64,000 nt of DNA, from assembly GCF_009909195.1 (NCBI RefSeq), contig NZ_JAAAMU010000007.1:124001-188000 (forward strand), read 5' to 3'. A program made the translations under genes and the position numbers. This document shows, piece by piece, positions 1 to 64,000 of this stretch. The notes under the pieces were generated by a model that was not told the origin of the DNA, searched no databases, and saw only the letters and a list, made by a program, of their open reading frames with translations. The stretch is from Paenibacillus sacheonensis (GTDB lineage: Bacteria; Bacillota; Bacilli; Paenibacillales; Paenibacillaceae). Numbering within the stretch: the first letter of the stretch is position 1; the number at the start of each line of letters is the position of its first letter.

Positions 1-21
1 AATAACCTATATACCTTACAG

Positions 22-206
22 CTAACGGTTGTATGGGTCGCTATTCGGTATAAATGAGCCCTTTTAAATCGCTAACGATTGCCAGGAGGCTTATTCAGTG
101 ATTTTTCCGTGCTTATCAGCGCTTATATGCCAACTAACGTTTCTCACAAACGTTAGCGGCTAAGCAACCGCATATTTTGAAGATTAGCGCCGATGACAAT
201 CGTTAG
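22..206. repeat. Palindromic intergenic element, copy 1
   Basis: Four copies of a CTAACG motif are arranged with dyad symmetry: CTAACG at 22 and 72, and its complement CGTTAG at 151-156 and 201-206. The outer and inner pairs share the same centre (position 114), and the spacing inside each arm is exactly 50 bp. Each motif begins a longer module of the type CTAACGRTTG followed by GCTAWT. An extra CTAACG at 134 forms a short hairpin with 151-156. A second copy lies at 43114-43306. No coding potential is apparent. It could be a MITE-like element, a structured RNA or a protein-binding array. Confidence 0.75.
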
Positions 207-277
207 GGGTCGGCCCGAATGTACCTTGAGCGCCGGAACCTCCGATTCGTATCGATTCGTATCGATTTCATCGAGAT

Positions 278-1732
278 TCAATGAAGCGCCGCCGTCCGGC
301 CGCGAATCGTCAGGACGCGTCCCGCCTCCCAGGCGACGTTCGCCGAGATTTGCAGCTCGAGCTCCCGGCCATCCTGACGAAGCGCCAATGCATACGTGAA
401 CGGGGTCTCCGCGAGGAGCAGCCGGATGTCCAGCGTGCTGCCGTCCTTCCATGAGAAGCTGCCCTCGGCGCGCTGCTCGGCGCCTTGTTTGATGCCGTCG
501 ATACGAATTCGGCTGGATTGCCAAGCGCCTCGGCCCAATCGGGCGGTCTGATCGCCGACGCGGTCATTGCCGATGACGAGCTCCGCGCCTTGCGCCGAGA
601 AGCGCAGCGCGATCGTATCGAGCTGGAGCTCGTTGGACTCCAAGCGGAAGACGCAGCCTTCCAACTGCGATTCGTTCGGCGAGGAAGCTTCCCCCTGCGG
701 CGCGTCGATACGAAGAGCCGCAAGACGTTCGGCCAGCTCCGCTTGCACGGATTCGTTCGGATCGATGGCTTCGGCGTCGGACAGGGCGGGCAGCAGCTCG
801 GCCCAGACGACGTCAAGCACGGCTTGCATATCGCCAAGCCCGGACGTGACGGCAAGCACGGCTTCTTGTTCCGGCATGACGACGCAAAATTGGCCGAACG
901 CTCCATCGCCCCGGTACGCTCCGTGACGGCAGCGCCAGAATTGGTACCCGTAACCCTGCGTCCAATCGTTCGCGCGACCGTCGTCGTTGTCGATGTGGAA
1001 GGAAGTCGCTTCATCGACCCAAGCGCGCGGCAAAATCTGCCGCCCGGCCCATTCGCCGCGCTGCAAGTACAACTGGCCGAATTTGGCGATGTCCTCCGTC
1101 GTCACGCTCAGCCCCCAGCCGCCGACGGCGATGCCGCGCGGACACGTCTCCCACGCGGCCTCGGACATGCCGAGCGGCACGAACAGGCGCGGCTCCAGGA
1201 ACGCGAGAAGGGATTGCCCGGTAACCCGTTGAAGGATGGCGGACAGCATGTACGTGGCCGCGCTGTTATAGGCGAAATGCGTGCCGGGCGCGTACTCGAC
1301 GGGCTCAGCCAGGAAGGCTCGGACCCAATGATCGTCTTTCTGCACGCTTCCGGTGACGTCCGCGGCATGTCCGGTGCCCATCATCAATAGATGCCGGATC
1401 TGCATCGCGGCGAGATTCTCCGATACCTGCTCGGGCACGTCGTCGGGGAAGAAACCGATGACGGAATCGTTCACCGACAGCAGTCCCTCCGCAGCGGCGA
1501 AGCCGATCGCCGTCGACGTGAAGCTTTTGCTAAGCGAAAACAGCATATGCGGATATTCCGGCCGGTACGGCGCCCACCAGCCCTCCGCGGCGACTTCGCC
1601 GCGCCGGAGCAGCATGAAGCTGTGCAGCTCCAAATTTCGTTCCCGGACGGCGTCCAGGAAGGCGATTACCGCTTGCGAGGACAGGCCCTGCGCCTCCGGC
1701 GTCGTTCTCGGCAGACGAGTTTGCTTGGTCAT
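278..1732 (-). CDS. Serine hydrolase, class C beta-lactamase family
   Basis: A 484-residue protein of the beta-lactamase/transpeptidase-like superfamily (PF00144 type). The SxxK nucleophile motif is visible as SLSK at residues 66-69, followed by a Tyr-Asn-Ser motif at 155-157 in the place of YxN. Roughly the last 110 residues form a separate beta-rich C-terminal region. No signal peptide is seen, so it is probably cytosolic and acts as an esterase, amidase or D-aminopeptidase rather than a secreted beta-lactamase. The start at 1732 is chosen because GGGAGG lies 9-10 nt upstream; an upstream in-frame start at 1834 lacks such a site. It lies downstream of the LacI-type gene and may belong to the same locus, but its substrate cannot be told. 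Confidence 0.85.
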   Translation of the reverse strand: MTKQTRLPRTTPEAQGLSSQAVIAFLDAVRERNLELHSFMLLRRGEVAAEGWWAPYRPEYPHMLFSLSKSFTSTAIGFAAAEGLLSVNDSVIGFFPDDVPEQVSENLAAMQIRHLLMMGTGHAADVTGSVQKDDHWVRAFLAEPVEYAPGTHFAYNSAATYMLSAILQRVTGQSLLAFLEPRLFVPLGMSEAAWETCPRGIAVGGWGLSVTTEDIAKFGQLYLQRGEWAGRQILPRAWVDEATSFHIDNDDGRANDWTQGYGYQFWRCRHGAYRGDGAFGQFCVVMPEQEAVLAVTSGLGDMQAVLDVVWAELLPALSDAEAIDPNESVQAELAERLAALRIDAPQGEASSPNESQLEGCVFRLESNELQLDTIALRFSAQGAELVIGNDRVGDQTARLGRGAWQSSRIRIDGIKQGAEQRAEGSFSWKDGSTLDIRLLLAETPFTYALALRQDGRELELQISANVAWEAGRVLTIRGRTAALH

Positions 1733-1933
1733 GATTTCGATTCCTCCCGAATTCATACTTGAAGTACGAGGTGCACGCGAAATAAATGCGCTTACATAAC
1801 GACGGATTTCGATCGGCGAGCGGCTTCCTGCCATGCATGCCGATCATGTTTTCCGTTCTCAGTTAGCATGTTATAGCAGTTGCATCCTGGTGTAAAGCGG
1901 TCCTAAGAGAGATTTTCCATGCGCAAGGCATAG

Positions 1934-1958
1934 AAAAAAGCCGCATCGACTGCGGCTT
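1934..1958 (-). terminator. Rho-independent terminator after lacI-type gene
   Basis: On the minus strand an AAGCCGCA stem, a five-base loop and TGCGGCTT are followed by a run of T. It lies 24 bp past the stop codon of the LacI-type regulator. Confidence 0.8.
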
Positions 1959-1981
1959 GGACAAGAAGATATAATTATGCC

Positions 1982-2986
1982 TCAGACGCTTCCTCCCGGC
2001 CGGGCGGTCGATTCTCTCACCGCAAGCTCGGGCAGCAGCCGGATGCGCTGCTTGGGCATGTCCCCGCCGTCGATTCTGCGAATCAAGAGCTCCATGACCC
2101 GATTCCCGAGCTCCTGCGTCGGCATGGAGACCGACGATAGCTTGGGATCCATGATCTCGCACAGCATCGTATTGTCGAATCCGATGATCGACAGTTCGTC
2201 GGGCATGCGGATGCCGCGCGTTCTTGCCGCCAGCATGGCCCCCACGGCGGAGACATCGTTGTAGCCGAAGATCGCCGTCGGCCGGTCCGCCCGGTCGAGC
2301 AGCATGCCTGCCTGTTCGGCTGCCCCGTCGATCGTGTGGCCGCCGACGCGGATCAAGCCTTCCTCCGCCTGGAATCCGCGGTCCTGCAGCGCCTGCCTGT
2401 AGCCGCGAATCCGTTCATGGCTGCTGAGCGTGTCCTCGCCCACCATGCCGATGCGAACATGCCCAAGCTCCAGCAAATATTCGGTGGCGCGGTAGCCGCC
2501 CAGATAGTCGTCGGCGGTTACGCTGTCCACGGAGAGCTCATCGCGTTCATGGGCGAAGAGGACCACCGGTACGCCGTCCTCGGTCAGCTCCTTCAAGAGA
2601 CCGATATTGTTGAAGCGCGCTGCGATAATATACCCGTCCACCTTGCGCCGGAGCAGGGAGATATGGCGCTCCTCTTTCTCGGGGTCGCGCTCCGTAGACG
2701 CCATGACGATCGTATACCCCAGCTCGTGGCCCCTCGCTTCGATGCGTTTCAAATATTCGGCATAGACCGGATTATCGATGTCCGGAATAATCAAGGCGAT
2801 CGTGCGCGTACCTTTCCCCTTCATGGCGGAAGCCATCACGCTCGGCTCGTAGCGCTGCTCGTCCATGATTTGTTTGATCTTGTTCCGCGTCTTCTCGCTG
2901 ATTCTGCCTTTATTGTTGATGACCTTCGATACGGTGGCCGTCGACACGCCCGCCGCCCTGGCGATATCGTATATCGTCGATTTCAT
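1982..2986 (-). CDS. LacI/GalR-family transcriptional regulator
   Basis: A 334-residue repressor-type regulator. The N-terminus is a canonical LacI helix-turn-helix (residues 4-23, with ARAAGVSTATVSKVIN), followed by a hinge and a periplasmic-binding-protein-like effector domain (about 62-334, beginning TIALIIPDIDNPVYAEYL). The start at 2986 is set by the HTH; upstream in-frame codons add only five residues. It follows the iol operon on the same strand, separated by about 97 bp and a hairpin. Bacillus controls iol genes with the DeoR-type IolR, which is absent here, so this LacI protein is the best local candidate for the iol regulator. LacI-type palindromes with a central CG lie in the iolD promoter. 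The effector is not known from sequence; an inositol intermediate is plausible. Confidence 0.9.
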   Translation of the reverse strand: MKSTIYDIARAAGVSTATVSKVINNKGRISEKTRNKIKQIMDEQRYEPSVMASAMKGKGTRTIALIIPDIDNPVYAEYLKRIEARGHELGYTIVMASTERDPEKEERHISLLRRKVDGYIIAARFNNIGLLKELTEDGVPVVLFAHERDELSVDSVTADDYLGGYRATEYLLELGHVRIGMVGEDTLSSHERIRGYRQALQDRGFQAEEGLIRVGGHTIDGAAEQAGMLLDRADRPTAIFGYNDVSAVGAMLAARTRGIRMPDELSIIGFDNTMLCEIMDPKLSSVSMPTQELGNRVMELLIRRIDGGDMPKQRIRLLPELAVRESTARPGGSV

Positions 2987-3047
2987 GCAGCACGCTCTCA
3001 TCTCTACTTGTTTTGTCCAGTATAGCGAACGGGCGGAGAAATGGGAA

Positions 3048-3078
3048 GGACGCCGGGCCGTTCGTCCGCCGGGCGTCC
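3048..3078 (-). terminator. Putative terminator at end of iol operon
   Basis: The stem GGACGCC...GGCGTCC lies a few bases past the iolG stop codon. On the minus strand it is followed by TTCCCATTT, a weak U tract, so termination may be partial and some read-through into the LacI gene is possible. Confidence 0.5.
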
Positions 3079-3083
3079 ACCGC

Positions 3084-4130
3084 TTAACTTATTCCGCTCG
3101 CTGCCTTGTCTTCGGACGGATGACGATAGAACGACGGGCGTTCAGGCATGGAAATACGTACGATGGCGCCCGAATCGCGCGCCTCCAGGCAGGCGTCGGA
3201 TGCGATCGCCGCCGCGTAGCCGTCCCATGCGGAAGGCCCGTTCATCTCCCCGCGCAGCGTGGAGTCGATCCAGTCCTGAAGCTCGATGTCGTACGCTTCG
3301 ATGAAGCGTTCCTTCCAATCGGTCAGCAGCCCGGTCGACAGCTTCGCTTCGCTGCGCATCGTCACGCTCATCGGCTCGGGCAGGCTGACGATGCCCATCT
3401 CCCCGACGACCTGGCATTGGATATCGTAACCGTACTTGCAATTGACGAAGATCTCGCCGTTGATTCGGACGCCCTTCGCCGTCTCCATGTAGACGAGCAG
3501 CGGGTCCTGCAGATGGCTGCCGGCCAGTCGAGACTTGCGAGGCTGAACGACTTGGACGGATACGTAATCGTCGTCCAGCAGCCACCGGTGGACATCCAGT
3601 TCGTGGATGAACGTGTCGACGATGGACATGTCCCTCGTATAGAAGTCCGGCACCGACACGTTGCGGTGCGCGCAGTTCAGGATAAGCGGCTCCCCGATCG
3701 TCCCGTTGACCAGCGCCTCCTTCACCGCGCGGTAACCGCGGTCGTAGCGGCGCATGTACCCCACTTGCACCAACCGTTTGCCGAACGCCGATTCCGCTTC
3801 GACGATGGCCTTGCAGCCTTCGGCCGTCACGGCCAGCGGCTTCTCGCAGAATACCGGCTTGCCCGCCGCGATCGAAGCCAGCACGAACTCCTCGTGCGTG
3901 GCGCCCCAAGACGTCACCATCACCGCGTCCACGTCCTGCGCGCGGATCAGCTCCTGCCCATTTTCATAGATAACGGCCTGCAGCTTGAATGCATCCACGA
4001 CCTCCCGCGCCTGCGCGGCGTTGACGTCCGTCACGGCGACGACCTCCGCTCCCTTCAGCACCTGCGTCATGCGGCGAACATGCTCCCGGCCGATCGCGCC
4101 GGTTCCGATTACGCCTACCCGTAATGTCAT
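3084..4130 (-). CDS. iolG: myo-Inositol 2-dehydrogenase
   Basis: A 348-residue Gfo/Idh/MocA oxidoreductase that oxidises myo-inositol to scyllo-inosose with NAD+, the first step of inositol catabolism. The Rossmann motif GTGAIG is at residues 9-14, the EKP motif at 96-98, and the catalytic residues K97, D172 and H176 fall at the numbering known for Bacillus subtilis IolG. The match to that protein is close along the full length (known length about 344). It is the last gene of the iolD-E-B-C-A-G operon, about 40 bp after iolA. Some family members also use D-chiro-inositol or glucose, so the exact substrate range is open. Confidence 0.93.
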
Positions 4131-4170
4131 CTGTCCCGTGCCTCCCCATCCATCGTCTGTCTTGTACGTG

Positions 4171-5628
4171 CTACCAGCGTGCCGTCACCATTTTCTTCCG
4201 CGTATAAAATTCCACGCCGTCCGGGCCGCAGGCATGAAGATCGCCATAGAACGATTTCTTCCAGCCGGAGAACGGGAAGAACGCCATCGGCGCAGGGACC
4301 CCCAGGTTGACGCCGAGCATGCCGGCATCGATCTCTTCGCGGAACTTGCGCACGTTGCTGCCATCCTTCGTGAAAATACAGGCGCCGTTGGCGAATTCCG
4401 ACTGATTGGCCATCGCGATGGCATCGTCGAGCGAGACGGCTTGGGCGACGGACAGCACCGGGGCGAAAATCTCGTCCTTCCAAATCTTCATCTCCGTCGT
4501 TACTTGATCGAAGATCGTCGGACCGACGAAATAGCCCTTGCCGTTCACCGCCGAATCGGAGCGGCCGTCGCGAACCAGAAGCGCGCCTTCCTTCTCGCCG
4601 GTCTCGATATAGCTCAGCGTGCGCTCCTTGTGCGCGCCGCGGATGACCGGGCCCAGGAATACGTCATCCTCCAGGCCGTTGCCGATCTTGATGGCGTCGG
4701 CCGCTTCCTTCAGCTTCGCCAAGAACGGTTCATGCGCTTCGCCGACGGCCACGACGACCGAAGCGGCCATGCAGCGTTCGCCCGCGGAGCCGAACGCCGC
4801 GTTCAGCACCTGATTCACGGCGTAATCCAGATCGGCGTCAGGCATGACGATCGTATGGTTCTTGGCGCCGGCGAGCGCCTGCACGCGCTTGTCGTGCGAC
4901 GTTCCTTTCCGGTAGACGTACTCAGCCACCGGCTGGGAGCCGACGAACGAGATCGCCTTCACGTCCTTGTGCTCGAGCAGTCCGTTGACGACGTCATGCG
5001 CGCCGTGCACGATGTTCAGGACGCCGTCCGGTAATCCCGCTTCCTTCATCAGCTCGCCGAGCCGGTTCGCCAGCTGCGGCGTGCGCTCCGACGGCTTCAG
5101 GATGAAGGCGTTGCCGCAGGCGATGGCGAGCGGGAACATCCAGCACGGGCACATCATCGGGAAGTTGAACGGCGTGATCCCGCCGACGACGCCGATCGGG
5201 TATCGGTACATGCCCGATTCCAGATTGGTGGCAATATCGGGCAGCTGCTTGCCCATCATCAGCGTAGGCGCGCCGGCCGCGAATTCCACGCATTCGATGC
5301 CGCGCTGCACTTCGCCGTAAGCTTCTTTATAGCTCTTGCCGTTCTCCAGCGTGATGAGGCGCGCCAGCTCTTCCCAATGTTCCATCAGCAGCTGCTGATA
5401 GCGGAATAGAACGCGGGCGCGGCGGGGCACAGCGGTTGCGCTCCAGGATAGGAACGCTTCTTTCGCCGACTGCACGGCGACATCCAGGTCCTCGCGGCCG
5501 GACAAGGGAACGCGGGCCAGGATCTCTTCGGTTGCCGGATTGTACACGGGCTCCGACTTGCCCGACGTGGACGAGACCCACTGGCCGCCGATAAAATTGG
5601 GGAGCGTCTGCGCTTCGATTGTAGACAT
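4171..5628 (-). CDS. iolA: Methylmalonate-semialdehyde dehydrogenase (CoA acylating)
   Basis: A 485-residue aldehyde dehydrogenase of the MmsA/IolA family, which converts malonate semialdehyde (end of the inositol route) or methylmalonate semialdehyde to acetyl- or propionyl-CoA. The catalytic cysteine is visible in GSAGERCMA at C286, and ITPFNFPMM at about 151-159 is part of the coenzyme site. The start at 5628 has a strong AAGGAGGA site; longer in-frame extensions lack one. The gene lies between iolC and iolG in the operon, with a 17-bp gap from iolC. Length and position match the Bacillus gene. Confidence 0.93.
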
Positions 5629-5645
5629 CTGTGTTCCTCCTTGGA

Positions 5646-6659
5646 TTAAGACTGACTCGCGAACCGGCCGCTCTTGCACAGCTCGATATAATCTTCGATA
5701 GCCTCAAGCGTCGGCATGGCGTCCGAGCAGCTGTGGCTCGAGATGACGATCGAGGCGGCCGCGGCGCCGTATTCCATCGACCTGGCGGGATCCCAGCCCT
5801 TCATCAGGCCGTGAATGAAACCCGCCGCGTACGAATCGCCCGCTCCGAACGTCTTGACCACGTTGGCCGGAAACGTCGTGCCTTCGATCCGCTCGCCTTC
5901 CTTCGTGAACGCGAACGAGCCGTCTTTGCCGTGCTTGATGACGACGATGCTCGCATGGCGACCGAACCACTTATTCGCCGTGTATGCGTCATCCCGGCTC
6001 GCGTTCCGTTCGAACGTCTCCATGGCGTCGAATTCTTCGCGCGTGCCGAGGATGACATCGCATTGCGCGGCCGCGAGGTTGTAATAGACGGCCGTCTCCT
6101 CAGGCGAAGCCCAGGTATAGGGCCGATAGTCAAGGTCGAACAGCACGACGGTACCATGCTTGCGCGCATAATCGAGCGCTACGAACACGGCCTCTCTCGA
6201 AGGGCTCTTCGCCAATGCCGTGCCCGAGATCAGCAAGGCCTTGGCATTCGCGATGTAGGCCTCGTCGACGTCGCGTGGCTCGAGCAGCAAATCGGCGACA
6301 TTGTCGCGGTACATGAGAATGCTGCAGTCGCTCGGGCTCTTGATTTCCGTAAAAGCGAGCCCGGTCACGCTGCCCGATCGGTCCGTAATCATGCCGGAAG
6401 TATCGATGCCGTTACGCTCGAAATAGCGCACGATGAACCTGCCCATCTGGTCGTCGGACACGCGTCCGATGAAGCCGGTCCGCATTCCGAGTCTCGCCAT
6501 GCCGATCGTGATATTGGCCGGCGAGCCGCCGACGTATTTGGTGAACGTGACCGTGTCCTCCATGGGCCGGTGAATCTCGTTGGCGTTCAGATCGACGCAT
6601 GCGCGTCCGAGCGCGACGAAATCAAGCAGCCTGCCTTCCGGGAACGATAGGTTGTTCAT
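5646..6659 (-). CDS. iolC: 5-Dehydro-2-deoxygluconokinase
   Basis: A 337-residue PfkB-family sugar kinase that phosphorylates 5-dehydro-2-deoxy-D-gluconate, the fifth step of inositol breakdown. The PfkB signatures are present: GGSPANI near residue 44-50 and [10 protein letters not shown] at 272-281, with D275 as the expected catalytic base. The start ATG overlaps the iolB stop as ATGA, indicating translational coupling. The aldolase that would act next (iolJ) is not in this window and must be supplied elsewhere. Confidence 0.92.
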
Positions 6660-7513
6660 TCCGGCTTCACTCCCTCGTCGTAGTCTGCGGCAAGCGCCGC
6701 CTCCGCCAGCTTGCGCTCCATGACCCACGCATGGTCCGGGTCGTTGCGGAACACCCATGCCCGAACCGGGCCGGCCATTACGTTCAGGTAATAGACCTCG
6801 TAGCCGGGCGGCGCCGACACCGGGTGATAGCCCTCCGGCACCAGCACCGCATCGCCGTCCTTGACGGCCATCGTCTCGTCCAGCGAACGCTCATCGTTAT
6901 ATACGCGCTGGAGCGCGAATCCATTCCCCGGGTTAACCCGGTGATAGTACGTTTCTTCGAGATAAGACTCGTGAGGCAGATTATCCGTGTCGTGCTTATG
7001 CGGCGGATAGCTGGACCAATGGCCCTCCGGCGTAAACACCTCGACCACGAGCAGGCTGTCCGCTTCCTTGTGCTCCGGAAGAATATTGTGAATCCGCCGC
7101 CCGATGTTGCCCGCGCCTCGCTGCTCGACGCCGACGTCCGCCGGACCGATCAGGCGGGCGGGGTGGCTTCCCTTGCCCGGGGCCAGACATACGGCCAGTT
7201 CCAGCTTGGTCAGCGCCTCGACCTCGAAGGAATCGTCGATCGGTACGTAGACCGAATACGGCGGAATCTGCTCGAACACGCTCATCCGCTCTCCGATATC
7301 GTCCCACTTTGCATGCCGCGTGCCGACCTTCGCCCTGCCGGACAACAGGACGAGGCAGGCTTCCCGGTCTCCCGTCTCCCGCTTCAGCGACTGGCCGGGT
7401 TGCAGCGCGTACACCTCGAATCCGACGTACGACCAGCCTGCCGAAGCCGGCGTAATGCCAAGCACCTTGCCTTCTTGATCCGGCGCTTGCGAAGAAACGA
7501 TCAATTCTGCCAT
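6656..7513 (-). CDS. iolB: 5-Deoxy-glucuronate isomerase
   Basis: A 285-residue bicupin of the KduI/IolB family, which isomerises 5-deoxy-glucuronate to 5-dehydro-2-deoxy-gluconate. The metal-ligand region PPHKHDTDN lies in the C-terminal half, and the motifs EETYYHRVNPGNGFALQRVY and VPEGYHPVSAPPGYEVYYLN are typical of IolB. The start at 7513 follows GAGGAGGG. It sits between iolE and iolC, ending in an ATGA overlap with iolC. Confidence 0.93.
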   Translation of the reverse strand: MAELIVSSQAPDQEGKVLGITPASAGWSYVGFEVYALQPGQSLKRETGDREACLVLLSGRAKVGTRHAKWDDIGERMSVFEQIPPYSVYVPIDDSFEVEALTKLELAVCLAPGKGSHPARLIGPADVGVEQRGAGNIGRRIHNILPEHKEADSLLVVEVFTPEGHWSSYPPHKHDTDNLPHESYLEETYYHRVNPGNGFALQRVYNDERSLDETMAVKDGDAVLVPEGYHPVSAPPGYEVYYLNVMAGPVRAWVFRNDPDHAWVMERKLAEAALAADYDEGVKPE

Positions 7514-7551
7514 GCTCCGCTTCCCTCCTCTTGATCGATTGCCGATACCGT

Positions 7552-8448
7552 CTACAGGCCGGCCTGCTCGCGGATGAAGCGGCGTGCTTTCACCGCGTAT
7601 TCGAACGGGTTCGCCAGGGCGGGATCCTGCTCGGCCTCCACGACGAACCAGCCCGCGTAGTTCATCGCGCCCAGCTTGGCGAACACCGGCGCGAAGTCCA
7701 CCGCTCCGTCGCCGGGCACCGTGAACGCGCCTGCTTTGACCGCTTGCAGGAAGCTCAGCCGCTCCCGTCTGACCTGCGCGACCACGTCCGCCCGGATATC
7801 CTTCAAATGCACATGCTTGACGCGATCGGCATGCTTCGCGAGAACCGCAAGCGGATCCTCGCCGGAGAAGGCCAGATGGCCGGTGTCGAACAGCAGCGAG
7901 ACGAGCGCCGGATCCGTGAGTTTCATCAGCTTGTCGATCTCCTCCGCCGTCTGAACGCCCGTGCCCATATGATGGTGATAGACGACGTCCATCTCCTTCT
8001 CTTGCGCAAGCTCGCCCAGCCGATGAAGACCGGCCGCGAGCATTTGCCACTCTTCCTCCGCGAATGACGGCTTGTCGTCGAACACCGGCCTATCCGGCAT
8101 GCCTTGAATGCTATGTCCCTGTTCCGCGACCACGATTACCCTTGCTCCCATGGCATGAAGAAAATCGCGATGCCGGGTGAACGCGTCCACGGTCTCCTGC
8201 AGCGGCTTCGTCACGAGGAAAGCGCTGAACCACGCGCTCGCGATCGATAGGCCGCGCGGCGCGAGGTATTTCCGCAGCACCGCCGGATCCCGCGGGTACT
8301 TGTTGCCCACCTCGCTACCTTCGAAGCCGGCGAGCGCCATTTCGCTGATGCACTGCTCGAACGTATTTTCCCCGCCCAGCTCCGGCAGATCGTCGTTGGT
8401 CCATGCGATGGGCGCGATGCCGAGCTTGATTCTCGAATTATCCAGCAT
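7552..8448 (-). CDS. iolE: Inosose dehydratase
   Basis: A 298-residue TIM-barrel enzyme of the xylose isomerase-like AP endonuclease 2 superfamily, which dehydrates scyllo-inosose to the trione intermediate. The opening [19 protein letters not shown] is characteristic of IolE, as is [10 protein letters not shown] with the metal-binding histidines. The start at 8448 follows AAGGAGGAAAC; the reading frame continues upstream inside iolD but without support. It is the second gene of the operon, 29 bp after iolD. Confidence 0.93.
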
Positions 8449-8477
8449 GCCGTTTCCTCCTTGGGATCTGTTGGCAA

Positions 8478-10415
8478 TCAATACGGCCGGGCTTCTTTCA
8501 ACGCTTGCTCTTTCCGGGCGTAAGCCTGCTCGGCCGCCGGATTTCCCGAGACCTCCGCGACGCCGAAATGCCACCACTGCTCGTAATCGTGCGTCATCGT
8601 CTTCGGCAGCACCTTGATGTCGATCAGCGTGGAGACCGCCTGCTTCTTCGCATCGGCAATCGCCTCCCGGAGCTGTTCCAGCGTGCGGGCGGCGTAGGTT
8701 TTCACCCCGTAACCTGCCGCGCTCTGCGCAAAATCGATCCGCATCAGTTCGCCGTCGAGCCGCCCCGTATCCGGATTCCGGTAACGGAACTCCGTGCCGA
8801 AGCTTCCCATGCCATTGCCCATCTGCAGGTTGTTGATGCAGCCGAACGACGCGTTGTCGAACAGCAGCACGTTGATTTTCTTCCGCTCCTGCAGGCTCGT
8901 CACCAGCTCCGAGTGCAGCATCAGATAGCTGCCGTCGCCGGCCATCGCATAGACTTCCTTGTCCGGCTCCGCGAGCTTCGCGCCGAGCGCGCCGGAAATC
9001 TCGTACCCCATGCAGGAGTAGCCGTACTCCATGTGATAGGTATTGGGCAGCCTGCTCTTCCACATCCGCTGCAGGTCGCCCGGCAGACTTCCCGATGCGC
9101 CGACGATGATCGCGTCCGCGTCGATGAGCCGGTTTATTTCGCCGATAACGCTCGTCTGCGTCAGACCGCTCTGAAAGCGTTCGCTGAATTCGGGCAGCAC
9201 GTGATCGAGGTGCCCCTCCACCTCGGGCACGAACGGTTCCCCATCGCGGTAGCCCGTGACATTCAACCGTTCGAGCTCCGCGTTCCAATCCGCCTTGGCG
9301 GCTGCGATCTCGCCGTCGTAAGATGCGCGGTACCCGAGTGCGGAGAGCTCGCGTTCCAGCGCCTCCAGCGACAGCTTAGCGTCGGCCGTCAGCTTGACCG
9401 CATCGAGCTTGTAGCCGTCGTGCACCGAGACGTTGATCGTCAGCACGTCGGCCTCCGGGTGCCGGAACAGCCATTTCGACGCCGTCGTAAAATCGGAGTA
9501 CCGCGTGCCGACGCCGATAATCAGATCGGCCTCCTGCGCCAGCCGGTTGGCCGCGAGGTTGCCCGTCACGCCGATGCCGCCGAGATTATACGGATGATCG
9601 CTCTCGACGGCGCTCTTGCCCGCCTGCGTCTCCGCGAACGGAATGTGGAAGCGTTCGGCGAAGCGCTTCAGCGCCTCTCCCGCTTCCGAATAACGGACGC
9701 CTCCGCCGCATAGGATGAGCGGCTTGCGCTTGCTGACGATCAGCGCCGCGGCTTCCGTCAGTTCCGCTGCGGCCGGAACGCGCCTTTCGATGCGGTGAAC
9801 GCGCTGCTTGAAGAAGCTGACCGGGTAGTCGTATGCTTCGGTCTGCACGTCCTGCGGCAGCGCGATCGTTACGGCTCCCGTGTTCGCCTGGTCGGTCAAC
9901 ACGCGCGTCGCATGAATCAACGCGGACATCAGCTGCTCCGGGCGATTAATGCGGTCCCAGAATTTGCTCACGGCGCGGAAGGCATCGTTGGTCGTCAAGG
10001 TCAGGTCGTACGGCTGCTCGATCTGCTGAAGCACCGGATCCGGCTGTCGCGTTGCGAACGTGTCGCCGACAAGCAGCAGCACGGGAATTTGGTTGGCGGA
10101 AGCGGTCGCCGCAGCCGTGATCATGTTGGCCGAACCCGGTCCGACCGATGTCGTGCAGGCCATGATTTGTTTGCGCCGCTTCTGTTTCGCGAACGCGACA
10201 GCGGCATGGGCCATCCCCTGCTCGCTGCGCCCCTGGTATACCTCGAGCCCGCCGGCTTCTGCCTCCAGCGCCTGGCCGATGCCGAGCACGTTGCCGTGGC
10301 CGAAGATGGTGAACACGCCTTTGATGAGCCGCTGCCGCTCGCCGTCGAACTCCACCAATTGACTGTTCAAGAATCGGATGAGCGCTTGCGCGGTCGTTAA
10401 TCGAACCGTTTCCAT
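8478..10415 (-). CDS. iolD: 3D-(3,5/4)-trihydroxycyclohexane-1,2-dione hydrolase
   Basis: A 645-residue thiamine-diphosphate enzyme of the acetolactate synthase fold, which opens the inositol ring to give 5-deoxy-glucuronate. The conserved glutamate of the ThDP site is E65 (in [10 protein letters not shown]), and the ThDP/Mg motif runs from GDG at 493-495 to N521. The length matches IolD (Bacillus about 637). It is the first gene of the operon; AAAGGAG lies upstream of the ATG, and the leader holds the operators described separately. Confidence 0.94.
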
Positions 10416-10440
10416 CGTTCTACGACACTCCTTTGAGCGA

Positions 10441-10456
10441 GGGTTATCGATTACCC
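10441..10456. promoter_or_regulatory. LacI-type operator candidate in iolD leader
   Basis: GGGTTATCGATTACCC is palindromic at 7 of 8 paired positions with a central CG, as in LacI-family operators. It shares the pattern GGTWATCGWTTWCC with the site at 10511-10524, 69 bp away centre to centre. It lies in the presumed 5' leader, 26 bp before the iolD start. Confidence 0.65.
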
Positions 10457-10471
10457 TAAACCTATGAAAAA

Positions 10472-10496
10472 GGATGATATTTCTCTCATATCATCC
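10472..10496 (-). promoter_or_regulatory. Perfect inverted repeat at predicted 5' end of iol mRNA
   Basis: Nine paired bases (GGATGATAT and ATATCATCC) surround a seven-base loop. If the promoter below is right, transcription starts next to this stem, so the mRNA would begin with a hairpin that could protect it from decay. It could instead be a third protein-binding site. Confidence 0.5.
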
Positions 10497-10503
10497 AAAT
10501 TAC

Positions 10504-10531
10504 TAGATAGGGTAATCGTTTTCCTTAACAA
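10504..10531 (-). promoter_or_regulatory. iol operon promoter with embedded LacI-type operator
   Basis: On the minus strand TTGTTA (10531-10526) and TATCTA (10509-10504) are 16 bp apart and fit a sigma-A promoter. The 14-bp sequence GGTAATCGTTTTCC (10511-10524) fills the spacer exactly, which is the classical position for a repressor site. Confidence 0.6.
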
Positions 10532-10597
10532 ATTGAGTATATAGGATTCCCCACGGCGTGACAACGCTTTCTTTATGGATATTTCGTAACAAATTCC

Positions 10598-12415
10598 TTA
10601 CTCCTCGATGCTCTCTATGCGCAGCCCTTGTCCCGGCTCGACGCGGACCTCGTCGATCGCCGTTAGATGCGTGAAGACGAACTGGGCCGGCGTTCCTTCG
10701 GTTGCGATCGCATTGCCGGCGATCGTCACCTCGCTGCAGGCGGACAGCCTGATGAGACTTGCCGCCTTTCTCGGCCGCTGACCGCCATGGCTCCCGACTT
10801 CGGATGCCGGGACGATCGCATTGTTCGCGAATCGGATCCCCCGCACGCTCTTGGCATCCAGCGCGGCCGCTTCGGACGTCTCGATCCGATTGTCTTCGAT
10901 GACGATTCCGCCGTGCACGGATTTATCGGCTTCGACGAGACGATTCTCGGGCGCGATATAGATGACGGGATGGTCGGCGCTTCCGCACGCGATAAACCGG
11001 TTGCGGCGAATCGCGAGGTCGCGGACCGGACCGGATTCGAACCAGCTCTCCGCGTCGTCGGCCACGAACACGCCGCTCATCGTCATGCCGTCGAACACGT
11101 TCCGCTCGATGACCGCTTTGCGCCTGGTCGAGACGAGCACGCCGCGCGTCGGGATGCGGGCGAAATAATTGCCGCTGATGTGTACTTCCGGCGTCCAGGT
11201 CGTATTCTCGATCGCATGGCCGGCCGCGGCGCCTGCGGGCACGTCTTCCTCCAGCGTGAGCAGGCACTCGCGGGGACTGAGCGCTTGCACGGTCTTTACC
11301 TTGCCCGATCCGTACGCGATCAGCGATGCGCTCTCCACGAATTCCACCTCGTCGCCGGGAAAATACGCCTCGAAACCGAAGGTTTGCGGGTGCATGAACC
11401 TCAGGCGCACTTGATTCGGAGCCGGGATATCGGCGATTTGCAAATGCGTGCCGTGCACGTTGATCGGATCGTCATGGCCGCCTACGAACCGGCAGTCTTC
11501 AATGACGATCTTGCCGCGGCAGCCGGACAGATGAATGAAATCGGCGAACGCCGTTACCGTTCTGCCCGTCTCGGGACGCGGCGTCAAGTCCAGCCCGGCG
11601 AAGCGCAAGTCCTCGCTGTATTGGCACACGATGCCGAGACCGTGCATGAAATGCACGCCGGAACGGAGCCATCGCACGTTCCGGCTTCGGTGGATAAAGG
11701 CCCCCACTTGGTCGCGGATGCCGTCGCGCACCTGCAGCACCCTGCCCGGCGGCTGCTCCGGTGCGCCGTCCAAATGGAAGCGCAGCCGCATCGGGGCAAG
11801 CTCCTCGACCCGGACCGCCCTCTCGCCCAGGTTATCGATGCGCCAGGTACGATTCCGTACCGGATCGAAGGCCTGCATCGGTCCTTCATGGAAGCGCCAG
11901 CCGTCGCCGATCCAATAGACGCGGCCGTCTTGCAGCTCATAGCGGGAATCCGGATGCACGAGCGCATCGAAATAATCGCCGCCGGCCGCCTCGATCGTCA
12001 TCTCCGCCACCGTCGGCCGGACATAATCCAGATGCAGGTTGCGGATCTCGATATCGTCGCAGCCATCCACGACGAGCATGGTCATGCGGCCGTGAATCAG
12101 AAACAGCGAACCGTTCCCCTCCAGCGTCAAGCGCGAAGCCTGCTTGATCAGAATCGCGATCGTCTTCGCGGGATCGGGATTCTCTTCCTCGCTTGCCGTG
12201 TTCGTGATGAAATACGTCAACCGAGCCGCCGCCTCCGGATAGAAATCGTAGCTGCCCTTCGGGCATTCCAGCACGACGGGTCCCGGCACCCGCGATGCCG
12301 CTTCGATCGCGCGGCGCATGGCCGGCAGCGCATCGCGCCCGGAGTTCGGCTCGGCGCCGTAATCCGTCAATAAGATACGGACCGCCGCATCTGCGGCCGT
12401 TCGTTCGGCATTCAT
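10598..12415 (-). CDS. GH110-like alpha-1,3-galactosidase, cytosolic
   Basis: A 605-residue right-handed beta-helix protein resembling glycoside hydrolase family 110 (exo-alpha-1,3-galactosidases, metal-independent inverting enzymes). Visible signs are the opening DYGAEPNSG (18-26), repeated beta-helix strands such as VVDGCDDIEIRNLHL, and VGGHDDPINVHGTHL (311-325). D292, D315 and D316 have the 23/24-residue spacing I recall for the GH110 catalytic aspartates. There is no signal peptide, so it would act inside the cell on imported substrate, unlike many secreted members. GGGGG precedes the ATG. It lies between cassette A and the iol operon on the same strand. The exact linkage cleaved is uncertain. 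Confidence 0.7.
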   Translation of the reverse strand: MNAERTAADAAVRILLTDYGAEPNSGRDALPAMRRAIEAASRVPGPVVLECPKGSYDFYPEAAARLTYFITNTASEEENPDPAKTIAILIKQASRLTLEGNGSLFLIHGRMTMLVVDGCDDIEIRNLHLDYVRPTVAEMTIEAAGGDYFDALVHPDSRYELQDGRVYWIGDGWRFHEGPMQAFDPVRNRTWRIDNLGERAVRVEELAPMRLRFHLDGAPEQPPGRVLQVRDGIRDQVGAFIHRSRNVRWLRSGVHFMHGLGIVCQYSEDLRFAGLDLTPRPETGRTVTAFADFIHLSGCRGKIVIEDCRFVGGHDDPINVHGTHLQIADIPAPNQVRLRFMHPQTFGFEAYFPGDEVEFVESASLIAYGSGKVKTVQALSPRECLLTLEEDVPAGAAAGHAIENTTWTPEVHISGNYFARIPTRGVLVSTRRKAVIERNVFDGMTMSGVFVADDAESWFESGPVRDLAIRRNRFIACGSADHPVIYIAPENRLVEADKSVHGGIVIEDNRIETSEAAALDAKSVRGIRFANNAIVPASEVGSHGGQRPRKAASLIRLSACSEVTIAGNAIATEGTPAQFVFTHLTAIDEVRVEPGQGLRIESIEE

Positions 12416-12443
12416 GTCGCATCCCCCTTGTCGAAGCTATAAG

Positions 12444-12559
12444 TCTCGCTAGCAGTGTGCTATAAGTCCCGCTAGCAGTGTCGCTAGTATATTTCACTCG
12501 TAAATCTCGCTAGCCGCTAGTCAATCTCCCTAACGAATCTCGCTAGTACATCTCGCTAG
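12444..12559. repeat. Clustered TCTCGCTAG-type short repeats
   Basis: At least seven copies or near-copies of TCTCGCTAG lie at 12444, 12467, 12479, 12505, 12525, 12538 and 12551, many within the palindrome GCTAGC. Two flanking segments starting at 12437 and 12460 are a near-identical 22-bp direct repeat. The array lies just upstream of the GH110-like gene and may be a multi-site regulator target. Confidence 0.65.
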
Positions 12560-12650
12560 CAAACAGGCCTTGCTCTCGAGCATCTGCGTTAAACTTACCA
12601 TCTCGGGCAAGCGAAAGATAGAAAGAAAAAAGAGATATCGGCAAAAATAA

Positions 12651-12696
12651 AGAAAGACTCCGCCCTAAGCTCTCTAAGCTCGCGCAGAGTCTTTCT
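12651..12696 (-). terminator. Terminator after solute-binding protein gene (cassette A)
   Basis: The perfect stem AGAAAGACTC/GAGTCTTTCT is followed on the minus strand by TTATTTTT. It lies about 60 bp past the stop of the binding-protein gene and separates it from the GH110-like gene. Confidence 0.8.
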
Positions 12697-12756
12697 CTCG
12701 TCGTGCGTTCGACTATTCGAGACGTTCACGAATATGCAACTGCGCGTAGCTGCGCA

Positions 12757-14442
12757 TTATTGACCCAGCTTCGCCATCTCTGCCGTGACTTCGGCGATGG
12801 CAGCCTGCAATCCTTTGCCGTCGTACCCCTTCTGCGCGTCATGCAGCATGTCGACCGGATCGTCTTTGCCCAGCACGATTCGGGTAAAATCCTCGTCGAA
12901 GTTGATCGTGGACAATTTGTCCTTGGCCGGCGTGGACATCGAGAAGATATCGAATGCCGTCGGGATCGGTTTGGCATTGTCCATCTGCCACTTCAGCTCG
13001 TTCTGGATGAATTCGACGACCGCGTCGCCCAGCGCGGAACGGTTGGCCGGGCTGTCCTCCAAGGAGCTTGCGTTGCGCCATGCCGCCAGCTGCGAGACGA
13101 TGTCCATCGACGGATACTCTTTCTTCAGATCGACGAAGGCATCGCCTTCTTTCGGACGGGTGATCGTGATCGCGCCGCTCGCGTCTTTGGTGTAATCCGT
13201 GCCTTCGATGCCATAGTCGAACATTTCCTTCGCTTCCGGCGACAGCAGCCAGTCGTAGATGCTCAGGATGCGGTCGAATTTGGCGTCGTCGACTTCCGCG
13301 TTGAACATCGTCTCGGACCAAAACGACTGCGTCGTATGCCGGTAGACCGTTCCGTCGGCCGCCGGCCACAGGTGAAGGATCTTCACGTTGTCGAAGAAGT
13401 TTTTGCCGGGGTTGTTTTTCTCCCATTCCGCTTTGACGCCGCTCGAGCCGCTGACGGAATTGGAGGCGAATGCCAGCGCGCCCGCTTTGCCTTGATAGAA
13501 TTTCTGGTTCGCTTCGCCCGCCTTCTCGACCGCGAAGTCCGGATCGAGCGCGCCGTCGGCGTACAGCTGTCGTGCCTGGACCATGACTTGGTCCATTTGC
13601 TTGGAGGCATAGAACGGCATCCATTTGCCGTCCTCCTTCACCCAGCTGGAATTGTCGAACTGCGGGAATGTCGGCATGAAGACGCCTTTGAAGTAGCCGA
13701 GCGTATTCATGACGATGCCCGTCGTGTCCTTCTTGCCGTTGCCGTCGGGATCCTTCTCGGCGAATGCCTTCATCATGGCGTCGAATTCCTCGAAGCTCCG
13801 CGGATCCTTCAGGCCGAGCTTATCCATCCAGTCCTTGCGCACGAAGACCGCCCGGTCGACCGCCCACATATCCGTGTTCGGATACGTCATCCGCGGAATG
13901 GCATACAGCTTGCCGTCGCGGTACACGCCTTTCACGTCCGGCGCTTTGGCTACTTTATCCAGGTTCGGATACTTGCTCAAGTCTTCCGGCAGCGCCCGAA
14001 CCAAGCCTTGGCTGACCCATTGGTTATACGTCGCGGGGTTGTCGTTCACGATGCTGTTCGTGATGATGTCCGGCAGCTGGCCGGCCGCGGACCATACTTG
14101 GTTCTTCTCTTTATAGTTGTCCCAGCCGATGTCCACGGGCTTCAGCGTCACGTTGAAGTCCTTCTCGATCTTCTGGACCAGCCCGTCATGCTGCTGGAAG
14201 CCGACGCCGATGCCCCACCACGAGAGGGAAATGTCCAGGTGATCCTTGTACGGATTATCGTCCGCCGCGGCCGGCGCATTCGCCGCCTCGTTGCTGCCGC
14301 CGGCATTCCCGCCGCCGTTGTCCGACGCCGCCGGCGCGTTGTTCGTCCCGTTCGCGTCGTTGGCGTTGCCGCAGCCCGATACGGCCGCAATGAGCGCCGC
14401 GGCGAGGAGACCGTTCAAGCCAATCCGTTTTGCTTTGTTCAT
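12757..14442 (-). CDS. Extracellular sugar-binding lipoprotein (cassette A)
   Basis: A 561-residue family 1 extracellular solute-binding protein of the LplA type found with YesM/YesN systems. The N-terminus is a lipoprotein signal ending in a lipobox (AAVSGC, the cysteine near residue 24), then a low-complexity Asn/Ala/Gly linker and the binding domain. It should capture an oligosaccharide at the membrane for the two permeases encoded upstream. The ATG at 14442 is preferred because AAGGGG lies about 10 nt upstream; a GTG two codons earlier is too close. The substrate is unknown; neighbours suggest an alpha-galactoside. Confidence 0.9.
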   Translation of the reverse strand: MNKAKRIGLNGLLAAALIAAVSGCGNANDANGTNNAPAASDNGGGNAGGSNEAANAPAAADDNPYKDHLDISLSWWGIGVGFQQHDGLVQKIEKDFNVTLKPVDIGWDNYKEKNQVWSAAGQLPDIITNSIVNDNPATYNQWVSQGLVRALPEDLSKYPNLDKVAKAPDVKGVYRDGKLYAIPRMTYPNTDMWAVDRAVFVRKDWMDKLGLKDPRSFEEFDAMMKAFAEKDPDGNGKKDTTGIVMNTLGYFKGVFMPTFPQFDNSSWVKEDGKWMPFYASKQMDQVMVQARQLYADGALDPDFAVEKAGEANQKFYQGKAGALAFASNSVSGSSGVKAEWEKNNPGKNFFDNVKILHLWPAADGTVYRHTTQSFWSETMFNAEVDDAKFDRILSIYDWLLSPEAKEMFDYGIEGTDYTKDASGAITITRPKEGDAFVDLKKEYPSMDIVSQLAAWRNASSLEDSPANRSALGDAVVEFIQNELKWQMDNAKPIPTAFDIFSMSTPAKDKLSTINFDEDFTRIVLGKDDPVDMLHDAQKGYDGKGLQAAIAEVTAEMAKLGQ

Positions 14443-14498
14443 CTGCACTTATCCCCTTGTCTAAAGTAAGATTTTATAATAAAAGCTTGTCGCTCTTA

Positions 14499-15422
14499 CT
14501 ATCCCTTGATAGATCCGATCATAACGCCTTTGGCGAAATATTTCTGCAGGAACGGGTACAAGCAGGCGATCGGGAGCGTGCTGACGACGAGCACCGCCAT
14601 CTTGAGCATCTCCGGCTGCAGATCAGAATTCTGCACGCTGACGCTGGTCGTAATGCTCGAGAGCACTTGCTGGTAATTGGTCAGCAGCTCTCTCAACAGC
14701 GCCTGCATCGGCAGCAAATTGACGTTCGTCATGAAGAGGACGCCGTACCACCATTCATTCCAGCGGTCGACCGCGTAGAACAGCGTAATCGTCGCGAGCA
14801 TCGGCATGGAGATGGGGATGACGACTTTGTACAGCACTTGAATGTCGTTCGCCCCGTCGATCTTGGCCGACTCTTCCAAGCCTCCCGGTAGCGTGCGGAA
14901 GAACGCGATGCAGATGATCATATAGAACGTGTTGACGGCGACCGGGAGGACCATGACGAGCAAATTGTTGATCAGATGAAAGTTTTTCATCGTCAGGTAG
15001 AACGGGATCAATCCCCCGTTGAAGAACATCGTGAAGATGATGCCGCCCATGACGATCTTCCTGCCCGGAAATCCGGACTTCGACAGCACGTACGCGCCGG
15101 TGATCGTCACGAGCATGTTGACCGAGGTCCCGACGCCCGTGACGAATAGGGTGACCATGAGCGCTTTCAAGAATCGCGGCTCGTGCAGGATGTAGCCGTA
15201 AGCCGACAGATCGAACGCGGTCGGAATGAGATAGACCATCTGCTTCGAGACGGCGACCGAGGTGCTGAACGACATGAGCACGACGTTGTAGAACGGCAGC
15301 AGGGTCGCCAGCGTCAAGACGGCCAGAATGAAGTGGATGACCGCATCGGCCATGTTCAGTTTGCCGCGCTTCCTTGGCGTTGGCCGTGTTTGCGGGCTTG
15401 CGGCTTGCGTCGCGTTGTCCAT
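14499..15422 (-). CDS. ABC sugar transporter permease, YtcP/CarB type (cassette A)
   Basis: A 307-residue CUT1-family inner-membrane permease. It has about six membrane segments and the EAA loop EESAKIDGANDIQVLYKVVI that docks the ATPase; the tail KGVMIGSIKG is typical of the LplC/YtcP group. The start ATG overlaps the stop of the previous permease (TAATG). No ATPase gene is in the cassette. Confidence 0.92.
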   Translation of the reverse strand: MDNATQAASPQTRPTPRKRGKLNMADAVIHFILAVLTLATLLPFYNVVLMSFSTSVAVSKQMVYLIPTAFDLSAYGYILHEPRFLKALMVTLFVTGVGTSVNMLVTITGAYVLSKSGFPGRKIVMGGIIFTMFFNGGLIPFYLTMKNFHLINNLLVMVLPVAVNTFYMIICIAFFRTLPGGLEESAKIDGANDIQVLYKVVIPISMPMLATITLFYAVDRWNEWWYGVLFMTNVNLLPMQALLRELLTNYQQVLSSITTSVSVQNSDLQPEMLKMAVLVVSTLPIACLYPFLQKYFAKGVMIGSIKG

Positions 15423-16330
15423 TATACGAGTCCCTCCCCGCCGAGTCGTTTTACGATGAAGTTGGCCAGATAGAGCAGCGAGAAGTTCAAGACGGCTTTG
15501 AACAATCCGACCGCCGTCGTCACGCCGAAGCTGAGGCCGTCCGAGAACGCCGACCGGTAGGTATACGTGTCGATGATGTCGCCCGTCGAGTAGACGCCCG
15601 GATTGTACAGATTGAAGATCTGATCGAATCCGCCGTTCATCGCGTTGCCCACGGCCAGAATCAGCAGGATCGCCGCCGTGCCTCGGATCGAGGGCCAGGT
15701 GACCGACTTCAGTTGTTCGAACCGGCCGGCGCCGTCCACGTAAGCGGCCTCGTACAATTCCGGATTGATGCCGGCGATCGCCGCCAGGTAGATAATCGCG
15801 CTCCACCCGACTTCCTTCCAAATGTTCGACAGGAACACGATCGCCCGAAACAAGCCCGGATCGGTCAGGAACGTCACCTTGTGAAAGCCGAGCGAAGCGA
15901 TGATCTGGTTCACGACGCCGGCGCTGCCTAGAAAATTGAACATGATGCCGCTGATGATGACCCATGAGATGAAATGCGGAAACGTATACACGGTTTGATA
16001 AAATTTCTTCATCTTCTCCCGCGCCACTTCGTTGATCAGCAAAGCCAACAGGATCGCGACCGGAAATTCGAATACGAGCCGGCCGCAGCTGATATACAGC
16101 GTGTTCCAGAAAGCCCGCCAGAAATCGCTCTGGCCCACCAAATCCTTGAAGTTGTCCAGCCCCACCCACGGCCCGCCCAAGATGCCGCCATGATAGCGGA
16201 ATTCCTTGAAGGCCAGCAGCACCCCGTACATCGGCACGTATTGGAACAAGACGTAAAAGAGCACGGTAGGAAGGAGCAGCAGATATAAATACCTGTGTTT
16301 GACCAGATCCTTCCGTAAAGTTTTTCCCAT
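15422..16330 (-). CDS. ABC sugar transporter permease, LplB type (cassette A)
   Basis: A 302-residue CUT1-family permease, the usual partner of the YtcP-type subunit. It has a first membrane helix at about 15-35, the motif YVPMYGVLLAFKEF typical of LplB proteins, and the EAA loop YEAAYVDGAGRFEQLKSVTW. The start at 16330 follows GAGGAGG. It is the first gene of the transporter operon (permease-permease-binding protein), after a terminator that separates it from the two-component genes. An inverted repeat TGTAA...TTACA at 16417-16431 lies upstream and may be a regulator site. Confidence 0.92.
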   Translation of the reverse strand: MGKTLRKDLVKHRYLYLLLLPTVLFYVLFQYVPMYGVLLAFKEFRYHGGILGGPWVGLDNFKDLVGQSDFWRAFWNTLYISCGRLVFEFPVAILLALLINEVAREKMKKFYQTVYTFPHFISWVIISGIMFNFLGSAGVVNQIIASLGFHKVTFLTDPGLFRAIVFLSNIWKEVGWSAIIYLAAIAGINPELYEAAYVDGAGRFEQLKSVTWPSIRGTAAILLILAVGNAMNGGFDQIFNLYNPGVYSTGDIIDTYTYRSAFSDGLSFGVTTAVGLFKAVLNFSLLYLANFIVKRLGGEGLV

Positions 16331-16441
16331 ATCGCACCTCCTCGTAAGCGTTACCAACAATATGGTTCCATTATCGCCTGCATTGCTTGCTTCGGGTATG
16401 CACGCGATTTATCGAATGTAACCGCTTTACATGGCCTAAAA

Positions 16442-16474
16442 TAAAAATAGGAAACCTTCGACCGAAGGTTTCCT
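16442..16474 (-). terminator. Terminator after two-component genes (cassette A)
   Basis: A perfect 12-bp stem (AGGAAACCTTCG/CGAAGGTTTCCT) with a two-base gap is followed on the minus strand by TATTTTTATTTT. Confidence 0.85.
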
Positions 16475-16480
16475 AAATCG

Positions 16481-16530
16481 CGTCCATATGAATGCTAAAA
16501 ATCGTCCATATGAATGCTAAAAATCGTCCA
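16481..16530. repeat. Tandem 22-bp repeat
   Basis: Two exact 22-bp copies beginning CGTCCATATGAATGC (16481 and 16503) are followed by the first seven bases of a third copy at 16525. The array lies between the response-regulator stop codon and its terminator. Confidence 0.8.
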
Positions 16531-16542
16531 TTCCCAGCGCCT

Positions 16543-17964
16543 TCACTCGCGTTCGCTGCGATATCGCGAGGGCGTCTTGCCCGTTATCTTCTTGAACAGC
16601 CGCGTAAAATAAAAATAGTCCCGGTACCCGATCTTCTCGGCGATCTCTTGTATCGAATCGCCGTCTCCCTTCAGCAGTTCTTGCGCCTGCTCGATTCGCA
16701 GCCTGGCGATGTAGCCGGTCAGCGTCTCGCCGACTTCCTTGCGAAAGAGCTGGCTGATGTAGCTCGGGTTCAAGTAGAACTGTTCCGATAAGCCTTGCAG
16801 CGAGAGCTCCTCGCGGTAATGCTCCGTGACGAACTGCAGGATGCTGGCGAAGCTGCGATTCTTCGTCTCGATCGACGGCGCAGGCTCCGCGGGGATCATA
16901 TCCCGCGCTGCGAGCGCCTCCAGCGCGGCCAGCATGTCGTACACGTCCCGGTACGCATGGAGCAGCTGTTCGTAGCTGTACAACGTTTCTTCCGTCTGCC
17001 CCAGCTTGAACAAGAAAGAAACCGTCAGGTTGTAGACTTGGAACGCGTGCCGGATCGATAGCGCGCCGCTGCCGAAGAGCTCCCCGATGCTTTTGAAAGC
17101 CTGCTCGATCGCGGGTTGGGCTCTGCCGGCGATGGCTTCGCTCATGTCCGCCAAACGGAGGTTCAGCTCTTCTTGCCGGAACGTGCGCGATGCGTACGCC
17201 CCGATCTCCCGGGTCACGAAGAATTGATGCGCGAGCGCGTCCGCGGCGTCGATGCCGGCCCTGACCTCGGCGAGATCCTTGATGACGCCGCCGATGCCGA
17301 TGCCGGACAAGCCGTCCGGGATTCGCGACGTCCACGCTTTCCCGAGCGCGATCGCTTGCTCCGCGGGAAGCAGATAGACCGTTTTGGAGGCGCCGGTCTT
17401 CAATCGCAGTTTCGGCCCTCGCAGCTCCAGCTCGCCCGAGCCGACCGCCGCGATCGGAACGATGCCGTTCGCGCTCCAATCGCCGAAGCCCGCGCGTTCC
17501 AACTCGTCCAGCAGCTTCTGCCGGCTGTCCTCTCCGGTCTCCAACAGGTATTGCAAGAGCGGCGACGCCGGCGACGGCATCGCCTTGGCCTTGGTCAACA
17601 TGCCGTCCAGCTTGTGCAGCACGCCGGAAATTTCCATGTCGTCGAACGGCTTCAGGCAATAGGCGACTGCCCCGTACGAGATTGCCTTCTGCGCATAAGC
17701 GAACTCGGCATAGCCGCTAACGACGACGAACAGGATCGGAAGCCCTAGGCTTCGTCCCCGTTGAATCAGTTCGAGGCCGCTCATCTCCGGCATCCGGATG
17801 TCGGTAAAGACGACATCCGGCTTCAGCTCCTTCATAAGCGCCAGCGCTTCGGCCCCGTTATGCGCTTGTCCGATGATCTCGAAGCCGTGACGCTCCCAAT
17901 CGACCAAGTCCTTCAGGCTCTCCACGACCCAGCTTTCGTCATCGACGATCAGTGCCTTATGCAT
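16543..17964 (-). CDS. YesN-type response regulator, AraC family (cassette A)
   Basis: A 473-residue transcription factor. The receiver domain (1-120) has D8, D9 and the phosphorylation site D55 (TDIRMPE); a middle linker follows, then a C-terminal AraC-type DNA-binding domain (about 370-473, with the second helix-turn-helix ending in EKIGYRDYFYFTRLFKKITG). It pairs with the kinase just upstream, whose stop codon it overlaps by 8 nt. It is expected to activate the transporter operon downstream. Confidence 0.93.
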   Translation of the reverse strand: MHKALIVDDESWVVESLKDLVDWERHGFEIIGQAHNGAEALALMKELKPDVVFTDIRMPEMSGLELIQRGRSLGLPILFVVVSGYAEFAYAQKAISYGAVAYCLKPFDDMEISGVLHKLDGMLTKAKAMPSPASPLLQYLLETGEDSRQKLLDELERAGFGDWSANGIVPIAAVGSGELELRGPKLRLKTGASKTVYLLPAEQAIALGKAWTSRIPDGLSGIGIGGVIKDLAEVRAGIDAADALAHQFFVTREIGAYASRTFRQEELNLRLADMSEAIAGRAQPAIEQAFKSIGELFGSGALSIRHAFQVYNLTVSFLFKLGQTEETLYSYEQLLHAYRDVYDMLAALEALAARDMIPAEPAPSIETKNRSFASILQFVTEHYREELSLQGLSEQFYLNPSYISQLFRKEVGETLTGYIARLRIEQAQELLKGDGDSIQEIAEKIGYRDYFYFTRLFKKITGKTPSRYRSERE

Positions 17965-19747
17965 CCGGACCGCTCCTTTCGTGAACCGTCATTTCGATCG
18001 TCGTACCCTCGTCCGCCGTGCTCTCGATCCGCAGGCCGCTCTCCGCGCCGAACATCAACCGAAGCCGGTTATGCACGTTGACGAGTCCGATGCTTCGCTG
18101 CTCCGCCGGCACGTGCATGCCCGAGGGGGCGGCGGCCAGCATGCCCTTCAGCTCTTCCAGCACGTTCGGTTGAATCCCCGTGCCGTTGTCCTCGATGCGC
18201 ACGACGAGCGATCCATCCGCATCGACGAACCCTCGAATCCAGAGCTCGCCCTGCCGGAGCGTCGGCTCGAAGCCGTGGTAGATCGCATTCTCCACGAGCG
18301 GCTGCAGGATCATTTTCGGGACGCGGTAGGCCAGCGCCTGCTCCGTCAGTTCATAGCGGACCGAGAAGCGGTCCGCGAACCGGATCTGTTGAATCCGGAT
18401 AAACGATTCGATCATGCGGATCTCCTCGCTCAGCGGCACTTCGCTCGCGCCCTTGACGCTGTACCGGAAAATGCTCGACAACGCGCGGGTCATCGACTTG
18501 ATTCGGTCCTGCCCCTCGACGACGGCAATGCCCGTAATCGCTTCCAACGTATTGTACAGAAAATGCGGATTGATCTGGCTGCGGAGGAAGGCGAGCTCCG
18601 ACTTTTTCTTCTCCAGCTCGATGCCGTACAGCCGCGTATTCGTATCCAGGAGACTCAGCGTCAATCGGTCGATCTCGTCGAGCATGCTGTTAAGCTCGGT
18701 CGCGACGATGCTGATTTCCATATAGCCGTGCAGCGCGATCCGCTTCTTGAATTTGAGCGGATCCCCGCGCCTGATCGACGTGATGAAGAAGATCAGCCGC
18801 TTTAGCGGACGCAGGATATTATTGATGATGAACATGAACGGTATTGCAAGCACTAGGAGCGCGATGCCGAGAATGATCAGCTCCTGCCTGCGGATATCGA
18901 GCAGTTCCCGGAACAGCTCGTTCTCGGGCACCATGCTGAGAATCGTGCCGTCGATGTCGGGCAATGGCTCCGTCTCGACGACGTAGCTGCGGTTCTTCCA
19001 GTGAATGACCCGGTTGCTCACGTTCGCGGCGCCGAAGTCGAAGCCTTTGAAATCGCTTCCCGTCGTCATCGACGACGTGCTGGCGATCACCTGATGCGAA
19101 CGGTCCAGCAAATAGAGCTGCGTGCCGGTTTCCTTCGACGAATAGTCCTGCTCGCTGACGAGCGCGGCTGCATCGACGATGAAGAACGCCGTGCCGACGT
19201 TGCGGTTGAACAGCGCTCCCTGCTGGCTGTAGGTGATCGAAGTCGCGAAGATAAGCTTCTTGTCGGGACCGTACAGCGCGTCGAACTGCTGCATTCCCGC
19301 GTAATACCCGTTGACCTTGCTGTTCGCCAGCTGCTTGCGCAGGGGGACGACATAGCGGTTGCCGCCGTACAGATCGATCCAGGTTCCGTTATTGCCCGAG
19401 ATGATGATATCTTCGATGCCTTCCTTCAGATCCTTCTGACCGTTCAGGTATTTGTTCAGCTTCGTGAACTTGTCGTACCGGACCAGCTTGTCCGTCTCGA
19501 CCAGATAGTCCTGCACGTCTTGGTTGTACGAGATATCCTGCATGATGCGATAGATGACGTCGTGGTTGGAGGCAACGTTCTTCTTGATCTCGGATACGGT
19601 CTGTTTGACGTATTCCTCGTGGCTGCGGGTGATCATCCCGGACATCATCGAATAGGTATGCAGGATGACGACAAGAATGACGACGATCGTGCAAGCGGCC
19701 AGGATCAACAACTGCGAACGAATGGATAATTTTCTCAGGAAAGCCAC
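17957..19747 (-). CDS. YesM-type sensor histidine kinase (cassette A)
   Basis: A 596-residue membrane kinase. It has one membrane segment near 12-35, an extracellular sensor region to about 290, a second segment around 290-312, a HAMP linker, the His_kinase motif INPHFLYNTLEAI holding the phosphorylated histidine, and an HATPase domain with VENAIYHG and DNGTGI. The start appears to be GTG with only a weak purine-rich site. It senses an external sugar or the loaded binding protein and phosphorylates the adjacent regulator. Confidence 0.92.
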   Translation of the reverse strand: MAFLRKLSIRSQLLILAACTIVVILVVILHTYSMMSGMITRSHEEYVKQTVSEIKKNVASNHDVIYRIMQDISYNQDVQDYLVETDKLVRYDKFTKLNKYLNGQKDLKEGIEDIIISGNNGTWIDLYGGNRYVVPLRKQLANSKVNGYYAGMQQFDALYGPDKKLIFATSITYSQQGALFNRNVGTAFFIVDAAALVSEQDYSSKETGTQLYLLDRSHQVIASTSSMTTGSDFKGFDFGAANVSNRVIHWKNRSYVVETEPLPDIDGTILSMVPENELFRELLDIRRQELIILGIALLVLAIPFMFIINNILRPLKRLIFFITSIRRGDPLKFKKRIALHGYMEISIVATELNSMLDEIDRLTLSLLDTNTRLYGIELEKKKSELAFLRSQINPHFLYNTLEAITGIAVVEGQDRIKSMTRALSSIFRYSVKGASEVPLSEEIRMIESFIRIQQIRFADRFSVRYELTEQALAYRVPKMILQPLVENAIYHGFEPTLRQGELWIRGFVDADGSLVVRIEDNGTGIQPNVLEELKGMLAAAPSGMHVPAEQRSIGLVNVHNRLRLMFGAESGLRIESTADEGTTIEMTVHERSGPDA

Positions 19748-19868
19748 CGCGCGTATTCCCGCCTTCGTATTGTCGAAATGGTCTATGGCTTATTATTACT
19801 GCTTCCCGCCGGCATAGTCAATGACAAGGAATTGGGCCGGACCGCCATGCCTTTCTAGTTTGAACGCA

Positions 19869-19905
19869 ATAAAGCTGCCGGCATTTTGTAGGCCGACAGC
19901 TTTAT
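19869..19905 (-). terminator. Hairpin downstream of cyclase-family gene
   Basis: The stem ATAAAGCTGYCGGC has 13 of 14 positions paired around a 9-base loop. Short A/T runs flank both sides, so it could stop transcription of the cyclase gene and of anything converging. Confidence 0.6.
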
Positions 19906-19993
19906 GGGAGTCCAGCGGTTCAATCGTATGTCGTTCTACGAGCAGGCCGATGGGGCTGTTTCCGATGCAGCGCAGCAGCGACTGCCAGACAGG

Positions 19994-20752
19994 TTAGTCT
20001 TCGACGATCGCCACGGGTCTTGACCAGCCGGCGCTGCCTTTTTCCACCTTGATCGGGAAACAGCAAACTTTGAACCCGAACGGCTTCGGAATTTGGTCCA
20101 GATTGGCGAGTTTCTCGATCTGGCAGTACTCTCGGTCCTTGCCGACGTAATGGGCCGCCCACAAGACGCCTTCTCTCGGCGCTTTGCGGTACGCTTCGGC
20201 CTGCAGGTTGAGCGGAATGTCCCAGCCCCAACCGTCCGTGCCGACCACCTTAATGCCCTGGTCCAGCAGCCATTCGGTAGCGGCAGCCGATACGCCAGCG
20301 TGCAAGAACGCATAGTGCTCATGGAATAGGCGCTTGTCCGCGTCGCTTCGGACGAGGACGATGTCGAAGGGCTTCAACGTATAGCCGATCCGGGCGAGCT
20401 CCGCCTTCAGATCCTCGGTCGTAATCTCATATCCCGGAGGCTTCGCGCTGAAGTCCAGCAGGACGCCGTCGCCGTAGAACCACTCCAGCGGCATTTCGTC
20501 GATCGTGCGGGCAGGCTTGCCTTCCGAGGTTGGCCAGTAATGCCACGGCGCATCGATATGCGTCCCGGCATGGGTGTTCAGCGTCACGGTCTCCGTCGCC
20601 CATGCTTTGCCTTCCGGAAAATCGTCCGGTTGAAGCCCCAGCACGGCAGCGGCCTGCCTCGCCCCGTCTTCGTGACTCGCGTATTCGATCTTCGCAGGCA
20701 AAGGCTCGCGAATCCGCGGGCTGATAGCGACGCTTAAATCGATGAATCTCAT
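19994..20752 (-). CDS. Cyclase-family hydrolase (kynurenine formamidase-like)
   Basis: A 252-residue protein of the cyclase/KynB family (PF04199), metal-dependent hydrolases or cyclases. The signature HAGTHIDAPWH is at 61-71, giving metal ligands H61, H65, D67 and H71. AGAGG precedes the ATG. It stands alone between terminators. A GTTATCGATAAC palindrome 114 bp upstream closely matches the operator in the iolD leader, hinting at common control, perhaps for a cyclitol lactone or related intermediate. Kynurenine formamidase activity is possible, but no tryptophan genes are nearby. Confidence 0.82.
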   Translation of the reverse strand: MRFIDLSVAISPRIREPLPAKIEYASHEDGARQAAAVLGLQPDDFPEGKAWATETVTLNTHAGTHIDAPWHYWPTSEGKPARTIDEMPLEWFYGDGVLLDFSAKPPGYEITTEDLKAELARIGYTLKPFDIVLVRSDADKRLFHEHYAFLHAGVSAAATEWLLDQGIKVVGTDGWGWDIPLNLQAEAYRKAPREGVLWAAHYVGKDREYCQIEKLANLDQIPKPFGFKVCCFPIKVEKGSAGWSRPVAIVED

Positions 20753-20865
20753 AGGGATACCTCTTTCCCGCCAAACTCGCGCGGACCGTTCGCCCGCGCG
20801 TTCCAGCGTATAGCACTATTTTCCGGAAACCTAACGAATCCGTCAAGCAGAATGAGCCATATTGG

Positions 20866-20877
20866 GTTATCGATAAC
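20866..20877. promoter_or_regulatory. Operator-like palindrome upstream of cyclase gene
   Basis: GTTATCGATAAC is a perfect 12-bp palindrome with a central CG. Extended by GG it matches the iolD leader operator at 13 of 14 bases. A possible minus-strand promoter (TTGACG, then AAAATA after about 18 bp) lies between it and the gene. Confidence 0.5.
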
Positions 20878-20950
20878 GCCTCCCTCCCCGTCAGCCGCAT
20901 CGTCGAACGTTTGCCGGATTTTCAGTTCCGCCGCCCAAGCTAACGTCAAA

Positions 20951-20975
20951 GAAGCACGCCAATAATGGCGTGCCT
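20951..20975 (-). terminator. Terminator after cupin gene
   Basis: The stem GCACGCCA/TGGCGTGC with a four-base loop is followed on the minus strand by TTCTTT. It lies just past the cupin stop codon. Confidence 0.75.
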
Positions 20976-20991
20976 CTTAACCGAAAGCTTA

Positions 20992-21387
20992 TTAGGCCTG
21001 GTATTGGTCGTCGCTAACATGCTCCAGCCAATCGACCGCCTTGCCATCAATCCGTTCTTGAATCGCGATATGGGTCATCCCCGTTGTCGGCGAAGCACCG
21101 TGCCAATGCTTCTCGCCCGGCGGAAACCAGATCACGTCACCGGGGTGAACGGCTTCGATTTGCCCTCCCCAGCGCTGTACGCTTCCGCTTCCTGCCGTTA
21201 CGATTAGCGTCTGCCCCAGCGGGTGGGTATGCCATGCCGTTCGCGCCCCCGGTTCGAACGTAACGCTGGCTCCGGCCACGCGCGCAGGATCGGCTGCTTC
21301 GAACAGGGGATCGATGCGAACGGTACCGGTAAAGTATTCCGCTGGTCCTTTGCCTGAAGGCTGGGTTCCGTTTTTTCTGATTTCCAT
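20992..21387 (-). CDS. Small single-domain cupin protein
   Basis: A 131-residue cupin with the metal-binding motifs [11 protein letters not shown] and [10 protein letters not shown]. It resembles the carboxymuconolactone-associated/(R)-mandelonitrile-lyase-like cupins, but its reaction cannot be told. GGAGGG precedes the ATG. The upstream region is AT-rich with several TTAAC repeats. It is a single-gene unit bounded by a terminator. Confidence 0.85.
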
Positions 21388-21705
21388 ATTCTATTCCCTC
21401 CGTTAGTGCTGCGAGTAACACGAATGGCCACTGGATCGGCTGACTAATTAACTTATATGGTTTAATGAACGCATGTTAATTATTGTACAGTTAACCTTTG
21501 AAGACAATGGTTAAACCGACGCAATTTGTTACGTTATTAACATAAGTTCCGAATTTGTCGAGTAATATTGTTATTCGTTGGTGTTGTCGAAAGTAATGCG
21601 GACAAGGGACGATAAGCCGTAACCCAGCCGCACACCATGGCGAAGCCGATCGGACGCATAATAGCTGGAAGCGTTTAACAGGTATCACGTTTCATAGTAG
21701 GCATG
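21388..21705. other. AT-rich intergenic region with TTAAC repeats
   Basis: No convincing gene is seen. The stretch is less GC-rich than its surroundings and contains TTAACC (21491-21496) and GGTTAA (21509-21514) as an inverted repeat with a 12-bp spacer, plus other TTAA-rich motifs. It probably holds the cupin promoter and a regulator site. Confidence 0.4.
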
Positions 21706-21732
21706 AAAAAAGAGCGACCGCGATGGACGCTC
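21706..21732 (-). terminator. Terminator after WGxxGxxG-type gene
   Basis: The stem GAGCG.CC/GG.CGCTC is followed on the minus strand by six T residues, about 30 bp past the stop. Confidence 0.75.
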
Positions 21733-21760
21733 CTGGTAAAGGTCTAGCATTTATGTTCCG

Positions 21761-22072
21761 TTACGAACGCTCGGGATTACGGTCATGGCTGCGGCTTCTC
21801 ATGCCCGCTAGGCCGATTAATCCTAACAAGCCTAACCAACCCCAGTCGAAATCATTGTCATCGTTGACGGCATTTGTCCGATAATTTCCACCGGTCGTAG
21901 AAGTCGCATTGTACGTATTCATCGAACGATCATACGACTGGTTGCTTTGCGTAGAAGGCGTGTTCACGGTGTTCGCATGATTCATCCCCGCAGCGCTAAT
22001 AATTCCGGCGCCTAACAGGCATGTAAAGCAACTTACCAGTGTAAATGCCATTAGATATCTCACTTTTCTCAT
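21761..22072 (-). CDS. Small exported WGxxGxxG-type protein
   Basis: A 103-residue protein with an N-terminal signal peptide or membrane segment (about 6-28), an Asn/Thr/Ser-rich middle and a C-terminal DWGWLGLLGLIGLAG segment followed by arginines, the pattern of the WGxxGxxG family of Paenibacillaceae. The C-terminal hydrophobic stretch plus basic tail suggests membrane anchoring. AGGAG lies 9 nt upstream of the ATG at 22072. The function of this family is unknown. Confidence 0.75.
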   Translation of the reverse strand: MRKVRYLMAFTLVSCFTCLLGAGIISAAGMNHANTVNTPSTQSNQSYDRSMNTYNATSTTGGNYRTNAVNDDNDFDWGWLGLLGLIGLAGMRSRSHDRNPERS

Positions 22073-22162
22073 GGGTGCCAACTCCTCGCTGATTTGTGGT
22101 TCAGCTTATAATTTCCCTTTAAGGACATGAATTATGCGTGCCGTCCAACGCAAGCCGCAATA

Positions 22163-22202
22163 AAAACGACCACCTACGATTGTTAGCGTAGACGGCCGTT
22201 TT
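22163..22202 (-). terminator. Terminator after 42-residue gene
   Basis: An imperfect stem beginning AAAACG, with inner pairs CTACG/CGTAG, is followed on the minus strand by TTTTTATT. It ends just past the stop codon at 22209. Confidence 0.7.
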
Positions 22203-22208
22203 GCGAAT

Positions 22209-22337
22209 TTAAGGGTTATTCGTGTGCTGCACGTTTTGCAGGCTCTTCGACGGTTTACCCTTGCCGCTCTCGTGGTTCTTGCGTTGTTTTGCCTGGGTCT
22301 CGTTGAACTTCTTCACGAATTCGTTCGTGGATTCCAT
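22209..22337 (-). CDS. Small basic hydrophilic protein, 42 residues
   Basis: A short reading frame starts MESTNEFVKKFNETQAKQRK and ends NVQHTNNP. It has a strong ribosome site (GGGGGGAT, 5 nt before ATG) and a terminator just downstream, both arguing for a real gene. It is lysine-, asparagine- and glutamine-rich with no cysteine, which recalls small acid-soluble spore proteins of the minor or gamma type, and it lies next to spore-coat-like genes. The family assignment is inference only. Confidence 0.65.
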   Translation of the reverse strand: MESTNEFVKKFNETQAKQRKNHESGKGKPSKSLQNVQHTNNP

Positions 22338-22378
22338 ACCGGATCCCCCCGTATCGTAAGTTGCGCTGAATGCTGGAC

Positions 22379-22693
22379 TTATTGAACTTGAACGGCGCTT
22401 TGTTGCGCGAATTGAGATGTTTTTTGCTGCGTTTGCTTATACTGGGCAACCTGTTTGTCTATTTCTTGCTGCAGCACGGGCGAGGAAGCATTATACAAAT
22501 TGGCTTGTTTCAACGTCGTATAGAGATCCCCTTGCATGGCGAGGGTTTCATTCAGCAAGTTCGTAAACATTTGCCGAATTTGCGGACAGACGGATTCGGT
22601 GGCGGCCGTCGCGTATTCCCTCGTAACCCGTTTTAAATCCGCCAAAATCGTATTCGCGATATCTTCTTCCGGCAAGTTAAGCTGACTATTCAT
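22379..22693 (-). CDS. Spore coat protein, CotF-like
   Basis: A 104-residue helical protein of the coat F type (PF07875): DIANTILADLKRVTREYATA followed by a second helix around QMFTNLLNETLAMQGDLY, with a glutamine-rich tail. It is expected in the spore coat or in spore-associated ferritin-like roles. GGGAGG precedes the ATG at 22693. It follows the next small gene by 11 bp, so the two form an operon. Confidence 0.8.
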   Translation of the reverse strand: MNSQLNLPEEDIANTILADLKRVTREYATAATESVCPQIRQMFTNLLNETLAMQGDLYTTLKQANLYNASSPVLQQEIDKQVAQYKQTQQKTSQFAQQSAVQVQ

Positions 22694-22704
22694 AAGATCC
22701 TCCC

Positions 22705-22938
22705 TTATTGTTGGGGCTGCGTCGGCGCCATGGCTCTGTGCTGTTCCATCATCGCCAGCAGCGTCTGATAATGCTGGGTATGTTTGTTCATCAACTGGTT
22801 TACGGTCGCTTTTATTTGCGGGTTTTGAACGGTTGCCGACGCGACCGCGCATTGCTTAAGCAGCAAATCCTCGTTCGACATGGAATCGGCAATATACTCC
22901 AATTCCTTTGCCGTCATTGCATCTGCGGATTGGTTCAT
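22705..22938 (-). CDS. Small helical protein, probable spore coat partner
   Basis: A 77-residue helical protein (AKELEYIADSMSNEDLLLKQ, then QLMNKHTQHYQTLLAMM) with a proline/glutamine tail. It is co-transcribed with the CotF-like gene. The start at 22938 is chosen because AAGGGAG is 7 nt upstream; an ATG two codons earlier would abut the site. It resembles short spore-coat-associated proteins, without a firm family call. Confidence 0.7.
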   Translation of the reverse strand: MNQSADAMTAKELEYIADSMSNEDLLLKQCAVASATVQNPQIKATVNQLMNKHTQHYQTLLAMMEQHRAMAPTQPQQ

Positions 22939-23041
22939 GATCATGCTCCCTTCTGTTAGCTGTGCAGCGATTATTAGCTTCCTTCATCGCAAGGATTTTT
23001 ATCCCATGTGCAAGAACTTGGAAGACTAAGGTTTTAAAATA

Positions 23042-23221
23042 ATGTTCGTCGCGGCTTCTCTTTATTGTTATTGCGATAACCGTGCTCCGCTTCGTCCAAG
23101 CCGATTTGAAGTCATTGATTACAACCAAGATGACGTGGCAGAGAAAGTGTCGGAAAAGGCGGATGTCGTTCTCAACCTCGCTTCTGTTTCTCCAGAAGAC
23201 GTCACGAAATGGAAAACAAAA
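23042..23221 (+). pseudogene. Remnant of a quinone oxidoreductase-like gene
   Basis: The plus strand encodes EVIDYNQDDVAEKV followed by ADVVLNLASVSPEDV, the typical end of the NADPH-binding region in zinc-type or quinone oxidoreductases (GADEVIDY ... DVVLD). The expected preceding strand is split into another frame (VIAITVLRFVQADLKS), and no catalytic N-terminal domain is present. It is most likely a decayed fragment. Confidence 0.4.
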
Positions 23222-23253
23222 AGAAGTGAAGCCGGACGATCCGCTTCACTTCT
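23222..23253 (-). terminator. Strong hairpin with flanking A/T runs
   Basis: The perfect 11-bp stem AGAAGTGAAGC/GCTTCACTTCT is followed on the minus strand by CTTTTTGTTTT. It could terminate the SRPBCC transcript, about 150 bp beyond that gene. Confidence 0.65.
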
Positions 23254-23406
23254 ATTTGCGCAATTTTAGCCCGAAACTGAATTCCGCGAAAATGCCGCCA
23301 TTCAAAAATGCTTGAATTTCTGCGAGAACGTCTGCGTTCTCGGGTAGATTGCAGCGATCACCTTTCAACATTGTAGATGATACGGCAATTGGCCAACCGG
23401 TCTCCT

Positions 23407-23907
23407 CTACTGTCGATTAGCCAGGTAATTGGCAAGCTCCTCGAACGTGCCTTCGAACCCTTGCGCAACCATCGGTGCCATCGCGTCGAATGCGTCCTGC
23501 TCTTCGGCAGAGGCATTGAGCGGTCCGCCCTGCAGTGTCAATAGCGTCTTTCCCTCGTTGTCTTCAAGCGTAAGCATATTCAAGATCTCCAGCGGCCAGT
23601 TCGGATTGAACGGGGCGCGGACCGTATTGCCTTCTTCATCGGAAAAGGACTGCACCCATACCAACTTCTCCGGCGCCTGGACTTCCCTGTAAACGAATTT
23701 GCCCCACATGGCATGCTGCCCGTCCGGCGACTTCTGGCAGCCCAGGAACATACCTCCCGGACGGACGTCCATCTTCGCCACTTCAAGCGAGAAACCCTTG
23801 GGACCCCACCAGCTGCCAAAATGCGCCGGATCCGTCCATACCTTAAATACGAGCTCTCGCGGGGCATTGAACTCGCGTTTCAATAAAAGTCCTTGTCGGG
23901 CGTTCAT
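23407..23907 (-). CDS. SRPBCC (AHSA1-type) domain protein
   Basis: A 166-residue START/Bet v1-like protein of the AHSA1 family, with the motifs FNAPRELVFKVWTDPAHFGS and WWGPKGFS. Such proteins bind hydrophobic ligands and are common in Firmicutes with unknown targets. AAGGAGGAA precedes the ATG at 23907. It follows a DUF1801 gene by 43 bp on the same strand, a frequent pairing that suggests one operon. Confidence 0.88.
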   Translation of the reverse strand: MNARQGLLLKREFNAPRELVFKVWTDPAHFGSWWGPKGFSLEVAKMDVRPGGMFLGCQKSPDGQHAMWGKFVYREVQAPEKLVWVQSFSDEEGNTVRAPFNPNWPLEILNMLTLEDNEGKTLLTLQGGPLNASAEEQDAFDAMAPMVAQGFEGTFEELANYLANRQ

Positions 23908-23950
23908 CAGCGTTCCTCCTTCGGATGTGGTAATGAACGATACCGATCGA

Positions 23951-24286
23951 TTAGAGCGTATTGGAAGCTTGCTGCAGAAGCCCGGACAGCAGGACGAGAT
24001 CCGGCGTATCGCCTTCCCGCAATTTGATCCACTTTCGTTCGGCAGGTCCTTCGAATCCCTTCGGAAATTCGATGCCGCCGGCATTCATGATCATGAACGC
24101 GATCGCATCCTTCGAAGGCGAAATAACCGCGGCATAATGTCCGTTTTTCAGAAAATGCGGTTTCTTGTACTGAATGCGTTCTTCGGCTTCCGGAATCGTC
24201 TCCAGAATCATGTCCCGCAGGGTCGAACTGATCCCGCCCTGCCATTCCGGCAGCTTCTCGATAAAAGCCGTGACTTCTTGATTCAC
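23951..24286 (-). CDS. DUF1801 / YdhG-type small protein
   Basis: A 111-residue protein with the DUF1801 core (ILETIPEAEERIQYKKPHF, then AAVISPSKDAIAFMI). The GTG at 24286 is the likely start: AAAGGAGG lies 11 nt upstream, whereas the ATG directly after that site opens only a two-codon frame (ATG-GCG-TGA) overlapping it. A start further upstream would add about 24 residues but lacks a spaced ribosome site. Its function is unknown; it precedes the SRPBCC gene. Confidence 0.8.
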   Translation of the reverse strand: MNQEVTAFIEKLPEWQGGISSTLRDMILETIPEAEERIQYKKPHFLKNGHYAAVISPSKDAIAFMIMNAGGIEFPKGFEGPAERKWIKLREGDTPDLVLLSGLLQQASNTL

Positions 24287-24422
24287 GCCATTTTTTACCT
24301 CCTTTTGGAAATTCATTCCTTCCGACTGAATATACCATTCGGAGAATATTCCCGTCAAGGAATATAAAAAGCGATCTTTCGAGAAAACGGGTTTAACCGC
24401 CTGCTCGAAGATCGCTTAAGGA

Positions 24423-27014
24423 TTAATTACACTTGCTATAACCGCAATTGCTGCACTGCTTGCATCCTTCGACATTCAGCAGCGAGGCAGATCCGCAGGA
24501 TGGACAGAGGTCACGCGAGGTGACCTCGCCATGCTTATGCGAATGATCGGCGATTGGCGATGGGGCATTCATGGATGGAGCCGTCTGCACCGGCTCATAT
24601 GCAGCCGCCTGCTCGTTGGTGCTCTCGATATGAATCTCCAGCGCTTTCGCTACCGCATCGGCGATCGATTCTACGCGATTCGAGCCAAACCCGATCGCGC
24701 CTGAGCCGCCAATGCCTTTCAGATGCTTGATCAGGAGCTTCACCTTGTTGCCGTGGTCGCCGTAACGGAGGAACAAGGAGCATACGCGGCCCAGCGCTTC
24801 CGCCATCGCGAAGACGTCAGAGCCCGCTTTGCCTACATTCAAGAATATTTCGCCCGGAATGCCGTTTAGATCATTGATGGTAATATAAGCCATGCCGAAT
24901 GGCGTATTCACCTTGTAGGTTGCTCCCCGGAGAACCTGCGGACGGCGCTTGTACTGCTTGTCGAACGCCTGCTCCGCCTGCGGCGTTACGTTGACGTTCA
25001 GCGCGGCGTTAAGCGTCTCCAGCTTCGCCTCCGCTTGTTCCGTTTCCGCCGTTGCAGCCGCTTCATCGGCAGCCGAATCGGACTTGTCTTCCTTCTTCGT
25101 CGACAATACTTGCACGTCCCGGCTGCCGTCGCGATAGATCGTTACGCCTTTGCAGCCCAGGTCGAAGGCAAGCTCGTACAGCTCTTTGGTTTCGTCGACG
25201 GTAAAGTCGCTTGGACAGTTCGCCGTCTTCGAGATCGAGCTGTCTACCCAGCGCTGGATCGCCGCTTGCGCCCGGATATGATCCTTCGCCGACAAATCCA
25301 TGGCCGTTACGAAGTAATCCGGCAGCTCTTCGCCCGGATGCGCATCCTTCCAGGCTTGCGCGATCGGGACCAGCTGCTTGTCGTAACCCAGGCGGCTTTG
25401 GCGGAAGTATTCGAAGGCGAAATAAGGCTCGATCCCCGTCGAAGTGCCTACCATCGTCCCTGTGCTGCCCGTAGGCGCCTGCGTAATGACGGTAACGTTA
25501 CGGATGCCTTTGGCCAGAACCGCTTCGCCGACTTCGGGGAATTCCGAGATCATGTTCTTCATAAAGCCGCTTTGCAGGAATTTCTCCGCATCGAATGCCT
25601 CGAACGAGCCTTTCTCCGCGGCGATATCCGAGGAAGCCAGATAAGCTTCGCGTGCCATAAAGCCATATATTTTATCGAGAAACTGAAGCGATTCCGGGCT
25701 GCCGTAACGGATGCGCAGCTTGATCATCAATTCGGCCAGACCCATCGTGCCCAGGCCGACGCGGCGCTCCAGCTTCTGGTTCCTCTCGTTCTCTTCAAAG
25801 TGATAAGGCGTCGTATCGATGACGTTGTCGAGGAAACGCACCGACCATCGGGTTACTTTCGCCAGTTCTTCCCAATCCACGTCATGGTTGTCTTCGTCAT
25901 AGAACTTGGACAAGTTAATAGCCGACAGGTTGCAGACGCCCCATCCCGGAAGACCTTGCTCGCCGCATGGATTCGTACAGATGATCGGGTTGAAATACCA
26001 GCTGTTCGACATCTGATTATAGTATTCCATGAAGACGACGCCGGGCTCTGCCGATTTCCATGCGGATTCGATGATCGTATGCCAAACTTCGCGCGCGCGA
26101 ACGGTTTTGTAGGGCACGACGCGTTTGCCGAGCTTCTTCCAAGCGTCAAGATCGCCCGTCCACAGCTCGTCGTATTCGGGATCCTTCGTATCGGGGAACA
26201 CTAGCTCCCACTCCAAATCTTCCTTCACGGCTTTCATGAAGCCGTTGCTGACGCAAACCGACAGATTCGCATTGGTCACTTGGCCCATGGTCTGCTTCAC
26301 CGTGATGAAGTCGAGAACATCCGGGTGCCAGTCATTGATCATGAGCATAAGCGCGCCTCTGCGGCTGCCTCCCTGTTCGATCAAGCCGGTCGTATAGCTG
26401 AACAGCCCTCCCCAGGACACTGCTCCGCTCGAAGATCCGTTGACCCCTGCCACGATAGCGCGGCGAGGACGCAGCGAGGACAGGTTAATCCCTACGCCGC
26501 CTCCGCGGGCCATGATCTCCGTCATCTCGGATAAAGTCGCCATAATGCCGCCGCGGCTGTCCTTGGGCGATGGAATGACGTAGCAGTTGAACAGCGTCAA
26601 TTCGTCGCTCGCCCCCGCGCCTGCGGCAATCCGTCCGCCCGGCACAAGCTTCCAGTCGTCCAGAATGTAACGGAATCGCTCTGTCCAAGTCTCCTTGTCC
26701 GCTTCGTCCTTCTCCGCGCCTGCCATCGCATTGGCGAGACGGTCCCACATTTCCTCCGGCGTCTTCTCTATCGTAAGCGTGAGCTTCTCTACGCTCGATG
26801 TCACTGTATCCCCGCTTCTTAACCTCACGGTCACTTCGTTACCGTTCCGTCCGATCACTTCGCCGACCTCTTTGGCCGGGAATTTCGGATCGTCCTTCGT
26901 CAGGACCAGAACGACGTCTCCGACTGCCGTATTGCTCGTATCCGCATTCTTCCACGCATAGCGGTCCAAAAATATTTTCTCGCTAAGACCTTCCAATTTC
27001 CGCGTCATTGCCAT
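24423..27014 (-). CDS. nrdJ: Adenosylcobalamin-dependent ribonucleotide reductase (class II)
   Basis: About 863 residues, the class II enzyme that reduces ribonucleotides using B12. Key elements: the first redox cysteine in LFNCYVIP (C144), NPCGE (348-352) holding the radical-site cysteine and glutamate, the second redox cysteine region GVCNLSAINLS (C361), QAPTGSTGTM phosphate loop, and a C-terminal CPSCG...CKQCSNCGYSKC zinc or redox tail. The start is placed at 27014 (MAMTRKLEG); 27008 is possible. The promoter carries NrdR boxes. It is a stand-alone gene. Confidence 0.95.
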   Translation of the reverse strand: MAMTRKLEGLSEKIFLDRYAWKNADTSNTAVGDVVLVLTKDDPKFPAKEVGEVIGRNGNEVTVRLRSGDTVTSSVEKLTLTIEKTPEEMWDRLANAMAGAEKDEADKETWTERFRYILDDWKLVPGGRIAAGAGASDELTLFNCYVIPSPKDSRGGIMATLSEMTEIMARGGGVGINLSSLRPRRAIVAGVNGSSSGAVSWGGLFSYTTGLIEQGGSRRGALMLMINDWHPDVLDFITVKQTMGQVTNANLSVCVSNGFMKAVKEDLEWELVFPDTKDPEYDELWTGDLDAWKKLGKRVVPYKTVRAREVWHTIIESAWKSAEPGVVFMEYYNQMSNSWYFNPIICTNPCGEQGLPGWGVCNLSAINLSKFYDEDNHDVDWEELAKVTRWSVRFLDNVIDTTPYHFEENERNQKLERRVGLGTMGLAELMIKLRIRYGSPESLQFLDKIYGFMAREAYLASSDIAAEKGSFEAFDAEKFLQSGFMKNMISEFPEVGEAVLAKGIRNVTVITQAPTGSTGTMVGTSTGIEPYFAFEYFRQSRLGYDKQLVPIAQAWKDAHPGEELPDYFVTAMDLSAKDHIRAQAAIQRWVDSSISKTANCPSDFTVDETKELYELAFDLGCKGVTIYRDGSRDVQVLSTKKEDKSDSAADEAAATAETEQAEAKLETLNAALNVNVTPQAEQAFDKQYKRRPQVLRGATYKVNTPFGMAYITINDLNGIPGEIFLNVGKAGSDVFAMAEALGRVCSLFLRYGDHGNKVKLLIKHLKGIGGSGAIGFGSNRVESIADAVAKALEIHIESTNEQAAAYEPVQTAPSMNAPSPIADHSHKHGEVTSRDLCPSCGSASLLNVEGCKQCSNCGYSKCN

Positions 27015-27079
27015 CCGATTGGTCCATCCTCTCCTGTATCCATTTCTCGCAAGCACACCGATTGCCAGCATCTCTGTAA

Positions 27080-27122
27080 CTATATATTGTGTGTATTTAT
27101 GATTATACTATACCACATATAG
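27080..27122 (-). promoter_or_regulatory. nrdJ promoter with two NrdR boxes
   Basis: On the minus strand CAATATATAG (27089-27080), inside ACACAATATATAGT, is a full match to the NrdR box core. CTATATGTGG (27122-27113) matches at 8 of 10. They are 33 bp apart, close to three helical turns, as known for NrdR. A TATAAT lies between them, so repressor binding would cover the promoter. Confidence 0.8.
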
Positions 27123-27129
27123 GTTTACA

Positions 27130-27827
27130 CGCCAAAATCCACCCATTTCATCGCTATTCTCCGCTTACATCGCCTATTCTCGAACGATTGCTTGTCCTTT
27201 GGCTAAATTTACTCCATTTTCACGGTTAAGACCGATATCGTTTTCACGATGCGGCATCAGCGGCAAGCTCCATATTGAGCGATTGGCCGCAGTCCTTTAT
27301 CCGCACACCCCGATGTCTTCCGCTCCTCTTATAGCACGCATATCAAACAATCCGAACCGCCTTGTGCGGCCTCTGGCATGCGGTCGGCGCGACCGGCACG
27401 GTGTCCGTGACGACTTACCATAGAAGGTAGACGAACACAGTTCACTGGTAGAAAACCGTGTTCCCCATGGGAAAACGGCCTCGCTGCCGCTTCATCCGGT
27501 ATGCGGGGTCCTTTCGTTCATTTACCTATTCGAATGACTGAAACATTTATGAGTCTACGCTGTCACAAGTAGCAGGGCATTGTCGTTATAAGCATGTCCG
27601 GCATACCATTCATGCTTGCCAGCGTCTCCGCCGGGGGTTATTTCAAACATGGATGAAGTGCTTAATGCCATTAACTGTCGAAATCACTAGGCTTTCTCAG
27701 CGGGCATGTTCCCTAGCTGATTCGACAGCTAATCCGACATTCGCGAGCCGGATGCCCTTTCTATTGTTTCACTTTCTTAATGATATTAAATATACGAAGC
27801 GATTGCCATTACTGAGGGGGATAAACG
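27130..27827. other. Long intergenic region without a recognisable gene
   Basis: About 700 bp between the nrdJ promoter and the SDR gene. Short frames exist but lack ribosome sites or family features. An imperfect hairpin (GAACAC...GTGTTC) lies around 27432-27463 and GC-rich repeats around 27380-27410. I looked for a cobalamin riboswitch on the minus strand and did not see its conserved box. Confidence 0.4.
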
Positions 27828-28589
27828 ATGATTATAGCCATTGTCGGAGGAAACGGAACGCTTGGAAGGCATGTCGTTGCGGAACTTCGCCGACGCGGCC
27901 ATGAGACGCGATCGCTCAGCCGCAGCTCAACCAAGCATCGAATCGACTTGACGACGGGCGAAGGGCTTCCTGCCGCGCTGGCTGGCTGCGATGCCGTCGT
28001 CGATGCCAGCAACGCCACGACGAATTCGTCGAAGGTGTTGGTGGAAGGATCGAGACGGCTGCTAGCCGCCGAGGCCGAGGCTGGCGTTCGCCATCATGTC
28101 GGCGTATCCATCGTCGGATGCGAGCTGGTGCCGTTCGGTTATTATCGCGTGAAAGCGGAGCAGGAGCGCATCGTCGAAGGCGGGCCGGTCCCGTGGAGCA
28201 TCGTCCGTTCCACGCAATTCCACGAGTTTGTATCCGGGCTGCTGAAACAAGCCGGACGGTGGCGGATGCTTCCATTGCCAATCGGGAAAATTCCGTTGCA
28301 GACCGTCGCATGCGCCGATGTCGCGGCAGCGATTGCCGACGTCGTCGAATCTACGCCGGCCCGCAGACGAATCGAGATCGCCGGCCCTGAAATTATCGAT
28401 GCCGGCCAATGGATCCGCGCATGGCGGTCGATCGCCGGCAAGCGCGCGCTCCTGCTGCCGGTCCCCCTGCCGCGCCGGGTCAGCCGGTCGCTTAGCGCCG
28501 GAGCGCTAATCTCGCACCAGCCGGATTATCGCGGCCGTATCCGCTTTCGGCAGTGGCTGCAAGATGAACTGAACGGCCGTAAGAACTGA
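27828..28589 (+). CDS. NAD(P)-binding atypical SDR / NmrA-like protein
   Basis: A 253-residue Rossmann-fold protein. The nucleotide motif GGNGTLGRHV is at 7-16, and GYYRVKAEQERIV supplies the YxxxK pair; PWSIVRSTQFHEF is typical of the NmrA/complex I NDUFA9-like group. It likely binds NAD(P)H as a reductase or redox sensor. GAGGGGG precedes the ATG and a strong terminator follows. It is a single-gene unit. Confidence 0.88.
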   Translation: MIIAIVGGNGTLGRHVVAELRRRGHETRSLSRSSTKHRIDLTTGEGLPAALAGCDAVVDASNATTNSSKVLVEGSRRLLAAEAEAGVRHHVGVSIVGCELVPFGYYRVKAEQERIVEGGPVPWSIVRSTQFHEFVSGLLKQAGRWRMLPLPIGKIPLQTVACADVAAAIADVVESTPARRRIEIAGPEIIDAGQWIRAWRSIAGKRALLLPVPLPRRVSRSLSAGALISHQPDYRGRIRFRQWLQDELNGRKN

Positions 28590-28645
28590 CGGCGGTGACG
28601 CAGCACTTCAAGGCTTTACCTATTTTCTTGGAGTTTAAAAATAAA

Positions 28646-28677
28646 CGGCCGTCTACAAGAGAGTATGTAGACGGCCG
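28646..28677. terminator. Terminator after SDR gene
   Basis: A perfect 12-bp stem CGGCCGTCTACA/TGTAGACGGCCG with an 8-base loop, flanked by AAATAAA on the left and CTTTGT on the right. It can act in both directions and also lies downstream of the 31-residue gene on the minus strand. Confidence 0.8.
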
Positions 28678-28739
28678 CTTTGTACGATGCGCTTGATTCA
28701 GATGCATTCCGGTCGCTGTAAGGCTATTCCCGACACACC

Positions 28740-28835
28740 TTATCGCTTTCGCTTAATGATGGAACAAATGTAACATTTATGCTGATTCCCTTTTATTTGT
28801 TGGATGTTTTCACAGTAGACGCATTTCATGGTCAT
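28740..28835 (-). CDS. Tiny zinc-ribbon-like peptide, 31 residues
   Basis: A short frame encodes MTMKCVYCENIQQ ... HKCYICSIIKRKR with two CxxC pairs 14 residues apart and a basic tail, a minimal zinc knuckle. AGGGGTG lies just before the first ATG (28835); a second ATG at 28829 is also possible. A terminator stem lies about 60 bp downstream. The cysteine pattern is unlikely by chance, but no family is recognised. Confidence 0.5.
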   Translation of the reverse strand: MTMKCVYCENIQQIKGNQHKCYICSIIKRKR

Positions 28836-29005
28836 TCACCCCTATGGTATTATGCCCGGTCAGGGATTCTGCATATGCAAACTTTAAAGGCATCTGTTCG
28901 AAATACGATCGGCTGCATTAGTCTCCTGTTATTCTCAACGATATGAAGGATAAGCCTCTGCCGCCCTCGACTTCCGGTACCTCCGCTCCGAAGCCCGGAC
29001 AAGAC

Positions 29006-30148
29006 TTACGGTTTCAATATAATTTTCATGGCCCCTTCTTCTTTATCGTTGAAAATCCGATATCCGCGCTCGGCCTCGTCCAAGCTGATCCGGTGGCTGA
29101 TGATGTCGGTCGGATCGAACACGCCCTCTTTGATTTGGCGATACAGCTCGGGCATGTAATGGATCACCGGCGCTTGTCCCAATTTTACGGTAATGTTGCG
29201 CGCAAATAAATCGCCGAACGGAAACGCGTTGTAATTCATGCCGTATACGCCGGTTACTTGAATGGTTCCGCCTTTACGGACCAGCTTGCACGCCATCCGA
29301 AACGCACCGAGCCCGCCTCCTTGCAGCTTTAGCAGCGTCTCCACTTTCTCTAGAATCGTTTTTTCGGCATCCAGTCCAACCGCGTCGATCACGACGTCCG
29401 CTCCGCCTCCCGTCAGTTCCTGCAGGTGGCCGAGCAGATTATCCGTTGTTTTGAAGTCGAACGCTTCGACATTGTTGGTCTTGCGGGCATGCTCCAGCCG
29501 ATAATCCACATGATCGACGGCGATTACCCGCTTTGCGCCTTTGAGCCAGGCGAACTTTTGGGCGAGGAGCCCGACCGGCCCGCAGCCGAGAATAATGACC
29601 GTATCACCCTGCTTGACGCCGGCGTTTTCGACGCTCCAGTAGGCGGTCGGCAAGATATCGGATAGAAATAAAAGCTTCTCGTCTTCCATCTCCGCATCTT
29701 CGGGAACCTTGAACGGCATGAAATTGCCGTAGGGCACGTGCAGGAGCTCCGCTTGTCCGCCGGCGTATCCGCCGAACGTGTCGGAATATCCGAGATAGCC
29801 GCCCGTGTCGCCATGAAGGAATTCGTTCGAATTGTCGCATTGGCTTTCGAGTTGATGGCTGCAATACCAGCATTTTCCGCAGGCAACGTTGAACGGAACG
29901 ATAACGCGGTCGCCTTTCTTGACGCGCGTCACATCTTTCCCCACCTCTTCCACGATGCCCATCGGTTCGTGACCGATAATGAAATCATCCGGCATATTGG
30001 GAATTTCCCCGTTATAGAGATGCAAATCCGAACCGCAGATAGCGGTCGTCGTGATGCGCACGAGAACATCGTCTGCGTTTTTCAACTTGGCATCCTCTAC
30101 TTCTTTTACTTTCACTTTTTTCATTCCCTGGTAGGTTAGAGCCTTCAT
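29006..30148 (-). CDS. Zinc-dependent alcohol dehydrogenase, formaldehyde dehydrogenase-like
   Basis: A 380-residue medium-chain dehydrogenase. The catalytic zinc ligands are C38 (AICGSDLH), H60 and E61 (GHEPMG). The structural zinc ligands are C90, C93, C96 and C104, and the NAD motif is LGCGPVG. The long form with YGNFMPFKVPED and GGADVVIDAVG matches the glutathione-independent formaldehyde dehydrogenase-like group common in Bacillales. The ribosome site GGGGTGG precedes the ATG. It is a single-gene unit; the substrate is not certain. Confidence 0.92.
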   Translation of the reverse strand: MKALTYQGMKKVKVKEVEDAKLKNADDVLVRITTTAICGSDLHLYNGEIPNMPDDFIIGHEPMGIVEEVGKDVTRVKKGDRVIVPFNVACGKCWYCSHQLESQCDNSNEFLHGDTGGYLGYSDTFGGYAGGQAELLHVPYGNFMPFKVPEDAEMEDEKLLFLSDILPTAYWSVENAGVKQGDTVIILGCGPVGLLAQKFAWLKGAKRVIAVDHVDYRLEHARKTNNVEAFDFKTTDNLLGHLQELTGGGADVVIDAVGLDAEKTILEKVETLLKLQGGGLGAFRMACKLVRKGGTIQVTGVYGMNYNAFPFGDLFARNITVKLGQAPVIHYMPELYRQIKEGVFDPTDIISHRISLDEAERGYRIFNDKEEGAMKIILKP

Positions 30149-30341
30149 TGAACCACCCCTATGCGATTAATGTCAGAAGCATTCCCCTAAATCACGGCGG
30201 GTAGTCTTTAAGGGGCGTACATTCGCGGTAGCTATGTGGGGCCGAGAATATTCGCGGCGTCGAATGAAATTAAATGAAATTAAATGCTTGCAATCCCGCG
30301 ACCGCCATTCGAACTTGCAGCCGATTCGATGCTAACCGTGA

Positions 30342-30863
30342 CTATTTCTTCAAAATGCCGAGAAACGCCGTCCATGGACCGACGTCCGTACGGTACCGTT
30401 CGGCCATGACCCTCACGATCTGGGCGATATGCGTCATGTCGTGAACGACCCAGGTGGACAGCAGCTCGCGCGCGCGAACGATGCCGAACGAAGGATGCCT
30501 GCCCGTCCGTTCCAAATCCCGTTCGGGATCGACCAGCGTCCTCAGCTTGGCGAGATTCTCCGTTCGCACCGCCTGGAATTCCTCCAGCTTCCGCGCCAGT
30601 GGCTGCTCAGATTGGCCTAGATGGGCGAACCTATCAAATGGCGGGAACGACTTGCTCTCGCCCTCCTGCAGCAGGAATGCTAGCCGCGGCACCCAGTTCG
30701 TCCGTTCGCTCTCGATGAGATGGTCGACGACCTCGACGGCATTCCACGTGCCCTCGCCTTCGTTGCTTCGCAGCCAGCCTGCCGACAGCCCTGACAGCAG
30801 CGCCTCCAGCGTACGCGGGGTACGCTCCAGCACCTCGATTGCTTCTTCCAGATCAAAATTCAT
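30342..30863 (-). CDS. DinB-family protein
   Basis: A 173-residue four-helix DinB/YfiT-like protein. The metal-ligand pattern is visible: a histidine in [11 protein letters not shown] and the pair in HDMTHIAQI. Members are thiol transferases or nickel/zinc hydrolases, often stress-induced. The ATG at 30863 has GGAGG 8 nt upstream; longer in-frame extensions have no domain content. Nothing around it fixes the role. Confidence 0.88.
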
Positions 30864-31156
30864 CGCCATCGCCTCCATCATGGTATTGTGCTTATCGATA
30901 TTCACGTTTTCAGACTGACTTCTTTCCTCAACGTGAACGGAATCCAAACTACGTGTATGCAATGATGATTTGCCGAATGGGCTTATCGTGTTGAATTCGA
31001 ATGCCATAACTTCCAATCGTTTCCTTATCCTTACCATTCCACTAATCGCTCCATGATCCTCCCAGCCGGCTTATCGCCCGGCACAGTCTATAACGGATGT
31101 CCGGCAGCGCAATCAACCGAAGCGCGTCCCCTTCCCCTCGAAAATGCGAACAGCAA
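30864..31156. other. Intergenic region
   Basis: About 290 bp between the DinB gene and the terminator of the galactosidase gene. No gene, repeat or RNA is recognised. Confidence 0.3.
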
Positions 31157-31184
31157 AAGACGGCGGGAGCTCGCCCGCCGTCTT
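31157..31184 (-). terminator. Terminator after clan GH-D enzyme gene
   Basis: The stem AAGACGGCGGG/CCCGCCGTCTT is perfect and is followed on the minus strand by TTTTGC, about 20 bp past the stop. Confidence 0.85.
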
Positions 31185-31205
31185 CCGTCCTTAAGGTCCT
31201 GCTGC

Positions 31206-34200
31206 TTAGCCGTTTGAATACACCGTGAAGATCAGATCCCGCTTCCCGCCGTTCTCGGCCGTCCACGTCTTGCCGCCGTCGAGCGACAGCTTCTCGTAAC
31301 CGTCCGCGTACGGATCGCTGTCGCTGTAAGCGAAGCCGTAATTATTGTCCGTCGATCCCGTGTCCGCCGATTTTGGCGATTTGAGGATTAAGCCGTAGTT
31401 CTTCGTCGTATCCAGGTTTTTCAGCCGTGGATAGATCGAATACGGACTCACGCTGCCCGGAATATTGTACGCCGGGAGCGAAGCGGAGAAGATCTTGTCC
31501 TGCGGATCGTCGTTTTCGTCCAGCGTGACGATGTCGAAATAATACGCATCCGCCGGCACCGCGTTCACGTAGCTCTCGTAGATGTAGACGTCGAGCTTCG
31601 GCAGATCGCTCTTCGTCAGCTTGAACACCTGCATCCGCTGTACGCCGGCTCGGATATCGGAGTAGTTCCCATACTCCGCGCTGCTGTCGTCCTGCACGAT
31701 ACGCGGGCCGCCGCCTCCATTGACGTTGTACGCTTCGATTTCCTTGATCGACGGAATGAAATAGTTGGTTTTCATAAGCAGTCTGATCTTGGACGTCGTG
31801 ACCGCATTGAAATCGATCGTCTTGTTATCGCCCACCGTGAAGCCCTTCGTAATGTCGGCATAACGCTCGCCGTCCCAATACTGCAGCGCGTAATTGGCGA
31901 TTTGGAAATAATCGCCCTTGTATTCCTTCACGACCACCTGATTGACCGTCGTCGGCTTCCCGAAATCGATCTCCGCCCATTCGTCGTTCTGGTGCTTATC
32001 GGCAGCGCTCCATCTCGTACTCAACTCGCCGTCCGTCAGCTTCGCGCCTTCGTAGCCGGGATCGGCCCATACGGAGGATACGTTAACCGGCTTGCCGAGC
32101 GCCAGATTCGCCGGCGCATCGCCGCCGTTGCCGGAACCGCCGTTGGTCACCTTGATGATCGCCGTGCCGCTCGGCGGGAGCGTATACGCGAACTGCCCCT
32201 TCGCCTTGCCGAGTCCGCGGCCGGAATAGACTTCCGTCAAGGCGTAATTCGCGCTGCCGTTCAGGCCGAGGTCGGTCAGCTTGACGCTGATCGTCGCTTC
32301 GTTCTTGGCATCCCAGTTGGACAGGCTGACGTACGTCTCGCCTCGGTCGCCCGCCTTATACGCGACCGACGGCGCATGCTCGCCTTTGTGATAGAAGCTC
32401 GTCATGGCGACGGGCTTGGCCGCCCGGCCGTTCGCGGCGATATCGAGCAGTTCCTCGTTCTGCAGAAGGCTCATCCGGTCCTCGGACAGGAACGGAACGT
32501 TGTCGCCGATCAGCCAATGCCCGCCGCCCATCGCGACGGTCGTCGCCAGCAGCTTGCCCTCGCTCTGGCTGTATTTGTACCAGAAGCCTTGGGCAAAGTT
32601 CTCCGGCATGATCATATCGGGATCGTTGTAATCGTACAGCGTGCCGTTCGTCCACCAGGAGGCCAGGTCATTGAAGGCCTGACGCTCGATGCCGGCGTAC
32701 CCGTTCACGCCGAGCGAGGTATCGCAAGCCGCCCGCCTGCCATGGGCAAATGCCGCGGGAAGGAGCGGCGCGATCGATTCGTTGATATAGATCGGCCGGC
32801 CCGCCGCCAGTACCGTATCGCGAATAATGCCCATGCCGATCCGGTACGCTTGCACGCCGTTGACCGACGGATCGTAATGCCGTCCTTCGTACATGCCCAT
32901 ATCGATAAAGTCCAGCTTGAGGTAATCAAAGCCCCAATCCACGTATTTCTTGATCGCGGTCCGAATCGCCGTCTGCGCCGCCGGGTTCGAAATATCCATC
33001 GCGTACGTGCCCAGATACGTCCGGACCGGCTTGCCGTTCTCGTCCTTGAGGCAGATATCCCGGTACGTGGCGTCCGTACCCGGAATCGCCTCGTCCAGCC
33101 ACGAGTCGTAGATCGTAAACGGCGTCTGATAGCCGCCGACCTTCAAACCTTTGCTATGGACATAATCGGCGAAGGTTTGCATGCCCTCGTCGAACGGCAG
33201 GCTCGTATCCGGCCAGAATCCGCCGTCTTGGTTGAAATATTCGTAACCGAGCGGCTTCAGGTTCTCCGCCACGTAGTCGACCATCGCGTACATCGCTTCC
33301 GCGGTTGCGTAGCCGTAATGCGAGTAGTACGTGTTGTAGCCCATCGGCACGTCGCCCTTCCACTCCAGATGCGGCTCGCCGATATTGTACACCTTGCCGT
33401 ATTCCTCCAGCCCGGCTTGATAATCGTCGTAGAATCCGAAGAAGAAACGGTCCGAGGCGATCGTCGGCCCGCTCTGCGAGCCTCCCCAGTTATAGACGCC
33501 GAATGCGGTCAGCGGTCCGTTCGCCTGCGCCGCCTGGCCGAGCTTCTGACTGCTCTTCCAGTTCTTCACGGTCGCGGCGCCGGCGACGAAGCCCTGCTTC
33601 CCGGCATTGTCGAACATCGCGGACACCCAGTGGCTGATGCCGTTGAACGGCTCCCATTTCAGCTGCTCGCCCTCATAGCGGTCCGCGCCGTTCTGGCTGC
33701 TGCCGAAATCGTTCACCGGCGCCACGCCGAAGTCGAAGTTGTTCGTGTACGGCGTGGTCAGGATACGCTTGTCCGCGCCGGCTCCGATATCCAGGTTGGA
33801 AGCGGCGACAGGCTCAACGATCTCGACCGCCTTGCCTGCCGGATTCGCAACGTTCATATCGGATAAGAAATAGGCTTTATCGGGATACAAGTATAAGTTC
33901 AAGGTCAGAGTCGGTCCGGAGTCAAGCACGCTGCGGATCGACAGCTTCACGCCGTCGCTGCCATAACCGTCGCGGGGCAGCTTGCTCCATTCCGCCGTCC
34001 GCTTCGCCGGATCGGAGGACCGGTAGCGCGCGTCGTCCCCGGCGAATTTGATGTCCGAGCCGAAGTCCTGCACGATCGTTCGCCCGCCCCATACGAAGCT
34101 GCCGAGGCCTTTCGCTAGATCGTACGTAATCGTATAACAGCCGTTCGCAGCCTCCACCTTGCCGTTCTTCTGTTCGACGCTCAGCTTGGCCTTCGCGTGA

Positions 34201-34280
34201 TTCACTTGCGGTATTAAGGTCCCTCCCAGCACGATGGTCACCATAACAACGATAAGCCGCGTCCATACGGATTTGCGCAT
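31206..34280 (-). CDS. Secreted clan GH-D alpha-galactosidase-like enzyme with CBM32
   Basis: A 1024-residue secreted glycoside hydrolase. A signal peptide covers about 1-31. A beta-sandwich region (about 33-300) comes before a TIM barrel (about 310-640) with the GH27/GH36-type nucleophile motif DYLKLDFID (D457). A C-terminal barrel-associated beta domain follows, then a discoidin-like F5/8C (CBM32) domain at about 770-900 (ALGKPVNVSSVWADPGYEGA, TRWSAAD), and a final 110-residue unrecognised domain. GGAGG precedes the ATG at 34280. It is the last gene of cassette B, so it probably releases galactose or a related sugar from a polymer outside the cell. Family GH27, GH36 or a relative cannot be separated by eye. 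Confidence 0.8.
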   Translation of the reverse strand: MRKSVWTRLIVVMVTIVLGGTLIPQVNHAKAKLSVEQKNGKVEAANGCYTITYDLAKGLGSFVWGGRTIVQDFGSDIKFAGDDARYRSSDPAKRTAEWSKLPRDGYGSDGVKLSIRSVLDSGPTLTLNLYLYPDKAYFLSDMNVANPAGKAVEIVEPVAASNLDIGAGADKRILTTPYTNNFDFGVAPVNDFGSSQNGADRYEGEQLKWEPFNGISHWVSAMFDNAGKQGFVAGAATVKNWKSSQKLGQAAQANGPLTAFGVYNWGGSQSGPTIASDRFFFGFYDDYQAGLEEYGKVYNIGEPHLEWKGDVPMGYNTYYSHYGYATAEAMYAMVDYVAENLKPLGYEYFNQDGGFWPDTSLPFDEGMQTFADYVHSKGLKVGGYQTPFTIYDSWLDEAIPGTDATYRDICLKDENGKPVRTYLGTYAMDISNPAAQTAIRTAIKKYVDWGFDYLKLDFIDMGMYEGRHYDPSVNGVQAYRIGMGIIRDTVLAAGRPIYINESIAPLLPAAFAHGRRAACDTSLGVNGYAGIERQAFNDLASWWTNGTLYDYNDPDMIMPENFAQGFWYKYSQSEGKLLATTVAMGGGHWLIGDNVPFLSEDRMSLLQNEELLDIAANGRAAKPVAMTSFYHKGEHAPSVAYKAGDRGETYVSLSNWDAKNEATISVKLTDLGLNGSANYALTEVYSGRGLGKAKGQFAYTLPPSGTAIIKVTNGGSGNGGDAPANLALGKPVNVSSVWADPGYEGAKLTDGELSTRWSAADKHQNDEWAEIDFGKPTTVNQVVVKEYKGDYFQIANYALQYWDGERYADITKGFTVGDNKTIDFNAVTTSKIRLLMKTNYFIPSIKEIEAYNVNGGGGPRIVQDDSSAEYGNYSDIRAGVQRMQVFKLTKSDLPKLDVYIYESYVNAVPADAYYFDIVTLDENDDPQDKIFSASLPAYNIPGSVSPYSIYPRLKNLDTTKNYGLILKSPKSADTGSTDNNYGFAYSDSDPYADGYEKLSLDGGKTWTAENGGKRDLIFTVYSNG

Positions 34281-34439
34281 TTGCCGCCTCCTTAGCATAG
34301 GGTTTCGATCATCCTCGCTGGTTCATTCCGCCGTAGCTGATGACGGGCCACTTCCATGCCCGGGCACGAAACAGCGGCATGCAGGCGGAGGCGCAAGCAA
34401 GCGCCCCCGTACCTTGCAGCTTGCAACCAGCCGGCGAAT

Positions 34440-36116
34440 TTATTTCCACAATTCCATCCGTTTGTTGTAATTGTCGGTGTAGATGGCCTCCAGCTTCGAT
34501 ACGCCGGCCGTTTCCAGCTCCTTTAGCATCTTCTCGTACGTGGCGACGGCTTCGTCCTGCGAAGCGGCCATGACCATACGCGGGAAGTATTTGGAGGTCG
34601 TCTCGTTCACCTTCTGCTGGATGATCGCTTCCGGCGTGCCTCCGCTCGGGCCCAAATTATCGAACGGCGCCGTGTCGAACGAGGTGTCCGCCAGGTTCTT
34701 GATCGCGAGCGCGGATACCGGATCCGTCTGATAGCGGCCGATCAGATCGTACGGCGTGCCGTCGGAGCCCGGACCGTTCTTGATCGTCCACGTCCATTTG
34801 CGAATACCCGTCTGCTTGGAATAGCCGTCCCAGTCCTTCGCGAAGCCATCCAGCGTCTCCTGACGCGGCACGTGCTTGCCGTCCTTCATGTCCCAGTCCT
34901 TGCCTTCGATGCCCCACATCATGAGGTACTGGCCTTCTTCGCTGGCCAGGTAATCCAGGAATTGAATGGCGCGGACCGGGTCCTTGTTGCTCTTCGAGAT
35001 GCCGATGCCGTCCCAGCCGAGGGAACTCTTCGGTCCGTACGTCGCTTTCGACGGATCGACGCCAGGAGCCAGCACCTTATACGGATAGAACTGGGCCTCG
35101 TCTTTCTTGGCCGCATCCTTGGCTGCATCCTTCAGGACCGTGTTCGGCTTGCCCAGGTTCCAGAAGGCATCGGCCGTCGAGAAGTAGCTGCCGCTCGCCA
35201 GCTTCTGTTCGTACTGCTGCGTCTTGTTGGTCGCCCATTCCGGGTCGATCAGGCCTTGCGTGAACAGCGAGTTCATGAATTTGATCATGTCCAGGTAACG
35301 CGGGTCCTTCACGTCCGTCTGCAGCTTGCCATCGACTTGGTAATACGGCATGATCCCGAACATGCCCTTGAACGAGCCGGTGATCGCGCCCATGTTCTCG
35401 CCGTTGAAGGTCATCGGCACCGTCGGCTTGCCGTCCGACACCGGGTACTTCTCCTTGTACTTCTTCAGCAACTCGACGAATTCGTCGGAGCTGAACGGCT
35501 CGCCGTTGTTCGTCTTCTCGCCGACGCCGAGTTCCTTCATGACGTCCATCCGCATTAGAAAACCGAATACCGGATATTGCTCGAGCCCGTACCAATTGGC
35601 CAGGTAATAGTTGTTGCCGTCCGCGCTTCTCGTCTTCTTGAGCATGTCGCCGTACATTTCCTTGATATGCGGGCCGTATTGGTCGATCAGATCGTTAAGC
35701 GGCACGAGCGCGCCGGCGGCGATGTATTTCTCGAGAATGTCGCCCCTGCCGATGTCCATGATATCCGGCAGATCGTTGCTCGCGAGCATCAGGTTCAGTT
35801 TCTCGGACGGATTGCCCGTCGGCTGCTGGATTTCCAGCGACACGTTCGTCTTCTTGGTGATTTCCTGCGCGACCGGGTTATCGAACGTATCGCCGACATT
35901 CGCGTCGAAGAACGTGAAGCTGACCGGCTTGGACGCGTCGGACGTCCCCTCGTCGTCGGCTGCATGATTGGCTGCACTATTGGCCGCGTTCCCGGAAGCC
36001 GGCTCATTCGCCGCTCCATCGTTCGCCGCCGGTTTGTCGTTGCCGCCGCAGCCCGCGAGCATCGTGGCCATTAACGTCACGGCAAGCGTGAATCGAAACT
36101 GCTTCTTTTTCCACAT
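34440..36116 (-). CDS. Extracellular sugar-binding lipoprotein (cassette B)
   Basis: A 558-residue LplA-type solute-binding protein with a lipobox (MLAGCGG, cysteine near residue 23) and an Asn/Ala-rich linker. It would deliver an oligosaccharide to the permeases encoded divergently at 39798-41675. GGGGG lies upstream of the ATG. A 160-bp gap upstream of the gene, holding the palindrome TTTGCATGCAAA, separates it from the kinase gene and may contain its own promoter. Confidence 0.9.
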   Translation of the reverse strand: MWKKKQFRFTLAVTLMATMLAGCGGNDKPAANDGAANEPASGNAANSAANHAADDEGTSDASKPVSFTFFDANVGDTFDNPVAQEITKKTNVSLEIQQPTGNPSEKLNLMLASNDLPDIMDIGRGDILEKYIAAGALVPLNDLIDQYGPHIKEMYGDMLKKTRSADGNNYYLANWYGLEQYPVFGFLMRMDVMKELGVGEKTNNGEPFSSDEFVELLKKYKEKYPVSDGKPTVPMTFNGENMGAITGSFKGMFGIMPYYQVDGKLQTDVKDPRYLDMIKFMNSLFTQGLIDPEWATNKTQQYEQKLASGSYFSTADAFWNLGKPNTVLKDAAKDAAKKDEAQFYPYKVLAPGVDPSKATYGPKSSLGWDGIGISKSNKDPVRAIQFLDYLASEEGQYLMMWGIEGKDWDMKDGKHVPRQETLDGFAKDWDGYSKQTGIRKWTWTIKNGPGSDGTPYDLIGRYQTDPVSALAIKNLADTSFDTAPFDNLGPSGGTPEAIIQQKVNETTSKYFPRMVMAASQDEAVATYEKMLKELETAGVSKLEAIYTDNYNKRMELWK

Positions 36117-36257
36117 GCGTGTCTTTCCCCCTTAACGTATTGGCGAGCACTGTCGTGACAGCGATTTCATATCCGAACGGACCGGCCGGTTCCGCGGGGC
36201 CCATCGCTGCCGCCTGAATTTATTGTAGACACCCGCATCGCCGCGTTTCTATACCAC

Positions 36258-36269
36258 TTTGCATGCAAA
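36258..36269. promoter_or_regulatory. 12-bp palindrome upstream of binding-protein gene
   Basis: TTTGCATGCAAA is a perfect palindrome in the 183-bp gap before the cassette B binding-protein gene. Its position suits a regulator site, but a chance palindrome of this size is not excluded. Confidence 0.3.
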
Positions 36270-36299
36270 CGTACCGGAAAACGTCTTTCATCCCCCGCT

Positions 36300-38072
36300 T
36301 CACCGCGTCATCGGCATGCGGATATGGACCGACGTCCCGATGCCGAGCCTGCTGTGCACGCGCACCCCGTACCGATCGCCGAACGCGAGCTGTATGCGCT
36401 TATGCACGTTGTAGATGCCGTACCCCACCGACGCATCCGGCGCCTCGAGCATCCTTTCCATGACCGCCCGCGGAATGCCCATCCCGTCGTCGACGACCGC
36501 CAGCACGAGGTCGCCGCCGTCCGCCATGAGCTTGATGACGATGCCGATGCCGCCTTCCTCGTCCCACATGGCATGGTTGATGCAGTTCTCGATGAACGGC
36601 TGCAGAATCAGCTTCGGCGTCGTGTAATGCAGCAGCGACTCGTCCAGCGCGAAACGGACGTTGAACAGTCCCTCGAAGCGGACTTGCTGGATCGCGAGAT
36701 AATGCTCGGTCAGGCGGATCTCCTGTTCGATCGGGATGCTCTTCTTCCCCTTGCTTAGCGATATGCGGTAGAACCGCGCCAAGTCGTCCGCCATCAGATG
36801 GCTCTGCCGCGTGTCGTTCGCGATGGCCAGCGCGGAGATCGAAGCCAGCGTATTGTACAGGAAATGGGGCGAGATCTGCGCTTGCAGGCTGTCCATCTCC
36901 GCTTCCTTCTGCGCGATCTCCTTCTTGTACACGTCGTTGATCAGCTCTTGGATCGTGACCGCCATCTTATTCAGCGCGAACGACAGCTGCCCGACCTCGT
37001 CCGTCCCCATCTTCGGAAGACGCACGTCGAAGTTGCCCCGCTCGACCTTGCGGATCTGCTGCAGCAGCGATTCGAAGCGCTTCGTCATCAGCTGGCTCGT
37101 CCAGTAGATCAGGACGACCGCGACCGCGAGGCAGGCAAGCGAGATGTAGAGCATTTTCCGCGAGGCGGCGGACGCTTGGTCGATCAAGGCATCGTAGGGA
37201 AGAACGACGACCGTCTTCCAGCCGTTAGGCAGCGATTTCTGCACGAAGATCGAACGCTCGCCTCGGATGCTGCCGTAGACGACGTCCCCGTCTTTCAGCG
37301 CTCCGGCCTTCGCCGCGCCCGGCACGATATCGGAGATGTTCCGGAAAGCCGCCTGCTTCGTGCTCGACGTGATGATGTCGCCCTTCTCGTCCGCGACGTA
37401 GATCGTCTTGTTCTTGTTCTCCTTCTCGATCAGGGAATACAGCTCCCATTCCGAGATTTCCATCGCCAGGATGCCGTACGGGTAGTTCAAGCTGAGATAA
37501 TTCAACGAGCGCGCCAGCAGGATGACTTTCTCGTTCGTGGCGGGATCGGTTACGTAGAAGCTCGTCAGCTGTCCTTCGGCTTGGAACGACCGATCGCGCA
37601 GGGTCTGCGGCAAATCCGCCGTATGCTTGATGAAGAAGCCGTCCGAATTCAGCGATTCGTTGTCGGAATAGATCGTGAGCGCCTTCATGTTCGGGTTCAT
37701 CGCCATGATTTTGTACAGCGACTTGTTGATATAGTCGAACGCGTCGAGCACGTACACGTCGTTCTTCTTATATTGGTTAAGCAAATAATTGCGGAGCTCC
37801 GTATCCAGATAGATCAACGTCGAGAGCTGGGCATACAGGCTCAGCTTGTTCTCGATGTTGTTGTTGATCTGGTCCATCGTGCTGCCGACGTTCTCGACGG
37901 CCTGCCGGACGAGTTGGTCCTTGATCGCATGGTACGAATACGAGACGAGGACCGAGACCGGGACGATCGTGACCAAGAGGAAGACGAGGAACAGCTTGCT
38001 TCTGAATCGCTTATTGACAAGGTTCGCATAGAGCAGCCGCAGCGGTTTATAGAAACTTTTTGCGATATTCAT
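36300..38072 (-). CDS. YesM-type sensor histidine kinase (cassette B)
   Basis: A 590-residue membrane kinase: membrane helices near 25-45 and about 300-320, an extracellular dCache-like sensor between them, a HAMP linker (RKVERGNFDVRLPKMGTDEV), the His_kinase motif SPHFLYNTLASISAL and an HATPase domain (ENCINHAMW, DDGMGIPR). The start at 38072 follows AAGGAG and lies inside the end of the response-regulator gene (26-nt overlap), so the pair is translationally coupled. Confidence 0.92.
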   Translation of the reverse strand: MNIAKSFYKPLRLLYANLVNKRFRSKLFLVFLLVTIVPVSVLVSYSYHAIKDQLVRQAVENVGSTMDQINNNIENKLSLYAQLSTLIYLDTELRNYLLNQYKKNDVYVLDAFDYINKSLYKIMAMNPNMKALTIYSDNESLNSDGFFIKHTADLPQTLRDRSFQAEGQLTSFYVTDPATNEKVILLARSLNYLSLNYPYGILAMEISEWELYSLIEKENKNKTIYVADEKGDIITSSTKQAAFRNISDIVPGAAKAGALKDGDVVYGSIRGERSIFVQKSLPNGWKTVVVLPYDALIDQASAASRKMLYISLACLAVAVVLIYWTSQLMTKRFESLLQQIRKVERGNFDVRLPKMGTDEVGQLSFALNKMAVTIQELINDVYKKEIAQKEAEMDSLQAQISPHFLYNTLASISALAIANDTRQSHLMADDLARFYRISLSKGKKSIPIEQEIRLTEHYLAIQQVRFEGLFNVRFALDESLLHYTTPKLILQPFIENCINHAMWDEEGGIGIVIKLMADGGDLVLAVVDDGMGIPRAVMERMLEAPDASVGYGIYNVHKRIQLAFGDRYGVRVHSRLGIGTSVHIRMPMTR

Positions 38073-39612
38073 TCGGCGTGACTCCTTGCGTTTTGTAGAA
38101 GAACGAGCAGAAGTAGGACGTGTTGTCATAGCCGACCCGGCTTGCGACGTCGTGGATCTTGAGCGATTTGTCGCGGAGCAGCTCCAGCGACTTGTTCAGC
38201 CGAATCCTGGTCAGATACTCATGGACGGTGCAGCCCTTCTTCTCTTTGAACAGCACGCGCAGGTAATTGGGCGACAGATAGACTTTCCCCGCCAAATAGT
38301 CGATCGTGAGAGCGACGTGATATTCGCGGTCGATGATGTCCGTCACCTGCTGCACCAGCTGCAGGTGGCGGTCCTGCTGCCGGTCTTCGAGCTGCGAGCA
38401 GATCATGCCGGTCAGCTCCAGCATGTATTCCCTGACCTCATCAAGGGTCTCCGCCCGTTCAATTGCACGCGTCCATTCGGCAGGCTCTTCGGCGTCGGCA
38501 GCCGCTCCGGAGGAATTCTCGTATTTGGCCCGCTCGGAAGCGATCGCGGCGAGCAGCTCCTTCGCTCCGAGAAGCACGCGCGACTTCGTGGTTCGGAGAT
38601 TGCGCGCAAGATCGAAGAACCGGCTGACGACCCCGATGGACCGTTCCCGGTCCGACAGGTCGAGCTTGCCGGGCTGCGACGCTTCGTCTAGGCTGCCGAA
38701 GCCGAGGTCAAGCCTCGGATGCAGCCTGGAATCCAGCACCACGGTCCCCGGCCCGGCGAAGAATCGCTCGTTGGCCGCTTGCCTGGCTTTCGCGAACAGC
38801 GAGCTGCCCTCGCGCAGCGTGCCTTCCCGATCGCAGACGCCGACCGTCACCGTCCAGCCCAGCGAAGCCTGAATGGCTTGCTGCGCCTCCTCCCACAAGC
38901 CTGCGGCATTCGATCCGGCGGCCGCGGGGAGCGCGAGCAGCCATTCGTGCTCGTTCAGTCCGACGACCATCCCTTCCATTCCGCGGATGTCCAACAGTTC
39001 TTGGAGCAGCTCAGCCGTTCGATACAGCTCCCGTCCGTTCGTTTCGTTAACGGCATGCAGATTCGAATAGCCGTCCGCGCTGAATAAAGCGGTTACAAAT
39101 TTCCTGTCTTCATATTCGGGATAGCGATCGACCAATTCGCGCCAGGCTTGCTCTCGGCTTCCGCCGTCGGCTCCGACGAACAGGACCGCCAGAAGATTCT
39201 CGATCAGCACCTCTTTGGAACGCCGCAGCAGCTTCGCTTTCTCCACTTCCGCTTTCGCCTTGTCCATAATGACCGACAGCTCGCGTCGATCGATCGGCTT
39301 AAGCAGGTAGCCGACCGCGCCCGAATCCAGCGCGGATTTGACGTATGTAAACTCGTCGTGCCCGCTCAGGAACACGACCTTGATCCCATCGAAGCGCGCT
39401 TGGATAAGCGCGGCCAACTGGAGTCCGTCCATGAACGGCATGCGCACGTCCGACAGCACGATATCCGGCTGCAGCGTTTGGATTTGCTCCCAGGCTTTCT
39501 TGCCGTTCTTGGCCGACCCGACGACTCTAAGCCCCATTCCCGCCCAATCGATATGGTTCATCATTAGGTTCAGTTCGATGATTTCGTCCTCCACAAGATA
39601 GATCGCCAGCAT
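38047..39612 (-). CDS. YesN-type response regulator, AraC family (cassette B)
   Basis: A 521-residue regulator with a receiver domain (E8, D9, phosphorylation site D55 in SDVRMPF), a long central region and a C-terminal AraC-type HTH domain (about 420-521, HDVASRVGYDNTSYFCSFFY). GGAGG precedes the ATG. It is first in the minus-strand cassette and faces the permease genes across a 185-bp divergent promoter region, which it probably controls. Confidence 0.93.
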   Translation of the reverse strand: MLAIYLVEDEIIELNLMMNHIDWAGMGLRVVGSAKNGKKAWEQIQTLQPDIVLSDVRMPFMDGLQLAALIQARFDGIKVVFLSGHDEFTYVKSALDSGAVGYLLKPIDRRELSVIMDKAKAEVEKAKLLRRSKEVLIENLLAVLFVGADGGSREQAWRELVDRYPEYEDRKFVTALFSADGYSNLHAVNETNGRELYRTAELLQELLDIRGMEGMVVGLNEHEWLLALPAAAGSNAAGLWEEAQQAIQASLGWTVTVGVCDREGTLREGSSLFAKARQAANERFFAGPGTVVLDSRLHPRLDLGFGSLDEASQPGKLDLSDRERSIGVVSRFFDLARNLRTTKSRVLLGAKELLAAIASERAKYENSSGAAADAEEPAEWTRAIERAETLDEVREYMLELTGMICSQLEDRQQDRHLQLVQQVTDIIDREYHVALTIDYLAGKVYLSPNYLRVLFKEKKGCTVHEYLTRIRLNKSLELLRDKSLKIHDVASRVGYDNTSYFCSFFYKTQGVTPNEYRKKFL

Positions 39613-39797
39613 TCCCGCAGCCTCCCCCTATAACGTCCAGACCTATTATACTATCTGTCCCGATCCGCGAAGAAGCCCGAAAAGCCTCATTACGGCATGT
39701 AAGACGTTTTCCCGCATGATTCTGCACAATGTTGTATTGCTGGCGCAAATCGCGAGCCCGTATACTTTTCCCATTATGAACGAGAGAGGTGCACCCC
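39613..39797. promoter_or_regulatory. Divergent promoter region of cassette B
   Basis: On the plus strand TTGCTG (39737) and TATACT (39761-39766) are 18 bp apart and precede the permease genes. On the minus strand a TATAAT (39650-39645) precedes the response-regulator gene, with only a weak -35. Both operons therefore start from this gap. Confidence 0.55.
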
Positions 39798-40766
39798 ATG
39801 GAAACGGCTGTGACGACGATTCGCGCCAAGGAAAAGGCGGCCAAAAGAAAATTCAAGCACCGGCTCATGGAGCAGCGATATCTTCTCCTGATGCTGCTTC
39901 CCGCGATAATCTGGGCGGTCCTGTTCGCCTATCTGCCGATGGCCGGACTCTACATGGCCTTTATCAATTACCAGCCGAAGCTCGGCAGCTTCTGGACCAA
40001 TATGTTTCACGGCGAGTTCGTCGGCCTGAAGTGGTTCGACTATTTCTTCAGCAACGGCGACTTCTTCATCATCATGCGCAACACGCTGGCCTCGACGCTG
40101 CTGACCCTGATCGTGTCCTTCCCGATCCCGATCATGATCGCGATCGCCGTCAACGAAATCAAAGGCGCCGCGTTCAAGAAAACGGTGCAGACCGTCTCCT
40201 ACCTGCCGCACTTCATCTCCTGGGTCATCGCCGCGAACATCATCGTCACCGTGCTCTCCTCGGACGGCATCGTGAACGACGTGCTGAAATGGCTGCATCT
40301 GACCAAGGACAGCGTTTTCTTCCTGCAAGAGGGCAAATACTTCTGGTGGATCGTCGCCTTCGGCAATACGTGGAAAGAAATGGGTTACAGCTCGATCATC
40401 TATCTGGCGGCGATCTCGTCGATCAACCTCGATCTGTACGAAGCCGCCAAGGTCGACGGCGCCGGGCGCTTCAAGCAGATTCTCTACGTCACGCTGCCGC
40501 ATCTGAAGCCGACGATCGTCATCCTGCTGATATTGTCGCTTGGCGGCGTCCTGAATGCCGGATTCGATCAGCATTTCCTGCTCAGCAACGGCCTGAACAT
40601 GGATTATTCCGACGTGCTCTCGACCTATTCGTTCCGATACGGCCTGCAAAACTCCATGTTCTCCTACGCGTCGGCCGTCGGCCTGTTCAATTCCGTCGTC
40701 GCGTTCATCATTATCGTGATCGTCAATTCCGCCTCCAAGAGATTCAACAACCAATCGCTATTCTAA
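39798..40766 (+). CDS. ABC sugar transporter permease, LplB type (cassette B)
   Basis: A 322-residue CUT1-family permease with about six membrane segments, AYLPMAGLYMAFINY near the first helix and the EAA loop YEAAKVDGAGRFKQILYVTL. GAGAGG lies before the ATG at 39798; a GTG nine bases earlier is less well spaced. It forms a two-gene operon with the next permease, on the strand opposite to its binding-protein gene. Confidence 0.92.
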   Translation: METAVTTIRAKEKAAKRKFKHRLMEQRYLLLMLLPAIIWAVLFAYLPMAGLYMAFINYQPKLGSFWTNMFHGEFVGLKWFDYFFSNGDFFIIMRNTLASTLLTLIVSFPIPIMIAIAVNEIKGAAFKKTVQTVSYLPHFISWVIAANIIVTVLSSDGIVNDVLKWLHLTKDSVFFLQEGKYFWWIVAFGNTWKEMGYSSIIYLAAISSINLDLYEAAKVDGAGRFKQILYVTLPHLKPTIVILLILSLGGVLNAGFDQHFLLSNGLNMDYSDVLSTYSFRYGLQNSMFSYASAVGLFNSVVAFIIIVIVNSASKRFNNQSLF

Positions 40767-40781
40767 GGAAGCAGGTGCAGC

Positions 40782-41675
40782 ATGCTCGGAAAAAGCACGA
40801 TATCAGATAAAACGTTCGATGCGGCGATGTACGCGTTCTTGTTTCTCGTCTTCGCCGTCACCTTCTATCCGTTCTGGAACATTCTCATCGTCTCGCTGAA
40901 CGATGCCACGGACTCCGTTCGGGGCGGACTTTATCTGTGGCCCCGCGAGTTCACGCTCGAGAGCTACCGCTCGATCCTGCGCAATTCGGAGCTGATCAGC
41001 TCCGTGAAAATCACCGTCCTGCGGACGGTCGTCGGCACGCCGCTCTCCGTGTTCGCCATCTGCATGATGGCCTTCTCGCTAAGCAAGCGCGAGTTGATCG
41101 CCTGGCGGTTCTTCACCTTGTTCTTCATCTTCACGATGTATTTCGGCGGCGGCTTGATTCCGACGTACATGATAATCAAATCGCTTCATCTGATCGACTC
41201 CTTCTGGGTATTCGTATTCCCGGGCTTGATCGGCGTCTTCTTGATGATCCTCGTGCGGACGTACATCGAACAATTGCCCCCGGAGCTCGAGGAATCGGCC
41301 AAGATCGACGGGGCCAACGACTTGCAGATCTTCGGCAGCATCGTGCTTCCGCTCTGCGTGCCGGTGCTCGCGACCATCGCGCTGTTCATCGGCATCGGGC
41401 ATTGGAACGCCTGGTACGACTCGTACATCTACACGTACAAGCCGGAGCTGAAGACGCTTCAGGCCGTGCTCGTGAAAATTCTGAACCAGTACCAGACGGG
41501 CGCCATGGTGTCCGAGGCGGAGGCGCTGGCCAAATCGTCGAAGCGCATCCCGGTGTCCGGCGAGAGCATTCGCATGGCGGTCACCATGGTATCGACGCTG
41601 CCGATCATCCTGGTCTATCCGTTCATCCAGCGCTTCTTCGTGAAAGGCATCATGATGGGCGCGATCAAGAGCTAG
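40782..41675 (+). CDS. ABC sugar transporter permease, YtcP type (cassette B)
   Basis: A 297-residue CUT1-family permease with six membrane segments, the EAA loop EESAKIDGANDLQIFGSIVL and the typical tail KGIMMGAIKS. It starts 15 bp after the previous gene with GGAAGCAGG upstream. A large palindromic terminator follows. No ATPase gene is present. Confidence 0.92.
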   Translation: MLGKSTISDKTFDAAMYAFLFLVFAVTFYPFWNILIVSLNDATDSVRGGLYLWPREFTLESYRSILRNSELISSVKITVLRTVVGTPLSVFAICMMAFSLSKRELIAWRFFTLFFIFTMYFGGGLIPTYMIIKSLHLIDSFWVFVFPGLIGVFLMILVRTYIEQLPPELEESAKIDGANDLQIFGSIVLPLCVPVLATIALFIGIGHWNAWYDSYIYTYKPELKTLQAVLVKILNQYQTGAMVSEAEALAKSSKRIPVSGESIRMAVTMVSTLPIILVYPFIQRFFVKGIMMGAIKS

Positions 41676-41701
41676 CAGGGTTTCAGACTGAACCAAACGA
41701 A

Positions 41702-41783
41702 ACAACAGCGGCCGGCCAAGACGCGATAAACGTCTTGGCCGGCCGGCCAAGACGCGATAAACGTCTTGGCCGGCCGCTGTTGT
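41702..41783 (+). terminator. Nested palindrome with tandemly doubled hairpin
   Basis: A 31-bp unit (GGCCGGCCAAGACG, loop CGATAAA, then CGTCTTGGCC) is repeated exactly at 41710-41740 and 41741-41771, and the whole is enclosed by ACAACAGC and GCTGTTGT. The structure can fold as two adjacent hairpins on a common stem. It lies just past the permease operon and probably terminates it; the doubling looks like a recent duplication. Confidence 0.75.
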
Positions 41784-41944
41784 ATGGGCAGGTCGTCATT
41801 CGTTGCCTTCACGGATCCAAATTCAGCGGGTTGATTCCAACCCTGACGGCGGGTATGGCATCCCGCCAGAAAGCTTGACTGTCGGCAAGCCGAACAATCT
41901 CCTCCGTTGTGGGTTGACCGCCCTATACAATTAAACCCCTGCGC

Positions 41945-42826
41945 TCAATAGCCCACCGAGTTCCTTAACGTTAGAATGTTTTCCTGAAGGAAGGTCCGAT
42001 TTTTTTCGATTCCTCTGTTTTTACACCAAACAATTGCGCTGAACGCATCGTAAATATCATACAACGGCAGTATGCTTTCCAACGGCAACATAGGCCGAAT
42101 CGATTGATAACCTTCAATGAACGGTTTCTTTGTTCTCGGGTTGACTTCCCAAATATACCGATTGACCTTCGTGAAATCGATTTCCGACGATCCGCCGCGG
42201 GCACTCTCGAAATCAATAATGCCTGCCACCTCGCTGCCATTCACCAATATGTTGCCTGGTCTAAAATCCATGTGAACGATGCAGGGTCCATCGGGATCCG
42301 GTAAAGCGGAGAAAACTTCATCAAAGTGAAGGATGCACCTGTCATACAGCTTCGAGTCGAGCATGTCTTTGCATGGCTCTTTCCACTTTTCGAAATTACT
42401 TTTGATATAGCGTCTCCAATCATTTGGATCCAGCAATTTATAACCATCCGTTACATGGTAACCATAGCCAGGAGCTTTTACCTCATGGAGCATAGCGAGA
42501 ACCACGCCGATATGATAAGGGAGCTGCTCATCCATGACTCCCGCGCAAGGCATACCTTGAATCGCCGAGAGAAGCAGTGCTCCGGTGGTACGTTCATCCC
42601 CGTACCAGATATCCAATACCTCGGGAACAGGCAGGAGACCCTTTAATGTTTCCAGCATCCGAGATTCACGGAACAGTTTGTCCTTGTTAAATGGAATTTT
42701 CACGAAAACGGTGTCTCCGCTGGCAAGCGTAAGCTTGTATACGTCCGAGCTGAACGACTCCGGAACATCTTCTATATGCGAGACGTTCAATTTTAGCTTC
42801 TCTATCACGGTACGAATCGCATTCAT
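41945..42826 (-). CDS. Aminoglycoside phosphotransferase-family kinase
   Basis: A 293-residue APH/choline-kinase-fold protein. The catalytic loop VHMDFRPGNILV (HxDxxxxN) and the metal motif IIDFESA are present. GGAGG lies upstream of the ATG. Such proteins phosphorylate small molecules including antibiotics, but most family members are of unknown substrate. It is a lone gene with no resistance genes next to it. Codon use is more AT-rich than the cassettes, suggesting separate origin. Confidence 0.85.
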   Translation of the reverse strand: MNAIRTVIEKLKLNVSHIEDVPESFSSDVYKLTLASGDTVFVKIPFNKDKLFRESRMLETLKGLLPVPEVLDIWYGDERTTGALLLSAIQGMPCAGVMDEQLPYHIGVVLAMLHEVKAPGYGYHVTDGYKLLDPNDWRRYIKSNFEKWKEPCKDMLDSKLYDRCILHFDEVFSALPDPDGPCIVHMDFRPGNILVNGSEVAGIIDFESARGGSSEIDFTKVNRYIWEVNPRTKKPFIEGYQSIRPMLPLESILPLYDIYDAFSAIVWCKNRGIEKNRTFLQENILTLRNSVGY

Positions 42827-43113
42827 AGGGCACCTCCGGTTTTAGATGGCTCGTGGGCGGCTCGTGTTCCTTCCATTCGTTTCTCGTCAACCGAGCCGAT
42901 CCCAAAATCTTGCCTCTATCCTATTCTTGACCCCGTACCAAGACCCCTTCCCCGAGGGGTTATTTTCATGGTTTCCTCCCCCGTTCAGGTCGAGAGGTCA
43001 TCATCCTTACCACCTAGCTATGGTACTTCAAGACAGGTTGTCTTGCCGTATGATTCGCGGAAGCAGCCCGCATGTAAAACGGAACTTCTTGCTCCATGAC
43101 CGCAGACTGACTC
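42827..43113. other. Intergenic region left of palindromic element
   Basis: No convincing gene is seen. A short CCCCT/AGGGG hairpin followed by TTATTTT around 42947-42970 could be a weak plus-strand terminator. The rest is unrecognised. Confidence 0.3.
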
Positions 43114-43306
43114 CTAACGGTTGTCAGCGTTGCTATTCATCTAATAATACGGCTCGATAAACGCTAACAGGTGTGACAGACGTTATTGAGCGCAAACGAG
43201 CGATTATGCAAGGGAAAATCTCGCAATAAGCCTCCTGGCAATCTGGCAATCGTTAGCGTTCTAAAATGGTCATTTTGAGCAGATTAGCCCCTGGCACAAT
43301 CGTTAG
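43114..43306. repeat. Palindromic intergenic element, copy 2
   Basis: The same architecture as the copy at 22-206, in the opposite orientation: CTAACG at 43114, CTAACA at 43164, and CGTTAG at 43251-43256 and 43301-43306. The outer and inner pairs again share one centre (43210), and arm spacing is exactly 50 bp. The shared inner module is CTAACGATTGCCAG ... GAGGCTTATT. An 8-bp tandem duplication (ATTGCCAG) accounts for its being 8 bp longer. No coding content is seen. Confidence 0.75.
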
Positions 43307-43323
43307 ATATTCTCGACATTCCG

Positions 43324-43355
43324 AGGGCCGCTTCGTATCGAAGCGGCCCTGTTTT
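43324..43355 (+). terminator. Plus-strand terminator next to palindromic element
   Basis: A perfect 12-bp stem AGGGCCGCTTCG/CGAAGCGGCCCT with a three-base loop is followed by GTTTTAT on the plus strand. No plus-strand gene precedes it; the nearest upstream structure is the palindromic element 18 bp away. Confidence 0.7.
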
Positions 43356-43478
43356 ATGGATGAGTCTGCTGCGTGAATGAGTCTGCTCGGGATGAGTCTA
43401 CTACAATGGATCTCCTGCGCTGAAAGCCGTGCGGCGTTAGCTTCATCGCGCTTTGTTCTTACGGGTTGTTTTGCCTAT

Positions 43479-44042
43479 TCAAGAATTCCCATGCAGTTTC
43501 CTGCCTGCCGCAACGAGGCTGGCAGTATCGGCCACGCGCTTTCCTAGCACTTCCCCTAGTCCAAGCCCATTCTTGAACAGCGATTGGATCAACTCATCGT
43601 TCGTTTCCTCGACGGGAGACGTGACACCGACGCCATAATAACTGCCGTACAGCGCATTTTCCGGAATATTGGCCGGCAAGCCGACGACCATCATGCCTTG
43701 ATGGAGCATCGGCGTAATCAGGTTAAGCAAGGTCGCTTCGATACCGCCATGAATGGTGACCGTCGTACAGAATACCGCGCCGATCTTATCCACCAACGTC
43801 CCGTTCGCCCACAAATACCCGAGTTTATCGATCCATTGCTTTAAGCCGGAGCTGATCGTGCCGAAGTGTCCGGGACATCCCCAGATAATCGCATCCATAT
43901 CGGCAAGATCCCTGACGTTCGCCTTATTGACGTGATTGATGAACACCTCGGCGCCCTCCACGCTTTGGGCTCCTTTGGCTATGGAACGTGCCAGTTGTTC
44001 CGTATGCCCCGCTTCGCTATCGTACACAATGTAGATTTTCAT
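43479..44042 (-). CDS. Flavodoxin-family / WrbA-like NAD(P)H:quinone oxidoreductase
   Basis: A 187-residue flavodoxin-fold protein. The FMN phosphate loop is [11 protein letters not shown] (8-18), and [18 protein letters not shown] matches the WrbA-type loop with FMN contacts. It probably reduces quinones or nitro compounds using NAD(P)H. GGGAGGAGA precedes the ATG. It follows the YhgE-like permease gene by about 42 bp on the same strand and may be co-transcribed with it and the TetR gene. Confidence 0.88.
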
Positions 44043-44084
44043 CGATTGATCTCCTCCCTTGTGATGGTTGTTCGGAATGCTTCC

Positions 44085-45590
44085 TTACTCGCGTTCCTTA
44101 TGGAGTCCCGTTAATTTCTTCAGCGTATCCCGGTAGGCTTTATCGGAGGACATGCGTTCAGCATGCTCCTCTTCCTCGTTCGCGGCCTCTTTCAGCTTCA
44201 GCAGCACCTTCCGGTATTCTTTATCGGTGAAATGCCCATCGTCGTTCGCGGGCGGAGCTGGGGTTAAAAACCCTCGAACGGCATTGCGGAATTCATTATC
44301 CTTGATTGGCAGGTCCGCGTGAACCGCTGCCTCCGCAAGCGCGGGTTGCTCCGCCGGCTCGCTCGCTTCCGACGCTATAACCAGTTCCAGCACCGAATCC
44401 GTGACTTTATTCTCCGATTCGTCATCGGCCATTCGATGCCGCTTCAACACCGATAATAGGGTCAAGACGACCGCAACGCCGCCAATCGCGGCCAGCGTCC
44501 ACGTCGGACGGCTCAAATTCAATCCTCGGAAATAGAACAGGTCCCGAAGCCCTTCCGCCGCGAATCGGAGCGGCAGCCAGTCGTAAATGAAACGGTGACT
44601 GAATGCCGGCAGCAGCTCCGGCGGCAGCGCGAGCAGCGGTGCCGCGAAGAAGAAGAGCAGGACGAATAGCGGCATGCCCGCGAAGCCCAGCCAGCTGACG
44701 ACGGTCGTCTGGACGAGGAAGAACACGATGCAGACGAAAAATAAGTACCAGCCGATGCCGGCGTAATCCGGTATGTGCAGGCCGAACCATTGGCCGGCGA
44801 TCCAAAGAATGCTGAGCGCGGCGGCGCCTGATGCGGCTATGCCCATGAGGATCTGGGATAAGCGGATGCCGAAACGATGCAGGCGGAACCCGCTCGCGGT
44901 CGCCCGGTTCGCTGCCACGAACAGCATCATCGTCGAACCCATCGCGGCGAACCAGACGAGCTGGGTCAGCACGACCGGCGCGTTGCCATTAGAGCTGTTC
45001 GGGCCGATGGCATTGATGCTGCGGTTCAATACTTGGATCGGCTCGGCGAGCGCATTTGTCTGCGCGGGCGTCAACATGCCCTCCGGCCCGGCTTGCGCCA
45101 ACAGCCGTTCGCGAAGCTGCACGTTCGCGCCGCCGAGCATCTGGGTCACGATGCCGCTTGCCATCGTAGCGCCGTTATAGTTCATGCCCTGGTTCACGTA
45201 CAGGACGGCGGAAGCCGACTGCGGATCTGGCGAGAGCAGGCTCGACACCTTCTTCGAGAAATCCGCCGGAATGACAAGCGCAGCATACGCCTCTTCCCGG
45301 TTCATCGCCTTGATGGCCTCAGCCTCGGAAGAGATGACGCGCCAGACCAGGACCGGTTCCTCTCCTCCAGGCAGCTTGGCATGACGAAGACGCTCCGATA
45401 GCTCGCGGCCGAAATTCTTGTCGCCGGCCGGCGTCGCTGTCCCGGCATCGCCCTGCACGATCAACACCGGCAGGTCGCGCGGGACCGGGTTAACGCTAGA
45501 ACCGAGCTGCGCCAGGCCGAAGACCAGCACAACGAGAAAGACAAGGAAGACAGTCAGATAAGGATGCCGTTGTCGAAAAAAATGAATCAT
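44085..45590 (-). CDS. YhgE/Pip-like ABC-2-type membrane protein
   Basis: A 501-residue membrane protein: one N-terminal helix (about 10-30), a large extracellular domain, five or six clustered helices (about 225-415) and a charged cytosolic tail of about 85 residues. The architecture is that of YhgE/Pip and related ABC-2 or DUF3533 proteins, linked to export of drugs, lipids or virulence polypeptides. The ATG at 45590 is preferred, with GTGGAGG 12 nt upstream; an ATG at 45617 lacks a site. The C-terminal region has two similar segments (DNEFRNAVRGFL and DKEYRKVLLKLKEA). It follows its probable TetR regulator by about 60 bp. Confidence 0.8.
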   Translation of the reverse strand: MIHFFRQRHPYLTVFLVFLVVLVFGLAQLGSSVNPVPRDLPVLIVQGDAGTATPAGDKNFGRELSERLRHAKLPGGEEPVLVWRVISSEAEAIKAMNREEAYAALVIPADFSKKVSSLLSPDPQSASAVLYVNQGMNYNGATMASGIVTQMLGGANVQLRERLLAQAGPEGMLTPAQTNALAEPIQVLNRSINAIGPNSSNGNAPVVLTQLVWFAAMGSTMMLFVAANRATASGFRLHRFGIRLSQILMGIAASGAAALSILWIAGQWFGLHIPDYAGIGWYLFFVCIVFFLVQTTVVSWLGFAGMPLFVLLFFFAAPLLALPPELLPAFSHRFIYDWLPLRFAAEGLRDLFYFRGLNLSRPTWTLAAIGGVAVVLTLLSVLKRHRMADDESENKVTDSVLELVIASEASEPAEQPALAEAAVHADLPIKDNEFRNAVRGFLTPAPPANDDGHFTDKEYRKVLLKLKEAANEEEEHAERMSSDKAYRDTLKKLTGLHKERE

Positions 45591-45651
45591 AAAAAAATTG
45601 AGCCTCCACTTGTTCATTCTACGTTCGGTTAATGAAATAAGTAAAAAGAAA

Positions 45652-46275
45652 TCACTTTCGCCATTGTGACACGGAGAAAGCGACCATGTTTCGGATGTGA
45701 CTCTCGATCTCGACGTCGACCACGTTAATGAAAGAAACCTCGCGCAGCGCGCAGACGACACCGATCGACAGCAGCTGATGGGCAGCCAAGGCGTAATCCA
45801 TTTCATGGATTTCTCCTGCTTCCGCCCGTTCTTGGAGCACCTCGGTGAGCGATTGGTGACGCAGCTTGATCATCTCGGACATAAAGTTGCGCCGATCCGA
45901 TTGAATGGACTCCGCATCTCGGAACATCATTCGGATGAATGCCCGGTCTTCCGTCAGCGTCGCGTACAAGCCGATCAAAAATTGGGAAAGCGCATCTTGC
46001 AGCGGCTGATCCCGTTCGATCGATGCCAGCAGCTTATCCATGCGTTCCATCTTCGCCTCCTGCACCTCGGCAAAGATCGTCTCCAAAATTTCCTGTTTCC
46101 CTCCGGGAAAATAATGATACAGCAAACCGTCGGTGATGCCGACATGCTTATTGATCATTCGCATGGTGGTTCCGTGAAAGCCATGCTCCCCGAACAAGTC
46201 CTTGGCGCCTTGTAGAATTTGTTCTCTACGTTCCGCTGCTTGCTGGTCTCTGCTCGTCTTGGGGATTTTATGCAA
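45652..46275 (-). CDS. TetR/AcrR-family transcriptional regulator
   Basis: About 207 residues. The N-terminal TetR HTH is clear (ILQGAKDLFGEHGFHGTTMR, then HVGITDGLLYHYFPGGKQEI). The likely start is TTG at 46275, eight bases after GAGGAGGGAGG; an in-frame ATG at 46308 would place that site inside the gene. It is encoded just before the YhgE-like permease and probably represses it together with itself, releasing on binding a small toxic compound. Confidence 0.88.
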   Translation of the reverse strand: MHKIPKTSRDQQAAERREQILQGAKDLFGEHGFHGTTMRMINKHVGITDGLLYHYFPGGKQEILETIFAEVQEAKMERMDKLLASIERDQPLQDALSQFLIGLYATLTEDRAFIRMMFRDAESIQSDRRNFMSEMIKLRHQSLTEVLQERAEAGEIHEMDYALAAHQLLSIGVVCALREVSFINVVDVEIESHIRNMVAFSVSQWRK

Positions 46276-46497
46276 TGGTTTTGCCTCCCTCCTCTTCACT
46301 TCATTCAACGATCGTATAACGAATCGTAATCGATTTTCATTCGAAAGTCAATTTCGAGGCGACATGAAGCATACGTGCAATGTATGGAAGCTCATCCTTC
46401 GTCAACCTAGTATTTTATAAATACGGTATGGAAATGCATCCACGATCAAAAAATAGCGGTACGCGCTTCCTACTATACGCCATTTGGAGGACTATAC

Positions 46498-47610
46498 ATG
46501 TTTAAGCCAAGGAAGATCTTTGCAAAATTGCTGTCGCGGTACCGGATCGTCATTCGTACGCTGCAATCCGGTGGCAGCTGCAGTCTAAGACGCGCGGCGA
46601 AGACCATCGGGTTCGCGGGACTTGTCTCTGTCGCAGCAATAGGTGTTTCCGGCTTGCGTACGGCCCATGCAGAAGCTGAATTGGCGCCATCCTCAGCTGT
46701 TCAGGTGCTGAGGCCCGTCGATGGTAGCAAGCTCGATGCGGAACTGGCGGCGAAGCTGCCCGGATTCAAGAACGGCTACGCCGACGTTAACGGCATCCGC
46801 ATCCATTATGTCGAGGGAGGCACGGGCGACCCGCTCGTGCTTCTGCCAGGCTGGCCGCAAACTTGGTGGGCTTATCACAAAATCATGCCGGCGCTCGCCG
46901 ATCGTTACCGCGTCATCGCAGTGGATTTGCGCGGCATGGGCGGTTCAAGCAAACCGCTGGATGGCTACGATAAGAAGACGATGGCCTCGGACGTCAAGGC
47001 GCTCGCCGACCAGCTGGGCTTGAAGCAGCTGAACATCGCCGGTCACGATATAGGCTCGATGGTAGCCTACAGCTTTGCCGCTAATTATCCGTCTGCCGTA
47101 AAGAAACTCGCCATGCTGGACGTCCCGCATGTCTTCGACGCGTTCAAGCAGATTCCAATGCTGCCGTCCGAGGATGCGTTCAAGAAACCGAATCCCAACT
47201 ATTACACGTGGTGGTTCGCGCTCAATTCCGTACCCGGCCTGCCTCAGCAAATGTTGGAAGGCCGTTTCCGCTTCTTGCAAAACTGGGTGATGGACTACCT
47301 GTCTGTTAACCCGGCTAAGATCGATGCTTTCGATCGCGAAGCGTACGCCATTGCGTATGCCGGCAGTGACGCAATCAGATCGTCGAACGCCTGGTTCCAG
47401 ACCTGGAACCAAGACATCAAGGATCTAGCGGATTACCCCGTGCTGAATATGCCCGTTCTTGGTTTGGCTTCGATTTCGTACGACCTTTTGAACGCCTTCC
47501 TACCGGGCAGAGCCTCGAACGTGAAGATGGTCAAGCTGGAAAACGTCGGGCATTTTTTCCCGGAGGAGGACCCGGAAGCGACGATTAGAAACTTCATGGA
47601 CTTTTTTTAG
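46498..47610 (+). CDS. Exported alpha/beta hydrolase, epoxide hydrolase-like
   Basis: A 370-residue protein with an unusually long N-terminal export signal (about 1-60: basic start, RRAAKT, hydrophobic core, then a cleavage-like AHA-EA). The alpha/beta-hydrolase domain has the oxyanion motif LPGWPQTWW, the nucleophile elbow GHDIGSMVA with Asp as in epoxide hydrolases and haloalkane dehalogenases, and the final histidine in NVGHFFPEEDP. The Arg-Arg pair suggests possible Tat export. GGAGG precedes the ATG. The substrate is unknown. Confidence 0.85.
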   Translation: MFKPRKIFAKLLSRYRIVIRTLQSGGSCSLRRAAKTIGFAGLVSVAAIGVSGLRTAHAEAELAPSSAVQVLRPVDGSKLDAELAAKLPGFKNGYADVNGIRIHYVEGGTGDPLVLLPGWPQTWWAYHKIMPALADRYRVIAVDLRGMGGSSKPLDGYDKKTMASDVKALADQLGLKQLNIAGHDIGSMVAYSFAANYPSAVKKLAMLDVPHVFDAFKQIPMLPSEDAFKKPNPNYYTWWFALNSVPGLPQQMLEGRFRFLQNWVMDYLSVNPAKIDAFDREAYAIAYAGSDAIRSSNAWFQTWNQDIKDLADYPVLNMPVLGLASISYDLLNAFLPGRASNVKMVKLENVGHFFPEEDPEATIRNFMDFF

Positions 47611-47677
47611 CTGCGTGCATCGATCGCCAATCGCTCCATGGATAGCGATTTTTTACGCGTTACGAGCGAAACGAAGA

Positions 47678-48109
47678 TTACGGAAGCTCGTTAGCTGGAT
47701 ACGGCTCCAGAAGCTCTTTTCCTTTCTCCACGACGTACGTGGCAAGCTCGGAAGCTGCGCCATCGCCGACATTCGTCGCTCTGTGTATGACTCCTGCCGG
47801 GATAAATACGTTCTCGCCGGCCTTAAGCGTCACTGGCGGACGTCCTTTGATCTCGTACTTCAACGTGCCTTTCAGCACGTAGGCGATCTCTTCGCCCGGA
47901 TGGGCATGGGTTGGAGACACGGCTCCAGGGGCGAATTCGACAAGATCCTGCAAGACTTCCCGACCGTTAATGCCGAGATCATGGCGAAGTAAATCGACGC
48001 GTTTAATCGTCTCAGGATGCGCCGAAGCCGGATTCGTCCAGTATATTCCTCCAATGAATAGTATCGCAGCTGCCGTTATCGCAACGATGATAGATTTGGG
48101 CCTTTTCAT
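47678..48109 (-). CDS. Membrane-anchored or secreted cupin protein
   Basis: A 143-residue protein with an N-terminal hydrophobic segment (about 6-25, ending in NPASAHP, cleavable) and a cupin domain with the metal motifs THAHPGEEIAYVLKG and PAGVIHRATN. The ATG at 48109 has AAGGAG about 11 nt upstream. It converges with the exported hydrolase gene, leaving only 67 bp between the stops. It acts outside the membrane; its role is unknown. Confidence 0.85.
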   Translation of the reverse strand: MKRPKSIIVAITAAAILFIGGIYWTNPASAHPETIKRVDLLRHDLGINGREVLQDLVEFAPGAVSPTHAHPGEEIAYVLKGTLKYEIKGRPPVTLKAGENVFIPAGVIHRATNVGDGAASELATYVVEKGKELLEPYPANELP

Positions 48110-48201
48110 CTGATATGCCACTCCTTACTTATTATCGTACTTATGAAATAGCTTTTACTGATTCTGCAAAAATAAGCGCTTTGCAAACGGCGGACCAAAA
48201 A

Positions 48202-48237
48202 AAAGGCGATACAGGGAGAGTCCCCTGCATCGCCTTT
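48202..48237 (-). terminator. Terminator after stalk-domain protein gene
   Basis: The stem AAAGGCGAT.CAGGG/CCCTG.ATCGCCTTT is followed on the minus strand by a run of T, just past the stop. Confidence 0.85.
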
Positions 48238-48264
48238 CGCTTCCTACCGCAACCACATTATTTC

Positions 48265-49338
48265 TTACTTTTTCGCCACCGTCAGACTGAAGTCGTCGAA
48301 ATAGAACGTCGAAATCCCCTCGTACCCGGAATCGGTACCGATCAACAGGAAGAGCTCGCCTTTGGCATTCGTCTTCGCGGTTGCTGTGCATTCGAACTTG
48401 ACGGGCTGATAGCCCGGCTTGCTCGCATCCGGCTTTGCGACGTTCCCGACGATTTTGACGTTGGCTCCATCCGTTGCCTGATTCCCCTTGTCGATGTTCA
48501 TCCGATAAAATTCCGAGCCCGCTTCGCCAGATTTGACCGCTTGAGGCTCGGTTCCGATAATTCCCGCCTTCAGATATACGGACTCCGCAGGAGCCCCGCC
48601 GACGCCAATGCCGCCGCCGTCTTGGTTCGTGTACAGCGTGAACGTAACGTTCCCGCCGTATTCCGTATTCGGCTCGAGCCCTTCCACTTTCTTCGTCAGG
48701 AACATGAACAAATCGTCGCTGCGGTTGCTGCCTTGGAGTTTCAATCCGTAATTCGTCTTGTTCGCTCCGCCTTCGAGCGGCAGCAATTCGCGGTCGTATT
48801 TCAAATCGTAGATCGCCGGATCGTAGTCGACCGGAAGATCGGCGAAGCCGCCTTTCCATCCATCGTCACCTTGGCTAAAGTCGTATCGGAACGTTTGTCC
48901 CAGATTCTTGCGCGAGAGCGTAACCGCATGTGAAGCGCTATCCCAGCCGACGTCGGCCCCCATTTGGCTGGCGATGGTTCGGACCGGCACGAACAAGACT
49001 CCGCCTTTGTTCTCGAACGAGGAGATCGTGATCGTCCCGAATGGCGCACCCGTCACCGTGGCCGCATGCTTCGCTTGGTTCCAGACGACGCCAGCGGATA
49101 ATGATTCCGCGAGCGCCCGAAGGGGAACCATCGTCAAACCGGTTGCATTCAAATAAGGCGCCGTCGCCAAAGCGTGTTTGCCCGTGCGATCGGTATAATA
49201 TTTCGACCCAAGTTGGAATTGGACGCTCGTGTGCGCCGAAGGAGCCGGAGTCTCCGCGTGCGCTTGAGCCAAAGGCAAGGCGGGAACAAGCGTTAATGCC
49301 GCAAGAAGTCCCGTCCGGATATGTTTGTGCCGTATCAT
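48265..49338 (-). CDS. Secreted stalk-domain (copper amine oxidase N-terminal-like) protein
   Basis: A 357-residue protein with a signal peptide (1-28, AQAHA-E). Residues about 55-145 form a stalk domain of the copper amine oxidase N-terminal type (TMVPLRALAESLSAGVVWNQ and FVPVRTIASQMGADVGWDSA). The C-terminal 200 residues form a jelly-roll-like region (FSQGDDGWKGGFADLP ... STFYFDDFSLTV), like carbohydrate-binding modules. There is no oxidase domain. It is probably a cell-surface protein; the ribosome site is weak (GGTG). Confidence 0.82.
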   Translation of the reverse strand: MIRHKHIRTGLLAALTLVPALPLAQAHAETPAPSAHTSVQFQLGSKYYTDRTGKHALATAPYLNATGLTMVPLRALAESLSAGVVWNQAKHAATVTGAPFGTITISSFENKGGVLFVPVRTIASQMGADVGWDSASHAVTLSRKNLGQTFRYDFSQGDDGWKGGFADLPVDYDPAIYDLKYDRELLPLEGGANKTNYGLKLQGSNRSDDLFMFLTKKVEGLEPNTEYGGNVTFTLYTNQDGGGIGVGGAPAESVYLKAGIIGTEPQAVKSGEAGSEFYRMNIDKGNQATDGANVKIVGNVAKPDASKPGYQPVKFECTATAKTNAKGELFLLIGTDSGYEGISTFYFDDFSLTVAKK

Positions 49339-49450
49339 CGTATTAACACCGTCCTATTCGAAATTTGTAGGGAACGGTAGAATAGACGCATTGGCCTCTG
49401 GATAGGTTGCAGGAGCCCTACCCTCCTATGAGGCCGACGCTGCATAATAA

Positions 49451-49481
49451 AAACCGCTAAGGCGTCATGCCTTAGCGGTTT
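49451..49481. terminator. Bidirectional terminator
   Basis: A perfect 13-bp stem AAACCGCTAAGGC/GCCTTAGCGGTTT with a five-base loop, flanked by AT-rich tracts on both sides. It lies downstream of the HAD remnant on the minus strand. Confidence 0.8.
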
Positions 49482-49634
49482 ATTTATCGTTGATCTAATG
49501 TATATTCTTTGTCAGCACCTTCAAATGGTCCAACTTACACGGTTTCGTCATGAATATCAGTTAAACGCAAGCGATAATTTATTTATAGTATAACCATATT
49601 CGTATTTTATAAACATCTACAGGGAATCAAACTA

Positions 49635-49799
49635 TTAACTTAGAACTGCCAGTAGTTCATGAAAATCACGGACGGAGTCGATCCCGTCTCGTTTGGTTTC
49701 ATTTTTATCTAAGTAGATGGTCTTATACCCCATGTTCTGCGGAGCCAAATAATCGTTCACCTTACTTGCTTTTAAGGAGAAAACCACCATCGGTAAATG
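49635..49799 (-). pseudogene. C-terminal fragment of a HAD-like hydrolase
   Basis: The minus strand reads, without stops, a peptide containing NDYLAPQNMGYKTIYLDKN and ending DFHELLAVLS before a stop codon, typical of the last quarter of HAD-superfamily hydrolases. There is no upstream HAD coding sequence, because the FAD monooxygenase gene ends at 49802 and overlaps the point where the fragment begins. It is probably a deletion remnant. Confidence 0.45.
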
Positions 49800-49801
49800 A
49801 T

Positions 49802-50911
49802 TTAAATCTTGATGAAGCCATATAGTTCATCCCATATTCGTTTCTTCCATTTCCGCGGTACCAATGGATAAATACGATCCCTCAGACGGGCTAACAGGGG
49901 TTGCTGAATTTGACCGACCATGCCGATTCGTCTCGATAACTGAACCACGGCGTTGACTCGGGGAATCCGTATTGCTTCAAATTCATCATAGATTTGTTGG
50001 ATGGATTTAGATGAAGCGTAGCAAGCGGAGAAAATGACGGCATCTTCCAGTGCCATGCAAGCGCCTTGACCAAGGCTAGGGGTCATTGGATGCGCGGAGT
50101 CGCCGAGCAATAGTGCATTCCCGAAAGACCATTTCGGAATAGGGCGACGATCATAGATATCTAAATGGATGATTTGGGAATGATCTTGTCCCTCGAAGAT
50201 GGCATCCGCCGGCTTAGGCAGCGATCCAATGAATTTCAGAACGTCATCCCTTTCGGTTGCTTTTTCTTTCGCGTTCGCAGTCATAAACCAATACGTCTTT
50301 CCATCTATCAAAGGCAAAAAACCAAATCGTACCCCGTTTCCCCAGAACTGTGTCATGACCCCTTCATAGGGTGAAGAAAGTTTGGTATTCGCAATTCCGC
50401 GCCAGGATGTATATCCGCTATAGCGTAATGAATCATGAATGAATTGACTCCGAACAGTTGAATGTATTCCGTCAGCCGCGATCACGAGATCGGCTTCGAC
50501 TGAGGTGCCATCCTCAAATTCCACTTCGGTTTCCGTTAAGCAGCGGATCTTTTTGTTCCATTTAATAGTCCCTTCGCTTAACCGATCTGCCAATATACGC
50601 AATAATTCGTACCGGGGAATTCCAACGGTTGGGGTTGAATAATCAATGGGGAGGCTTTCTAACTGTTTCCCTCTGCTCGAGTAAATATTGCCTTTCGATA
50701 AAATTGCGGAATGCTCCAGAACCTCTTCCAATACATGGAGTTTCTTGCAGGCATAGGTTCCGTTGGACCACAGCGTCAACGCCGCACCGCGCGTTTCCAA
50801 TCCTCCGTTTTTATCAACTACAAGTACTTCCGCCCCTCTGTCTTTAAGCGCAAGCGCGGTGGCAAGTCCAGCAATGCCGGCGCCAATTATAACAATCTTC
50901 AGGATTTCCAC
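49802..50911 (-). CDS. FAD-dependent monooxygenase (UbiH/PHBH type)
   Basis: A 369-residue flavin monooxygenase of group A. The FAD-binding motif GAGIAGL is at 10-16, the DG motif in VIAADGIHSTVR, and the GD motif in LLGDSAHPMTPSLGQGACMA. The start is GTG at 50911 with GAAGG upstream. Homologues hydroxylate aromatic or polyketide substrates, or inactivate tetracycline-like drugs; the sequence does not fix the substrate. Its lower GC content than the cassettes suggests possible acquisition. Confidence 0.88.
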   Translation of the reverse strand: MEILKIVIIGAGIAGLATALALKDRGAEVLVVDKNGGLETRGAALTLWSNGTYACKKLHVLEEVLEHSAILSKGNIYSSRGKQLESLPIDYSTPTVGIPRYELLRILADRLSEGTIKWNKKIRCLTETEVEFEDGTSVEADLVIAADGIHSTVRSQFIHDSLRYSGYTSWRGIANTKLSSPYEGVMTQFWGNGVRFGFLPLIDGKTYWFMTANAKEKATERDDVLKFIGSLPKPADAIFEGQDHSQIIHLDIYDRRPIPKWSFGNALLLGDSAHPMTPSLGQGACMALEDAVIFSACYASSKSIQQIYDEFEAIRIPRVNAVVQLSRRIGMVGQIQQPLLARLRDRIYPLVPRKWKKRIWDELYGFIKI

Positions 50912-51021
50912 TCCCTGCCTTCAAATTGAGTAATGAAGATTAATACAACACCCACGATCATGCATTCAGCTACCGTTCCCCGATAGTCAATATTCAATAA
51001 ACTGTTATACTGGCAAGTCTC

Positions 51022-51363
51022 TTAATGGATATTGTATTCAATCCATTTATCTATCTCGACTTTATTAAAGTATTTTTGATTACCTATGTCGATAAATGAA
51101 ATGAACATATATTTATCGTAAGTGCTCATTCCTGATTTTAACTCCGCTTGACTATTAATAAGAAAATCAAAATCTACTATTGAAATTCCCATGTATTGCG
51201 CTGCTTCATTAGAAGTCATTAGTGCTTTTGTTTGAGCAAGGGTATTTAGAGATTTTTCTAATTGTTGGCCTTTCAGCTCATTTGATGCTACCCAAGCTGA
51301 AAGAATTAAGCATCCTCCGAGAATAATAATCGAAATTGGCAATAAGATGTTTTCTCTTTTCAC
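51022..51363 (-). CDS. Membrane-anchored excisionase-like HTH protein
   Basis: A 113-residue protein with one N-terminal membrane helix (7-26, LPISIIILGGCLILSAW), a short linker, and a MerR/excisionase-like helix-turn-helix (about 50-113, TSNEAAQYMGIS ... YFNKVEIDKWIEY). The GTG start at 51363 follows GGAGGGA. The HTH would lie either outside or at the membrane face depending on topology, so it may bind a partner rather than DNA. It is AT-rich and isolated. Confidence 0.7.
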   Translation of the reverse strand: MKRENILLPISIIILGGCLILSAWVASNELKGQQLEKSLNTLAQTKALMTSNEAAQYMGISIVDFDFLINSQAELKSGMSTYDKYMFISFIDIGNQKYFNKVEIDKWIEYNIH

Positions 51364-51900
51364 GATTTCCCTCCAAATTCAAGTCATTAGTAACAAAAGG
51401 ACGATTGCAAAATTCTGTTCTTTCAAGCTGCTCCAAGATGTGTTCAACTATAGTCCCCGCTAATTGCAAAACCTCTAAAGGCTAATTTTGTGGGAGAATC
51501 CTTATAAACAAATAGATCAACCGTTAAGAAAAATAACGCACAAAATCGTAATGATGCCAACGGTCCATTTCAATTCCCATCTCGCTCCTCAGAAATTAAA
51601 ATCGAATATCCACGCTCAGACACTTTGTGAGTAACGCATATGTAAATATGTTCCATCCCCATTATAGACGTTAAAAGCAACAATAGGATAAATAAATGAA
51701 TGGAAGTATAGCTTCCCTTTTACATCCATATGCTGCCTCATAGCGGAGCTATATTACTCTTTCGTTCGATGAAAAAGGAGCAGCTGCAAATTGCACCCTA
51801 CTCCAATCGGTTCGACTATCGTCTCCGTTGAATCGTATAACCCTCTATGCTTCTGATTGTCCATTCCGACTTAAGGGTCGGACTGTTTCTCCCTATTGTT
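51364..51900. other. AT-rich intergenic region
   Basis: About 540 bp with no clear gene. A minus-strand frame after GAGGAGCGAG near 51590 could encode a hydrophobic peptide (KWTVGIITILCVIFLNG) from TTG, but support is weak. A GGAG...CTCC hairpin with a T run on the minus strand lies around 51773-51805. Confidence 0.3.
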
Positions 51901-51938
51901 GCGAACAAGATAGCCTTTATTCAGGCTACCTTGTTCGC
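51901..51938 (-). terminator. Hairpin after secreted GH29-like gene
   Basis: A 16-bp stem (GCGAACAAG.TAGCCT) with one mismatch and a six-base loop lies 36 bp past the stop. The T tract is weak, but the stem is strong. Confidence 0.65.
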
Positions 51939-51973
51939 GTGCTTCAATATGAGGAATACATCCTCCATCAAAC

Positions 51974-54211
51974 CTACTGATAGACCAGAGCATCGACTTC
52001 GACATAGTAATTCGTCGAAGAGGCGTTCTTATCGCTGCGGGCGACGACTTTTATCGTATGGGCACCGCTAGTCAAATCTTGTTTGCGATAGACCGCAACG
52101 TCATCGTACCGTAACTCGCTGTACAGATCGACCGTTTGATCCAATACGCCGTCGATATAGACGTCCGCCATGCCGTGATCCGCGTCGAGTTTACCTCTCC
52201 ATTCGACGCTCGTTCCGTTAAACGCCGCTTGCATATAGGCGCCAGCCGATGTCGTGTAATGGCCGGTATCTTTGTAATAACCAGTCCCGGTCGCTATCCC
52301 CGTGTTCCAGCTTCCCGAATAAACCAGCTGCGAGTCGCGATCGTCCATCTTCGTTATCGGCGTTCCCCTAGAACTGTTGAAGCGATCTACCTCCACGTAA
52401 TATCCGGTAGAAGAAGCATTCTTATCGCTGCGGGCGGTAATCTTTATCGTATGCGAAGCATTCGATAGGCCTCTCTTGACAAAGAGTAAATTGTCCAAAT
52501 ACCGGTTTGCGCGATACAAATCGACGGTCTGATCAAAGACGCCGTCGATATAGACATCGGCTTTCCCGTGATCCGGTCCTAATATCCCGTACCATTCGAT
52601 GCTCGATCCGGAGAACGTATATTGCGCGTAGCTGCCGCTTGCGGTCGAGACATGCCCTGTATCGTTATAATAGCCCGTACCCGTTGGAACGCTGGTCGAC
52701 CACGTGCCGGAATAGGATACGCCGCCTGCCGAATCATCGGTTACAGAAGGCGTTCCCGACGTGATATTGAATCGGTCGACTTCCATGTAATATCCTGTCG
52801 ACGCGGTGTCCTTGTCGCTTCGGGCCAAGATCTTGATCGTATGCGATCCGTTGGTCAATCCGACTTTCGAGTAAATTGCGGTATTGACGTACCGGTGCGC
52901 GGCGTATAAATTCACCCGATTGTCCAATATTCCGTCGATATAAATATCGACCGTTCCGTGATCGGGGCCTTTCACGCCCGTCCATACGACGTTGGTCCCG
53001 TTAAACGTATACTGTGCGTAGCTTCCCGGAGTCGTCGTAAAATGGCCCGTATTGTTGTAGTACCCCGTCCCGGAAGGAACGCTCGTCGACCACGTTCCCG
53101 AGTACGCGATTGAGCCGTCATTATCGTCCGTGACGCTTACTCCGGGACCGACTCCCGCCAAGGCGTTATGCATGTTCACGAGCTGTGCGTACTGCGCAGC
53201 ATTGATATGCCCGTATTTGTTGACGTTGGGTCCGATCGAGATTACGCCGCTTTGATTCGTTACCGTCGAGAAATAGTTCGTTAGATCGAGCGTCGTGTAT
53301 TTCATGCCGTTGCGCGCCCAATCGTATCCCTGGTACGCCGTTTCGCTCCATTGCACGCCGCCGATCCATCTGGAAAACGGAGCTGAATTGTACTGGGACG
53401 GAACGTACTGCAGCACGTTTTGTTCTCCCGTAATATAATCCGCGTACGTTGTCATCGGCGCTTCTACGACGAGCCCCGGATCGAACGATACGATCGCGTC
53501 GGCATTTCCGTGTTTCGCCGCCGCGGCGAACGTTTGAAAATTATGAGCGGCGCTATAATTCGTGTAAGCCTGGGAGATATCCGGTTTACCGTAGGTTGGA
53601 CCGGTATTATAGGTACCGTCGAACCACCAACCGGCAACTTTCGATCCATACCGGTCCGACCATTCTTGAATGATATTTTCCCATTTGGCTTGGAAGGCCT
53701 GAGGGGCAAGATTATCGTAAATCGGCGTAGGGTCGCCCAAGGCGGTCGTGACCGGGTTCGGATCATCCGAAGGAGACCTTGCGGGCATGTACAGCATCAA
53801 CTTAATCCCGTATGGACTCAGCGCATCGTAGAGATCCGCCGGCAAGTCGCGGGTCGACATCTTGGTCGTCGCGGAATTTCGTCCGACGAGCGTATCGTAC
53901 GCGGCGTTCGGAGAAGCAAAATAGCCCGAGTTCTGCCCTAACGTGAAGATGACGTATTGAGCTCCGGTTTCATGCACTTGCTTGGCGAAATAATCGACGT
54001 CGAAACCGTTCACTAACGTATTCCAATCCCCCGTAATATCGCCGCCTCCGTACAGCCACTGGACGAATAGTCCGTACTTCCCTTGCATGAACCAATCCGT
54101 GTTGGAATTATAAGTTTGGGCTTCGGCCTCGTTGCTCGGCAGCAGAACCAGCAACGACGCAATAACCGCGAACATGGCAGCCAAAGCTATTTTACGGAAT
54201 ACGGCCTTCAT
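51974..54211 (-). CDS. Secreted GH29-like protein with three C-terminal repeat modules
   Basis: A 745-residue secreted protein. It has a signal peptide (1-31, NEAEA-Q). The catalytic-like barrel (about 35-350) resembles alpha-L-fucosidase family GH29: GKYGLFVQW (44-52), LGQNSGY (91-97) at the place of the usual HHDGF, and WWFDG (195-199) with D198 at the nucleophile position. Three tandem modules of about 128 residues follow (from about 358, 487 and 617), each with YSGTW or YSGSW, GTGYY and DHG.xDxYIDG, likely carbohydrate-binding. GAGGAGG precedes the ATG. It lies 4 bp after the second GH29-like gene, so the two are coupled. Fucosidase activity is not assured because the substrate histidines are missing. 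Confidence 0.78.
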   Translation of the reverse strand: MKAVFRKIALAAMFAVIASLLVLLPSNEAEAQTYNSNTDWFMQGKYGLFVQWLYGGGDITGDWNTLVNGFDVDYFAKQVHETGAQYVIFTLGQNSGYFASPNAAYDTLVGRNSATTKMSTRDLPADLYDALSPYGIKLMLYMPARSPSDDPNPVTTALGDPTPIYDNLAPQAFQAKWENIIQEWSDRYGSKVAGWWFDGTYNTGPTYGKPDISQAYTNYSAAHNFQTFAAAAKHGNADAIVSFDPGLVVEAPMTTYADYITGEQNVLQYVPSQYNSAPFSRWIGGVQWSETAYQGYDWARNGMKYTTLDLTNYFSTVTNQSGVISIGPNVNKYGHINAAQYAQLVNMHNALAGVGPGVSVTDDNDGSIAYSGTWSTSVPSGTGYYNNTGHFTTTPGSYAQYTFNGTNVVWTGVKGPDHGTVDIYIDGILDNRVNLYAAHRYVNTAIYSKVGLTNGSHTIKILARSDKDTASTGYYMEVDRFNITSGTPSVTDDSAGGVSYSGTWSTSVPTGTGYYNDTGHVSTASGSYAQYTFSGSSIEWYGILGPDHGKADVYIDGVFDQTVDLYRANRYLDNLLFVKRGLSNASHTIKITARSDKNASSTGYYVEVDRFNSSRGTPITKMDDRDSQLVYSGSWNTGIATGTGYYKDTGHYTTSAGAYMQAAFNGTSVEWRGKLDADHGMADVYIDGVLDQTVDLYSELRYDDVAVYRKQDLTSGAHTIKVVARSDKNASSTNYYVEVDALVYQ

Positions 54212-54215
54212 TATT

Positions 54216-55520
54216 TCATGCCTCCTCTGGTTTTACCCTGCGTTTTAAGGCTTTCAACAACTCCAGCTGCTTCGTATCCATCTTGCCGTACCGATTGACG
54301 TTCACGTCCAACGCGATCGCTCCGTCCCTATCCGTCGCTTGTTCGACCCATCGGATAACTTCTTCCGGAGCCCAATTCAACCCGGTGTTGCCCCATCCGG
54401 CCAAGTCGGTGACGAATTTGCCAAGGAACGTCCACTGAAACCATTGGACGCCGTTCTCCGCGTCGGCATGCCTGCCGTTGTGCGGAAGCAAACCGATCTC
54501 GTTCGTCTCTCCCGCCATATAATCCTCGAGAGGCGAGTTAACCAGCCGGTCGCTGCCGATGCCCGAATTAAAAGCGACGATCCTCGAAACGCAATCCGAT
54601 TTCGCGGCATGAACCAAGCTATACCAATTCCGGGATTGCGAGAAATCATCGTAAGCTTGCTGGAACCACATACCGTCGAACCACCAGCCGGCCAGCTTAT
54701 CCCGATACCGATCCGACCATTCTTGAATAACGGACTGCCAGGCGGCTTGGGTTTCCTGCGAGGGGGCGATTTCCACGGGGTAATGGAAAGCCTTGTTAAT
54801 GGCATTATCCCCCGGCGACTTATGTGCTTTGCTCGGCGGATTGGCCGGCAAATAGAGAATAACCTTGATCCCCTTTGGGATCAGCGCATCCATAATCTCC
54901 ATGGGAAGATCTCTTAGCGAGCAGCGTTCGCCCGGCTCGACTTCCGCGATCCGGTCGTAGGTCTTATTCGGTGACAGCAAATATCCGCTGTTCTGGCCGA
55001 GCGTTAAGATGACGAACGCCGCTCCCGTCTCTACGACCTGCGCTGCGTAATCCTCGACGTCGAAACCGTCGATGACCTCGTTCCAAGTCTCGTGCGGCTG
55101 CCACTTATCTTTGTCTTCCGCCGCGACGCGATTCATGAATTCCGCCAGCAAGTGATGCGATATTCCGTACTTCCCCTCACGCAGCCAATCGGCGTGCGGA
55201 TTTCCGGCAGCGTCGGCGATCGGACCGACAGCCCTGCTCGACCCGGCTGCGATTGTTTCCCCGGAGTTGGAATTGGATATTTCGCACCGAACGAATCGGC
55301 CGACCTCCTTCGCCGACAACGGCAGCGTTGCATGGCGGGCTCCTGCAATCGGTTCGTAAATCCCTTCGCTAGTCGCCGCGCTTAACCACTGATACGATCT
55401 CCCTCCTTCCTCGTCTTCGATATCCGAACCCGCCGCCGATGCGGTCAGCACTTCTTTCTTCCCGGGGATCCCTTTGACTTCGACGGCAACACTGTCTGTT
55501 TCCCTGTTCTTATCGCTCAT
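54216..55520 (-). CDS. GH29-like protein with N-terminal Ig-like domain, no signal peptide
   Basis: A 434-residue paralogue of the next gene. Residues about 10-100 form an Ig-like beta domain (RSYQWLSAATSEG ... VGRFVRCEISNS) of a kind usual in surface proteins, yet no export signal is present and no in-frame upstream start exists. The barrel starts near 108 (ADWLREGKYGISHH) and has LGQNSGY (174-180) and WWFDG (279-283, D282). It lacks the three C-terminal modules. AAAGGAG is 12 nt before the ATG. It is probably cytosolic and may act on the imported product. Confidence 0.75.
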   Translation of the reverse strand: MSDKNRETDSVAVEVKGIPGKKEVLTASAAGSDIEDEEGGRSYQWLSAATSEGIYEPIAGARHATLPLSAKEVGRFVRCEISNSNSGETIAAGSSRAVGPIADAAGNPHADWLREGKYGISHHLLAEFMNRVAAEDKDKWQPHETWNEVIDGFDVEDYAAQVVETGAAFVILTLGQNSGYLLSPNKTYDRIAEVEPGERCSLRDLPMEIMDALIPKGIKVILYLPANPPSKAHKSPGDNAINKAFHYPVEIAPSQETQAAWQSVIQEWSDRYRDKLAGWWFDGMWFQQAYDDFSQSRNWYSLVHAAKSDCVSRIVAFNSGIGSDRLVNSPLEDYMAGETNEIGLLPHNGRHADAENGVQWFQWTFLGKFVTDLAGWGNTGLNWAPEEVIRWVEQATDRDGAIALDVNVNRYGKMDTKQLELLKALKRRVKPEEA

Positions 55521-55565
55521 GTAAGGTTATTCTCCTTTTCCGATAGGCGAGTTTCCGCAACAAGA

Positions 55566-55621
55566 AAGAGGACATGAATCGATTCCGGATAACGCTAATC
55601 GGTTTCGCGGCATGTCCTCTT
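55566..55621 (-). promoter_or_regulatory. Long stem-loop between binding-protein and GH29-like genes
   Basis: A perfect 11-bp stem AAGAGGACATG/CATGTCCTCTT closes a 34-base loop that can pair further (AATCG/CGGTT). There is no T run, so it is more likely an mRNA-stabilising or processing element inside the operon than a full terminator; it would favour high levels of the binding-protein message. Confidence 0.5.
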
Positions 55622-55636
55622 GCTCAAGGTCCCGGC

Positions 55637-57313
55637 TTACTTCTTGTTGATTTCGTCCAGCTTGGTTTGCGCTTCGGCAAGCACTTTGTCTCCGCCCGCG
55701 CTCTTCCACTCGGCTGCGTATTTATCGAAATCCTCGATCGGTCTTCTTCCGGTAATGAATTCGATATAGGTTTTCATCGTCAATTGCGTCAACGCGTCTT
55801 GATATTCGGTGAACGCGGGCTTGGCGAACGGAAGCATAAAGTCGTATTTGCCGATCCCTTTGCTCGCAGCCGCGTTCTTGACGTCCATCAGATCGCCGCG
55901 CGTCATGAACGGCGCTTGGAAATCGTAATCGTTGAAGCTGCCGGGAGCATGATAGAAGTTGCCGATCCCGTACTCCGTGCGCGATTCGTCCGTGTCGTAC
56001 GGCGGGAGATAGGCATAAGTGCCATCCGATTTCTTTTCGTAGGTCGTGCCTTCCACTCCGTAATGGATCTTCGTGTAGAGATCCAAATCGAAGCTCGTCG
56101 CGTCGAACATTTGCAAATACTTGGCCAGCTTCTCCGGATTCGCCTCGAGCGGTTTGCCGAACTGAATGCCCGTACCGAGCATCGGATTGCCCTGCGTGAT
56201 TCCGAAGCTCCCGTTCGGACCTTTCGGGCCGCTCGACAACGCCCAATCCGCGTTCGGCACCTTTTCGCGAAGCTTGGCATAGAATTTACCCTCGTAGAAC
56301 GCTTCGGGCTGGATGAATTCCCACCACGATTTTTGAACGACGCCGACTTTGCTCGAGATGACCTTATCGTCAACGTTCGCGTCTTTGTTAATGAAGAATT
56401 CCGGATCGATCAAATCGGCTTTGAACCATTTGTTCAGGGTCGTAAGCGCCTCTTTGGCACCCGGTTCGATTTCTCCGCGCACGGCTTTGCCGTCGATGTC
56501 GACCGTCGCGCCCGGCCAGACGCCGTATGCGCCGAATACGGCGGAGAATAGGCCTTGCACTTGCTGAGTGGCATCCGTCGCCGGATGGCTGGTCATGCCG
56601 TAGGTATCCTTCTTGCCGTTGCCGTCCGGATCTTCGTTGCGGAATTTGTCCAAGGCGACGGCCATTTCATCGATCGTTTCCGGCGTCTTATCGATTCCCA
56701 CTTTCGTCAACCAATCCTGACGGTAACCGAGAACCTCCGAAGAGGAAGCCAATGTCCAGAGAACGGGCAAGCTGTAGATTTTGCCGTCCTGGCGCCTTAC
56801 GTAACGCATCGGATCCGGACCGAGATTCTTCTCCATCCACTTCATGTAATTCGGCGCGTTTTTCTCGAGCATCTCCAGCGGAATTTCCGCCGCGACGTTT
56901 TGATCGGCGAATTTGTCGCCTTCCGCGAACGGAATTTCCGTCCACCAATCCGGAATGTTATCCGATGCGATTTGCAGCAATAATTTCTCTTTAATTGCCG
57001 CGGCATCGTTAGTGGAATTGTAGAAATCGATGTCGACTCCCAGCTTCTCGCGAATCGCGTTCATGGCATACCCGTCGACGTTCGTCTTGTCCGCGTCGAA
57101 GCTCCATACCATCAGCTTCATCTTCTTGCCCGTAACGGGATCGACGGTATCCGATGCTCCCGTGCCCGACGCCGTTGCCGATTGCGGCGGGCTCGCCGCC
57201 GAATCATTCGTCTTCCCCTCATCGGAATTCGAATTGTTGCTGCAAGCCGTAACCGTCAACCCCAATAAGACGATAGATAATGCCAGCGACAAGCCATTCA
57301 TCCGTTTATTCAA
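55637..57313 (-). CDS. Extracellular sugar-binding lipoprotein (cassette C)
   Basis: A 558-residue LplA-type binding protein with a lipobox (LTVTAC, cysteine near 24) and an Asn/Ser-rich linker. The start is TTG at 57313, five bases after GAGAGG; the next ATG is too far from that site. It lies 41 bp after the permease gene in a permease-permease-binding-protein-GH-GH operon. The sugar is unknown; the GH29-like partners suggest a fucose- or related 6-deoxy-containing glycan. Confidence 0.9.
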   Translation of the reverse strand: MNKRMNGLSLALSIVLLGLTVTACSNNSNSDEGKTNDSAASPPQSATASGTGASDTVDPVTGKKMKLMVWSFDADKTNVDGYAMNAIREKLGVDIDFYNSTNDAAAIKEKLLLQIASDNIPDWWTEIPFAEGDKFADQNVAAEIPLEMLEKNAPNYMKWMEKNLGPDPMRYVRRQDGKIYSLPVLWTLASSSEVLGYRQDWLTKVGIDKTPETIDEMAVALDKFRNEDPDGNGKKDTYGMTSHPATDATQQVQGLFSAVFGAYGVWPGATVDIDGKAVRGEIEPGAKEALTTLNKWFKADLIDPEFFINKDANVDDKVISSKVGVVQKSWWEFIQPEAFYEGKFYAKLREKVPNADWALSSGPKGPNGSFGITQGNPMLGTGIQFGKPLEANPEKLAKYLQMFDATSFDLDLYTKIHYGVEGTTYEKKSDGTYAYLPPYDTDESRTEYGIGNFYHAPGSFNDYDFQAPFMTRGDLMDVKNAAASKGIGKYDFMLPFAKPAFTEYQDALTQLTMKTYIEFITGRRPIEDFDKYAAEWKSAGGDKVLAEAQTKLDEINKK

Positions 57314-57354
57314 CTTAACCTCTCCCTTTGTCGTTTGTCTTCTATTTTAAGGCA

Positions 57355-58239
57355 TTAGCCTTTAATAGCGCCGATCATGACGCCTTGCACAAAATATTTC
57401 TGCACGAACGGGTACACGATCAACATGGGAATAACCGATAACATGATAACCGTGGATTGTAATTGCCGACTCGTATATTCGGCGTGGGTATTCATCTTCT
57501 GAATCATTGCGGCCATATTGGACGTATCGTTCTCGATGATGATCTTCCTTAAAACGACCTGCAGCACTTGATTGCGCGGATCGTTGATATAGATTAGGCT
57601 ATCGAACCAAGCATTCCAGTGACCGACGCCTACCCATAAGGCAATCGTGGCCAGCACGGGCATCGACAGCGGCAGGATAATGCTCGTGAATATGCGAATG
57701 TGGCCCGCCCCGTCGACGGTTGCCGACTCTTCGAGGCTCTCCGGGACGGATTTGAAGAAATTACGCATGATCAGTACATTAAACGCGCTTAACATGCCCG
57801 GTATTACGAGCGACCATATCGTATCCAACATTCCCAAGCTTCTAATGAGCAAGTAATTAGGAATCAGTCCACCGGTGAAAAGCATGGTGAGCAGCATATA
57901 GCCCGTAAACGCCCGATTGAATGGCAAATCTTTTTTGGATAAAGGATAAGCCGTCATCGAAGTGATAATAAGCGTTAACGAAACGCCCATTAAAGTTCGC
58001 AAGATCGTGTTTCCGTAACCTATCCACAACGGTTTATAATGCAGCGCCAATCCATACGCTTCGAACGTTATCCTTTTGGGAAACAGCATCATGCCCGTCG
58101 AGTAGGTCGACGCTCCCGCTTGCAGGGAAACGACGACTTGGCTCCAGAAGGGATACAGCGTCGCGACCATGACCAAGAACATTCCGGTGTACAGCACGAA
58201 GTCCGCGATTCTTGACGACATTCGGGAGTTTTTAACCAT
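57355..58239 (-). CDS. ABC sugar transporter permease, YtcP type (cassette C)
   Basis: A 294-residue CUT1-family permease with six membrane segments, the EAA loop EESATVDGAGHIRIFTSIIL and the tail QGVMIGAIKG. The ATG at 58239 has AGAGGA 9 nt upstream; the ATG three codons earlier abuts the site. It is the second gene of the operon. Confidence 0.92.
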   Translation of the reverse strand: MVKNSRMSSRIADFVLYTGMFLVMVATLYPFWSQVVVSLQAGASTYSTGMMLFPKRITFEAYGLALHYKPLWIGYGNTILRTLMGVSLTLIITSMTAYPLSKKDLPFNRAFTGYMLLTMLFTGGLIPNYLLIRSLGMLDTIWSLVIPGMLSAFNVLIMRNFFKSVPESLEESATVDGAGHIRIFTSIILPLSMPVLATIALWVGVGHWNAWFDSLIYINDPRNQVLQVVLRKIIIENDTSNMAAMIQKMNTHAEYTSRQLQSTVIMLSVIPMLIVYPFVQKYFVQGVMIGAIKG

Positions 58240-58265
58240 ATCTTTCATTCCTCTCTAGGGGAACT

Positions 58266-59174
58266 CTACCACAGCGTGTGTTCGTTCCCTCCGATGGCCT
58301 TGACGCTGCGGTTGACGCCGACGATCAGGATGAGCGCAACGACGGATTTGAAAAGTCCGACAGCCGTGGAGTAACTGTAATTCGCGTCGATAAGCCCGAT
58401 GCGGTACACGTACGTATCGATAATATCCGAAACGTCGTACACCTGCGGATTGTACATATTGAAGATTTGATCGAATCCCGCATCCAATATCGTCCCCATC
58501 GACAGGATCAACATGATGGACATGACCGGCACGAGCATGGGAAGCGTAATATAGATCATTCTTTTGAACCTGCCGGCTCCGTCGATAATGGCGGCTTCGC
58601 CCAGCTGCGGATCGATAGAAGCGATGGCGGCCAGGAAGATGATCGAACCCCACCCGAAGCTTTGGAAGATGGACGTGCTCACGAGGATCGTGCGGAAGTA
58701 ACGCTCGTCGGCCATGAAGATGACGGGCAGATGTCCCATGCCTTTCACGATTGCGTTGATGGGTCCTTCCATCGAGAAGATCGTAATGAATATCCCGGAC
58801 AACACGATCCAAGACATGAAGTGCGGCAAATAAGAAATCGTCTGAACCCACTTCTTAAATGTGCGATTTCGTATTTCGTTCAACAATACCGCGAACAAAA
58901 TCGGAACCGGGAAGCCGAACAGCAGCTTATAGAAGCTGATGATGATGGTGTTCTTGACGACGACGAAGAAGTGGGGATCCTCGAAGGCTTTGCGGAAATA
59001 CTTCAATCCGACCCACGGGCTCTCCATAATGCCCGCCGTGATTTTGTATTCCTTGAAAGCAAGCAGGACCCCGTACATCGGAATGTAGTTAAATACCGTC
59101 AAGTACAATAAGCCGGGTACGAGCATCGCCAAGAGCACGCGGTATTTTTTGAAACGTTTCGTTCGATCTTTCAC
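58266..59174 (-). CDS. ABC sugar transporter permease, LplB type (cassette C)
   Basis: A 302-residue CUT1-family permease with YIPMYGVLLAFKEYKI, six membrane segments and the EAA loop EAAIIDGAGRFKRMIYITL. The start is GTG at 59174 after AGGAGGAGGA; an in-frame ATG at 59219 has no site. It is the first gene of the minus-strand operon, divergent from the two-component genes across about 200 bp that should hold both promoters. Confidence 0.92.
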   Translation of the reverse strand: MKDRTKRFKKYRVLLAMLVPGLLYLTVFNYIPMYGVLLAFKEYKITAGIMESPWVGLKYFRKAFEDPHFFVVVKNTIIISFYKLLFGFPVPILFAVLLNEIRNRTFKKWVQTISYLPHFMSWIVLSGIFITIFSMEGPINAIVKGMGHLPVIFMADERYFRTILVSTSIFQSFGWGSIIFLAAIASIDPQLGEAAIIDGAGRFKRMIYITLPMLVPVMSIMLILSMGTILDAGFDQIFNMYNPQVYDVSDIIDTYVYRIGLIDANYSYSTAVGLFKSVVALILIVGVNRSVKAIGGNEHTLW

Positions 59175-59382
59175 AATCCTCCTCCTGTCCGGGAAGCAAT
59201 AGGTCTGTTCTGCGGCCACGAATTCATCATAACAGGGTGCTGGAGGGCTGTATCTTTCTCATATCTTCGAAACATTTCACTTTATTTGGATTCTCGGAAT
59301 GACGCCTTGACGGAACCTACTACTATAAATGATAGTTGAATTAAACCATTCGCTGAATGCGATCAGACTGCGAGGATGCGCC

Positions 59383-60954
59383 ATGTTTAGAATACTTATC
59401 GTCGACGACGAGAGCTTCGAGCGCAGGGGAGTTAAGCTGCTTATCGCCAAGTATGATCTGGAGCTGGAAGTTATCGAGGCGGATAGCGGAGAAGAAGCGC
59501 TTGATTATTTGCAGCGGAATCCGATCGATATCCTGCTTACCGATATCCGGATGGGACAAATGGACGGGCTTGAATTAGCGGAGCACGTAAGGGCGCTGAA
59601 TCTCCCTGTCAAAATTATTTTTCTAAGCGCCTTCGGCGAATTCGAGTACGCCCGGAAAGCGATCGACCTGAAAGCCATGCATTATATCCTCAAGCCGGTC
59701 GAGGTTCATAACTTCCTTAAAGTGCTCGTTCAAGTCATTCAAATGTGCAAGGACGAACAAAAGGAACGGGAAGACGCCGTAAAATACCAAGAAGCCTACC
59801 GGGCGGGCATCCAATCGGAAAAATACAAGAAACTGACCGAACTATTGACGAACGACGATCTGCATTCTCCCTTGCGACAGTGGGAGGATATCCTTCCGCA
59901 TCGTGAAGCTGCGGACGAACGCTGCTTCCGAATGATGATGCTGGATTCAGCCAAGCGACTATTCGACGCCGCCGGCTTCGATATCGAACAGAGCCTTGGC
60001 GAGCTGATCCCCGGCAAGAGTTCCTTCATCGCCTTGAACGAATATCAGCTCTTGGCGATGATGGAAGTCGATTACGCGTCCGAAACTTTCGCGTTATCGA
60101 AACCTATTGGCGAACGAATGATCCAGTGGATCAAAGAACGGTTTCATGCGGACGTTAGCGTCGCGGTAAGCGGTACGTTTAACCAAATCGGAACGATGCG
60201 CGAAGAATATCGCAAGATGGAGGCGCTGCTGGAAAGCAAGTTTTTCTTCGACGACGGCGCCCTGCTGTTTACGGAGAGCTCGTCCGAGGGCGGAGAGGAA
60301 TCGGGTTACATTGACCAAGCCCTTCTCGCGATATCCGACAGCATCGAACGCAAGGAACTCGGAGACGTGCGCACGAGATTCGCCCGGCTATTCGACGACC
60401 TGAAAAACAGCGAACGCTTCTCCGTCATCTACGTGAAATACATCTGTTCCGAAATCGTCCGTTCGATATTCAATGCGACGCACAAGCAAGATTCCGTCTC
60501 CTTCAAGAACAATCTCGAGAAGATCTTCAAGACGGCGCAGTTGAAGGACTTGCGTCAACTCATGCTCGAGATTCTGCAAGATTACGGTGCGCACGACGAG
60601 CCTACCCCGATTACCGCGAATTCCGAAGCGACGCATAAAGTCATCGAGGACGTCATCCAACTCATCGAGAGAGATTACCGGTCCGACTTGTCGGTCGAGC
60701 AGATCGCGGAGCGAGTCTATTTGTCCCCTAGTTATTTAAGCCATCTCTTCGCCAAGCAAACGGGCGTCGGCTTAATTAAATATATTACGATGCTTCGGCT
60801 GGAGGAAGCCAAGCAATTGCTGCAGCATACGAATCGCAAGATCGTCGATATCGGAAATGAAGTCGGGTATTCCAATATTCCGTATTTCTGCACGCTGCTT
60901 AAGAACTATTACGGACTAACGCCTACCCAGATTAGGGAAGGACATCGGCCATGA
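59383..60954 (+). CDS. YesN-type response regulator, AraC family (cassette C)
   Basis: A 523-residue regulator: receiver domain (D8, D9, D54 in TDIRMGQM), a long central region and an AraC HTH domain at the C-terminus (about 420-523, ending NEVGYSNIPYFCTLLKNYYG). GAGG is 7 nt before the ATG. Its stop overlaps the kinase start as ATGA. It probably activates the divergent transporter operon. Confidence 0.93.
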   Translation: MFRILIVDDESFERRGVKLLIAKYDLELEVIEADSGEEALDYLQRNPIDILLTDIRMGQMDGLELAEHVRALNLPVKIIFLSAFGEFEYARKAIDLKAMHYILKPVEVHNFLKVLVQVIQMCKDEQKEREDAVKYQEAYRAGIQSEKYKKLTELLTNDDLHSPLRQWEDILPHREAADERCFRMMMLDSAKRLFDAAGFDIEQSLGELIPGKSSFIALNEYQLLAMMEVDYASETFALSKPIGERMIQWIKERFHADVSVAVSGTFNQIGTMREEYRKMEALLESKFFFDDGALLFTESSSEGGEESGYIDQALLAISDSIERKELGDVRTRFARLFDDLKNSERFSVIYVKYICSEIVRSIFNATHKQDSVSFKNNLEKIFKTAQLKDLRQLMLEILQDYGAHDEPTPITANSEATHKVIEDVIQLIERDYRSDLSVEQIAERVYLSPSYLSHLFAKQTGVGLIKYITMLRLEEAKQLLQHTNRKIVDIGNEVGYSNIPYFCTLLKNYYGLTPTQIREGHRP

Positions 60955-62729
60955 TGGCTTGGATACGCCGATATATCGACCGGTTGCGGTTTAGACAGAA
61001 GCTCATTCTGTCTTACCTCATTATCAGCATTATCCCCATTCTGTTCCTTGGTATCTATTCTTACAACCAATCGAAGGATTTCCTGTACCAACAAGCGGCG
61101 AAAGACTACCAGCGGAACGTGGAAGTCTACTCGGAGAGCATCAAAGCCAATATGGACCACTACGAGAACATGGCCGCATTGATTCTATACAACGATATTA
61201 TTCAACGCATCCTTAACGGCAACTATATCGATCTATACAATCTGTATAACGACTTGACGCAATACCTCAATCCTTACTTGAATATGCTCTTGAATCTGAA
61301 TACGGAAACCCAGCAGCTTACCCTCTATACGGCGAACGAGATGCCGGAATACGGCGACTATATTCAGAGGATCGAGAGAATTACCGACCAAGCTTGGTAT
61401 AAGACAGTGAGCATGGCTAAAGGCACGACTTGGTTCCATGAAGGGAACGAGCTATTCCTAGCCGGCAAATTCCCGCTCCGGTATTCGCCCGGCGAGAAAG
61501 CCGCTCCCTCGGCCGCGAAAGAAGAGGAGAACATCCTCTATATTCGCGTGAATAACCGTAACCTATTTTCCAACCTGCCCGATTCCATTAAAGAACAATG
61601 GGTGTTCCTGCTCGATTCGGCCGGGAATCCGGTGTACTCCAGTCATGATTTGGACGAACAAACCTCGGGCGTATTCGCGATGATCAAGGATAATCCGAAA
61701 GCCGTCATCCAGATCGGCGGCAGCGACATGATGCTGATTAAAGAAAACATCCCCAATACGGATTGGTACTTATACTGCCTTGTGCCTGACAAGGATATCT
61801 TGCAAAACTCGGGAAGTATCGTCCGCGCGACGCTAATCGTAGTCGGGATTTGCCTGCTCATCCTCATCATCATTATTTCGGTGTTCGCCAAATCAATGAT
61901 ACGCAGAATTTATAAGCTTAATAATTGGATGAAGCGAGCTGAACAGGGCGAGTTGGAGCTCCGGGTACAGAGCACGTCCAAAGACGAGATCGGGGAGCTT
62001 ACCAACCGATTCGGGGATATGCTAAAGCAAATCAACGGGTTAATTAACGAACGGTATAAGAACAAAATCATTCAAAAAGAAGCCGAACTGAAAGCCATAA
62101 AGTCGCAAATCTCTCCCCATTTTCTCTATAACACGCTTTCGTTCATTAATTGGAAGGCGCTCGAGAGCGACAATCACGAGATTAGCCAGATGGTGACGAG
62201 TTTGTCCCAATTTTACCGGACCGCGCTTAATCGTGGCGATAACATCATATCCGTGCGGGACGAGATCAATAATATGAAGTCCTATTTGGAGATCGTGTTG
62301 GCGACGAGCGATCTTCGATTCGATGTGGTCTACCAAATCGACGAAGAGGTTTACTCTTATGGCATGATTAACCTCATTCTTCAACCGATCGTAGAAAACG
62401 CAATTAAACACGGCATCAAAAAAAAGAAAACCGGCAAAGGATTATTGGTCATTACCGGCCGGGTGCTAGGCGAAACGATAGAATTCAGCATTTGCGACAA
62501 CGGACCCGGCATCGAACCCGCTGTCTTGGAGCAGCTTTTAAGGAAACATTCCACCGGGTACGGCTTAAAGCACGTCGATGATCGAATTAAGTTGGTTTTC
62601 GGTTCGGAGTACGGTCTCTCCATTCAGAGCGGCGTCGGTTCAACCAATGATTCGGAGGATGTGCCGGAAACGAATCTCCGCACTAGCATGCTCATTCTGA
62701 TTCCGAAGCAAATTATTAAAAGCGTATAG
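60951..62729 (+). CDS. YesM-type sensor histidine kinase (cassette C)
   Basis: A 592-residue membrane kinase: helices near 17-37 and about 282-303, an extracellular sensor between them, HAMP (MKRAEQGELELRVQ), the motif SPHFLYNTLSFINW with the phosphorylated histidine, and an HATPase domain (VENAIKHG, DNGPGIEP). The ATG overlaps the regulator stop; a second ATG follows directly. It completes the plus-strand pair and is followed by a stem-loop. Confidence 0.92.
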   Translation: MMAWIRRYIDRLRFRQKLILSYLIISIIPILFLGIYSYNQSKDFLYQQAAKDYQRNVEVYSESIKANMDHYENMAALILYNDIIQRILNGNYIDLYNLYNDLTQYLNPYLNMLLNLNTETQQLTLYTANEMPEYGDYIQRIERITDQAWYKTVSMAKGTTWFHEGNELFLAGKFPLRYSPGEKAAPSAAKEEENILYIRVNNRNLFSNLPDSIKEQWVFLLDSAGNPVYSSHDLDEQTSGVFAMIKDNPKAVIQIGGSDMMLIKENIPNTDWYLYCLVPDKDILQNSGSIVRATLIVVGICLLILIIIISVFAKSMIRRIYKLNNWMKRAEQGELELRVQSTSKDEIGELTNRFGDMLKQINGLINERYKNKIIQKEAELKAIKSQISPHFLYNTLSFINWKALESDNHEISQMVTSLSQFYRTALNRGDNIISVRDEINNMKSYLEIVLATSDLRFDVVYQIDEEVYSYGMINLILQPIVENAIKHGIKKKKTGKGLLVITGRVLGETIEFSICDNGPGIEPAVLEQLLRKHSTGYGLKHVDDRIKLVFGSEYGLSIQSGVGSTNDSEDVPETNLRTSMLILIPKQIIKSV

Positions 62730-62784
62730 TTGGATGAGCATCTTGACGCCAAGATACAATTCAACTTGCCTAAGTTACATGAAA

Positions 62785-62810
62785 GCAGCCGATCATTTAC
62801 GATCGGCTGA
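62785..62810 (+). terminator. Stem-loop after two-component genes (cassette C)
   Basis: The stem CAGCCGATC/GATCGGCTG with a six-base loop lies about 55 bp past the kinase stop. The T tract is weak (ACTTCG). Confidence 0.6.
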
Positions 62811-63023
62811 CTTCGTGTCTTGATTGAGCTATCGTGTTCGTTAGTGCAGCTTAGCCTGTTAAACCTCGTCCTCCAGACCTTTAGTGCCAACGAAGTGCAT
62901 CTATTTCAAGCTTTCTGTTGAGAAGGAGTCTACTAAGCGACGGGTATTTCCAAACAATCCATAATCAGCCGAAAGGGCTGCCTTTCGTCTTGCACTATCG
63001 TTCCCAGTTGGCGGAATGGTCCA
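62811..63023. other. Intergenic region
   Basis: No gene is seen. A small hairpin CGAAAGG/CCTTTCG (62970-62987) lies downstream of the phosphotransferase stop and could be its terminator. Confidence 0.35.
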
Positions 63024-63986
63024 TTAAGTTCTCTCTTTCGCTAAGATACATTGAAATAATTTGACGGCATTGGACTTAGACTTTGCTTCTTCCTCTAATG
63101 CAAAATCATCCATGGTACATACTACTCGAGCACACTCAATAAGATCCTGAATATCTCTCTCTAAGCGGTAGTAGGCGAGTGCCGTCTCATCAATTTCTGT
63201 GGTTCCGTACCCCTGAAAAAATGCATCAGCGTGCGGCATCCCGACAAAAATGAAATCACGCTCTTTGGGAGCGAGCATCACCTCGTCCCAGTCGATTACA
63301 AACACCTGTCCAGCTTCATCACGGATCACATTGGCTGGATGCAGATCTGCGTGACATATTACATAAGGAATCGTTCGCGATTGAAGGAGACCTGCCTGTT
63401 CTTTCAATGAAGTCAACATTGCGTGTATCGTCGGCCTATTCTTATCCCACGCAGCGCGTAATTCGTTTTCAATGGTATTGACACTTTCAAAGCGTGCATT
63501 ATGATTCTCAAACGTTCTTACCCATCGGATGTACTCTGCTGGATTAAACATTTCCTGTCGCAGAGAATGGAATCCTTCAGGCGGCAAAATAACCTGATGG
63601 ATCAGTTTTAGGGCGATGCCTAACTTATTCCACTGCTCGGCTAACATCCCTTCGAAGCTTGACTCTCCGTCAATAAAGGGATAGACAACGACAGTCCAAT
63701 CCCGTAGCTGGGTCCATAGTGCCCCCCTACTGTTAGAAATAGGAGCCACAACGGATGTTATCCCCTGTTGATTAAGATAACTAGGAACCAGATAACATGG
63801 CTCATAAAGAGGTCTGGATGTGACCTTAAGCAGATAACTAACCTGCTGCCCGCTGACGATATGATATACTGCAGCGTTGTAATCAAGTCCCAGCGGAAGA
63901 AACTCAAGCGTGGCGGGAACTAACTCGTACTGTTCCATTAGCAAGGATCGCAGGAGCTTCTCAGGAATCCGAGTCGAATTAATCAT
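63024..63986 (-). CDS. APH(9)-like phosphotransferase
   Basis: A 320-residue aminoglycoside phosphotransferase-fold kinase. The catalytic loop is CHADLHPANVI and the metal motif VIDWDEVMLAPKERDFIF. That run, plus FLPLGLDYNAAVY at the start, WTVVVYPFIDG in the middle and YYRLERDIQDL near the end, resembles spectinomycin phosphotransferase APH(9) as I recall it. GGGA lies before the ATG. Whether it confers resistance is not known; many such homologues in environmental Firmicutes do not. It is relatively AT-rich and stands alone at the end of the window. Confidence 0.8.
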   Translation of the reverse strand: MINSTRIPEKLLRSLLMEQYELVPATLEFLPLGLDYNAAVYHIVSGQQVSYLLKVTSRPLYEPCYLVPSYLNQQGITSVVAPISNSRGALWTQLRDWTVVVYPFIDGESSFEGMLAEQWNKLGIALKLIHQVILPPEGFHSLRQEMFNPAEYIRWVRTFENHNARFESVNTIENELRAAWDKNRPTIHAMLTSLKEQAGLLQSRTIPYVICHADLHPANVIRDEAGQVFVIDWDEVMLAPKERDFIFVGMPHADAFFQGYGTTEIDETALAYYRLERDIQDLIECARVVCTMDDFALEEEAKSKSNAVKLFQCILAKERT

Positions 63987-64000
63987 CTTTATCCCTTCCT

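Follow-up and report, generated by a model that had tools for sequence, protein, structure and literature searches.

Two dyad-symmetric sites of Paenibacillus sacheonensis belong to a dispersed family of four-site elements linked to an endonuclease-like gene

Analysis of a 64,000-nucleotide stretch of Paenibacillus sacheonensis DNA, referred to here as the window, revealed two sites that are members of a large dispersed family of 185-bp elements in Paenibacillus-type bacteria. This family of four-site elements is real, undescribed as far as our searches reach, and linked to an endonuclease-like gene. The rigid layout of the elements, their dispersal, their presence or absence at one orthologous gap, their linkage to the gene and the correlated divergence of the two partners can all be read from the sequences compared. 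On the interpretation that we favour, and consider probable, the four-site element and a solitary gene for a nuclease-like protein of ~216 aa make up a two-part system that resembles REP/RAYT and is built from unrelated parts. From sequence we infer that this ~216-aa protein may bind, cut and mobilise the element.

Both sites had been picked out in the initial annotation, which described four CTAACG-type motifs around one shared centre at each of 22-206 and 43114-43306, and this arrangement was found at both places. In copy 1, CTAACG is located at 22 and 72 and CGTTAG ends at 156 and 206, and the outer and inner pairs are both centred on 114 with arms of 50 and 50 bp, exactly as had been claimed. 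Copy 2 lies on the other strand with respect to copy 1, again in agreement with the earlier description, with CTAACG at 43114, CTAACA at 43164 and CGTTAG sequences ending at 43256 and 43306; its centre is at 43210 and its arms are likewise 50 and 50 bp. The length of copy 2 is 193 bp, compared with 185 bp for copy 1, because an 8-bp stretch within one of its four sites is duplicated in tandem (Table 1). The likeness of the two copies is not a matter of chance, since at least 81 distinct matches, 71 of them full length, were present in the fetched loci of the same genome. A terminator-like hairpin adjoins copy 2 and sits between it and the 3' end of the ORF at 43479-44042. Beside this hairpin, at 43357-43402, TGGATGAGTCTGCT occurs as three imperfect repeats spaced 15-17 bp apart.

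Table 1. Coordinates of the two element copies, their dyad sites and the adjoining hairpin, given as positions in the window
Feature	Position	Strand	Basis
Copy 1, four-site element core, 185 bp	22..206	+	sequence, genome search, alignment
Copy 1 dyad site 1, TAACG-N11-CGCTA	23..43	+	sequence; half-site offset 16 in related elements
Copy 1 dyad site 2, TAACG-N11-GCTTA, degenerate second half	73..93	+	sequence
Copy 1 dyad site 3, inverted, TAACG-N11-CGTTA	135..155	-	sequence
Copy 1 dyad site 4, inverted, TAGCG-N11-CGTTA on + strand	185..205	-	sequence
Copy 2, four-site element, 193 bp = 185 + 8-bp duplication	43114..43306	-	sequence, genome search, alignment
Copy 2 outer dyad site, + strand reading TAACG-N11-TGCTA	43115..43135	+	sequence
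Copy 2 inner dyad site, + strand reading TAACA-N11-CGTTA	43165..43185	+	sequence
Copy 2 inner inverted site, interrupted by 8-bp tandem duplication	43227..43255	-	sequence, alignment row L031
Copy 2 outer inverted dyad site, TAGCC-N11-CGTTA on + strand	43285..43305	-	sequence
Terminator-like hairpin, 12-bp arms, fully paired, adjoins copy 2	43324..43350	.	inverted-repeat finding

A search of this and related genomes with a spaced-motif or profile model had been proposed as a check, and it recovered many intergenic copies in which the spacing was kept. Searched at the DNA level, the own genome (G000, 7.44 Mb) had at least 49 matches to copy 1 (40 of 63 candidates scored) and at least 48 to copy 2 (40 of 75 candidates scored), counts that include second pieces or the opposite strand of one place. 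The first 60 loci from this genome comprised 43 distinct ones, with core lengths of 185 bp (27), 184 bp (14), 186 bp (1) and 193 bp (1); its copies matched copy 1 at only ~70-78% despite this near-constant core length. A sequence-only profile built from 46 copies (32 from the own genome and 14 from relatives) gave at least 150 matches in the own genome when both strands were counted. Across all fetched loci there were 175 distinct matches, 147 full length and 28 partial, and the full-length matches measured 185 bp (109), 184 bp (21), 186 bp (13), 183 bp (2), 187 bp (1) and 193 bp (1). Arms of exactly 50 bp accounted for 137 of the 142 in full-length elements of the own genome, and among 141 full-length elements from four genomes this exact length was seen for the left arm in 134 and for the right arm in 132, and the inner distance was 74-75 in 135; these matches were chosen by the profile, which brings some bias towards such lengths, and partial matches were excluded. 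Profile matches were identified in 11 of 22 genomes of the genus (E 0.001) and, at the level of the family, in 64 of 118 genomes and 15 of 19 genera (E 1e-6, with scoring limited to 22 candidates per genome). The initial annotation did not recognise the element as a known family; our search of the open-access literature likewise gave no named family, and no description of such an element and gene pair was found there.

Variation in the number of modules was observed outside the window in G000, with shifts in steps near 50 bp; some of the 28 partial matches are such whole-module variants. These variants included a five-module form of 235 bp (185+50) at C43:172250-172484, a three-module form from which the first module is absent at C43:439060-439195, and an element with extra partial modules appended at C44:268638-268917. 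Tandem pairs of elements were located at C43:266354-266850 in G000 and at L071 in G014, the G000 pair carrying a nearly identical flank repeated between its two copies.

Placing the modules side by side revealed that they open with two half-sites in inverted orientation, TAACG-N11-CGYTA, after which comes TTTG or a similar sequence. The 220 modules of 55 gene-adjoining elements contained 72 exact TAACG...CGYTA pairs, all at offset 16 (offsets of 9-27 covered), and one exact half was missing from the remaining modules. As all 72 exact pairs share this offset, we describe the element as four 21-bp dyads, some of them degenerate, which start at about 1, 51, 114 and 164 of the element and are arranged two facing two. 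The CTAACG...CGTTAG ends form terminal inverted repeats. Relatives displayed the same layout with related or different words (CTAACGGTTG, CTAACGAAYC and others). The second half-site, CGYTA 16 bp after TAACG, was absent from the initial annotation, as were the homologous flanks in the own genome and the linked gene family.

Comparison across genomes of the ORFs that flank elements revealed one family that stood out among those that recur, a protein of ~216 aa. Its gene lies between two elements in G000 and G004, is found with a tandem pair in G014, and is also located beside an element in G010, a genome with a single place matching the profile. Homologues were identified in 21 of 22 genomes of the genus, and at least 1010 were present at E 0.001 in a protein collection (1200 candidates), many of them with the source name 'transcriptional regulator' or 'DNA-binding response regulator'. 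Sequence and modelling together predict a stand-alone gene whose product combines an endonuclease-like (DUF559/PD-(D/E)XK-type) domain with a C-terminal winged helix. In the fold model (pLDDT 90) the order of helices and strands resembled that of a PD-(D/E)XK core, with the winged helix after it. E58, D72, E85 and H92 were invariant in 59 of 59 sequences, and the secondary structure together with the invariant E58, D72 and E85 fits an alpha-beta-beta-beta-alpha-beta core with conserved acidic residues. The first domain of distant paralogues matched DUF559 / REase_MTES_1575, and DUF559 scored above the Pfam cut-off in three of six distant paralogues, four of the six having been picked for an already listed nuclease domain; the ~216-aa protein of the window genome itself was below Pfam cut-offs. 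The winged helix dominated the fold search: the whole protein gave no match at E <= 0.001 among 1787, the top match was an R2 retrotransposon protein too weak for use (E 0.002, TM 0.27), and winged helices were listed on a second inspection. No match to Y1_Tnp was detected in two linked proteins (E up to 1) or six paralogues (E up to 0.01).

The association between gene and element was analyzed by scanning gene loci for the four-place layout. In 10 of 30 loci of the ~216-aa family a known-type element was present within 1.5 kb (E < 0.001), and 16 of 30 had a 7-letter word of any kind in the four-place layout, in some cases with several mismatches, the words differing by paralogue; no layout was detected by the same scan in 10 shuffled loci. 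A sample of 80 gene loci (the best 80 of 476, from named Paenibacillus, Cohnella and Bacillaceae-type genomes) was searched for any 7-letter word recurring at four positions, the spacing being free from 40 to 60 and the total 150-220. At distances of up to 1 kb from the gene, the spacing was 50 in 42 loci and 51 in 14, with 42, 44, 49 and 56 in one each; beyond 1 kb, it was 50 in 8 and 51 in 3, with seven other spacings in 1-3. Markov-shuffled flanks yielded none at 50 or 51, and one locus each at 48 and 57. Altogether 55 of the 80 loci had a layout at 50 or 51 within 1 kb (downstream of the gene in 50, upstream in 13, on both sides in 8), including 6 of 9 from Cohnella and 11 of 18 with Bacillaceae-type names, and the median position of the nearest layout centre was 152 bp past the end of the gene match. 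A further 11 of the 80 had the layout farther out, in flanks of up to 5 kb. No element was present within 1 kb in 25 of the 80 loci, and a less stringent scan of those 25, reaching up to 600 bp downstream, gave two at spacing 50 and one at 49. Clustering of neighbours identified no other gene family in more than 10 other loci.

Two further arrangements of gene and element were observed. Beside another paralogue in G018 (L234, 445-780), the four-place layout with the word CTGAGAG recurs every 111 bp as an interleaved array. In G017 (L342), a homologue of the ~216-aa protein apparently starts right after the terminator of a tagO-like gene, and an element lies behind that gene in G000.

Different paralogues of the ~216-aa gene were accompanied by the same layout with different words. 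Mean word likeness was 7.39 for elements of one gene (n=45 pairs) compared with 5.41 for different loci (n=1485). Protein similarity correlated with word similarity over 55 loci (rho 0.27, Mantel test, reached by 0 of 2000 permutations), a correlation that includes shared ancestry and was computed with word registers set automatically. A prediction was tested in G005, which has the gene and no profile match, and whose own gene-linked element has the word TTTGGCGG. The TTTGGCGG-type element gave 27 matches in G005, which are sequence matches not counted by four-site layout and include the query place and short or repeated pieces; nine other places had E < 1e-6, and no matches were detected in four other genomes. 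The CTAACGGTTG-type word was linked to one protein in G000, G004 and G014. Many CTAACGGTTG-type profile matches were present in G003 and G007, where no protein is more than ~60% identical to the CTAACGGTTG-linked one, and the CTAACGGTTG-linked protein of G011 looks broken; these genomes speak against a simple pairing of protein and word.

Protein binding and RNA folding had both been suggested at the outset as constraints on the spacing. The first has indirect support from sequence, in the form of fixed dyads, fixed spacing and a linked DNA-binding gene, and is consistent with the two-part interpretation; the second did not hold, with neither covariation nor an Rfam match. A structured RNA element would have its palindromic modules fold within a transcript, and single copies did give stable folds, with a mean z of -3.7 over 43 own cores and of -8.8 over 19 rows from relatives (five loci in both orientations), but inverted modules fold on their own. 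Compensatory changes among copies had been named at the outset as support for a family; in a test of 46 sequences and four module pairings, none was clearly above shuffles. The largest covariation excess, for the outer modules in the full set, had z 2.6 at the true register and 2.5 one column off; the percentage paired was highest at the exact register, as inverted sites would give, and the top scores of a covariation scan fell mostly between non-pairing columns. Rfam at gathering score gave 0 matches within the window. RNA structure was ruled out as the constraint because base-pair covariation was absent, and we regard a structured RNA as a very improbable explanation of the element.

Elements were located mostly at gene 3' ends. 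Of 77 in the own genome, 38 lay between tandem, 33 between convergent and 2 between divergent genes, one overlapped a predicted gene and three were at locus edges, compared with 12 tandem, 4 convergent and 5 divergent among window gaps of at least 150 bp, all orientations resting on a simple purpose-made gene finder. Promoter operators in general were ruled out, because only 2 of 77 elements lay in divergent gaps. The 33 elements between convergent genes, the C-terminal winged helix and the occurrence of 'transcriptional regulator' among source names would suit an alternative in which a DNA-binding regulator, its nuclease domain possibly inactive, occupies the elements throughout the genome and acts at gene ends as an insulator or part of nucleoid structure, with spread by ordinary duplication and recombination. 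However, such regulatory or chromosome-organising sites agree poorly with the scarcity of elements in divergent gaps (2 of 77) and with gene-adjoining elements that lie downstream in 50 loci and upstream in 13. Diverged copies have few arm indels, which suggests a constraint in place, and G003 and G007 have kept elements although neither has a close relative of the protein that matches them, both as a regulator would allow; the invariance of E58, D72, E85 and H92 and the presence or absence of the element at an orthologous gap count against it, and we consider the regulator unlikely.

This orthologous gap lies between an M42 peptidase gene and a lipoprotein gene, both of which were present in 11 of 15 loci. 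The gap was empty in five genomes (lengths of 112-199 bp; a single terminator-like hairpin in four), contained the element in five (one degenerate) and held other sequence in one. Nearly the same hairpin flanks the element on both sides only in G000; in the other filled gaps, inspected by eye, the element follows a single terminator. A second gap, behind a tagO-like gene, had by eye no usable conserved neighbour pair.

Analysis of the flanks of own loci revealed matches between the left and right flanks of the same locus in 13 of 75, mostly hairpins and including one tandem copy, compared with 0.62 expected from mixed pairs; in 12 of the 75 the matching stretches were ~30-310 bp outside the core, the thirteenth being the tandem copy. 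The other 62 of 75 copies had no left-right match, and such matches were found in 4 of 44 in G004 (one hairpin-like) and 2 of 34 in other genomes (one a hairpin). No target-site duplication touching the core was seen by eye in 43 flank pairs, and a MITE consisting of the core only was set aside on this ground. Own-genome copies share extra flank on both sides, sometimes with matching hairpins, as if a larger unit had moved, and this could point to a passive MITE that is moved, now or once, by an unrelated transposase, the linked protein being a passenger or host factor. Yet by eye these long flanks are unlike those of other species, and no duplication touches the core. No other neighbour gene is conserved in the loci compared, and the shared layout appears with different words beside paralogues of the linked gene, observations that also argue against passive movement, which we judge to be distinctly improbable.

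In the own genome the outer ends of the long version carry GGATTGTCGAGAA, regarded as candidate terminal inverted repeats because similar words were also seen in another species (L354), within a hairpin that looks like a terminator. Variants such as GATTGTCGAGAA and TTCTCTACAATC were observed at the outer ends of long copies in five own-genome loci (L003, L005, L021, L024 and L039) and also in this hairpin, which belongs to G016, and may represent either the ends of a moving unit or a common terminator type. In the left flank of L048, about seven CATGTAAGC repeats are arrayed between the left hairpin and the element.

In the two-part system that we favour, dimers of the ~216-aa protein would bind the four dyads and bring them together in a single complex, an assembly that would require the 50-bp spacing. 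The complex of protein and element may then nick DNA and spread the element, a step that is less certain than binding. Spread would favour intrinsic terminators. Some elements have a copy of the terminator hairpin on either side, which would suit a cut in each strand at the hairpin base; a staggered cut at the two bases would give such matching hairpins.

In REP/RAYT, as reported, a solitary gene lies near dispersed extragenic palindromic elements and enzyme groups are matched to their own repeats (PMC3116915, PMC8266576). RAYT (TnpA_REP) enzymes are reported to be HuH proteins acting on single-stranded REP (PMC3116915), and the reported REP length is 20-40 bp (PMC3733652). The system described here is like the pairing of REP/REPIN with RAYT (the 'REPtron') in having a solitary gene near dispersed extragenic palindromic copies and proteins matched to their own repeats: the gene had its own repeat nearby in 55 of 80 loci, and 81 own matches attest to genome-wide dispersal. 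In contrast to the HuH enzyme RAYT, the protein encoded here combines a DUF559/PD-(D/E)XK-like domain with a winged helix, and in contrast to a REP of 20-40 bp, the element spans 185 bp, has four dyads with arms fixed at 50 bp, and shows no covariation between pairing positions. A REPtron is also defined by a hairpin-forming single-stranded substrate; stable folding was seen here, but no pairing covariation. As the HuH enzyme is missing, we place the four-site system outside REP/RAYT, though probably like it in working.

Other known repeats and proteins were compared in the same way. The BIME/REP arrays of enterobacteria are extragenic mosaics of palindromic units, often behind genes, and would by description be distinct from the exact four-site dyad layout. 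Integron attC-like sites were a further candidate comparison, suggested by the CTAAC/GTTAG words. MITEs and small repeats (BOX, RUP, ERIC and bcr) are short, non-coding and dispersed, with inverted ends. The element shares all of these features, but its inner modules are as constrained as its ends, a nuclease-like gene is linked to it, and no duplication at the core was seen by eye. DUF559 / REase_MTES_1575 proteins resemble the first domain of distant ~216-aa paralogues, which differ in their added winged helix, stand-alone gene and linked four-site element; the open-access literature on the DUF559 domain yielded no tie to repeats.

A broader claim, which to us seems evenly poised, is that these elements and proteins represent a new class of repeat-and-enzyme system, widespread in Paenibacillaceae and also present in Bacillaceae, in which a protein that joins a restriction-endonuclease-like fold to a DNA-reading domain of its own would assemble on four dyads at 50-51-bp spacing and spread a double-stranded element into terminators, with one word per paralogue. 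RAYT/REPIN is a known two-part system of a lone enzyme gene and a population of short repeats. If our interpretation is true, the present system would be a second of this kind, its enzyme unrelated to RAYT and its target a double-stranded array of four sites, and this way of life would have more than one evolutionary origin. The paralogues, each with its matching word, would form a natural series in which recognition of DNA by protein could be tested directly. Dozens of intergenic stretches in each Paenibacillus genome would be accounted for, and a function would be assigned to a protein family that sources name 'transcriptional regulator'.
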